Below are positions 1 through 35,429 of a stretch of DNA of 35,429 nucleotides, piece by piece. A program made the position numbers and the translations under genes. Every line of letters starts with the position of its first letter. The stretch's first letter is position 1. The notes under the pieces are model-generated. The model was given only the letters and a program-made list of their open reading frames with translations. It was not told the DNA's origin and did no database searches. This stretch comes from Candidatus Binatus sp. (GTDB lineage Bacteria > Desulfobacterota > Binatia > Binatales > Binataceae). The stretch spans positions 1-35,429 of the forward strand of contig NZ_JAUSKL010000080.1 of assembly GCF_030646925.1 (NCBI RefSeq), in the 5' to 3' direction.

Positions 1-100
1 CGATCGCCACGATCGCCTTGAGAATCACCTCCGGACCGATCCCCGCCGGATCGCCCATGCTGATCGCGATCGTCGGCGTTGATTTTTTGCTGGCTGCCAT
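1..100 (-). CDS. pdxA: 4-hydroxythreonine-4-phosphate dehydrogenase, N-terminal part (cut by window edge)
   Basis: Reading leftwards from the ATG at 98-100 gives about 33 residues containing ISMGDPAGIGPEV, the N-terminal signature of PdxA. PdxA is the NAD-dependent enzyme that oxidises 4-phosphohydroxy-L-threonine in DXP-dependent pyridoxal phosphate synthesis. The start lies 6 bases after the stop of the SurA-like gene, with AGGT just upstream, so the two are probably co-transcribed. surA-pdxA adjacency is well known from enterobacteria, which supports both calls. The rest of the gene lies outside the window. Confidence 0.9.
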   Translation of the reverse strand, partial: MAASKKSTPTIAISMGDPAGIGPEVILKAIVAI

Positions 101-106
101 CGCGAC

Positions 107-1297
107 CTAGTACATCGTCTCGACGTAATGCTTCTTCACCAAGTCAGTTTCGATCCACGACTGTATTCGCGTGTTGGTCTGTTCGTTCATCAACGCGTTC
201 CGAATCTGATCCTTAACCTCGGGCAGCGGCTTCAAACCCGGCACCTCGTGTTCCTCGAGCTTGACGATATGAAATCCGTGCTTGGTTCTAATCACCACCG
301 AAATCTGCCCCGGCTTGAGACCCTTCACCGCCGCGAGGATTTCATCCATCACGTCAGTCGGCTCGAACCATCCAAGCTCGCCACCATTAGCCTTCGAGTC
401 GTCGTCGGAATAGGTCCGCGCGAGATCGTTGAAGTCCTGGCCCTTCGCCGCGCGCGCATAAACCTGATCGGCCTTCTTCTGCGCTGCCGCCACTTGCTCG
501 GGCGTCGCGTTGGCCGGCACTTCGATCAGAATCTGCGCGAGCTTCAGCCGTTCCTTCTTCACGGTGAAATCCGCTTTGTGCGCGTCGTAGTAAACCTGGA
601 TGTCCGCATTCGAGACTTGAATCTTCTCGCGCACCTGCTGCTGAACCATCATGGCCTTCTGCAGGTCCGCCCGCGCGTGCTTGCGCAACTCCTCGTAGCT
701 CATGCCCTGCGCCTGCAGTTGCGCGCGCAGTTCCGCATCGCTCATGTGCTTATCGGCGCGCACCTGCACGATGTACTTATCGACCTGCGCATCATCCACT
801 TTGTCCTGATAGTTCTTAACTTCGCTTTCGAGCAGCTTCTGTCCAATCAGCGCCTTCACCGCTTTCTTTGCGATCGGATTGGTCGAGAATTCGTCGGACG
901 GAATCGGATTGCCAGTCGCCGCCGCAAATTCGATCGCTTCGCGCTGAGTGATCGGCTCGCCATCGACGCTCGCGACGACCTGATCGACATTCGCGCCGCC
1001 GACCGCACCAATTGGTGGCGACGATGCTTCCGGTACGACCACCGGCGATGCTACCGCCGGACCTGGCGCCGGCGCAGCGCTGCTCGAGTGCGACGCGGCA
1101 CTGCTCGATTGCGGACTCGAGGCTGATGCAGCGGGAATCGAAGCCGCTGCTGGTTTCTTCGAGGTGATCGATTTGATCGTCGAGCATCCGGCCGCGGCGC
1201 ACGCGATTGCCATGACCACCATCGCAACGCAAGCCGACGCCGGCGCCGCCGCCGTTTGGCGCGCCCGCTTCAGCTTCACCGATGTCTGAATCCGCAT
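107..1297 (-). CDS. SurA/PpiC-type periplasmic peptidyl-prolyl isomerase lipoprotein
   Basis: Parvulin-type chaperone of 396 residues, expected to assist folding of outer-membrane proteins in the periplasm. The N terminus has a basic start, a hydrophobic stretch and a lipobox (AAAGC, Cys38), so it is probably a lipoprotein. A low-complexity Ala/Ser/Pro linker runs to about residue 100. A SurA-N-like helical domain follows (about 105-245, beginning VDQVVASVDGEPIT). One PpiC rotamase domain lies at about 250-350, with GGELGWF and KHGFHIVKL typical of parvulins. E. coli SurA has two PPIase domains and no lipid anchor; this protein has one, so it is closer to PrsA/SurA-like single-domain proteins. 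It starts 4 bases after the mfd stop and is followed at once by pdxA, forming a three-gene operon. Confidence 0.85.
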   Translation of the reverse strand: MRIQTSVKLKRARQTAAAPASACVAMVVMAIACAAAGCSTIKSITSKKPAAASIPAASASSPQSSSAASHSSSAAPAPGPAVASPVVVPEASSPPIGAVGGANVDQVVASVDGEPITQREAIEFAAATGNPIPSDEFSTNPIAKKAVKALIGQKLLESEVKNYQDKVDDAQVDKYIVQVRADKHMSDAELRAQLQAQGMSYEELRKHARADLQKAMMVQQQVREKIQVSNADIQVYYDAHKADFTVKKERLKLAQILIEVPANATPEQVAAAQKKADQVYARAAKGQDFNDLARTYSDDDSKANGGELGWFEPTDVMDEILAAVKGLKPGQISVVIRTKHGFHIVKLEEHEVPGLKPLPEVKDQIRNALMNEQTNTRIQSWIETDLVKKHYVETMY

Positions 1298-1300
1298 CGC

Positions 1301-4300
1301 CTAGTTGAGGACCTGCCCGGCTTTCATGGCTGGCCAGTTGTCCAACTTTTCACAGCCCGCCAGCGCCTGCAAGATACCGTTCAGTTGCGCGAAGATCTGC
1401 TCGTATTCGCCCGGCTCGATTCGCACGATCACCTGGTACGACGGCGTCAGCCGCATCGTGCCCCGATTCTGATCGGCCAGCTTTACGAGCCGCGCGGTCT
1501 CGACCGGCGCGTCCGGATGAAAGCGGACCTCGAGCTGCGCGCCCTTCAGAATCGCGCTCAGGATCATCAACTGCTTCATCTGCCGCCGCACGTTCATCGC
1601 CGCGATCAGATTCTCGATCAGCGTCGGCACCGGTCCGAATCGATCGCGCATCTCGTCGCGCAACTCCTCCAGGTCCTCCTCGTTCTGCGCCCGCGCGAGC
1701 CGCCGATACAGCACCAGCCGCTCGTTCTCATCCGAAACGTATGCCGCCGGGATGTACGCCGGCACCGAAATCTTGAGCTCCGGCTCGAAGTCGGGGCGAT
1801 GCGGCTCGCCGCGCAATTCCGCGATCGCCTCTTCCATCATCTCGGTGTAAAGCTCGAAACCGACCGCCACGATCTCGCCCGATTGCTCGCTGCCCAAAAG
1901 ATTGCCCGCGCCGCGATGCTCCAAATCGGCCAGCGCCAGCTTGAATCCGCCGCCGCCGCTCTCGCTCTCGACCAGCTCGCGCAGCGCGTCGATTCGCCGC
2001 TTCGCATCGCGCGTGATGATGTGCTCGCCCGGAATCAGCAGATACGCGTACGCCTTCTGCCGCGAGCGCCCGACCCGTCCGCGCAGTTGATAAAGCTGCG
2101 CCAGGCCGAAGTGATCGGCGCGATTGATGATCATCGTGTTGGCGTTCGGGATGTCCAGCCCCGATTCGATAATCGCGCTGCACACCAGCACGTTGATGCG
2201 CTTCTCAATAAAATCCCGCATCACGTTTTCGAGTTGGCGCTCGTTCATCTGGCCGTGCGCGATCGCGAGCTTCGCCTCCGGCACCAGCGCCCGCAGATGT
2301 CCCGCCATGTAGTCGATATTCTCGACGCGATTGTGCACGAAAAATACCTGGCCGCCGCGATTCAGTTCGCGCAGCATCGCGTCGCGAATCGTGTCGTCGT
2401 CGAAGTGCGCGACGAACGTCCGAATCAGTTGCCGATCCGGCGGCGCCGTCTGAATCACCGACAGATCCCGGATTCCCAGCATCGCCATGTGCAGCGTGCG
2501 CGGAATCGGCGTCGCCGTCATCGTCAGCACCGGCACCAGCTTTTTGAGTTTCTTGATGCGCTCCTTGTCGGCCACGCCGAATCGATGCTCTTCGTCGATC
2601 ACCAGCAGGCCCAGCCGCGGGAACTGCACGTCGCTCGAGAGCAGGCGATGCGTCCCCACGACGATATCGACCTTGCCGCGCGCCACTTCCTCGATCGTCG
2701 CGCGATTTTCCTTCTGGCTGCGGAATCGCGAAACCATCTCGACCCGCACCGGATAATCCTTGAAGCGTTCGCGAAACGTATTCCAATGCTGCTCCGCGAG
2801 AATCGTCGTCGGCACCAGCACCGCGATCTGCCGCCCGTCCATCGCCGCGATAAACGCCGCGCGCAGCGCAACTTCCGTCTTGCCAAAGCCGGCGTCGCCG
2901 CAGATCAATCGATCCATCGGCTTTGCCCGCGTCAGATCCCGGATCACATCATCGATCGCCGCCTGCTGATCGGGCGTCTCCTCGAATTCGAATCGCTCCG
3001 CGAAATCGGCATAGTCGCCCCCGGGCTGCGGATACGCATGACCCTCGAGCACCTCGCGCGCGGCATAGATATCCAGCAACTCGGCCGCCATCGCGAGCAC
3101 CGCCTGCCTGGTGCGCCGCTTGACCTTCTCCCACGAGCCGCTGCCCAGCTTGTCGAGCTTGGGCTCGCCATCGTCGCCGCCGATATACCGCTGGACGAGA
3201 TTTATCCGCTCGACCGGCACGTACATCGTATCGTTGCCCGCATATTCGAGATGCAAAAAATCGCCCTCGACTTCCGCGACCTTCAGATGCTTGAGTCCGC
3301 GATACTTCGCGATTCCGTGATCGATATGCACCACGTGATCGTCGGGCTTCAGTTCCTGCAAGTTCAGCAGCGCGCCTTTGCCGGTCTCGCGCCGACGCCG
3401 CCGCACGCGCGGCTCGCCGAAAATCTCCTCTTCGCTGTAGATGTAAAGTCCGTCAGCCTGCATCACGACGCCGGCCGAAATTTCACCCTCGATTATCGCC
3501 GGCCGATAATCGGGCCATTCGAGCAACGCGCCAAAAGTTTTGCATTCCGTGTTGACATCGACTTCCCACGCTTCGAGATGACGCTTTAGCCGCGCGACCT
3601 GGTTAGGCCCCTCGACCACCATCAGCGCCCGTCCCTGTCCGCGCTGGATATTCTTGAGCTCGATCGCGAGCGGCTCGAAACTCGGCGGCGTTCGCGCCCC
3701 GCTCAGATTGTTCGCGCCCAGCTTCAGGCTCGGTTGCGTTTTGATTTCGACCGGTGCGGCCCATCCCTCGCGCGGCGCCGTCATCGTGACCAGCGACCCG
3801 ACTTCCACCGCGGTGAATTTACCGAGCGCGCCCTCGAACACATCGATCGACAGGAACAACGATTCGACCGCGGGATGAAACGCCGGCTTCTGGATCGCAG
3901 CCGTCGTCTCCCGCGTGATCGTGTCGCTGAATCGATTCGCCTCCGCGAGTATCCGTCCGGGATCGATCATCCACAGCAACGCAGTCTTCGGCATGTAATC
4001 GAAAATGCTGTCGAGCGCGCGGCCGTAAACATACGGCATCAAAAGTTCCGCGCCCGGAAACAGCAGACCGTTCTCGAGCGTCTCCGCGAGTTCCGCCGCC
4101 TCCTTGCGAATCATCCCGATCTCGGCGGCCCGCAATGCGACCGCGTCGGCGAGTTTCGGATTTTTCAGCGCCGACGGCGGCACGTATCGAGTGCGGATGA
4201 TCGTCGCCTCCGTCAGCTCCTCAGCCGAGCGCTGGCTCGCCGCCTCGAAATGCCTGATCGAGATCACGACGTCGTCCTCAAGCTCGATCCGAATCGGATC

Positions 4301-4939
4301 GTTGTATAGCGGCGAGTACGCATCGACGATTCCGCCGCGCACGCTGAAGTCGCCGGGCTCTTCGGTTTGCGGCACGCGCTGATATCCGCACGACGCCAGC
4401 GCATCGATCAGAATCTCGAAATCCAGCCGGTCGCCAATCGCCAACTTGATTATCGATTCGTTGAAAATCGCGCGCGGAATGGTGCGCGTCATCAGCGCTT
4501 CCGCCGAAGTCACGACCAGCGGCGCAGTTTGCCGCAGCAGCGCGTAGAGCGCGCCAAGCTGCGACGCCTGCGCATCCGGTGGCGGGGACAACTGCGCCAT
4601 CGGCTTCACTTCCCACGAGCGCATCAGATGCACCCGGCGCGTCGCCGAGTCCGCCGTCTGCGGCTCATCGAGAAAGAACCCTACCTCGGCAGCGAGCGCC
4701 TCCGCTTCCGACTGCAGCGACGCGATCACCACGACCGGACGGCGGAGTCGCAGCGCCATCTCGCGCAGCATCAACGCGTTCGACGCGCCGCGAAGTCCCA
4801 TCACCGGGAAGCGGCGCTCGCGATTGGCGGCGAGCCGTGCTTCGAGTTCTCCCGCCGCTTCTTTCAGGCTTCGTGGCAATGTTTTCGATTCCGATGCGCA
4901 AAATCGCCCTCCGGCGATGCGTCCCACAGAGGCGCACAC
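1301..4939 (-). CDS. mfd: transcription-repair coupling factor Mfd
   Basis: Mfd displaces RNA polymerase stalled at DNA lesions and recruits UvrA. The product has 1212 residues, close to the usual 1150 or so. An N-terminal UvrB-like module covers about 45-250. The CarD-like RNA-polymerase-interaction domain lies at about 525-600 (DDHVVHIDHGIAKYRG). The SF2 translocase follows, with Walker A GDAGFGKTE at 681-689, DEEHRFG at 782-788, motif III TATPIPRTL near 808-816, and motif VI QLRGRVGRS at 951-959. The TRCF C-terminal domain occupies the last 150 residues or so. DEEH replaces the commoner DEEQ. The longest frame starts at a GTG (4937-4939); another GTG lies four codons inside, so the exact start is uncertain. 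First gene of the mfd - surA-like - pdxA operon. Confidence 0.97.
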   Translation of the reverse strand: MCASVGRIAGGRFCASESKTLPRSLKEAAGELEARLAANRERRFPVMGLRGASNALMLREMALRLRRPVVVIASLQSEAEALAAEVGFFLDEPQTADSATRRVHLMRSWEVKPMAQLSPPPDAQASQLGALYALLRQTAPLVVTSAEALMTRTIPRAIFNESIIKLAIGDRLDFEILIDALASCGYQRVPQTEEPGDFSVRGGIVDAYSPLYNDPIRIELEDDVVISIRHFEAASQRSAEELTEATIIRTRYVPPSALKNPKLADAVALRAAEIGMIRKEAAELAETLENGLLFPGAELLMPYVYGRALDSIFDYMPKTALLWMIDPGRILAEANRFSDTITRETTAAIQKPAFHPAVESLFLSIDVFEGALGKFTAVEVGSLVTMTAPREGWAAPVEIKTQPSLKLGANNLSGARTPPSFEPLAIELKNIQRGQGRALMVVEGPNQVARLKRHLEAWEVDVNTECKTFGALLEWPDYRPAIIEGEISAGVVMQADGLYIYSEEEIFGEPRVRRRRRETGKGALLNLQELKPDDHVVHIDHGIAKYRGLKHLKVAEVEGDFLHLEYAGNDTMYVPVERINLVQRYIGGDDGEPKLDKLGSGSWEKVKRRTRQAVLAMAAELLDIYAAREVLEGHAYPQPGGDYADFAERFEFEETPDQQAAIDDVIRDLTRAKPMDRLICGDAGFGKTEVALRAAFIAAMDGRQIAVLVPTTILAEQHWNTFRERFKDYPVRVEMVSRFRSQKENRATIEEVARGKVDIVVGTHRLLSSDVQFPRLGLLVIDEEHRFGVADKERIKKLKKLVPVLTMTATPIPRTLHMAMLGIRDLSVIQTAPPDRQLIRTFVAHFDDDTIRDAMLRELNRGGQVFFVHNRVENIDYMAGHLRALVPEAKLAIAHGQMNERQLENVMRDFIEKRINVLVCSAIIESGLDIPNANTMIINRADHFGLAQLYQLRGRVGRSRQKAYAYLLIPGEHIITRDAKRRIDALRELVESESGGGGFKLALADLEHRGAGNLLGSEQSGEIVAVGFELYTEMMEEAIAELRGEPHRPDFEPELKISVPAYIPAAYVSDENERLVLYRRLARAQNEEDLEELRDEMRDRFGPVPTLIENLIAAMNVRRQMKQLMILSAILKGAQLEVRFHPDAPVETARLVKLADQNRGTMRLTPSYQVIVRIEPGEYEQIFAQLNGILQALAGCEKLDNWPAMKAGQVLN

Positions 4940-5010
4940 GCTGGCAGCGTGCTCACATCATAGCAGAGAATTTGTTCTGAGCAGCTTCGCGCGACGGCTC
5001 GGATACTCGA

Positions 5011-5820
5011 TCAGTTGGCCGCGCTCTCCGCGCCCGGCGATGATGCGCGCGCCGGCATCGACTTGGTCGCCGGTGCAGCCGCCGTCGCCGGCGCAGGCCC
5101 ATTGGCGATCGTCTCGCGATCCAGATGCATCGCGATTCTCATCGTGCGATGCGCTCCGCCGGGCAGCGGCCGAATCACCGTCACGTAGGTCGTGTCGCCG
5201 GGCCGCAGATGCCCCAGCGAGTCCGTCAATTCCTTCTGATTACGCACGCGCTTGTCGTCCACCGCGACGATCAGATCGCCGTCGCTGCCTAGCGCGCCCG
5301 ATCGCTTGAGCAGCGGCAGCGCGACCAGCGCCAGCGGACCGAGTGCGCTGCCGGCGAGTCCGCCCACCACTCCTATCGCGCTCGGCGGCTGCTTGCCGCG
5401 CAGCCCCGCCTTGTCCGCCGGACTGCCCGGGTACACGCTCATCACTTCGAATCCATGCTCCTCCATGCCGAGGTAGCACTGCGTTGAATACTCGAGCGAC
5501 GCGCCGAGATAAGGATGATGGTCGCCGTCGGGCTGCGGCCGAAAATTTCGATCGAGCGCCGCGAGCTCATCATGTTGTCGAAATTGCCGCGCGGTCGGAA
5601 TCTCGTCGATCGTCGCGGGCGGCGTATCTGCCGATGGCTGCGGCTCGACCTCGAGCGTCTTGGGCTGCGATTGAAGCCCGCGAAGAATCTTATCGTCGTT
5701 CTCGAATTGGGATTCGAAAGTAGGCTTAGCGGGGTCCAGCGAATCTTCGCTGAAGCTGTCGGCGAGCGGGAGCAGCAGCATCACCAGCGTGCAACTTAAG
5801 ACCAACGGCGCGGCGCGCAT
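5011..5820 (-). CDS. secreted PDZ-domain protein, paralogue 1
   Basis: Product of 269 residues with a short N-terminal signal sequence (MRAAPLVLSCTLVMLLLPLA). A region of low conservation is followed by a PDZ-like domain at roughly 105-235. It begins PYLGASLEYSTQCYLGMEE, contains GSPADKAGL, and ends with GDLIVAVDDKRV and TYVTVIRPL, as in DegP/RseP-type PDZ domains. A Gly/Ala/Leu-rich insert that looks membrane-like (VVGGLAGSALGPLALVALPL) interrupts the PDZ fold. No protease domain is present, so a scaffold or peptide-binding role is the most that can be inferred. The gene ending at 6105 encodes a clear paralogue with the same insert. The C-terminal tail is Ala/Pro-rich. Confidence 0.75.
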   Translation of the reverse strand: MRAAPLVLSCTLVMLLLPLADSFSEDSLDPAKPTFESQFENDDKILRGLQSQPKTLEVEPQPSADTPPATIDEIPTARQFRQHDELAALDRNFRPQPDGDHHPYLGASLEYSTQCYLGMEEHGFEVMSVYPGSPADKAGLRGKQPPSAIGVVGGLAGSALGPLALVALPLLKRSGALGSDGDLIVAVDDKRVRNQKELTDSLGHLRPGDTTYVTVIRPLPGGAHRTMRIAMHLDRETIANGPAPATAAAPATKSMPARASSPGAESAAN

Positions 5821-5914
5821 ACCCGATCACCTCGCAGCTTGATGCTGTGAGATTAGGTTCGATTCCTCCTTGTCTCAAGAGCAAAAATGTCCCGCCTGAA
5901 ATCCACACTTAATA

Positions 5915-6056
5915 CCTCGCCCGCTTTGTTGCGGGAGAGGAAAGCCGAGGCGCGTTAGCGACGAGGTAGGTGAGGGTGCAGTCGGCGCGCCGAGAAAAGC
6001 CGGAAACGGATCCGGGATTCTTCGCTCCGGCAGCCTCCGCTCTGAATGACAGAAAA
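5915..6056. repeat. dispersed repeat, family CTCSCCCG, copy R1
   Basis: The 284-bp spacer between the two PDZ genes is mostly this element. It opens with the hairpin CTCGCCCGC...GCGGGAGAG, continues through GACGAGGTAGGTGAGGGTGC, and ends with GGATCCGGGATTCTTCGCT...CTCTGAATGACAGAAAA. The copy at 26500-26630 matches along nearly the whole length, including the tail. Shorter copies that keep the hairpin and the GAGGTAGGTGAGGGTGC block lie at 34559-34622 and, inverted, 35079-35145. No open frame of note lies inside. Confidence 0.8.
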
Positions 6057-6104
6057 GGTCGCGTGCCGCGAGATCGCATCGAGTCGCGATCACAACCGCC
6101 GCCC

Positions 6105-6908
6105 TCAATGCGTGAAACTCTCGCCGCCCGACGACGCGCTCGCGCTCGGCGGCGCCGCATTCGCGATCGGCTCGCCCACGGCGCCGACCTTCACCGCGAT
6201 CTTCATCGTCTTGTGCGCGTTGCCAACCGGCCTGATCACCGTGAGATACATCGTGTCGCCAGGTTTGAGCCGCGCCATCGCGTCGTCCAGGTCGCCTTGA
6301 CTGCGCACCCGCCGATCATCTACCGCGACGATTAGATCGCCGCCCTGCCCGAGCGCGCCGCCCTTCGCCAGCAGCGGCGTCACCAGCAGACTCAGCGGCC
6401 CGAGCATCGTGCCCGCCGTCGTTCCGGCCGCGCCCGCCGCCGTCATCCCGGTCGCCGACTTCAATCCTGCGCGCTCGGCCGGGCTGTTCGGATCGACGCT
6501 GACCACCTCGAGCCCGTGCTCCTCCATCCCCATGTAGCACTGCGTCGCGTACCTGACCGACAGTCCGAGATACGGCCGCCGACGATCGCGCATCTCGCCG
6601 CCACGATCAGGACTCTGCCGAAAGCTCGGCTCGATCGAACTGTTTTCGTCGCCCGGCCGAAATCCCCGATCGCTCGGTATCTCGTTTACGCTCGGCCGCG
6701 GCTCGACTGCACCTGGCTGTGGCGCAATCTCGAGCGTGCGATCGTCCTCGCCTGGTTGGCCCGCGAGCCCCGGATTCGCCTGCATATCGCCGCCCTGCCT
6801 CGCGGCGTGAGTGCCCGATTGGTTCGGCGCCTGCGCGATCGCAAAATCGGTCACCGCAAATATCGCTGAGGTGGCGATACACAAGGCTAAAGTCTTTCCG
6901 AGATTCAT
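6105..6908 (-). CDS. secreted PDZ-domain protein, paralogue 2
   Basis: The frame is open back to 7025, but the internal ATG at 6906-6908 begins a clean signal peptide (MNLGKTLALCIATSAIFAV, then AIAQA) and is the likely start, giving 267 residues. A mature linker rich in Pro/Gln/Arg is followed by a PDZ domain that parallels the neighbouring paralogue block for block: PYLGLSVRYATQCYMGMEE, NSPAERAGL, a Gly/Ala/Leu-rich insert (AAGAAGTTAGTMLGPLSLLV), GDLIVAVDDRRV and TMYLTVIRP. The two probably arose by tandem duplication. No catalytic domain is visible. A divergent promoter region of about 140 bp separates it from the dehydrogenase at 7049. Confidence 0.75.
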   Translation of the reverse strand: MNLGKTLALCIATSAIFAVTDFAIAQAPNQSGTHAARQGGDMQANPGLAGQPGEDDRTLEIAPQPGAVEPRPSVNEIPSDRGFRPGDENSSIEPSFRQSPDRGGEMRDRRRPYLGLSVRYATQCYMGMEEHGLEVVSVDPNSPAERAGLKSATGMTAAGAAGTTAGTMLGPLSLLVTPLLAKGGALGQGGDLIVAVDDRRVRSQGDLDDAMARLKPGDTMYLTVIRPVGNAHKTMKIAVKVGAVGEPIANAAPPSASASSGGESFTH

Positions 6909-7048
6909 TTCGCTTGATACTCGATCGCGCGGCGATGCTGAAATCATAGGCCCGCCGCTGCCGACCCTCAAGCCACCCTCGAAATGGCGTCCCAACGAAT
7001 TGCCTTGAAGCAAATCTGACCGCATGCGAAAGTTTCGACTCTAATACC

Positions 7049-8056
7049 ATGAAAATCATTGCGACCGTTGCGCTACAGCCTCAGCATCGCGCGACCATCT
7101 ACAACGCCGCGCCCGACGCTGAAATCGTCGATCGGCCTTGCCGCACGCAGGACGAAGTCACCGCGCTCGTCAGCCAGGGATGCGACGTGATGCTCACCTT
7201 CCGCACGCCCGACGATCCGCTGCGAGGCGCCCCCGGCCTCAAGTGGGTGCAGTTGCTGAGCGCTGGCGCCGACCACGTTCTCTCCGGTCCGATGAAAGCC
7301 ACCACGATTTCGCTTACGACCGCAAGCGGCATCCACGCCACGCCGATCGCCGAGTACACGCTGGCCTCGATGCTCTCCTACGCGCATCGCATCCATCTCT
7401 CGATTCGCGCGCAACTGCGCCACGAATGGCTGCGCAGCGGGCAGTTCATGTCAATCATCGACGACCTTCGCGGCCGCACCCTCGGCATCATCGGCTATGG
7501 TTCGATCGGGCGCGAAACCGCCCGCCTCGCGCAGGCATTCGGCATGACGGTACTCGCGTTGAAGCGCGACCCGCACGATCGAAAAGATCACGGATGGACT
7601 CCGCCTGGTCTCGGCGATCCCGAGGGAACGATCCCGCAACAATTTTTCGGTCCCGGAGAGCGCGAAGAAATTCTGCGCGAGAGCGATTACGTATCGGTCA
7701 CGCTGCCGCTCACCGATCACACGCGAAAATTTATCGGCGCGCGCGAGTTCGCCGCGATCAAGCCCGGCGCGTTCGTCGTCAACATCGGACGCGGCGAGGT
7801 GATCGATGAAGCCGCGATGATCGCGGCGCTGAAGGACGGCAAACTCGGCGGCGCCGGCCTCGACGTCTTCGAACATGAACCGCTGCCGGCCGAAAGCCCG
7901 CTGTGGGACATGGAAAATGTCATCCTGACGCCGCATATGTCGGGCGCCAACCGCGGTTACATGGACCACGCCTGCGAACTATTCGCCGACAATCTGCGCC
8001 GTTTCGCCGCGAATCAACCGCTGCTCAATCTGGTCGATCCAAAGTGGGGCTATTGA
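7049..8056 (+). CDS. D-2-hydroxyacid dehydrogenase family protein (NAD(P)-dependent)
   Basis: Oxidoreductase of 335 residues in the D-isomer-specific 2-hydroxyacid dehydrogenase family, which interconverts 2-oxoacids and D-2-hydroxyacids in the cytoplasm. The NAD-binding Rossmann motif GYGSIG lies at 149-154. The catalytic triad is visible: Arg248 in VNIGRGEVID, Glu277 in FEHEPLP and His296 in LTPHMSG. An insertion around 180-205 (HGWTPPGLGDPEG) follows the second Rossmann strand. The substrate cannot be read from sequence. It stands alone, divergent from the PDZ gene, and is followed directly by REP-like hairpins. Confidence 0.88.
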   Translation: MKIIATVALQPQHRATIYNAAPDAEIVDRPCRTQDEVTALVSQGCDVMLTFRTPDDPLRGAPGLKWVQLLSAGADHVLSGPMKATTISLTTASGIHATPIAEYTLASMLSYAHRIHLSIRAQLRHEWLRSGQFMSIIDDLRGRTLGIIGYGSIGRETARLAQAFGMTVLALKRDPHDRKDHGWTPPGLGDPEGTIPQQFFGPGEREEILRESDYVSVTLPLTDHTRKFIGAREFAAIKPGAFVVNIGRGEVIDEAAMIAALKDGKLGGAGLDVFEHEPLPAESPLWDMENVILTPHMSGANRGYMDHACELFADNLRRFAANQPLLNLVDPKWGY

Positions 8057-8085
8057 GTCCCGTCCCGCGATCGCTGCAACTCTGG

Positions 8086-8110
8086 GTAGGGCTGGGCGTC
8101 CCTGCCCCAG
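8086..8110 (+). repeat. REP-like hairpin 1 (GTAG-led, imperfect)
   Basis: GTAG at 8086-8089 is followed by an imperfect hairpin CTGGGC-GTCCCT-GCCCCAG. It lies in direct tandem with the next copy, 3' of the dehydrogenase gene and beyond the 3' end of the RAYT gene. Confidence 0.7.
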
Positions 8111-8117
8111 TCTCTGG

Positions 8118-8142
8118 GTAGAGGTGGGCGTCCCTGCCCACC
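8118..8142 (+). repeat. REP-like hairpin 2 (GTAG-led)
   Basis: GTAG at 8118-8121 precedes a perfect 7-bp stem GGTGGGC / GCCCACC with loop GTCCCT. The following bases CCTCATCGTCC are also found after copy 4 at 8825-8849, so the conserved unit extends beyond the hairpin. Confidence 0.8.
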
Positions 8143-8194
8143 CTCATCGTCCTCCCTACTTCGGCTTCGCCGGCTAAATCTCCGTGATCCACAT

Positions 8195-8623
8195 CTACTC
8201 GTACTCTTTGATTTCCGGCCAGCGCTTAAATGGATTGTTGAAAATGTACGTCAGCTTCTCGGTCAACTCGCCCTCGGGAGAAACAATTCGATCATAGTAA
8301 CTCGTTTGCCAAATCCTGCCGGTCCTGCCGAACATCCGTTGGAAAGCATTGGCACTGAACGATTTCCAGGAATGGATTATTTTCCCTAAATCCTCGTCCC
8401 CTTTGGGCTGCAATATCGCGTGCACATGATCGTCCATCACGACGTATCCGAGCAACTCGTACCTATCATGCTTGAAATGGCGCAAAGTGAGTACAACCTG
8501 CGTCCGTTCCGGCGGCTGCAACTCACCTTGTCCGCGTCTGAGTCTCCAAGTCACGAAGTACGCGGCCCCGGCCAATCTCAAATGCGGATTCGATCGACGA
8601 ATCTTTTTTGACGGTGATTCCAT
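8195..8623 (-). CDS. REP-associated tyrosine transposase (RAYT, Y1/IS200-like)
   Basis: A single-domain HUH nuclease of 142 residues. The HUH motif reads HVH (His66, His68) in VVMDDHVHAIL. The presumed catalytic tyrosine is Tyr126 in LTYIFNNP, matching the YIxxNP helix that carries the catalytic Tyr in E. coli RAYT. The frame is open to 8854, but that extension reads through a REP-like hairpin, and the ATG at 8621-8623 (MESPSKK) gives a normal family length. RAYTs cut and join single-stranded REP sequences, usually next to a GTAG/GGAG tetranucleotide. Here four GTAG-led hairpins flank the gene, two on each side. The gene shows no frameshift and looks intact. Confidence 0.88.
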   Translation of the reverse strand: MESPSKKIRRSNPHLRLAGAAYFVTWRLRRGQGELQPPERTQVVLTLRHFKHDRYELLGYVVMDDHVHAILQPKGDEDLGKIIHSWKSFSANAFQRMFGRTGRIWQTSYYDRIVSPEGELTEKLTYIFNNPFKRWPEIKEYE

Positions 8624-8705
8624 CTGCGTCGGAACCTCGATGCAGACTGGTAGCACCGGACTCGGGCCCGCTCTCCTAACGCTTTTTGCGCCAACCCTGC
8701 CGGAC

Positions 8706-8728
8706 GTGGGCAGGGACGCCCACCCTAC
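8706..8728 (-). repeat. REP-like hairpin 3 (inverted orientation)
   Basis: Read on the minus strand, GTAG (8725-8728) precedes GTGGGC-GTCCCT-GCCCAC. It lies upstream of the RAYT start, in opposite orientation to copies 1, 2 and 4. Confidence 0.8.
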
Positions 8729-8824
8729 CCCAATCGGTATCCTTTGCGAGTCCCCCCAGCATTCGCACGGCAATGGTGTGCGCTTTAGCTGAGATGTCTG
8801 AGTCATCGCGCCGTCGCGATCTGG

Positions 8825-8849
8825 GTAGGGGTGGGCGTCCCTGCCCACC
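8825..8849 (+). repeat. REP-like hairpin 4
   Basis: GTAG at 8825-8828, then stem GGTGGGC (8830-8836), loop GTCCCT and GCCCACC (8843-8849), followed by the same CTCATCGTCC trailer as copy 2. It sits just beyond the 3' end of the mpl gene and might also act on the end of that transcript. Confidence 0.8.
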
Positions 8850-8877
8850 CTCATCGTCCCCTAAGCTTCGATGCCAA

Positions 8878-10347
8878 TCACTCTCGCCCTTTCAGCGCGG
8901 CAAGGAATTTTTCCTTCAGGCCGTCGAACGGTCCATTCGACATAAATAATGCGACGTCGCCGGCGCGCGCGTCATCGAGCATCCGCTCAAGGATCTCGTC
9001 GTTCGAAGCGCACGCCATCGCGGCCGCGCCGTGCGAACTGATCTCCGATGCGAGCATTCCCGTATCGAGCCGCTCACCTTCGGGAATCGGATCGTTCTCC
9101 TTGAAGTACACCGGTCCCAGATACACGCGCGACGCGCGGCTGAAAGCGCTCGCAAATCCGCGTTGAAAAACGTTGCGCCGCGCCGTGTTCGATCGCGGCT
9201 CAAACGCCGCAAGAATTCTGCGCCCCGGAAACCGTTCCGCGATCGCTTCCAGCGTTACGCCGATCGCCGTCGGATGATGCGCAAAATCATCCACCACCGT
9301 CACCCCCGCCGCCTCGCCGATTATTTCCTGGCGCCGCACCACGCCCTTGAACGTCCTGAACCCGTGCGCAATTTCGTCATCCCGCACGCCGAACGCATTC
9401 AGCAGGACGTACACACCGAGCGCGTTCGCGACGTTCATCCGTCCGCCAATCGGCAGATGCATTTGCGCGACGACTCGCGCGCCGTCGCGCGTGATCGAAA
9501 ACTTCGCGCCGTCCGCGCCCACCTCGACATCCGACGCCTGGAATTCTCCGCCACGCAAACCGAATGTGATCCTCCGCGCACGCGCATCGCTGGCGACTTC
9601 GAGCGCATGCGGAAAATCCGCGCATAGCGCGAGCACCCGCGACGAATCCATCTGCGCGGCCAGCGCGCGAAAACTCGCTTTCACGTGCTCGAGATCGCGA
9701 TAGATGTCCGCGTGATCGAACTCGACCGCCGTGATGATCGCGCCGCTTGCGCGGTAATGCAGAAACTTCGGCCCCTTGTCGAAAAACGCGGTGTCGTATT
9801 CGTCACCCTCGATCACAAAATCTTCGCCGCGCCCCAGCCGATAGTTCGATCCGAAATCCTTGGCGACTCCGCCCACCAGCATCGACGGATCGCGCCCCGC
9901 GCTCTCCAGCACGTGCGCCATCATCGCCGTCGAAGTCGTCTTGCCGTGCGTCCCCGCGACCATCAGCACGCGATGATTCTTCAGGAAGAAGTGCCAAAGC
10001 GCCTCGGGCATCGAGAGATACGGAATCTCGGTCCTGAGCAGCGCGACCGCTTCCGGATTGATTCGCGGGATCACATTGCCGACGATGACCAAGTCTGGTG
10101 CTATAAAGTCCGGCGCGAGCGTCAGATTCGCCGCCGCGAACGATCCGACCACCTCGACTCGCGAGTTTCGCAGCAGCGACGCGGTCGGCTCATAGAGTTG
10201 ATTGTCCGAGCCGGTTACGCGGTAGCCGCGCTCCGTCAGCATCCCCGCGAGCGCCGCCATCGCGGTGCCCGCCACGCCAATCAGATGAACGTGTTTGACC
10301 GCACTGGGAATTTTTGCGAGGCGTGCAGCGCTGGCGGAATCAGCCAC
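8878..10347 (-). CDS. mpl: UDP-N-acetylmuramate:L-Ala-gamma-D-Glu-meso-diaminopimelate ligase (Mpl)
   Basis: Mpl attaches recycled murein tripeptide directly to UDP-MurNAc in the cytoplasm, bypassing the stepwise MurC-E route. The 489-residue product has the Mur ligase layout: N-terminal UDP-sugar domain (HLIGVAGTAMAALAG), ATP-binding AGTHGKTTST (P-loop around 132-138), and a C-terminal ligase domain (DDFAHHPTAI). The Mpl-specific block EGDEYDTAFFDKGPKFLHY separates it from MurC. It begins with GTG (10345-10347) and overlaps the upstream serine hydrolase by 8 bases, indicating translational coupling. Last gene of a recycling operon with an L,D-carboxypeptidase; meso-DAP peptidoglycan is implied. 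Confidence 0.92.
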   Translation of the reverse strand: MADSASAARLAKIPSAVKHVHLIGVAGTAMAALAGMLTERGYRVTGSDNQLYEPTASLLRNSRVEVVGSFAAANLTLAPDFIAPDLVIVGNVIPRINPEAVALLRTEIPYLSMPEALWHFFLKNHRVLMVAGTHGKTTSTAMMAHVLESAGRDPSMLVGGVAKDFGSNYRLGRGEDFVIEGDEYDTAFFDKGPKFLHYRASGAIITAVEFDHADIYRDLEHVKASFRALAAQMDSSRVLALCADFPHALEVASDARARRITFGLRGGEFQASDVEVGADGAKFSITRDGARVVAQMHLPIGGRMNVANALGVYVLLNAFGVRDDEIAHGFRTFKGVVRRQEIIGEAAGVTVVDDFAHHPTAIGVTLEAIAERFPGRRILAAFEPRSNTARRNVFQRGFASAFSRASRVYLGPVYFKENDPIPEGERLDTGMLASEISSHGAAAMACASNDEILERMLDDARAGDVALFMSNGPFDGLKEKFLAALKGRE

Positions 10348-11470
10348 CGTCGATCGCTTCCATGATCATGTCGTGTATTTTCGGACGGAACTCGCGGATC
10401 GCCTGGTTGGCGCGCTTCGGATGAACTCGATTCGTCAGCATCGAAATCGCGATCTCGCGCGCCGGCTCGATCCAGATCGAGGTGCCGGTGAACCCGAGAT
10501 GCCCGACCGCTTGCGGTGAAAAATGATGCCCCGAGCTCGAGCCCTGCGGCGACGGCGTGTCCCATCCGAGCGCCCACGTCGAGCCCGCCACCGTTTTGTC
10601 GCGCGTCCAGAACTCGCGAATGATCCGCTGCGGCACAAAATCCGAGCGGCCCGCGTAGCACGCGATCAATTCCGCGGCGATTCGATCGACCTCGCGCACC
10701 GGCGCGAACAGTCCCGCGTGCCCGGCGACTCCGCCCATCGCAAACGCGTTCTCATCATCGACTTCGCCGACCAGCATCCGCTTGCGCGATGGACAAATCT
10801 CGGTCGGCGCGAACATGTCGGCCACCGGCTCGAGCCGCCGCGAGCGCACCAGCGAGATATCGATATAGTCGGTCGCGCGGAGCCCGAGCGGCCGAAAAAT
10901 CTTCTCGCGGCAAAACCGGTTCAGCGCGACGCTCGAAACTTTTTCGATCGTCTCGCCCAGCGTGATAAATCCTTCGTCGGAATAAATCGCCTTGGTGCAA
11001 GGCGGCGCTTCCGGTTTCTCGCGATGGATTTCCTCGTAAATGAATTCCTTCGAGCCGTAACTCGCCATGAAATTGACCCGCCCGCCCTTCTCGATTTCCG
11101 CGACGCGCTGATAGAACGGCCGCCACGCCGGCAGGCCCGAGCAATGCGCTAGCAGATGGCGGAACGTCACGCCGATTTTTCCGTGCACGCCGAAGTTCGG
11201 GAAAAATCGCGTCACCCGATCATCGAGACGAAATTTGCCGTCGCGCGCGAGCATCATCACCGCCACCGTCGTCGCCAGCGCCTTCGTCAACGACGACAAA
11301 TCGTAAACCGTGTCGATTTTAAGCGGCGAACGCTCCGGCACGATCGATCGAAATCCGAACACGCCCTCGAACACGACGTCCGCGCCGCATCGAACCACCA
11401 CCGTGGCGCCGGGGATGATCCCTTGCTCGACGGCGTCGTTGAAAGCTCGCTCGACTTCACTCCATCCCAA
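10340..11470 (-). CDS. cytoplasmic beta-lactamase-family serine hydrolase
   Basis: A 376-residue protein of the class C beta-lactamase / low-molecular-weight PBP (EstB-like) superfamily. The nucleophile motif is SLTK (Ser60, Lys63) in YDLSSLTKALATT. A Tyr motif appears as YSDEGF, where Asp or Asn is usual at the third position, and the third motif is probably HLGFTGTS near 325. No signal peptide is present, unlike penicillin-binding proteins. The only start at the front of this frame is TTG (11468-11470), with GGGGGA upstream. It lies between an L,D-carboxypeptidase gene and mpl, so a step in handling recycled muropeptides is plausible but unproven; an esterase role is the alternative. Confidence 0.82.
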   Translation of the reverse strand: MGWSEVERAFNDAVEQGIIPGATVVVRCGADVVFEGVFGFRSIVPERSPLKIDTVYDLSSLTKALATTVAVMMLARDGKFRLDDRVTRFFPNFGVHGKIGVTFRHLLAHCSGLPAWRPFYQRVAEIEKGGRVNFMASYGSKEFIYEEIHREKPEAPPCTKAIYSDEGFITLGETIEKVSSVALNRFCREKIFRPLGLRATDYIDISLVRSRRLEPVADMFAPTEICPSRKRMLVGEVDDENAFAMGGVAGHAGLFAPVREVDRIAAELIACYAGRSDFVPQRIIREFWTRDKTVAGSTWALGWDTPSPQGSSSGHHFSPQAVGHLGFTGTSIWIEPAREIAISMLTNRVHPKRANQAIREFRPKIHDMIMEAIDGG

Positions 11471-11484
11471 GCGCGAATCCCCCG

Positions 11485-12411
11485 CTAGGTCGTGACTGCT
11501 CGCTCTGTGAATACGATCCGCCGCGCCGCGCCGTCAATTTGCGCCGCCACTCCGAACGGGATCGTAAAGTTCTCGGTGCCGTGCCCCGCCTCGATTCCAT
11601 ACAACACCGGACAGCCCGCTTCGGCGGTCTGCGCCGCGATAAACCGCGCGATCAAACGCGCCTCCTGCTCGTCGCCATCGACCGGCCTGATTGCGCCAAA
11701 CACGATTCCCGCCACCCGCGCCAGCGCACCCGACTGTCTTAGCTGCACGAGCATCCGATCGATTCGATACGCCTTCTCGCCGGTGTCCTCAATAAAGAGA
11801 ATCCGGCCGTCAAAATTCGGCGCGTACGGAGTGCCAAGCGTCGCCACCAGCACCGATAGGCATCCGCCGATCACGTCGCCGCGCGCGACCCCCGGATGCA
11901 TCGTTTCGCGCGCCTCCAACTCGAAGCCATTAAGCTCGCCGCTCAGAAGCCGCTGCATGTGCTCGAGCGAGCGGGGACTCAGTCCGCGCGCAAAATCCAT
12001 CGCGACCATCGGTCCGTGGAACGCCACCACGCCCGCGCGATCGACCATCGCATTCAAGATGAATGTCTCGTCCGAAAATCCGACGAACACCTTCGGCGTC
12101 CGCGCGATCGCCTGAAAGTCGAGCAACGGCATCAGCCGCCCGCATCCGTAACCGCCGCGCGCCGCGAAAATTCCTTTCACCTCGGGATCGGCGAAACATG
12201 ATTGCAACTCGCGCGCGCGATCGGCGTCGTCGCCCGCGAGGATTCCCGATCGCGCCAGCAGCCGCTCCGACACCTTCACTCTGAACCCCAGCGACGCGAG
12301 TACGTTGACGCCGCGCTCCAGATGCGCCCGCTCGATCGCCGCCGCCGGCGCAACCACCGCCACGGTGTCTCCGGCCTTCAGCGCCTTCGGTTTGGTCGCT
12401 CTTCGATTCAC
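11485..12411 (-). CDS. LD-carboxypeptidase, peptidase family S66 (LdcA type)
   Basis: Serine peptidase of 308 residues that removes the terminal D-Ala from recycled murein tetrapeptide, yielding the tripeptide used by Mpl. The family S66 triad is visible: Ser113 in VGFSDET, Glu208 in LFIEDTGEKAYRIDRM and His277 in IEAGHGTEN. The N-terminal segment KAGDTVAVVAPA and AARGGYGCGRLMPLLD are family hallmarks. No signal peptide, consistent with a cytoplasmic enzyme. The start is GTG (12409-12411). First gene of the LdcA - serine hydrolase - Mpl operon; spacing to the next start is 14 bases. Confidence 0.92.
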   Translation of the reverse strand: MNRRATKPKALKAGDTVAVVAPAAAIERAHLERGVNVLASLGFRVKVSERLLARSGILAGDDADRARELQSCFADPEVKGIFAARGGYGCGRLMPLLDFQAIARTPKVFVGFSDETFILNAMVDRAGVVAFHGPMVAMDFARGLSPRSLEHMQRLLSGELNGFELEARETMHPGVARGDVIGGCLSVLVATLGTPYAPNFDGRILFIEDTGEKAYRIDRMLVQLRQSGALARVAGIVFGAIRPVDGDEQEARLIARFIAAQTAEAGCPVLYGIEAGHGTENFTIPFGVAAQIDGAARRIVFTERAVTT

Positions 12412-12507
12412 GATGCTTGCGCGACTTTACCAGAACCCTCCCGCGAACGCTCATTGCTCGGCAGCGCCGCCGCCGTTTTCATCCTGTGCGGATTCGATCG
12501 CCAATGA

Positions 12508-13488
12508 TCAGTCGAAGCTCAGGATGATCTTGCCGAAGTGCTCGCTCGCCTGCATCATGCGATGCGCCGTTGCAGCTTCCGAGGCCGGCAGCACCTTGTA
12601 GATCGGCGGCCGCAGCCGGCCCGCCTCGAGCGCCGCGCCGAACCGCGCGACAAACGCCGCGATGATCTCCGCCTTCTCCGCCGCCGGACGCGTGCGCAGC
12701 GTCGATCCAAAAATCTTGAGATGCCTTCGCAGTACCGCCGCCAGATCGATCTCCGCGCGCGCGCCGCTCATCAGCCCGATCAGCACCAGCCGTCCGCCGT
12801 GGGCGAGCGCTTCGATATTCCCCGCGAGGTACGCGCCGCCGATACTGTCGAGAATCACGTCGACGCCGCGCCCACCGGTTGCAGTCTTGACCGCCGCCGC
12901 AAACGGGCCGTTCTTGTAGTTGATCGCGATATCGGCGCCGAGCTTCAGACATTGCTCGCATTTTCCGTCGGAGCCCGCCGTCACGATCGATCGCAGCCCC
13001 GCTTCCTTGATCAACAAAATCGAAGCGGTGCCGACTCCGCTGCCGCCGCCGTGAATCAGCGACGTCTCGCCGTCCTTCAATCCGGCCAGCATGAAGAGGT
13101 TGAGAAACGCGGTCAGAAAAACCTCAGGCAGCCCCGCGGCTTCCGCGAAACTCATCGACGACGGGATTTTCATCGCCGACCCGTGATGCGCCGCGGCTTT
13201 CTCCGCGTAGCCGCCGCCCGGCAGCAGCGCCATCGCGCGATCGCCGACCTTCCATCCGCTCACCGACGCACCGATCGCCGCGACATCGCCCGCGCACTCG
13301 AGGCCGATTATCTCCGACGCGCCCGGCGGCGGCGGATAAAATCCCTGGCGCTGCAGGATGTCCGCGCGATTCAGCCCGGCCGCCCGCACCCGAATCATGA
13401 TCTCGTCGGGCTTGAGCGCGGGCTCCGCGACCTCGGCGAGTTTGAGAACATTCTCGTCGCCCGGTTTTTCCGCAATCACTGCTTTCAT
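12508..13488 (-). CDS. NAD(P)H quinone oxidoreductase, PIG3-like medium-chain reductase
   Basis: Zinc-free medium-chain dehydrogenase/reductase of 326 residues. GLNRADILQRQGFYPPPPGAS near 38-58 and ASEIIGLECAG are typical of the TP53I3/PIG3 quinone oxidoreductase subfamily. The cofactor-binding region is HGGGSGVGTASI near 145-156, the AxxGxxG-type motif of NADPH-dependent members. No catalytic zinc cysteines are seen. Such enzymes reduce quinones using NADPH. Monocistronic by position: 96 bp separate it from the LD-carboxypeptidase gene, and an inverted pair of REP-like hairpins lies upstream. Confidence 0.87.
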   Translation of the reverse strand: MKAVIAEKPGDENVLKLAEVAEPALKPDEIMIRVRAAGLNRADILQRQGFYPPPPGASEIIGLECAGDVAAIGASVSGWKVGDRAMALLPGGGYAEKAAAHHGSAMKIPSSMSFAEAAGLPEVFLTAFLNLFMLAGLKDGETSLIHGGGSGVGTASILLIKEAGLRSIVTAGSDGKCEQCLKLGADIAINYKNGPFAAAVKTATGGRGVDVILDSIGGAYLAGNIEALAHGGRLVLIGLMSGARAEIDLAAVLRRHLKIFGSTLRTRPAAEKAEIIAAFVARFGAALEAGRLRPPIYKVLPASEAATAHRMMQASEHFGKIILSFD

Positions 13489-13584
13489 GGCAAAATCACC
13501 GCAATCATTGATCGTTAGGCTGCACCAGGCGCGATCGAAGAGTCAAAAGAAAATCGCAGCACGGTTAGCGGCGCCCCGGCCTGG

Positions 13585-13610
13585 GTAGTCGCGGGCCTCC
13601 GTGCCCGCGA
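13585..13610 (+). repeat. REP-like hairpin, GCGGGC subfamily (plus copy)
   Basis: GTAG at 13585-13588 followed by an 8-bp stem TCGCGGGC / GCCCGCGA with loop CTCCGT. It forms a head-to-head pair with the inverted copy at 13628-13653. It has the same architecture as the hairpins around the RAYT, but a different stem and loop. Confidence 0.75.
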
Positions 13611-13627
13611 TCCTCACCGTTTGATAC

Positions 13628-13653
13628 CCGCGGGCACAGAGGCCCGCGGCTAC
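13628..13653 (-). repeat. REP-like hairpin, GCGGGC subfamily (minus copy)
   Basis: On the minus strand GTAG (13650-13653) precedes stem CCGCGGGC / GCCCGCGG with loop CTCTGT. Together with 13585-13610 it forms an inverted pair (BIME-like) in the intergenic region between the quinone oxidoreductase and DUF2141 genes. Confidence 0.75.
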
Positions 13654-13696
13654 CCGGCACGACGCGCTGCGGTTACCTGGTGAATCCTTGCGCGTC

Positions 13697-14350
13697 TCAA
13701 TAGCGGAGGTTGATTATCACGTAGAGTTTTTTGCCAGTGTAATTGAAGGACGCCGCCTCAAAAGTCGGCGGCCCGAACAGCGCCGCCGCATCGTTCGAAA
13801 ATCCGTAGCCCTCTCTCGGCATCCCGAAGGCGTTCATGTTGAATTCGCGATCGTTGTTTTCGTCGTGATACACCACCGCCGCGTATGGACCCGGTTTCAA
13901 TCCAATGAACTCGCAAACTGCTTTGCCATGATGGATCGGCGCCCACGCGTGGCTCAGCACTTTCGTATCGTCGCGCGGATAAGCCACCGGATCGTTGAAT
14001 AGCGAGCATCCGACCTGACCAGCGTCGTTCTGCAGCCCGACGACTTCGATATTCAGCGCATTCTCCGCTCCCGCAGCCGGCGCCGCAGTCGGACTCGGTG
14101 CAGCGGTTGGCGATGCGGACATTCCCGCGCCCGCAGTCGGCGTCGCGATCAAAGTGGCGATCGAAGTCTCGGCGGGCGTAGCGATCTCCGCGCGAATCGG
14201 CGTCGCACACGCGATCGCCATCACCACGATCGCCGCGACGAACAACCCCGCCCGAATGCGCAAAATAAAAGCGCGCGCGCGTAAAGCAAAAGAAAAGAGG
14301 GCCGCGTGCGACCCTCTCTCTCTCGCTTCGGAACCAAACAATTCCGGCAC
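13697..14350 (-). CDS. secreted DUF2141-family protein
   Basis: The C-terminal half (about residues 95-217) matches the DUF2141 pattern: GPYAAVVYHDENNDREFN, then FGMPREGYGFSND. Function in this family is unknown; members are exported. A hydrophobic segment (GLFVAAIVVMAIACATPIRA) serves as signal peptide and is followed by a Thr/Pro/Ala-rich linker. The longest frame begins at GTG (14348-14350) but runs through a Rho-independent terminator at 14286-14317. A TTG at 14261-14263 would start just after it and give a compact signal peptide, so the true start is uncertain and no ribosome-binding site decides it. Confidence 0.78.
   Translation of the reverse strand: MPELFGSEARERGSHAALFSFALRARAFILRIRAGLFVAAIVVMAIACATPIRAEIATPAETSIATLIATPTAGAGMSASPTAAPSPTAAPAAGAENALNIEVVGLQNDAGQVGCSLFNDPVAYPRDDTKVLSHAWAPIHHGKAVCEFIGLKPGPYAAVVYHDENNDREFNMNAFGMPREGYGFSNDAAALFGPPTFEAASFNYTGKKLYVIINLRY
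14286..14317 (-). terminator. Rho-independent terminator after the alcohol dehydrogenase gene
   Basis: On the minus strand AGAGGG...CCCTCT forms a 6-bp stem, extended by CGC/GCG across one mismatch, and is followed by TTTTCTTTT. It lies 38 bases past the alcohol dehydrogenase stop, in the correct orientation. Confidence 0.75.
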
Positions 14351-14354
14351 AAGC

Positions 14355-15407
14355 TTAGTACTGATTGATCACCGTGACGCCGACATTCTGGAACGTGTTC
14401 ATCTCCTCGAAGACCTTGTTGATGCCGTCGAGGCCGCAGGTGCCGGTGATCATTCCCTTGGGCGACACTTTACCCGCCTGGACCATTTGCAGCATCGCGG
14501 GATAGTGCGACGCCTGCATCCCGAGCGACGCGATTATCTGCAGTTCCATCGTCACCATTCGATCGATTGGCACCGAAATTTCGCCGCCTTCCGCCGACGT
14601 CGTGAGTCCGATCTGCAGATGACGCCCCTGCTTGCGCAGACTCATGATCGAGTTGCGGCAGGTGGTCGCGATTCCGAGCGCATCGACCGACACATGAGCG
14701 CCGCCGCCGGTGAGTTCCAGGATTTGCGGAATCGGATCGACCTTTTTAGCGTTGATCACGTGCATCGCGCCGAGGCCCTTGGCCAATTCGAGTTTTGCGC
14801 TATCGAGATCGACACCGATCACGTTGGCGCCGATCGCCGCCGCGATATTGATCGCCGAGAGTCCGATTCCGCCGCATCCGTGCACGACGACCCATTCGCC
14901 CGGCTTCACCTGTGCGCGATCCACAATTCCATGGAACGACGTCATGAAGCGGCATCCCAGCGAGGCGGCTTCGACGAATCCGATACTCTCCGGCAATTTC
15001 ACGAGATTAAGATCCGCGAACGGCACTGCCACCAGATGACCGAATCCGCCGTGATACGAAAAGCCCGGCAGCAGCGGCGTCAGGCATACGTTGGATTGTC
15101 CGTTGCGGCAATATTCGCAGGTGCCATCGCCCTGGCTGAACGGCACCACGACGCGATCGCCCTTCTTGAAATTCCTGATGTCCTTGCCGACTTCCTGCAC
15201 GATGCCGCTAAACTCGTGACCTAGAATCGAGCCCGGCTGCGCCGCCAGTCCCATCCACGACCAATCGCCCGACCACGCATGCCAATCCGAACGGCAGATG
15301 CCGTTGGCCTCGACTGCGATGATCGCGCCATTGGCTGCGCATTCGGGATCGGGAACATTTTTTACGACCAGAGGCTTTTTGGCCGCCTCAAATACTGCTG
15401 CTTTCAT
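14355..15407 (-). CDS. zinc-dependent alcohol dehydrogenase (MDR family)
   Basis: Medium-chain NAD(P)-dependent alcohol dehydrogenase of 350 residues. Catalytic zinc ligands are visible: Cys in GICRSDWH (near 38), His-Glu in GHEF, and Cys in SLGCRFMTSF. The Rossmann motif is HGCGGIGLSA. The structural zinc lobe reads GDGTCEYCRNGQSNVC: three cysteines remain and Asp occupies the position where the first Cys of the four-Cys lobe is usual. The start is the ATG at 15405-15407, preceded by a strong AAGGAGGA, rather than the longer frame to 15473. The upstream region holds one copy of the 102-bp direct repeat. Substrate unknown. Confidence 0.9.
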   Translation of the reverse strand: MKAAVFEAAKKPLVVKNVPDPECAANGAIIAVEANGICRSDWHAWSGDWSWMGLAAQPGSILGHEFSGIVQEVGKDIRNFKKGDRVVVPFSQGDGTCEYCRNGQSNVCLTPLLPGFSYHGGFGHLVAVPFADLNLVKLPESIGFVEAASLGCRFMTSFHGIVDRAQVKPGEWVVVHGCGGIGLSAINIAAAIGANVIGVDLDSAKLELAKGLGAMHVINAKKVDPIPQILELTGGGAHVSVDALGIATTCRNSIMSLRKQGRHLQIGLTTSAEGGEISVPIDRMVTMELQIIASLGMQASHYPAMLQMVQAGKVSPKGMITGTCGLDGINKVFEEMNTFQNVGVTVINQY

Positions 15408-15415
15408 TGCTTGGG

Positions 15416-15423
15416 TCCTCCTT
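15416..15423 (-). promoter_or_regulatory. strong ribosome-binding site that fixes the alcohol dehydrogenase start
   Basis: AAGGAGGA on the minus strand, 8 bases before the ATG at 15405-15407. It rules against the longer frame opening at 15473, which would place the start inside the direct repeat. Confidence 0.85.
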
Positions 15424-15435
15424 GACCAGGATCTT

Positions 15436-15537
15436 TGATTTTCGATTACAGCCGATGCGGTCGGCAATTCCAATGCGCCGCCGATTTGCGACGCGAGGGC
15501 GATCCTTCGTATAGCGCCTTTCCCGTCGCATCGGCAA
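15436..15537. repeat. 102-bp direct repeat, copy A
   Basis: Matches copy B (17072-17173) with only two differences (15450 A/G and 15505 C/T), offset by 1636 bp. Within the unit, GCCGATGCG near the left end is inverted as CGCATCGGC near the right end, so a single strand could fold. It lies directly upstream of the alcohol dehydrogenase ribosome-binding site and may carry that gene's promoter. Confidence 0.95.
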
Positions 15538-15540
15538 ATC

Positions 15541-15893
15541 GCGGTATAGAGTATCTAGCGGAGTGCTAAATTCAAACTCGGACTTTCGTCTTTGTCTGCG
15601 ATCGGTAGTTGGAGCAATTTCTCGGCGAGTCGATTGGCACGCGGTAGCAGTTCGGCGCGCCTATTCTTTGAAATCTTCGGGGACAGTTCTGGTCGCACGG
15701 TCGGCAGCAGGAGCGCGAGCAGCGTCGGGCGGCACGCCGCGAGGCGCCGACGCGCCCACCACATGGAGCGTGCTCGGATCGCCGTGCCGGATGACTTCTC
15801 CCGGGCCAAACGGCGGCTAACTACAGCAATCGGAAAGTCCACCTCCGCCAGCCGGCTTACATACCTTGAGTATAGGCATACGGATACGTGGGA
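15541..15893. other. 353-bp stretch without a convincing gene, possible coding remnant
   Basis: Lies between repeat copy A and the stop of the HEPN-like gene. A 95-codon minus-strand frame (15555-15842, GTG start) has a plausible helical C terminus (AELLPRANRLAEKLLQLP), and another minus frame reads FGPGEVIRHGDPSTLHVVG before a stop. Neither has a clear ribosome-binding site or a recognised family. It looks like the frameshifted end of a decayed gene, but this is not certain. Confidence 0.35.
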
Positions 15894-17003
15894 CTAGCGA
15901 TCAGTGCCGTTGTCGCCGATCCCTGCTTCTTGCAGGCCCAACTTGATGGCCACTTCTAACTTTTGGTCCAAGACGATCCGCCACCAGTCATGCCTTTGCA
16001 GCAAGGAATCTCGTTCTTGCTGAAGGAATAATGGAAGGGCCGCTAAGGCAGCATAATCTTCTGTCCCGGCAGTATAGAGCTTTTGCTCTTCCAAGAGCAG
16101 ACGAACTAAGAGAGGGAATGCGATAGCGGCTACTGAGAGATGAGTCTGGTCGTCGCTCCATTTCCGTGGCTGACTCGAGTGCCTCTTTCCGTGCGCGAAA
16201 TCTCCTCGAAGCGCGCAGAACTCTCCCAGCCACTCGCAGAGAATTTCCGCGTCAATGCTTAGTCGTTTAGCTGGTTTCGACACATGCCTGCTGAACTCAT
16301 TCACCGTTTCAGCCTTTTTGTGAGTCGCCTTGGTGGGCTTGCCAAGGATGCGCTGAAAAGCGCTGCACATCAAAACCCAGTCGACACGCCAGCTAATATC
16401 CTGACTCTCCGAATTTGCCCGGATAAATGTGACGATTGCTTCACGCCACTTCTGCCATTCATCCACTTTCCAGTTCTGTCGCGCATTCCAGAGCGCACCA
16501 AGAAGTTCCTCGGGCAACGCTATTTTATCAACGACGGCTGTATGTATCGGGCGGTGATACCTTACGGGGAAACCGCCTTGTAGGACGAAACGGCCATCGC
16601 GTCTTTTGGTTCTGAATGCATTGTCAGCGCTGAAGGAGTCGCTCCAAGAGCAGGAATGAAGACGAAAGCAGTCGCCGTTAGACCATCGTCCGTGCTCGCA
16701 TTCAAAATCGCGGTCGGCTAGCGCAGAAAAGCAGGCGATCGCTACAAACTCTTGAAGGGAGGCACTCTCCTCGTTGGGTAAGTCTGCCAGTAGGCCGCGA
16801 CTACTACACAGAGCGACGGTAAACTCGCTCACTGGTTGTTCTTCAAGATCGCAAAAGTGATCGAGAATACTAAGAACCGACTTTACGTCCGTAGGGTTGA
16901 GAACTGCCGATTGTTTGTTGCGCGAAAGGGGCAATAACGTGAAGTCACCGATCGAGTAAGGCTTTTGCAAACGACACCATGGCAGGAAGTAAAGGGTAGA
17001 CAT
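15894..17003 (-). CDS. HEPN-domain-like protein, candidate RNase/defence gene
   Basis: Protein of 369 residues with no signal peptide or membrane segment. I do not recognise the N-terminal half. The C-terminal half is all-helical and contains CALRGDFAHG, giving an R-x4-H motif (Arg266, His271) followed by Gly. This resembles the RNA-cleaving motif of HEPN domains in ApeA-like proteins, as does the upstream WRVDWVLMCSAFQRILG segment. HEPN proteins are mostly RNases of toxin-antitoxin and phage-defence systems. Base composition is visibly lower in GC (about 45-55% in lines counted by hand, against low to mid 60s nearby), and long direct repeats bracket the gene, both signs of acquisition. A TATAAT hexamer lies 8 bases before the ATG. 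The family assignment is an inference. Confidence 0.6.
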   Translation of the reverse strand: MSTLYFLPWCRLQKPYSIGDFTLLPLSRNKQSAVLNPTDVKSVLSILDHFCDLEEQPVSEFTVALCSSRGLLADLPNEESASLQEFVAIACFSALADRDFECEHGRWSNGDCFRLHSCSWSDSFSADNAFRTKRRDGRFVLQGGFPVRYHRPIHTAVVDKIALPEELLGALWNARQNWKVDEWQKWREAIVTFIRANSESQDISWRVDWVLMCSAFQRILGKPTKATHKKAETVNEFSRHVSKPAKRLSIDAEILCEWLGEFCALRGDFAHGKRHSSQPRKWSDDQTHLSVAAIAFPLLVRLLLEEQKLYTAGTEDYAALAALPLFLQQERDSLLQRHDWWRIVLDQKLEVAIKLGLQEAGIGDNGTDR

Positions 17004-17011
17004 TCACTTAT

Positions 17012-17017
17012 ATTATA
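17012..17017 (-). promoter_or_regulatory. TATAAT -10-like hexamer before the HEPN-like gene
   Basis: A perfect TATAAT on the minus strand ends 8 bases before the ATG at 17001-17003. At that distance transcription would begin almost at the start codon, which suggests a leaderless mRNA. No good -35 box is visible at 16-18 bases, and no Shine-Dalgarno sequence is present. Confidence 0.4.
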
Positions 17018-17071
17018 GAGTTGATGTTGCCTCCATGGCTGATCGCTCGCGTGCCACGTTGGAAAATTATC

Positions 17072-17173
17072 TGATTTTCGATTACGGCCGATGCGGTCGG
17101 CAATTCCAATGCGCCGCCGATTTGCGACGCGAGGGCGATCTTTCGTATAGCGCCTTTCCCGTCGCATCGGCAA
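17072..17173. repeat. 102-bp direct repeat, copy B
   Basis: Second copy of the repeat at 15436-15537, same orientation, 100 of 102 positions identical. It lies between the LLM oxidoreductase stop (17187) and the HEPN-like gene start (17003). Removing one copy plus the 1.5-kb insert would restore a simple LLM - repeat - alcohol dehydrogenase order. Confidence 0.95.
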
Positions 17174-17186
17174 TTCGACGACAACT

Positions 17187-18188
17187 TCATCCGATCAGCC
17201 GCGCGACGGTCTTTTCGAACTCCGCGACGTTGTTGCCCGCTTCGATTTCCACCGGATGCAGATCGACGCCCGCCTCTTCCTGCTGCTTCAGCCGATCGAG
17301 CGCGCCTTCAATTCCGCCGACGTAGCCAAGCTCGCTCAGCATCTTCGGCGGCACTGCGGCCGTGCCGGCTTTCGCGCTGCCCGCATCCCACGCCTGCTTG
17401 ATTTTTTGCACTTCGTCGCCGAAGCCGAATCGCGTCAGTTGCTCCGAATAGAAGGTACCCATCCGCGCCGCGTAGAACGCGACCGTGCCCGCATGTCCGG
17501 CCATCGCGCGTTCAGGATTGTTCGTCACCGTGACTCCGCCCGGCGCTTTGACTTCGACCGCGCGCGGCTCGCGGCCCCCCTCCGTCACGATTTTCCGAAA
17601 ATCGCCGATCGCGCCTTTCAGCGAACTCACCGGAATCATCACCGGCAGCCATCCGTCCGCCTGCCGCGCGGTGAACTCGACGCTCTTCTTGTTGAGCGAC
17701 GCGATCCACACCGGGATATGCTTGCGCACCGGCTCGAAGCGAATCGTAAATCCGCGCTTCAGCTTGAACAGCTTGCCGTCGTAGTTGAGCGGCGTGCCCG
17801 CCATGATCATGTTGATGATCTCGACCGTCTCTTTCATCCGCGTCAGCGGCGGATTGAACGGCACGCCGTGGAAATGCTCGATCACCTGCGGACCGCTGGT
17901 GCCAAGTCCGATTATCATGCGCCCGTTGCTGAGCTCATCGAGCGTGCCGAAATGCTGCGCCAGCGCGGCCGGCGTGCGCGAGTAGATATTCACGATCGAA
18001 GTCGCAAGCTGAATCTTGCTGGTATGCTCCGCCAGCAGCGTCAGCAGCGTGAACGCGTCGCGGCCCCACGCCTCGGCGACCCACACCGAATGGATTCCCG
18101 CCGCGTCCGCGAGTTTCGCGCGTTCGATCACCGCCTTGAAATCGAGCCGGCCCTGCCAGTTCACTCCGATTGCCAGTTTGCGCGCCAT
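17187..18188 (-). CDS. LLM-class (F420-dependent-type) oxidoreductase
   Basis: Luciferase-like monooxygenase fold, 333 residues. Typical blocks: AKLADAAGIHSVWVAEAWGRD (split here at about 25-45), SKIQLATSIVNIYSRTPAA and LDELSNGRMIIGLGTSGPQV, then FHGVPFNPPLTRMKE. These match the F420-dependent group (MER/FGD-like) rather than FMN luciferases, but the cofactor cannot be proven from sequence. Members reduce or oxidise varied small organic substrates. The start ATG at 18186-18188 follows AAGGGAGAA. It stands 63 bp downstream of the E2 gene stop and may be read through from that operon. Confidence 0.9.
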   Translation of the reverse strand: MARKLAIGVNWQGRLDFKAVIERAKLADAAGIHSVWVAEAWGRDAFTLLTLLAEHTSKIQLATSIVNIYSRTPAALAQHFGTLDELSNGRMIIGLGTSGPQVIEHFHGVPFNPPLTRMKETVEIINMIMAGTPLNYDGKLFKLKRGFTIRFEPVRKHIPVWIASLNKKSVEFTARQADGWLPVMIPVSSLKGAIGDFRKIVTEGGREPRAVEVKAPGGVTVTNNPERAMAGHAGTVAFYAARMGTFYSEQLTRFGFGDEVQKIKQAWDAGSAKAGTAAVPPKMLSELGYVGGIEGALDRLKQQEEAGVDLHPVEIEAGNNVAEFEKTVARLIG

Positions 18189-18251
18189 GATAATTCTCCC
18201 TTGCTACGCGAGGTCGCGAATTCGCTCGTACCATTGCCGCGACGACGTTCC

Positions 18252-19889
18252 TTATATCCGCGCGACTTGCAGTGAAAATGCAACCTCGTCGCGAATCAGC
18301 GCCCTGATATGGCAGCCGCGCTCCGCCACCTCGACCAGCCGATGGAGTTGCTCGTCGTCGATCGCGGTCTCAACTTGAAGTTCTACTTGAATTTCCTTGA
18401 CGTGCCCCTTTTCGTTCGACCGCGCCTGAACCGACGTGCGGCCGACCTGCATTTTGCGCGCACGCGCCGCTACCCGCAGCGACATCAGCAGGCACGATCC
18501 GAGCGCGCCCAGAAATGACGACACCGGATCGGGCGCGCTCGCATCCTCGGCCGAAAGCGGCCATCGAAGCCCGCCGTATCTCACCTCGGTCTTGAGCGAT
18601 TCGCCGACCGCCTCGATTCTCACCTCGCGATGACGCTCCGGCGCAGCAGTTTTCGTGTTCGCAACAGCGCCGAGAAAATCCGGCGCCTCGAGCAATGCCT
18701 TCACCCGCGTCGTGAAGCGCGACGCGTTCGCGCCGTCGAGTCCGCGATGATCGTATGCGATCGCAATCTGCATCGCGGGCCGCACTTCCGCACGCCCTTC
18801 GATCGCCAGCACTTCGTCGTGAATCGCACCGACGAACATCAGCGCCGATTGCGGAGCGAATATCACCGGCGTGCCGTTCTCGATTCCGTATGCCCCCAGG
18901 TTCGATACCGTGAACGTCGCGTTCTCGATGTCGGCGGGCCGCAGTCGCTTGTTCCGCGCGCGCTCCGCGAGTTCCGCCGCTCGCGCACTGATCCCCTTGA
19001 TATCGAGCGCGCCCGCGTCGTGAATCACCGGCACCACGAGTCCGTCTGGCGTATCGACTGCGATCCCAAGATTGATCTGGTCGTAGATCAGCCGCTCGCC
19101 ATCGCTGTAGCTCGCGTTGATGCGCGGATTCTCTTTCAGCGCGAGCACCGTGGCGCTGAGGATCACATCGGTCACCGACACGCGACTGCCGGCCGCATTG
19201 ATCGATTGCCGCGCTTCGAGCGCGCGCTTCATGTCGATTCGCACCATCTGCACGAAGTGCGGAATTTCCTTCCAGCTCGACGTGACGTTGCGCGCGCCGA
19301 CCATCTGAATCCGCGTGAGTTTCTCCCGCCGCGACGGCGCCAGCCCTTCTGTCGCAAACCCTGGCGTCGATGCGGGCATTTGCGCCGTCGGTTGCTCTGC
19401 GATTTTCTTCTCGCCGATTTTGCGAACGTCGTCTTCGGTAATCATGCCGTCGGGGCCGCTGCCCGCGACACTCGACAAATCGATTCCGCGTTCCGCCGCG
19501 ATCCGCTTCGCGCGCGGCGACGCGATCACTCGCTTCGCGCCCGCTGCCGACGCCGCCTTCTGCGGCGACGATACCGCCGCCCCCGAATTGCTCGATGCCG
19601 TCTTCGCCGGCGCCTCCACTACCGATGCCGTCAAATCGCTCGCCGTCTCGCCCTCGCGCACGATCTCGCCGAGCGGCAATCCCACGCCGACCACCACGCC
19701 TTCATCCGCCAGCACTCGCGCGAGCACGCCCGCCGCCGGCGACTCGATTTCGATTTCCGCCTTGTCGGTCTCGACCGTCAGCACCGCCTCGCCTTCGCGA
19801 ACATTGTCGCCCGCGCGTTTGTGCCACTTGAGCACGGTTCCCTCGGTCATCGTGTGGCCGAGCTTGGGCATCTGAATGAGAAATGACAT
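18252..19889 (-). CDS. 2-oxoacid dehydrogenase E2 (dihydrolipoyl acyltransferase) fused to a C-terminal OsmC domain
   Basis: Core acyltransferase of a 2-oxoacid dehydrogenase complex, 545 residues. Domains in order: lipoyl domain 1-80 with Lys43 in ETDKAEIE; Ala-rich linker; peripheral-subunit-binding domain about 121-157 (ASPRAKRIAAERGIDLSSV); catalytic domain about 185-410 with the active site DHRGLDG (His381, Asp385). Beyond the usual E2 end, residues about 430-545 form an OsmC/Ohr-like domain: GGLRWPLSAEDASAPDP, Cys466 in LGALGSCLL and Cys526 in AERGCHIRAL, the positions of the peroxidatic and resolving cysteines. The fusion is in one frame with no stop or shift. Third gene after E1 alpha and E1 beta. 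The substrate (pyruvate, branched-chain oxoacid or acetoin) is unresolved. Confidence 0.9.
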   Translation of the reverse strand: MSFLIQMPKLGHTMTEGTVLKWHKRAGDNVREGEAVLTVETDKAEIEIESPAAGVLARVLADEGVVVGVGLPLGEIVREGETASDLTASVVEAPAKTASSNSGAAVSSPQKAASAAGAKRVIASPRAKRIAAERGIDLSSVAGSGPDGMITEDDVRKIGEKKIAEQPTAQMPASTPGFATEGLAPSRREKLTRIQMVGARNVTSSWKEIPHFVQMVRIDMKRALEARQSINAAGSRVSVTDVILSATVLALKENPRINASYSDGERLIYDQINLGIAVDTPDGLVVPVIHDAGALDIKGISARAAELAERARNKRLRPADIENATFTVSNLGAYGIENGTPVIFAPQSALMFVGAIHDEVLAIEGRAEVRPAMQIAIAYDHRGLDGANASRFTTRVKALLEAPDFLGAVANTKTAAPERHREVRIEAVGESLKTEVRYGGLRWPLSAEDASAPDPVSSFLGALGSCLLMSLRVAARARKMQVGRTSVQARSNEKGHVKEIQVELQVETAIDDEQLHRLVEVAERGCHIRALIRDEVAFSLQVARI

Positions 19890-19923
19890 CTGGCAGTTCG
19901 ACGATTCGCGCGCCGCGATTTCG

Positions 19924-20898
19924 CTAACTCAGCAACTCGCGGCAGGCTTGATAGATTTTTTCTTCGTTCGGGATCACAAACTTCTCGAGCGCCGCCGCAG
20001 TCGGTATCGGCACGTCGGGCATCGCAACGCGCCTGAGCGGCCGGTCGAGATATTCGAGCACTTCTTCCATCAGCATCGCGCCGATTTCCGCGCCGACGCC
20101 GAGGGTCTTGTAACTCTCCTCGGCCACCACGATTTTTCCGGTCTTCTTCACCGATTCGATAATCGCCGGCCGGTCGAATGGATTCAGCGAGCGTGGATCG
20201 ATCACCTCGATATTGTGCCCCTCTTGCGCCAGCCGTTCCGCGACCTTCATCGCCTTCGGCACCATCGCGGAAATCGCGACCAGCGTCAGCGCATCGCCCT
20301 CACGGCGAATCGCGGCCTTGCCGAGCGGCACCAGGTAATCTTCGTCGTCGGGAATTTCGCCCTTGGTCGCGTACAACAATTTATGTTCGAAATACAGCAC
20401 CGGATTGTCGTCGCGAATCGCGCTCTTCAGCAGTCCCTTCGCGTCGGCTGGCGTAGCCGGCGAGACGATCCGCAGTCCCGGCGAATGCATGAAAAACGCC
20501 TCGGGACATTGCCCGTGCTCGGGACCGACGCCCGCCGCACCCGACGGACATCGCACCACCATCGGCACCTTGAACGCTCCGCCGTGCACGTAGCGCCACA
20601 TCCCGGCTTTCAGCACGATCTCGTCGGCGGTAGTGAAAAGAAAATCCGCGAACTGCAACTCGACCACCGGCCTGAGTCCCGTGATCGCCGCGCCCACCGC
20701 CGCGCCGACGAACGCATTCTCCGATATCGGCGTATCGAACACGCGCTCGGCGCCGAACTCTTCCTGCAAGCCGCTCGTGATGCGAAAAATTCCGCCGAAG
20801 TTCGCGACGTCCTCGCCGTACAGCACCACCGTCGGATCGCGCCGCATCTCTTCTTCGAGCGCTTCCTTGATTCCCTGTGCGTATGTAATCGTCCGCAT
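19924..20898 (-). CDS. 2-oxoacid dehydrogenase E1 component, beta subunit
   Basis: Beta subunit of the thiamine-diphosphate-dependent E1 heterotetramer, about 324 residues. It opens MRTITYAQGIKEAL, then VVLYGEDVANFGGIFRIT, RVFDTPISENAFVGAAVGAA and GPEHGQCPEAFFMHSPGL, all standard for E1 beta of pyruvate, branched-chain or acetoin dehydrogenases. The frame is open to a GTG at 20907, but the ATG at 20896-20898, three codons in and preceded by GGTGA, fits family starts. It lies between E1 alpha (37 bp upstream) and E2 (34 bp downstream) in one operon. No E3 gene is in the window. Confidence 0.93.
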   Translation of the reverse strand: MRTITYAQGIKEALEEEMRRDPTVVLYGEDVANFGGIFRITSGLQEEFGAERVFDTPISENAFVGAAVGAAITGLRPVVELQFADFLFTTADEIVLKAGMWRYVHGGAFKVPMVVRCPSGAAGVGPEHGQCPEAFFMHSPGLRIVSPATPADAKGLLKSAIRDDNPVLYFEHKLLYATKGEIPDDEDYLVPLGKAAIRREGDALTLVAISAMVPKAMKVAERLAQEGHNIEVIDPRSLNPFDRPAIIESVKKTGKIVVAEESYKTLGVGAEIGAMLMEEVLEYLDRPLRRVAMPDVPIPTAAALEKFVIPNEEKIYQACRELLS

Positions 20899-20935
20899 TT
20901 TTTTCACCGACTAGATGCCTGGCCCGGTTGCGGCC

Positions 20936-21892
20936 TCAGGCGTAGAGGTCTTCAAGCGCAGTCTCGGGTTTCATGAACGGCTGCTTCTCCATGAACGCGA
21001 TTGCGCGATCGATCTGCGCGCGCGCGTCCTTGTCGATTTCCGCCTTCGCCGCCTCGCTGAGCAGTTTCTCTTCGATCAGCTTGTTCTCGTAGATCGGCAG
21101 TGGATCTCGGCGCCAATGCTTCTCGACTTCCTCGCGCGAGCGATACGTGTCCGGGTCGCCAATCCAATGCCCCCACAGGCGATAGGTCTTGCCTTCGATC
21201 AGCGACGGCCCCTTGCCCGCGCGCGCATACGCGACCGCCTCGCTCACCGCGTCGTACACCTGCTCGACGTCATTGCCGTCGATCGTTTTGCCGGGCACGC
21301 CGTAGCCGTGGCGCCGATCCGCGATATCCTTGACCGAGGTCGATTGCTCGGTCGGCACCGATACCGCCCATCCGTTGTTTTCGCACAAAAAAATCACCGG
21401 CAGTTTTCTGACCGCGCAAAAATTCAGGCTCTCGTGGAACGTGCCGCGATTCGATGTCCCGTCGCCGAAAAAACACAGCACGACTTTGTCTTCATGCTTC
21501 ACCTTGATCGACATCCCCGCGCCCGCCGCGATCGGGAAGCATCCGCCGAGCGTGCCGCTCTCGCCGAGCACTCCAAGCTCGGGAAATACTACGTGCATCA
21601 CGCCGCCCTTGCCGCGATTGGTGCCGCCCTCGCGCCCCGACAAATCGCACAAGACCCGCTCGATCGGGATTCCGCGCGCGACCCAATACGCGACCCCGCG
21701 ATGCGCATACATCATGTAGTCGTCGGGTCTCAGCGTCGCGATCGCCGCCACTTGCAGCGCTTCCTGCCCGACCCCCGGATGCATAAATCCGCCGACCTGG
21801 CCCGCCTTGATCAACTCCGCGATTCGTTCCTCGAGCCGCCGGCTGAGAATGATCTTTTTATAGATGTCGAGCTTCAGTTTTTTGTCCATCAT
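20936..21892 (-). CDS. 2-oxoacid dehydrogenase E1 component, alpha subunit
   Basis: Alpha subunit of E1, 318 residues, which binds thiamine diphosphate and decarboxylates the 2-oxoacid. The ThDP motif begins GDGTSNRGTFHE at 143 and ends at ENN near 171-173. The upstream blocks FMHPGVGQEA and YMMYAHRGVAYWVARG match the family, and RGKGGVMHV is like the SKGRGGSMH block of pyruvate and acetoin E1 alpha. An AGGTGAT ribosome-binding site lies 6 bases before the ATG. First gene of the E1 alpha - E1 beta - E2-OsmC operon. The short length and gene order favour the pyruvate/acetoin type over the branched-chain type, with moderate certainty. Confidence 0.93.
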   Translation of the reverse strand: MMDKKLKLDIYKKIILSRRLEERIAELIKAGQVGGFMHPGVGQEALQVAAIATLRPDDYMMYAHRGVAYWVARGIPIERVLCDLSGREGGTNRGKGGVMHVVFPELGVLGESGTLGGCFPIAAGAGMSIKVKHEDKVVLCFFGDGTSNRGTFHESLNFCAVRKLPVIFLCENNGWAVSVPTEQSTSVKDIADRRHGYGVPGKTIDGNDVEQVYDAVSEAVAYARAGKGPSLIEGKTYRLWGHWIGDPDTYRSREEVEKHWRRDPLPIYENKLIEEKLLSEAAKAEIDKDARAQIDRAIAFMEKQPFMKPETALEDLYA

Positions 21893-22172
21893 TTTGTATC
21901 ACCTCGCGAAAGGCCCAAGTACGGCGGTCTGGACGAGCACTGTTCAGATGAGACCCCTTTAAAACGGTTCCGTCCTGCAACCTAGCCGAATCACCGGCAT
22001 TCCTACAAACCCGCGATTGATGCTCGGCGTTGATTGCCATCCGGCGCTCGATTCTCGCCGATCGCCAGCGCGTAACGACCGACCGCTGCAAGCTCATTGT
22101 CGTATCCGCGCCCGAGTAGCATCGTAGGCAAGTGACGATCACCGTGTAACGATTGCTGCGACCTCGCATCGT

Positions 22173-22180
22173 AAGGAGGT
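22173..22180 (+). promoter_or_regulatory. AAGGAGGT ribosome-binding site that sets the start at 22189
   Basis: A full anti-16S complement lies 8 bases before the ATG at 22189, ruling out the longer frame from 22153. The rest of the 296-bp spacer 21893-22188 between the divergent genes shows no further clear structure. Confidence 0.85.
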
Positions 22181-22188
22181 ATCCCGCG

Positions 22189-23022
22189 ATGGCGCTTAGA
22201 CGCTGGAAATTATCGATCGCATCCGCATTCATCGTGGCGGCGCTGGCGTCGTCCGCGATCGCTCACGACATGGGCGCGATGGACCACGACGATTCCAACT
22301 CCAACAGCAGCGGCACTGGCGCGATGGGCCAGATGGGCGCGCACATGAAAATGGGCGCGCATATGACCATGACCGATTCGCGCCCCGCCACGCCGGCGGA
22401 CACGGAGCGCGGCGAACTGATCGTCAAGACGATGCGCGACAAACTCACAAAGTATCAGGACTACAAAGTCGCGCTCGCCGAGGGCTACCTGCCCTACATG
22501 GAGACGGTGCCGCAGGACGTTTTCCACTTCGCGAGCCGCTCCGCAAGCGCCGCCGAATACATGGGCGAATTCGATCTCGCGCATCCCGGCTCGCTGCTGT
22601 ACGAAAAACAAACGCTCGGCGGATACAAGCTGGTCGGTGCGATGTACTCCGCGCCGCCGACCGACGACCCTGCGGAACTCGACAAGCTGATTCCGCTCAG
22701 CCTGTCGCATTGGCATGCGCACACCAATATCTGCCTGCCCGCGGGCGTGACCGAAGACGACGTGATCAACGGGCGCATCATGCCGAGCCATCCCAAATTC
22801 GCGTCGTCGCTCGATCACTCAAGTGAGATGAATCACGGCATGCAGATGCGCGTGGGATACCTCGCCGACGCGCGCTTCGGCTTCACCGGAACAATTTCCG
22901 AACAGGCGGAATGCGAAGCCGTCGGCGGCACGTTTCACAAACAGATTTTCGGCTGGATGGTTCACGTCTATCCCTTCGCCGGCGACGATCTGAAAGTCGC
23001 ATTCAGCACCGAAGCTCCCTAA
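22189..23022 (+). CDS. secreted His/Met-rich protein of unknown function
   Basis: Protein of 277 residues with a typical signal peptide (MALRRWKLSIASAFIVAALA, then SSAIAHD). The first mature segment (about 25-60) is rich in His, Met, Asp and Ser (HDMGAMDHDD, MGAHMKMGAHMTM), a composition common in copper- or other metal-handling proteins. The remainder is conserved-looking: GYLPYMETVPQDVFHFAS, SLSHWHAHTNICLP and FGWMVHVYPF, with several His that could bind metal. I do not recognise a named family. The next gene follows after 21 bp, suggesting co-expression. Metal binding is an inference from composition only. Confidence 0.75.
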   Translation: MALRRWKLSIASAFIVAALASSAIAHDMGAMDHDDSNSNSSGTGAMGQMGAHMKMGAHMTMTDSRPATPADTERGELIVKTMRDKLTKYQDYKVALAEGYLPYMETVPQDVFHFASRSASAAEYMGEFDLAHPGSLLYEKQTLGGYKLVGAMYSAPPTDDPAELDKLIPLSLSHWHAHTNICLPAGVTEDDVINGRIMPSHPKFASSLDHSSEMNHGMQMRVGYLADARFGFTGTISEQAECEAVGGTFHKQIFGWMVHVYPFAGDDLKVAFSTEAP

Positions 23023-23043
23023 TGCGGCGATCCCAGGAACAAC

Positions 23044-24099
23044 GTGAACGCACCTGACTATTCGGTCCTCGATGAAGCGCTCGAGATGCTTTCCGACTGC
23101 GGTCCCGAGTTCGGCGGCGGCCTCTCGAATCACGGACCGATGTGCGCGGAGGCGATGTGCGCGATGGGCCGGCGCGATCGCGTGCTCGCATGGACCGAGA
23201 ATTATCGCAAGCAACTGAACCCGCGCATCGCGGAACGCGAGAAAATCACGAACGCAAATTGGCGTGAAGCGCTCGGACGTTTCAAGCGCGCCGGCGACTG
23301 GTCCGCGTTCTTCACCAACGAACTAAAAGAACGGCCGTGGCATGAAGTCGTTCAGGATTGGGTCGAACGACTGTCGCCGGGATTGATCTCCGCCGCTGCG
23401 CACGGCGCGATTCGCACCGGACATGCGACCCGCTCGCTCGCAATTGAAGATACCGCGCAACGCCGCCGCGAACTAGCCGACGCGCTCGGCTACTGGGCCG
23501 CCGTTTACAACACGTTGCCCGGCGAGAAACGCGATCGCGGTTCCGCGATGCCGTCCGCCGCGATCGATCGCGTCGAAGTGATTCCGCACGGCGAGCGCGG
23601 CAGTGGCTTTGCCTCGCTCGACGCCGCGCTCAAGCAACTCGATCACTTCAAGCCGTTCGAGAACACGCTCTCGATGGTCGATACCGACGCCGACCCTTCG
23701 GCCTTCGTCTCCGATCTGACCGCCACCTTCGCGCGCGTCTTTCTCGCCAATGCGCACGACTTGCTGACCGCGATCGCATTCGTTCATGCGGTGACTGGTC
23801 CATCCGCGGTGCGCCCAATGCTTCCTTATCTGCGCGCCGACGCGGTCGCACCGGCGCTCGGATATGCATGGCAGGCGTCGGTCGCGCTCTACTCGACTTT
23901 CAGCATCGCCGCGCCACTCAAGATCGAGGAACCCTCCACTGCTATCTCCGACGACGAGCTAATCGATCGAGCGATCGCGACCGGTGACGAGCACGCGATC
24001 AAGTTTACAGAGGTGTGCCTGCGCGAAGATCGCCCGCATCGCGATCCCGCCTACCGCCCCGCCGCCCTCCACGCAATCAGATTGCTGAGCAACGGTTAG
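23044..24099 (+). CDS. questin oxidase-like (DUF4243) family protein
   Basis: Protein of 351 residues, GTG start at 23044 with AGGA upstream. LSNHGPMCAEAMCAMGRRD, the helical segment AHGAIRTGHATRSLAIED and ELADALGYWAAVYNTLPGE match the pattern of bacterial members of the questin-oxidase family. Fungal questin oxidases open the anthraquinone ring of questin in a Baeyer-Villiger-like step; the activity of bacterial homologues is unknown to me. Conserved His in the N-terminal half (SNHG, AAHG, TGHA) could be cofactor or metal ligands. It follows the His-rich secreted protein closely but lacks a signal peptide itself. Confidence 0.72.
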   Translation: MNAPDYSVLDEALEMLSDCGPEFGGGLSNHGPMCAEAMCAMGRRDRVLAWTENYRKQLNPRIAEREKITNANWREALGRFKRAGDWSAFFTNELKERPWHEVVQDWVERLSPGLISAAAHGAIRTGHATRSLAIEDTAQRRRELADALGYWAAVYNTLPGEKRDRGSAMPSAAIDRVEVIPHGERGSGFASLDAALKQLDHFKPFENTLSMVDTDADPSAFVSDLTATFARVFLANAHDLLTAIAFVHAVTGPSAVRPMLPYLRADAVAPALGYAWQASVALYSTFSIAAPLKIEEPSTAISDDELIDRAIATGDEHAIKFTEVCLREDRPHRDPAYRPAALHAIRLLSNG

Positions 24100-24108
24100 A
24101 TTGCCGCG

Positions 24109-24789
24109 TTACTTGCGGCCGGAGTACACCGCGAAGATCAGATTCTTGTAGGCGCAATCGATCGAGCGAAACCCCGCCTCGCGCATCCATTCGAGCTGAT
24201 CATCGAGCGTCGCCGACCGATCGAACTTCATCCGCTCGATTGCCGCCGCCAGATCCTGCTCGTCCACGCCGAGGTCGCGCGCCCGCGCGATCCATCGTTC
24301 GTGATTCAGCCGCTCGAGCTCCGGCGTCGCGCCGCGGAATTGCTCCGCGTTGACGAATACCCCGCCGTCGTTGAGCGCGTCGTGGATTCGTTTGAACAGC
24401 AAGCGCTTTTGCTCATCGGGCAGATGATGAATCGATAGCGCCGACACCACCGCATCGTATTTTCTGGTGATCGGCGCGATGCCGTAATCGCTCACCTCGA
24501 ACTGAAACCGCTCGCCGCCAAGCTCGAAGCGCTCGCGCGCCCGCTCGAGCATCTCGTTCGAGATATCGACCATCGTGATGCGCGCCTTCGGAAAACTGTA
24601 CGCGATAAACGCCGCGAGCATGCCGGTGCCCGCGCCCAGATCGAGCACTTCGATCTCATTCTCATGCGGAAACGGAATCAGATCGATCGCGGTGCGATAA
24701 AAATCGTCGAAGCCCGGCACCAGCTTGCGCCGGGTTCGATCGTAATCCTCCGCCGCCAGATCGAACGCGCGCTGAACCGAATTTGCCAT
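24109..24789 (-). CDS. class I SAM-dependent methyltransferase
   Basis: A Rossmann-fold methyltransferase of 226 residues. Motif I is VLDLGAGTGMLAAF near 48-61, followed by ITMVDISNEMLERARERF (the acidic residue that binds the SAM ribose) and YDAVVSALSIHHLPDEQK (motif IV region). It resembles the CmoA/UbiE-like group; the substrate cannot be told. The frame is open to 24960, but the ATG at 24787-24789 (MANSVQRAFDLAAEDYDRT) fits the family N terminus, and the extension reads into repeat DNA. It converges with the questin-oxidase-like gene, with only 9 bp between stops. Confidence 0.85.
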   Translation of the reverse strand: MANSVQRAFDLAAEDYDRTRRKLVPGFDDFYRTAIDLIPFPHENEIEVLDLGAGTGMLAAFIAYSFPKARITMVDISNEMLERARERFELGGERFQFEVSDYGIAPITRKYDAVVSALSIHHLPDEQKRLLFKRIHDALNDGGVFVNAEQFRGATPELERLNHERWIARARDLGVDEQDLAAAIERMKFDRSATLDDQLEWMREAGFRSIDCAYKNLIFAVYSGRK

Positions 24790-24921
24790 TGGCCGATTCT
24801 GATGTCGCGACTGTCGAGAATCAACTGTGTTTGGGTGCGATGGCGAAGAAGTAGAAGAAAACGAGTAACCGCAGATTCTTAAGCTGTTTGCCGTCGCGCG
24901 CCGATTACCGCACCTGTCTGG

Positions 24922-24945
24922 GTAGGGCGGGCGTCCCTGCCCGCC
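24922..24945 (+). repeat. REP-like hairpin, GGCGGGC type (plus copy)
   Basis: GTAG at 24922-24925, stem GGCGGGC / GCCCGCC, loop GTCCCT, the same loop as the hairpins around the RAYT at 8195-8623. It pairs with the inverted copy at 25079-25102. The surrounding 475-bp spacer 24790-25264 holds this inverted pair and one further repeat between them, and no gene. Confidence 0.8.
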
Positions 24946-25020
24946 TCTCGGTCTCTGCATGATAAGGACCGCTTCGCGGATCCGGAACCGGTACCGGCGT
25001 CGCTTTCGCGCCGCTGTCCG

Positions 25021-25060
25021 AGATCCTTCGACTCCGGCAGCCTTCGCTCAGGATGACGAA
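25021..25060. repeat. dispersed repeat ATCCTTCGACTCC...AGGATGACG
   Basis: A 40-base unit that recurs with changes at 26692-26730, and whose GGATGACG-type end is also present in shortened form near 26742-26758. Inverted ends (ATCCT / AGGAT) allow a stem. It lies between the two inverted REP-like hairpins at 24922 and 25102. Confidence 0.65.
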
Positions 25061-25078
25061 CCGGGCACTCGCGAAAGA

Positions 25079-25102
25079 GGCGGGCAGGGACGCCCGCCCT
25101 AC
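25079..25102 (-). repeat. REP-like hairpin, GGCGGGC type (minus copy)
   Basis: On the minus strand GTAG (25099-25102) precedes GGCGGGC-GTCCCT-GCCCGCC. It is the mirror image of the copy at 24922-24945, so the two could pair over a distance as well as fold individually. Confidence 0.8.
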
Positions 25103-25264
25103 CCGTGCGGGGTCGCGGACCGAGGGACTTGAGACTGCGGCCAATCGGCGCGCAACTCCAAAGTTGATAAAGCGGCGAGCCTTGTAGTAGAGATCGTGAG
25201 GCTTGGATCGAAAATAATTCCCGGTCAGGATTTCGCTCAGGCGAAACCAATCGAGGTAGCAACG

Positions 25265-26362
25265 ATGAAGAAACCAATCATTTCAGCCGACTCACACATC
25301 ACCGAGCCGCCGGGCACGTACGTGGATCGTATCGACCACAAGTACAAGGACTCGGCGCCGCACATGATTCACGACGACAAGCTCGGCGACATCTTCCTGG
25401 TCAAGGATTTTCCGCGTCCGATCAATATCGCGCTCGCCGCCGCGGCCGGTATCGATTCGTCCAAGCTCAGGGCGACCGGCGGCATCTTTGAAGAGCTGCA
25501 CAAGGGCGGATGGGATCCCAACGCGCGCATGGCCGATCAGGATCGCGACGGCGTCGCGGCCGAAGTGATCTATCCGACCGTCGGCATGATCCTCTGCAAC
25601 CATCGCGACTTCGATTACAAGAAGGCCTGCTTCGACGCCTACAATCTATGGATCGCGGAGTACTGCGGCGCGCACCCCGATCGCCTCATCGGATGCGGCC
25701 AGACCGCGATGCGCTCCGTCGAGGAAGGAATCGAAGATCTCCGCAAGATCAAGGAACTTGGATTGAAGGGCGTCATGATGCCCGGCAACCCGCAGGTCGA
25801 GGATTACGACAGCCCGATCTATGCGCCCTTCTACGAGGCCGCGATCGATCTCGAACTGCCGCTCAGCTTCCACATCCTGACCAGCAGCACCGACAACTTT
25901 CAGACTCGCGGCCCCAAGCTGAACAGCTTCCTGTCGATCATCCGCGGATGCCAGGACATCATCGGCACTTTCGTTCTGGGCGGCGTGTTCGAGCGCCATC
26001 CCAAGCTGAAGGTCGTCTGCGTCGAGGCCGACGCCGGCTGGGTTCCTCATTATATGTACCGGATGGATCACGCCTACGATCGCCATCGCTACTGGCTGCC
26101 CGCGGGCACGCTCACCAAGATGCCGAGCGAGTACTTCCGCGAGAATGTGTACACCACGTTCCAGGATGACTACGTCGCGTTCCAGGTGAAGGATCTCTGC
26201 AACATCCATCGCCTGATGTGGGCGAACGATTTCCCGCATAGCGATTCGACCTGGCCGTGGTCGCAGGAAATCCTCGCCAAGCAGACGCTCGGCATGACTG
26301 AGGACGAGAAAAATTTCGTCCTGCACGACAACGTCGCGGAGTTGTACCACCTGAGCATCTAG
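25265..26362 (+). CDS. amidohydrolase 2 family protein (PF04909-type metal-dependent hydrolase)
   Basis: TIM-barrel metal hydrolase/decarboxylase of 365 residues. The N-terminal block is IISADSHITEPPGTY, where the family more often has DxHxxEP. The mid-region GVAAEVIYPTVGM and YCGAHPDRLIGCGQ, the block PLSFHILTSSTD with a metal-type His, and the C-terminal WANDFPHSDSTWPWS (Asp and His of the active site) are all typical. Members include decarboxylases and hydrolases of aromatic and other organics; the substrate is unknown. The ATG at 25265 with GAGGT upstream is preferred over the GTG at 25196. A second, partial member of this superfamily lies at 35267. A strong terminator follows. Confidence 0.88.
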   Translation: MKKPIISADSHITEPPGTYVDRIDHKYKDSAPHMIHDDKLGDIFLVKDFPRPINIALAAAAGIDSSKLRATGGIFEELHKGGWDPNARMADQDRDGVAAEVIYPTVGMILCNHRDFDYKKACFDAYNLWIAEYCGAHPDRLIGCGQTAMRSVEEGIEDLRKIKELGLKGVMMPGNPQVEDYDSPIYAPFYEAAIDLELPLSFHILTSSTDNFQTRGPKLNSFLSIIRGCQDIIGTFVLGGVFERHPKLKVVCVEADAGWVPHYMYRMDHAYDRHRYWLPAGTLTKMPSEYFRENVYTTFQDDYVAFQVKDLCNIHRLMWANDFPHSDSTWPWSQEILAKQTLGMTEDEKNFVLHDNVAELYHLSI

Positions 26363-26383
26363 TTTCGAGTTCGTTTCGGCACG

Positions 26384-26424
26384 GCGCCGGCGCGATCCGC
26401 GATCGCGCCGGCGCACGTTTTTTT
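26384..26424 (+). terminator. strong Rho-independent terminator after the amidohydrolase gene
   Basis: A perfect 14-bp stem (26384-26397 with 26401-26414, GCGCCGGCGCGATC and its complement) with a 3-base loop CGC, followed by ACG and seven Ts at 26418-26424. It begins 22 bases past the stop codon. Confidence 0.93.
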
Positions 26425-26499
26425 GTGCGACGGATTTCGCATCTCGGCGGCGACTGCTGATGCTCCGACATATTCGAGAGCGGATCCTTCCTTTGCCTG

Positions 26500-26630
26500 C
26501 CTCGCCCGCTTGGTTGCGGGAGAGGTCGGCAGCGGCGAATAGCCGATGCCGGGTGAGGGTGCAATCGGCGCGTGAACGAAAGCCGGAAAAACGATCCGGG
26601 ATTCTTCGCTTCGCTCTGAATGACAAAAGA
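26500..26630. repeat. dispersed repeat, family CTCSCCCG, copy R2
   Basis: Second long copy of the element at 5915-6056: hairpin CTCGCCCGC...GCGGGAGAG, then GGTGAGGGTGCAATCGGCGCG, GAAAGCCGGAAA, GATCCGGGATTCTTCGCTTC and CTCTGAATGACAAAA. The middle differs more than the ends. Together with the repeat at 26692 it fills most of the 450-bp spacer 26363-26816, in which I see no gene. Confidence 0.75.
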
Positions 26631-26691
26631 GAGTCGCTGATCTCGCTTTTTTGCCTGCTAACGCGTGTAGGTGGTTCGCGACGTTCGATCG

Positions 26692-26788
26692 AGATCCCTC
26701 GACTCCAGCAGCCTTCCCTCGGGATGACGGAAAAGAGAACTTGCTGGGGATGACGGAGTTCGAGAAACCTTCGCTTCGAGATGACGGA
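26692..26788. repeat. dispersed repeat cluster, GGGATGACGG type
   Basis: AGATCCCTCGACTCCAGCAG...GGGATGACGG at 26692-26730 is a relative of 25021-25060. It is followed by two shorter echoes ending in GGGATGACGGAG (near 26747-26758) and GAGATGACGGAG (near 26778-26789), giving a degenerate tandem pattern. Confidence 0.6.
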
Positions 26789-26834
26789 GTCGCGCTTGGT
26801 TCGTCCTGCCATTTGAATGCTTGAAGATACTTCC

Positions 26835-26999
26835 ATGCCGATTGCGCACGCACTATCGTTCTTCGATGTGGCATCGGCGCCGACATTGATCGAATCGTTC
26901 GCTATCGTCGCTGCGATCGTCGCGCTGGCGATTACGATTCCCGCGCACATCAGACCTACGCGACTTCACCGCCGCGCACTCAAGGAGAATGCCGCATGA
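26835..26999 (+). CDS. possible small membrane protein
   Basis: A 54-codon frame from the ATG at 26835 (or 60 codons from 26817). It contains one hydrophobic stretch, FAIVAAIVALAITIPA, which could span a membrane, and a basic C-terminal tail. Its TGA stop overlaps the ATG of the next gene (ATGA at 26996-26999), a common sign of translational coupling. An AAGGAG inside its end serves the next gene. It has no clear ribosome-binding site of its own, so it could be chance; I do not recognise it. Confidence 0.35.
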   Translation: MPIAHALSFFDVASAPTLIESFAIVAAIVALAITIPAHIRPTRLHRRALKENAA

Positions 27000-27433
27000 A
27001 GACCAAGGCGCCGAAATGGATCGTCGTCCTGCTATGGATCCTGGCAGCGATGGATATCGTCACCGGCGTCGAGATGTTCTTTTTCCCGTCGTCGTGGTTT
27101 TTCAAGCTGGTGCCGGGCGTGCCCGACACCGGCCCCTTCAACGCGCATCTGGTGATGGATGGCGGCACGTTCTTTCTCGCGGTCGGCGTCGGTCTCGCCG
27201 CGGCCGCCTACGATCCGTATCGCAACACGATCGCGATCGTCGTCGCCGCGGTGGCCGGCGTGATGCATTCGATCCTGCATATCTGGTCGCATGCTGAGGG
27301 CTTGCTTTCGGATAAGCATCTGCCGACCGAACTTTTCGGCATCCTCGCTCCGGCGATTTTGTTGATCGCGATAGCAGTGATTCTTTATCGCGGGCCCGCG
27401 GCCCACCAACTCGCCGCTGCGCGCGCCGCGTGA
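26996..27433 (+). CDS. four-helix integral membrane protein of unknown function
   Basis: Product of 145 residues with about four hydrophobic segments: IVVLLWILAAMDIVTGVEMF, a short one around GGTFFLAVGVGLAAAAY, IAIVVAAVAGVMHSILHIW and FGILAPAILLIAIAVILY. His residues sit at the end of the third helix (HSILHIWSHAE). AAGGAG lies 10 bases before the ATG. No named family is recognised. The next gene, the CMD/AhpD-like one, starts 15 bp later with its own AGGAGA, so the two are probably one transcript; a redox or organics-stress link is possible but unproven. Confidence 0.75.
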   Translation: MKTKAPKWIVVLLWILAAMDIVTGVEMFFFPSSWFFKLVPGVPDTGPFNAHLVMDGGTFFLAVGVGLAAAAYDPYRNTIAIVVAAVAGVMHSILHIWSHAEGLLSDKHLPTELFGILAPAILLIAIAVILYRGPAAHQLAAARAA

Positions 27434-27448
27434 CTCAGGAGATCAATC

Positions 27449-28195
27449 GTGCGTATCGAACCGCTTGAAGAAAATCAGTTCCACTGGATGCTCAAGCCGC
27501 TCGTCTGGATAATGAAGCGCCGGATGCACAAGGTATTGAACCCCTTCCGCGCGTGGGCGTATCGACCCGGCCTCACCGTCGCGATGACCATCTTCACGCA
27601 ATCGGTCGAGGCATCGAAGGTGACGGACCCGCAACTGAAGCGGCTCGTCTGTCTGCGTTCGGCGCAAATGATCGGCTGCGTGTTCTGAATCGACATCAAT
27701 GCTGCCGGTGGCAGCGCGACTGGAATCAGCGACGAAAAAATCGCCGCGGTCGGCGACTACGTCGAGAATCCGCTCTTCACGCCGGCTGAGCGCGCGGCGC
27801 TGCGCTACACGGAGGAAATGACGCTCGGCTCGGTGGACGTTCCCGATCAGGTGTTCGAGGAACTGAAGCGCCACTTCAATACAAAGGAGATCGTCGATTT
27901 GACGGCGACCGTCGCGATGGAAAATATGCGGGCGCGGTTCAATCGCGCGCTGCAAGTCGAAAGCGACGGCTTCTGCGACCTGCGGGCTCATCGCGCGGCC
28001 CGCGCGACCTCGTCTGGCGCCGCACGCGGGGTGAATTTCCCGCGTCGGTCGATTCGAGGACGGGCCGCTTGCTTCAATCGCCGATTGCGATTCCGCCCGG
28101 CGTTCGAAGCTCCGTCAGATCGGCGACGCTCGACGGACCAACTATCACGGCGACCGGCGCGACGTTGCCGCTGCTGCTCTGCTTGTAGACCGTGA
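27449..28195 (+). CDS. carboxymuconolactone decarboxylase/AhpD-like protein with in-frame UGA, candidate selenoprotein
   Basis: GTG start at 27449 with AGGAGA upstream. The first 79 codons end QMIGCVF, then TGA (27686-27688), then IDINAAGG and 100 more codons in the same frame that clearly continue the fold: LFTPAERAALRYTEEM, DVPDQVFEELKRHF, LTATVAMENMRARFNRAL. Cysteine homologues of this AhpD/CMD subfamily have a GCxxCID motif here, so UGA stands exactly where the second Cys belongs (C77-V-F-U80). AhpD-like CxxU selenoproteins are known. A SECIS-like hairpin follows. The family-like part ends near 27982; the frame then runs to a TAG at 28193 with an Arg-rich tail that overlaps the convergent gene, so the true 3' end may be altered. 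The alternative is a nonsense-mutated pseudogene. Confidence 0.75.
27701..27715 (+). promoter_or_regulatory. candidate bacterial SECIS hairpin
   Basis: GCTGCC (27701-27706) pairs with GGCAGC (27710-27715) around a GGT triloop. The loop starts 18 bases after the TGA at 27686-27688. Known bacterial SECIS elements lie inside the coding region just after UGA and have a short stem with G in the first loop positions (GGUC in E. coli fdhF), which this matches. No U-run follows, so it is not a terminator. Confidence 0.65.
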
Positions 28196-29837
28196 TACTT
28201 CCGCAGTTGAGCGCGCCGCAACTCGGGCCTCCAGAACCATTCGCGACGTAGATGCGGCCGCCCGCGATCGCAATCGCATACGGACTGGCAATCATGGTCT
28301 TGTCGCCCTGAATGGTTGCGAGCGGCGCGACGAAGCCGCTGCTGCCGGCCGCGTACTTCGTGACGCTGTCAAAATTGACTGTGTAGATGTTCGCCGCGGC
28401 GTCGAGCGCAATACCCCTTGCCGTAAGTGGATGTTCCGCATCGCCGACGATCTTCGCGATCGGCGGAACGTCACCGCTGCTGCCCGCCGCGTACACCCGG
28501 ATGTCGCGATTGTTAGCGACGTAGATGTTGCCCTTGGCATCCACCGCCACGCCCGTCGGCTCCAATTGTCCGAACCCGAGGATGGTGTTCAGCAAGGGGT
28601 GACCCGCGGCCGCTGAGTACTCGGTGATGCTTCCGCAAAGCGCCGGGAACACGCAGGGGCCGATGCTCGCCGTGTAGATGTTGCCGGCGGCATCGAGCGC
28701 GATGCCAAATTTATTCTCGCCGTCATCGATCGATGCGATCGGCGGCACGTTGCCGCTGGCGCCCGCCGCATACGCCTCGATGCTGCTGAACAGCGGCGTG
28801 CGGTTCTGCGCGTAGATATTGCCCGAGCCGTCGAGCGCGATGCCGATTGGACCCAGGTTGGAGCCGACGGAGAGTTGCGTAGCGTCGCCCTCGATCACGG
28901 CGGACGGCGCCACATTGCCGCTGCTGCCGACCGGGTACTCCGTCACCCTGCCCGCGTCAAAGTTCCTGACGTAGATCGTGCGCGGCAGAAAAGCCCAAGT
29001 GTAATCCGTACGCATCCGATCGCCCGTGGCTACCGTCCCGCAAATCAGCGCGCCGGCCACGGTGACACCGTTGCCTGCCGAACAGTTTCCCATGTCCGCC
29101 AGCACGGTTCCTTTTACCGTGGCCGCGTTGCCGAACCTCGCGTTGCCGCCGACGTTCCAAATCAGTTCATCGGCGGTGATGCCGCCCTTCAGTAAGATGC
29201 GTGCGCCGTTGCCGAGGCTTAAATCGCCGGCGACATTGATCGCTCCATAAGCGTCCTCGAGACCATCGATAACTATTCGCGCTCCGTTCCCAGCCGTTAT
29301 CGACGGTAGCTTGATGACGTTGAAGCCCGGCGCCAGAGCGATCGTCGCACTGCCACCGTGCGGAAGGTTGATCGGCTGGAGATTTTGGGTCGGGTTGAGT
29401 GCGCCAAGTTCTGACGCCGCGGACGCCGCGTCGCCAACCGCCGCGCTCAATTCATTCAACAGCGGATTCTGCCCGCCGTTATCCAACCCAGCGCGGCAGG
29501 AACTGGCGTGGCCGATTGTGATCGAGCCGCCACCGCTGACGCATTGTCCCTGCGTGCGGCTGCCGTTCCCAACAGTTATCGCCCGCGCCGAGGCCGCGCC
29601 GGCAATCACGCTGGCGCCGGTGCCGCTCCCGTTACCCAGCCGGACGGTAGTTCCACCTATCAGCCCGGTTGCTCCGGGACTTATGCTCGCGGCGTTGCCG
29701 ATTCGAACGCCGCCGTCGGTCGCCAGCACGGCGAAATGGCGTGCCGCGCCGAGGCCGCCTGCGTGCGCGGATAATGCGGTACCCGCAACTGCCCAGGTCA
29801 GTCCCGCCACGATCGAGGCATAGCCCCGCAGTTTCAT
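28074..29837 (-). CDS. secreted protein: ice-binding-like beta-solenoid domain plus six-bladed NHL-type propeller
   Basis: Product of 587 residues, exported (MKLRGYASIVAGLTWAVAG, cleavage after SAHA). The ATG at 29835-29837 with AGGGAG upstream is preferred to the frame start at 30014. Residues about 30-275 are Gly/Asn/Ala-rich and end DELIWNVGGNARFGNAATVK...GTVLAD, reminiscent of the DUF3494 ice-binding / choice-of-anchor fold. Residues about 285-587 hold six repeats built on GIALDAAGNIYxxN...ITVYAAGSSGNVAPIAxI, consistent with a six-bladed NHL/SMP-30-like propeller. Several Cys pairs (for example CVFPALC, CGALNC) suggest disulfides. A cell-surface or extracellular binding role is likely; no catalytic residues are recognised. 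It converges with the CMD gene. Confidence 0.8.
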   Translation of the reverse strand: MKLRGYASIVAGLTWAVAGTALSAHAGGLGAARHFAVLATDGGVRIGNAASISPGATGLIGGTTVRLGNGSGTGASVIAGAASARAITVGNGSRTQGQCVSGGGSITIGHASSCRAGLDNGGQNPLLNELSAAVGDAASAASELGALNPTQNLQPINLPHGGSATIALAPGFNVIKLPSITAGNGARIVIDGLEDAYGAINVAGDLSLGNGARILLKGGITADELIWNVGGNARFGNAATVKGTVLADMGNCSAGNGVTVAGALICGTVATGDRMRTDYTWAFLPRTIYVRNFDAGRVTEYPVGSSGNVAPSAVIEGDATQLSVGSNLGPIGIALDGSGNIYAQNRTPLFSSIEAYAAGASGNVPPIASIDDGENKFGIALDAAGNIYTASIGPCVFPALCGSITEYSAAAGHPLLNTILGFGQLEPTGVAVDAKGNIYVANNRDIRVYAAGSSGDVPPIAKIVGDAEHPLTARGIALDAAANIYTVNFDSVTKYAAGSSGFVAPLATIQGDKTMIASPYAIAIAGGRIYVANGSGGPSCGALNCGSITVYKQSSSGNVAPVAVIVGPSSVADLTELRTPGGIAIGD

Positions 29838-30233
29838 ATTCTGTGCTCCCTGGTCTGTTTGGCCGCGCGATTCGGATGTCGTGGGCCGGGTACTGCAAGA
29901 AGAACGCATTCCGGACTGTAGGCAGTGGGCTGGTATTCCGCAAGGCACTTGGATTCGCCGGCGGGTTTGATTGCGATCGCTTTTGGCGTGGACGACGGTG
30001 AAGCGATGGATCACGGAGATTCGCGATTTTATTGGCTCGCCGCAGCCTGATAATATCCGCCTGAGCTAAGGTAGGAACGGCCGTGGGCATCGATGCTCAC
30101 GGCTGCATCTTCGCGGCGCGGTGCGCGCCAGACCGGGAAGTTGAAAGGCAATTCCAAGTTGAAGGAACAGCGTGCATCGCGCACGAATCTCCGCATTTCG
30201 ACGATCGCGCGGCAAGCCCGCCTGCGAGCGCCG
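29838..30233. other. 396-bp intergenic region between divergent genes
   Basis: Separates the secreted propeller gene (minus) from the RND efflux operon (plus). Apart from the dyad at 30080-30103 and the ribosome-binding site of the propeller gene, I see no gene, repeat copy or terminator. It presumably holds both promoters; AT-richer DNA occurs at 30025-30060 (GATTTTATTGG, GATAATATCC). Confidence 0.5.
30080..30103. promoter_or_regulatory. 24-bp near-perfect palindrome, candidate operator of the efflux operon
   Basis: Half-site GCCGTG (30080-30085) is mirrored by CACGGC (30098-30103). The centre is the perfect palindrome GCATCGATGC (30087-30096), and only the 30086/30097 pair (G/T) does not match. 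Length and symmetry are those of TetR- or MarR-type operators, and it lies about 130 bp before the adaptor start. No regulator gene is nearby in the window. Confidence 0.5.
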
Positions 30234-31367
30234 ATGCGCGCGATCGCGCGCGCCGCGATGCTCACGATGATCGCACTCGCGATGCTCAATTCAGGATGCT
30301 CGCGCGGAGCCCCGGATCAGGGCTTCGGCGGCGGGGCCGAGGTCGTGCCCGTGCTGGCCGCCAAGGTCGTGCAGAAAAATGTCGCCGAATCGATTCGTGC
30401 GATCGGCCGCGTCGAGGCCTTCTCGACCGTTGATATCAAGGCGCAGATCAACGGCCAGGTCACGCAGGTTCATTTCCACGAGGGTCAGGACGTGAAGAAG
30501 GGCGACTTGCTTTTCACGATCGATCCGCGCCCGTTCGAAGCCGCGCTGCATCAGGCCGAAGCGAATCTCGCCCGGGATCGCGCGCAATTCAAGCAGGCCG
30601 ACGCCAACGAAAAACGCTACGCTTACCTGGTCAAGCAGGGTGTCGGCTCGCCGCAGCAATACGATCAGGCGCAGGCCGCGGCCGCCTCGCTCGCCGCGAC
30701 GCTCCAAGCCGACGAAGCGACGGTGCAAACCGCGAAGTTGAATCTCGGCTACACCGCGATTCGCTCGCCGATCGATGGCCGCACCGGCAACTTGCTCGTC
30801 CACGCCGGCAATATCGTGAAGCCGGACGCCGACACGCCGATGGTCGTGATCAATCAGGTGCATCCGGTGTACGTGACGTTCTCGATTCCCGAGCAAAAGC
30901 TCGCGCAGGTGCGCGAGGTCATGACGACGCACAAACTGCCGGTCGAAGTTTCGTTTCCGAACGTGCAGCAAACCGAAACCGGCGAGATGAGCTTCGTCGA
31001 TAATTCCGTCGATGCGAAAACCGGCACGATTGCGCTCAAAGGCCTCTTCGCCAACACCGACGGACGGCTCTGGCCCGGCGAGTTCGTCAACGCGACGCTG
31101 ATCGTCGCCGAACGCGCCAACGCGATCCTGGTTCCGTCGCAGGCCGTGCAAACCGGCCAGCAGGGATCGTATGTTTTCGTGGTGGCGCCAGGCATGAAAG
31201 TTGAGTCGCGCAAGATCGTCATCGGCGCCTCGATCGACGGACAGACCGTCGTGACCGGCGGGCTCAAGGCCGGCGAAACCGTCGTCACCGACGGCCAGTT
31301 GCGCCTCATCCCCGGCTCCAAGGTCACCATCAAGAGCGGCCTCACCGACCACGAGGTCGCGTCATGA
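30234..31367 (+). CDS. RND efflux periplasmic adaptor (membrane fusion protein), lipoprotein
   Basis: Links the inner-membrane pump to an outer-membrane channel. From the ATG at 30234 it has 377 residues with a lipoprotein signal (MRAIARAAMLTMIALAMLN, lipobox SGC, Cys22). The frame opens at 30093, but that start lies inside the 24-bp palindrome and would add 47 residues before the signal, so the later ATG is preferred. Domains: barrel-sandwich/lipoyl halves (VEAFSTVDIKAQINGQVTQV, then NLGYTAIRSPIDGRTG), an alpha-hairpin between them, a beta-barrel, and the membrane-proximal end (AILVPSQAVQTGQQGSYVFV). Closest in style to MdtA/MexA. Its TGA overlaps the pump ATG by four bases. Confidence 0.9.
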   Translation: MRAIARAAMLTMIALAMLNSGCSRGAPDQGFGGGAEVVPVLAAKVVQKNVAESIRAIGRVEAFSTVDIKAQINGQVTQVHFHEGQDVKKGDLLFTIDPRPFEAALHQAEANLARDRAQFKQADANEKRYAYLVKQGVGSPQQYDQAQAAAASLAATLQADEATVQTAKLNLGYTAIRSPIDGRTGNLLVHAGNIVKPDADTPMVVINQVHPVYVTFSIPEQKLAQVREVMTTHKLPVEVSFPNVQQTETGEMSFVDNSVDAKTGTIALKGLFANTDGRLWPGEFVNATLIVAERANAILVPSQAVQTGQQGSYVFVVAPGMKVESRKIVIGASIDGQTVVTGGLKAGETVVTDGQLRLIPGSKVTIKSGLTDHEVAS

Positions 31368-34300
31368 ATATCGCCGAGACCTTTATTCGACGACCCGTGA
31401 TGACGACGCTGTTGTCGATGGCGATCCTGCTGTTCGGCGTGATGGCGTATCGCTACCTGCCGGTGAATGATCTGCCCAACGTCGATTTCCCGACGATCGT
31501 CGTCAACGCGGGCCTGCCCGGCGCGAGTCCCGAGACGATGGCGTCATCCGTCGCGACGCCGCTCGAAAAACAGTTCTCGACGATCGCCGGCCTCGACTCG
31601 ATGACCTCGACCAATATCCAGGGCTCGACCAGCATCACGCTGCAATTCAACCTGACGCGCAATATCGATGCAGCCGCGCAGGACGTGCAGGCAAATATCG
31701 CCGCCGCGCAATCGCAGTTGCCGCACGGGATGCCGAGTCCGCCGTCATACAAGAAGTCGAATCCCGCCGACTCGCCGATTCTCTTCCTCTCGCTCGGCTC
31801 GCACACGATGCCGATGTCGCAAGTCGATGAGTATGCCGAAACCTACCTCGCCGAGCGCATCTCGATGGTCAGCGGCGTCGCGCAGGTGCAGGTGTACGGC
31901 TCGGCGAAGTACGCGGTGCGCATCCAGGTCGATCCGAAGGCGCTGGCGACGCGCGGAATCGGGATCGACGAAGTTGCGAACGCAGTCGCCAACGCCAACG
32001 TCGATATGCCGACCGGCACGCTCTACGGCGCGCATCAATCGTTCACGGTCGAAGCCAAGGGCCAGCTCACTTCGGCGGCGGCCTATCGCCCGCTGATCGT
32101 CGCGTATCAGAACGGCTCGCCGGTGCGGCTCGAAGACGTCGGCCGCGTGCTCGACAGCGTGCAGAATGACAAGAACGCCGGATGGTCGAACGGCGAGCCG
32201 TCGGTGGTGCTCGCGGTCCAGCGCCAGCCCGGCACTAACACGGTCGAAGTCGTGGACAGCGTGCGGCGGCTGCTGCCCGCGTTCCGCGCCGAGGCGCCGC
32301 CCGCGCTCCACATCGAAGTGCTGGGCGATCGCAGCGAGACGATTCGCGCCTCGGTCAACGACGTGCAGTACACCCTGCTGCTCACGATTGGCTTGGTCGT
32401 GATGGTCATCTTCATCTTCCTGCGCAATCTCTCCGCCACCATCATCCCGAGCCTCGCGCTGCCGATGTCGATCGTCGGCACCTTCGCCGTGATGTGGATG
32501 CTCGGCTACTCGCTCGACAATCTGTCGCTGATGGCGATCACGCTGGCGGTCGGCTTCGTCGTTGACGACGCGATCGTGATGCTCGAGAACATCGTGCGCC
32601 ACATGGAGATGGGGAAGGACGTGCTGCGGGCGTCGCTCGATGGCGCCCAGGAAATCGGCTTCACGATTCTTTCGATGACATGCTCGCTCGCCGCGGTATT
32701 CATCCCGGTGCTGTTCATGGGCGGCATTCTGGGCCGCCTGCTGCACGAGTTCGCAGTCACGATCGGCGCGGCGATTCTGGTTTCGGGCTTCGTCTCGCTA
32801 ACGCTGACTCCGATGCTCTGTTCGCGATTCCTGAAACCGCCGGGCAGCGAGCGCCACGGCCATCTGTTCATCGTGACGGAACGTTATTTCGATCGGCTGC
32901 TCGACGCCTATCAGCGCAGTCTCGGGTGGGTGATGCGTCATCGCCGCGGCACGATGTACTTTTCCGGCGGGGTGCTGGCCGCGACGATATATCTTTTCTA
33001 TGCGGTGCCGAAGGGCTTCCTGCCTTCCCAAGATCAGGCCCAGCTTTCGATCTTCACACTCGCGGCGCAGGGAATTTCGTTCGACGCGATGGTCAAGCAT
33101 CAGCAGGCCGTGGCGAGCCTGATCAAGGATGACCCGAATGTACGCAGCTACTTCGTGAGCGTCGGATCGAATGGACCGGGCGGCAGCACCAATTCCGGAA
33201 TCATCTTTTTGCATCTGAAGCCGCGCTCGGAGCGCAAGCTGAGCGTCGATGAACTGATCACTAAATGGCGGCCGCTGCTGAACGGGGTGCCCGGGATGCG
33301 CGCCTTTCTGCAGAACCCGCCCGCGATTCGGATCGGCGCGCAATTCACCCGCAGCATGTATCAGATGACGCTGCAAAGTCCGGATACCAGCACGCTCTAC
33401 AAGTACGCGCCGATACTCGAGGCCAAGTTGCGCGAGGTCCCCGATTTGCGCGGGGTGAACAGCGACCTGCAACTGCAAAATCCGCAAGTCACGATCGATA
33501 TCGATCGCGACAAGGCGCACTCACTCGGCATCTCGGCCCAATCGATCGAGGACGCGCTTTACTATGCGTATGGCTCGCGCCAGATCTCGACGATTCACGC
33601 GCCCAACAATCAGTACTGGGTCGTGATGGAAGTCGCGCCCGAGTACCAGAACGAACCCTCGACGCTGTCGCTGCTCTACGTGCGATCATCGAAGGACACG
33701 ATGGTGCCGCTCGACACGATCGTGAAGTTCACGCGCTCGCTCGGCCCGTTGCAGATCAATCACTCGGGGCAATTGCCGTCGGCGACGATTTCGTTCGACG
33801 TCGCACCGGGCGTGTCGCTCGGCAAAGCGCTCGGCGAAGTTCACCAGATCGCCGCCGCAACACTGCCCGATACGATCACGACCAACTTCCAGGGCACCGC
33901 GCAGGCCTTCGAGTCGTCGCTAACGGGCCTCGGGATGCTGCTGGTGATGACCATCCTCGTCATCTACCTGGTGTTGGGCGTGCTCTACGAAAGCTTCATC
34001 CATCCGATCACGATTCTGTCGGGCTTGCCGGCGGCGGGACTCGGCGCGCTCTTGACGCTCTGGGCCTTCGGCATGGAACTCGACCTGTTCGCTTTCGTCG
34101 GCGTAATCATGCTGGTCGGCCTGGTCAAGAAAAACGCCATCATGATGATCGACTTCGCGCTCGACGCGCAGCGCACCGAAGGCAAGTCGCCGGCCGAAGC
34201 GATCTTCGAGGGATGCATCATCCGCTTCCGGCCGATCATGATGACCACGATGGCGGCGCTGATCGGCACGCTGCCGATCGCGATCGGACTCGGCGCGGGC

Positions 34301-34519
34301 GGAGAGTCGCGGCGTCCGCTCGGCGTCGCAGTCGTCGGAGGGCTGTTCTTTTCGCAGTTCCTGACGCTCTACATCACGCCGGTTTTCTATACCTACATGG
34401 AATCATTCGAGGAGCGGTTTCATGCGTGGCGCGCCCGCCGCCGCGGTATCGCAGAGGCCGAAGCCGCTCCCGCGATTCCCGCCGCCGATCCGGAGCGCAC
34501 CCGCCGCCTCGCGTCATGA
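31364..34519 (+). CDS. RND multidrug efflux permease, HAE-1 family (MdtB/MdtC/AcrB-like)
   Basis: Proton-driven inner-membrane pump of 1051 residues, the standard length, with twelve expected transmembrane helices and two large periplasmic loops. It starts MNIAETFIRRPVMTTLLSMA. The proton-relay acidic pair sits in TM4 (GFVVDDAIVMLENIVRHME) and the TM10 lysine in GLVKKNAIMMIDFALD. The block YLPVNDLPNVDFPTIVV is characteristic of the MdtBC/MuxBC-like branch. It overlaps the adaptor stop (ATGA). Only one pump gene is present, so a homotrimer is expected. No TolC-type outer-membrane gene follows; the channel must be encoded elsewhere. Substrates are unknown. Confidence 0.95.
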   Translation: MNIAETFIRRPVMTTLLSMAILLFGVMAYRYLPVNDLPNVDFPTIVVNAGLPGASPETMASSVATPLEKQFSTIAGLDSMTSTNIQGSTSITLQFNLTRNIDAAAQDVQANIAAAQSQLPHGMPSPPSYKKSNPADSPILFLSLGSHTMPMSQVDEYAETYLAERISMVSGVAQVQVYGSAKYAVRIQVDPKALATRGIGIDEVANAVANANVDMPTGTLYGAHQSFTVEAKGQLTSAAAYRPLIVAYQNGSPVRLEDVGRVLDSVQNDKNAGWSNGEPSVVLAVQRQPGTNTVEVVDSVRRLLPAFRAEAPPALHIEVLGDRSETIRASVNDVQYTLLLTIGLVVMVIFIFLRNLSATIIPSLALPMSIVGTFAVMWMLGYSLDNLSLMAITLAVGFVVDDAIVMLENIVRHMEMGKDVLRASLDGAQEIGFTILSMTCSLAAVFIPVLFMGGILGRLLHEFAVTIGAAILVSGFVSLTLTPMLCSRFLKPPGSERHGHLFIVTERYFDRLLDAYQRSLGWVMRHRRGTMYFSGGVLAATIYLFYAVPKGFLPSQDQAQLSIFTLAAQGISFDAMVKHQQAVASLIKDDPNVRSYFVSVGSNGPGGSTNSGIIFLHLKPRSERKLSVDELITKWRPLLNGVPGMRAFLQNPPAIRIGAQFTRSMYQMTLQSPDTSTLYKYAPILEAKLREVPDLRGVNSDLQLQNPQVTIDIDRDKAHSLGISAQSIEDALYYAYGSRQISTIHAPNNQYWVVMEVAPEYQNEPSTLSLLYVRSSKDTMVPLDTIVKFTRSLGPLQINHSGQLPSATISFDVAPGVSLGKALGEVHQIAAATLPDTITTNFQGTAQAFESSLTGLGMLLVMTILVIYLVLGVLYESFIHPITILSGLPAAGLGALLTLWAFGMELDLFAFVGVIMLVGLVKKNAIMMIDFALDAQRTEGKSPAEAIFEGCIIRFRPIMMTTMAALIGTLPIAIGLGAGGESRRPLGVAVVGGLFFSQFLTLYITPVFYTYMESFEERFHAWRARRRGIAEAEAAPAIPAADPERTRRLAS

Positions 34520-34558
34520 TGACGGACGCCATGCGGCCACCGAATTCGCTGCTCTTTA

Positions 34559-34622
34559 CCTCGCCCGTTATTTTACGGGAGAGGAGGCCGAGTCGCGCCA
34601 GCGACGAGGTAGGTGAGGGTGC
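34559..34622. repeat. dispersed repeat, family CTCSCCCG, copy R3
   Basis: Hairpin CTCGCCCGT...ACGGGAGAG, then GAGGCCGAGTCGCG...GACGAGGTAGGTGAGGGTGC. It is the mirror image of R4 (35079-35145), and the two bracket the DUF559 gene. It also follows the pump gene by 40 bp and could attenuate its transcript, though no U-run follows. Confidence 0.85.
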
Positions 34623-34633
34623 CGGATCGCGCG

Positions 34634-35026
34634 CTAACGCACTTTCGATCGATCGTTTTCGATGTCAAGCACCCGTGCGATTACTTCGACTACAGCATCC
34701 GCGCCGTTCATCACCTCGGAGTTCCAGAAGCGCATGACCCTGAAACTCAGGTTCTCGAGGCGCCTGGTCCGCGCCTCGTCGTAGCGCCTGAGCTGGTCCA
34801 GATGCTGTTCGCCGTCGAGCTCGACTATCAGCCGCGCTTTGATGCAGCAAAAATCAACAATGTACTCGTCGATCGGCACTTGCCTTCGAAATTTCCAGTT
34901 GTCGAGATCTCGATTTCGGAGGATCGACCAGAGTCGCTTCTCCGCGTCGGTAGCCTCGCGACGCATCCTGCGCGAGCGGGCGAGAGCTTTGCTCGAAGTC
35001 AGTCGCGGTGGGACGAGGTCGGGCAT
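34634..35026 (-). CDS. DUF559 (Vsr-like PD-(D/E)XK endonuclease fold) protein
   Basis: Small protein of 130 residues from the ATG at 35024-35026; a TTG at 35044 would add six residues. It has the DUF559 signature: TDAEKRLWSILRNRDLDNWK, FRRQVPIDEYIVDFCC, LIVELDGEQH, and NLSFRVMRFWNSEVM. The DFCC...VELDGEQH region carries the Asp/Glu of a Vsr-type nuclease core. Function in this family is not established; single-strand or mismatch nuclease roles have been suggested from the fold. It lies alone between two inverted repeat copies (R3, R4) that begin within about 15 and 55 bases of its ends, suggesting they travel together. Confidence 0.85.
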   Translation of the reverse strand: MPDLVPPRLTSSKALARSRRMRREATDAEKRLWSILRNRDLDNWKFRRQVPIDEYIVDFCCIKARLIVELDGEQHLDQLRRYDEARTRRLENLSFRVMRFWNSEVMNGADAVVEVIARVLDIENDRSKVR

Positions 35027-35078
35027 GGATGAAGAATTGCACAATATGCTGGCAGTGGTGAACTATCAGGCGATCCAG

Positions 35079-35145
35079 CACCCTCACCTGCCTCGTCGCG
35101 TTCCGCGACTTCGGCCCCCTCTCCCGTGAAAATAACGGGAGAGGT
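35079..35145. repeat. dispersed repeat, family CTCSCCCG, copy R4 (inverted)
   Basis: Reverse complement reads CTCTCCCGTTATTTTCACGGGAGAG, split here as a stem (CTCTCCCGT/ACGGGAGAG) with an AT-rich loop, then GCCGAAGTCGCG...GACGAGGCAGGTGAGGGTGCTGGATCG. It matches R3 through the trailing GGATCGC. The 121 bp between it and the amidohydrolase stop hold nothing I recognise. Confidence 0.85.
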
Positions 35146-35266
35146 AGAAGAAGCGCCTTCTCAGCGTGTCGCTTACATCTCTCCCCAGCGTCATAGGGCG
35201 AGGTATCGCAAGGGCGGCTCCTCGATATATCGGCGCCATCTCTCTTAAAAACAATGCGACCGTGCG

Positions 35267-35429
35267 TTACTCCAAACCGTAAAATCTGAGCGCGTTGTGA
35301 TGCAGGATATTTTCGCGCGCGCTTTCCGTGAGCACGCCGAGCGCCCGCTTCACCTCGCCGACCACGCCCGGATAGATGCAGTCGAAATGCGGATAGTCGG
35401 AGCCCCACAGCACGTTGCGCTCGAAGCCA
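35267..35429 (-). CDS. amidohydrolase 2 family protein, C-terminal part (cut by window edge)
   Basis: The minus frame enters at the right edge and ends with TAA at 35267-35269. The 54 visible residues include GFERNVLWGSDYPHFDCIYP, then ESARENILHHNALRFYGLE. The GSDYPH block with active-site Asp and His, and the ending in which the last helix reads NxLRFYGL, are typical of the amidohydrolase-2 superfamily. It is a separate gene from the full-length member at 25265-26362, whose corresponding block is WANDFPHSDS. Confidence 0.85.
   Translation of the reverse strand, partial: GFERNVLWGSDYPHFDCIYPGVVGEVKRALGVLTESARENILHHNALRFYGLE

Follow-up and report, generated by a model that had tools for sequence, protein, structure and literature searches.

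The window examined here (the whole analysed stretch of 35,429 nucleotides from Candidatus Binatus sp., contig NZ_JAUSKL010000080.1) encodes a dihydrolipoyl acyltransferase (E2) that continues in one reading frame into an OsmC domain. We could confirm this E2-OsmC fusion as a real and recurrent architecture. We tentatively interpret the protein as the E2 core subunit of a 2-oxoacid dehydrogenase (pyruvate- or acetoin-like, E1α-E1β-E2) that carries a YhfA-like OsmC dithiol domain fed by the lipoyl arm, an assignment that we place just short of probable. The gene and the domains of its product are:

18252..19889, reverse strand: E2-OsmC fusion gene; single frame, 545 residues, ATG start
19662..19877, reverse strand: lipoyl domain, residues 5-76, with the lipoyl Lys43 in the motif ETDKA (PF00364 Biotin_lipoyl, 3.5e-19)
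19422..19529, reverse strand: E3-binding (peripheral subunit binding) domain, residues 121-156 (PF02817, 5.4e-15)
18672..19334, reverse strand: E2 acyltransferase catalytic domain, residues 186-406, with the motif HRGLDG at 381-386 (PF00198, 2e-68)
18636..18671, reverse strand: linker, residues 407-418 (AlphaFold pLDDT below 50 at 413-418)
18255..18635, reverse strand: OsmC domain, residues 419-545 (PF02566 match at 449-540, 4.3e-13), with Cys466 and Cys526

The initial annotation had described an E2 that continues unbroken into an OsmC domain at 18252-19889, with cysteines at 466 and 526, and had called for a search with PF00364, PF02817, PF00198 and PF02566. All four models exceed their curated gathering scores within the single frame, and the C-terminal domain does score as OsmC (50 bits for PF02566, against a cut-off of 27.5). 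Cys466 and Cys526 lie where they had been placed and are the only cysteines of the protein. Judged by Pfam matches and motifs, the E2 part has a modifiable lipoyl lysine, an E3-binding domain and a catalytic domain with the HxxxDG signature. The model of the full-length protein has a pTM of 0.50.

The genes for both E1 subunits are located directly upstream of the fusion gene:

19924..20907, reverse strand: E1β subunit (PF02779 and PF02780; NF006667 above its cut-off)
20936..21892, reverse strand: E1α subunit (PF00676, 7.9e-80)

None of the NCBIfam equivalog models for E2 or E1α (pyruvate, 2-oxoglutarate, branched-chain 2-oxoacid and acetoin dehydrogenase subfamilies) reaches its cut-off; E1β passes one subfamily model, NF006667. 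Elsewhere the window genome contains two matches to lipoamide dehydrogenase, one of them above cut-off, a homologue of the lipoate synthase LipA (lipA), also above cut-off, and four further E2 catalytic domains. A second OsmC domain was not detected in this genome at an E-value of 0.001. Divergent to the E1 genes, at 22153-23022 on the forward strand, is a gene for a 289-residue protein that looks rich in His and Met by eye and may be secreted; it matches nothing in Pfam (0.001) or NCBIfam (0.01), and is found in the same arrangement in three other loci (L076, L080 and L121).

We surveyed the spread of the fusion with profiles in 148 genomes of the class and in a draw of 395 genomes of the phylum. 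With the OsmC part as query, 34 genomes of the class gave a match at 0.001. In 21 of the 148 the OsmC domain lies inside a frame of 500-628 residues, 10 of these genomes belonging to the family of the window (f1) and 11 to a second family of the same class (f108); two of them, G400 and G401, are each listed with a single contig. An assembly or sequencing error that joined two separate genes is ruled out by this recurrence. Two more f108 genomes have the OsmC domain in a short frame, owing to a frameshift that puts it out of frame with E2 (G395) or to a fragmentary sequence (G405), and in G410 a frameshift splits off the start of the lipoyl domain. The initial annotation had asked how widespread the architecture is, and within the class it thus extends to two families.

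The link between OsmC and this particular E2 is tight. Twenty-two of the 148 genomes have an E1β that is 61-100% identical to that of the window, and 21 of them have OsmC after E2; in the 22nd, G402, the contig stops 26 residues into E2. OsmC is in one frame with E2 in 20 of the 21 assessable genomes. In G439, E1β and E2-OsmC are on separate contigs, each at a contig end. A more distant E1β (54% identity) in G460 has a neighbour with lipoyl and E3-binding domains and no OsmC, so a related E1β by itself is no proof of the fusion. This neighbour, a 559-residue frame beside the E1 genes (L120:5150-6829, reverse strand), matches the window E2 over residues 5-155 only (tblastn, 1e-3). Neither an E2 catalytic domain nor OsmC was matched there by tblastn with the window E2, making it an unusual lipoyl-bearing protein in its own right.

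In the phylum draw, for which the best 10 candidates per genome were scored, the OsmC profile gave at least 27 matches in 26 genomes (E-values up to 1e-15). Among the matches listed, the frames are the window's own (558 residues), nine of 408-457 residues and 17 of 140-234 residues, and the window's own is the sole match in an E2-sized frame among these best 10 candidates per genome. The nine frames of intermediate length resemble the known hydrolase-OsmC layout, their starts being hydrolase-like by eye only. With the whole protein as query (best three candidates per genome), no match listed other than the window's passes residue 429. An exact-pattern scan of contigs returned five fused loci, all within f1 genomes and none from f108, together with one E2 from Gemmatimonadetes whose match covers residues 1-406; contigs L002-L006 belong to G411, G423, G439, G438 and G440, respectively, and each was counted once. 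Nine plasmid records were found, annotated at the match as hydrolase/OsmC (one), OsmC family (three) or hypothetical (one), with four lacking annotation. The initial annotation knew of no standard description of the architecture, and among the titles and abstract openings of the open-licence PMC literature we likewise found no E2-OsmC fusion described.

On the number of fusion events, one or two, the E2 and OsmC sequences point in different directions. In a tree of E2 sequences, 20 fused proteins are separated from 14 unfused ones by a branch with support of 100/98. These are 34 of the 40 rows of the underlying alignment, from which six stand-alone OsmC proteins were left out; PF02566 matches 26 of the 40 members, the number of the fused and stand-alone rows taken together. 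The E2 tree thus gives a single fused clade. In a tree of the OsmC domains of 36 genes, whose rooting is unsafe because the outgroup branches are very long, the f1 domains, both fused and alone, join a stand-alone f108 paralogue and not the fused f108 domains. The mean identities agree with this grouping (40.9% between fused f1 and stand-alone f108 domains, 34.9% between fused f1 and fused f108 domains) and count against a simple single fusion.

The model of the OsmC domain has a pLDDT of 94, and its first 30 structural matches, with Z-scores of 12.1-15.8 over the whole domain length, are all OsmC-like, Ohr or unnamed entries. The highest Z-score belongs to an OsmC-like protein from Mycoplasma pneumoniae (1lql, 15.8). 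Among full-length matches, the lowest r.m.s. deviation (1.9 Å; Z 14.6, 17% identity) is to 1ml8, an entry titled 'structural genomics' by the search tool, which we take to be E. coli YhfA. The Ohr chain 6d9n_B reaches the same Z-score as 1ml8, so the fold alone cannot separate the subfamilies. The nearest PDB entry by domain profile is 9wo1_A (3.2e-22), which has OsmC at residues 263-391 of 400. No curated Ohr or OsmC family model of NCBIfam is reached by the window domain: the best model, NF041052 (OsmC_like_Se), gives 48.7 bits against a cut-off of 95 and matches every row of our 37-row OsmC alignment, while the Ohr model TIGR03561 gives 20.1 bits against a cut-off of 88.85.

The OsmC alignment represents 36 genes (one gene appears twice, as L057 and L072) and includes three distant rows of the same class, L064-L066. 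Cys466 and Cys526 are invariant in all 37 rows and align with the cysteines of Ohr. In Ohr, an arginine and a glutamate assist the peroxidatic cysteine (excerpts from PMC5962072). By comparison with the Ohr structures 3eer and 6mjn, the glutamate position is occupied by Val or Ile in 34/34 rows of the domain family of the fusion; E, Y and E are found there in the three distant rows. Opposite the Ohr arginine, the window protein has Glu430, and Arg is absent from this position in all 30 rows that have a letter there. This result is less firm than that for the glutamate because it comes from a sequence alignment of a mobile loop: Arg is present one position on, at 431, in four fused f108 rows, and within three positions (427-433) in 12 of the 34, which may indicate a displaced arginine. 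According to excerpts from PMC8945050, YhfA proteins keep both cysteines, lack Arg and Glu, and are uncharacterised biochemically. The OsmC domain of the fusion has the same set of traits.

These residues bear directly on the initial annotation, which saw in the domain an Ohr/OsmC peroxidase of organic hydroperoxides, dependent on lipoyl groups and tethered to its electron donor. We consider this unlikely in its classical form. That some Ohr and OsmC enzymes are reduced by lipoylated systems holds good (excerpts from PMC8945050), and the fold and the two cysteines are those of the family. Ohr structures also match the domain model well (Z 12-14.6), TIGR03561 matches 13 of the 37 members weakly, at 0.001, and a stand-alone paralogue has thiol-redox neighbours (see below). 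However, the Ohr Glu and Arg have no aligned counterparts, which weakens the peroxidase part of the earlier interpretation, and a fused OsmC protein that has been assayed does not encourage it. In the excerpts from PMC5113044, the full-length esterase-OsmC protein EstRM has no significant peroxidase activity with DTT and is inactive on H2O2 and cumene hydroperoxide. The earlier interpretation as a whole is therefore partly supported, and the label 'Ohr/OsmC peroxidase' appears to go beyond what the residues suggest.

Tethering is not essential either. Two f1 genomes, G412 (85% complete) and G443 (94%), have a stand-alone OsmC gene (138 and 163 residues) where their relatives have E1α-E1β-E2-OsmC:

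L070:1337-1753 (G412): stand-alone OsmC gene
L071:7944-8435 (G443): stand-alone OsmC gene

No E1α, E1β or E2 was found by tblastn in the stretches around these genes. Neither genome yielded a second OsmC domain, and both contain another E2. The domain can therefore exist untethered. When three linked proteins from eight loci are placed in an unrooted tree (GST left out; 592 shared columns, fewer for L077), G412 and G443 are found in different places, that of G443 with weak to moderate support (82.6/79). Two losses of E1-E2 with retention of OsmC would be the simplest reading.

The stand-alone genes share their surroundings with the fused ones. Both precede the same genes for a glutathione S-transferase (GST), a luciferase-like oxidoreductase (LLM) and a zinc alcohol dehydrogenase (ADH) that follow the fusion in relatives of the window, and a promoter-like motif is found upstream of fused and stand-alone loci alike. 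The relevant features of the window are:

21978..22008, reverse strand: promoter-like motif TTGTAG-N14-CGGCTANNTTG, upstream of E1α; one match in the window, none in 100 shuffles
18189..18251, reverse strand: gap with a GST remnant, WYERIRDLA-stop, recognised by direct comparison with the last codons of GST in L002

The motif recurs exactly upstream of the stand-alone OsmC in G412 and, with one base fewer in the spacer, upstream of that in G443; L078 and L079 deviate by individual bases; the pattern is present in 10 of 121 loci, representing five genomes (G000, G411, G412, G415 and G423). The shuffle count shows only that the string is uncommon and is no independent test, because the pattern was derived from the same loci, and a scan with the sigma-70 consensus found no promoter. 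At the position of the gap, L002, L076 and L078 have a GST gene; the GST gene seems to have been deleted in the window, leaving a scar behind.

This arrangement raises the question of whether the fusion is only a loose one, in which OsmC has its own role, perhaps together with the GST/LLM/alcohol dehydrogenase neighbours, and is joined to E2 for dosage alone. The near-identical motif, the same downstream genes and the separate (in one case weakly supported) places of G412 and G443 in the linked-gene tree all fit such an explanation. Yet OsmC lies beside E2 in every one of the 21 assessable genomes, in two families and with a single exception in one frame, and the complete GST-LLM-ADH set follows the fusion in just four of the eight f1 loci compared (L004, L076, L078 and L080). 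In the window, LLM and ADH follow the fusion and GST is reduced to its tail, L077 has LLM alone of the set, and L075 and L079 have none of it adjacent. We regard loose coupling as improbable, to about the same degree as the classical peroxidase. A structural role is less likely still. OsmC/Ohr proteins are homodimers in their active form (excerpts from PMC8945050), and a dimerising OsmC domain at the C-terminus of the E2 core would pair E2 trimers and shape or stabilise the core, with its cysteines a relic or a redox switch; the end of the catalytic domain does look altered by eye in several fused proteins. But neither the retention of both cysteines in 37 of 37 rows nor the survival of OsmC without E2 in two genomes fits well with this.

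We read four stand-alone OsmC loci in f108. In two of them, L068 and L074, the genes beside OsmC encode a glyoxalase-like protein and a DsbD_TM/AhpC-TSA protein; a neighbour of OsmC in L082 begins in a similar way, judged by eye, and L072 has no redox neighbour. The OsmC paralogue and its neighbours at L068:6816-9001 form a thiol-redox cluster.

Ahead of the classical peroxidase, the loosely coupled fusion and the structural role, we rank a lipoyl-fed dithiol module, the most plausible of the four though not one that we would call probable. The cysteine pair, behind the low-confidence linker (413-418) at the end of E2, would be well placed for reduction by lipoyl groups. The dihydrolipoyl arm would reduce the Cys466-Cys526 disulphide of an OsmC domain of the same complex and would itself be recharged by E3 from NADH. 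The complex would then also supply electrons for a thiol-redox reaction of the OsmC domain, for which a small disulphide or an electrophile is perhaps a likelier substrate than an organic hydroperoxide. That the swinging lipoyl arm passes acyl groups to CoA and also electrons to the YhfA-like OsmC domain of the same chain is a slightly more doubtful proposition than the module itself.

The lipoyl-fed module draws its support from the four domains, the adjacent E1 genes, the recurrence of the fusion in the class, the grouping of the fused E2s on one side of a branch, the retention of OsmC after E2, the invariant cysteines, and the lipA and lipoamide dehydrogenase homologues. It is also favoured by the supply of electrons to Ohr/OsmC from lipoylated systems (excerpts from PMC8945050), the redox neighbourhood of stand-alone OsmC in f108, and the lack of any other OsmC domain detected in the window genome. 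Against it are the occurrence of OsmC alone in G412 and G443, the f108 locus without a redox neighbour (L072), and the behaviour of two relatives: EstRM (PMC5113044) and the single-cysteine OsmC/Ohr-like protein FTN_1133, which according to excerpts from PMC4069020 has no peroxidase activity with lipoamide or other thiols.

YhfA-type and esterase-fused OsmC domains have conserved cysteines and no known reaction (excerpts from PMC8945050 and PMC5113044). Where such a domain is naturally joined to an E2 that bears a lipoyl group, a candidate electron donor is at hand, which makes its chemistry directly testable. If the lipoyl arm does have two roles, the fusion would be a tractable case for finding out what YhfA-like OsmC domains do. 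Apart from function, the E2 core is shown to accept an extra enzyme-like domain at its C-terminus.

The fusion shares features with several known systems and is identical to none of them. With lipoyl-dependent Ohr/OsmC peroxidases, such as Xylella fastidiosa Ohr, it has the fold and two aligned cysteines in common; these peroxidases, however, are separate small proteins with an active-site Arg and Glu (excerpts from PMC5962072), whose aligned counterparts are absent here. The pattern of two cysteines without Arg or Glu is that of the YhfA type (traits from excerpts of PMC8945050), but YhfA-type proteins are stand-alone, and by Z-score other OsmC-like chains outrank 1ml8. OsmC domain/YcaO domain proteins (TIGR03549, matched by one of the 37 rows) are likewise multidomain proteins with OsmC, carrying YcaO where the fusion has E2. 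The E2 part resembles the E2 of pyruvate and acetoin dehydrogenases in its lipoyl, peripheral-subunit-binding and acyltransferase domains and in the E1α and E1β alongside, and differs in the extra C-terminal OsmC domain and in scoring below every NCBIfam E2 equivalog cut-off. A comparable layout is that of the esterase/hydrolase-OsmC fusions (the EstRM family and probably PDB 9wo1, the first part of which is, from its layout, presumably a hydrolase), which have OsmC C-terminal to a metabolic enzyme. By Pfam, the window protein has no N-terminal α/β hydrolase domain, and lipoyl, E3-binding and acyltransferase domains are found in its place. OsmC domains are thus known to fuse to metabolic enzymes, and E2 is an addition to their partners.
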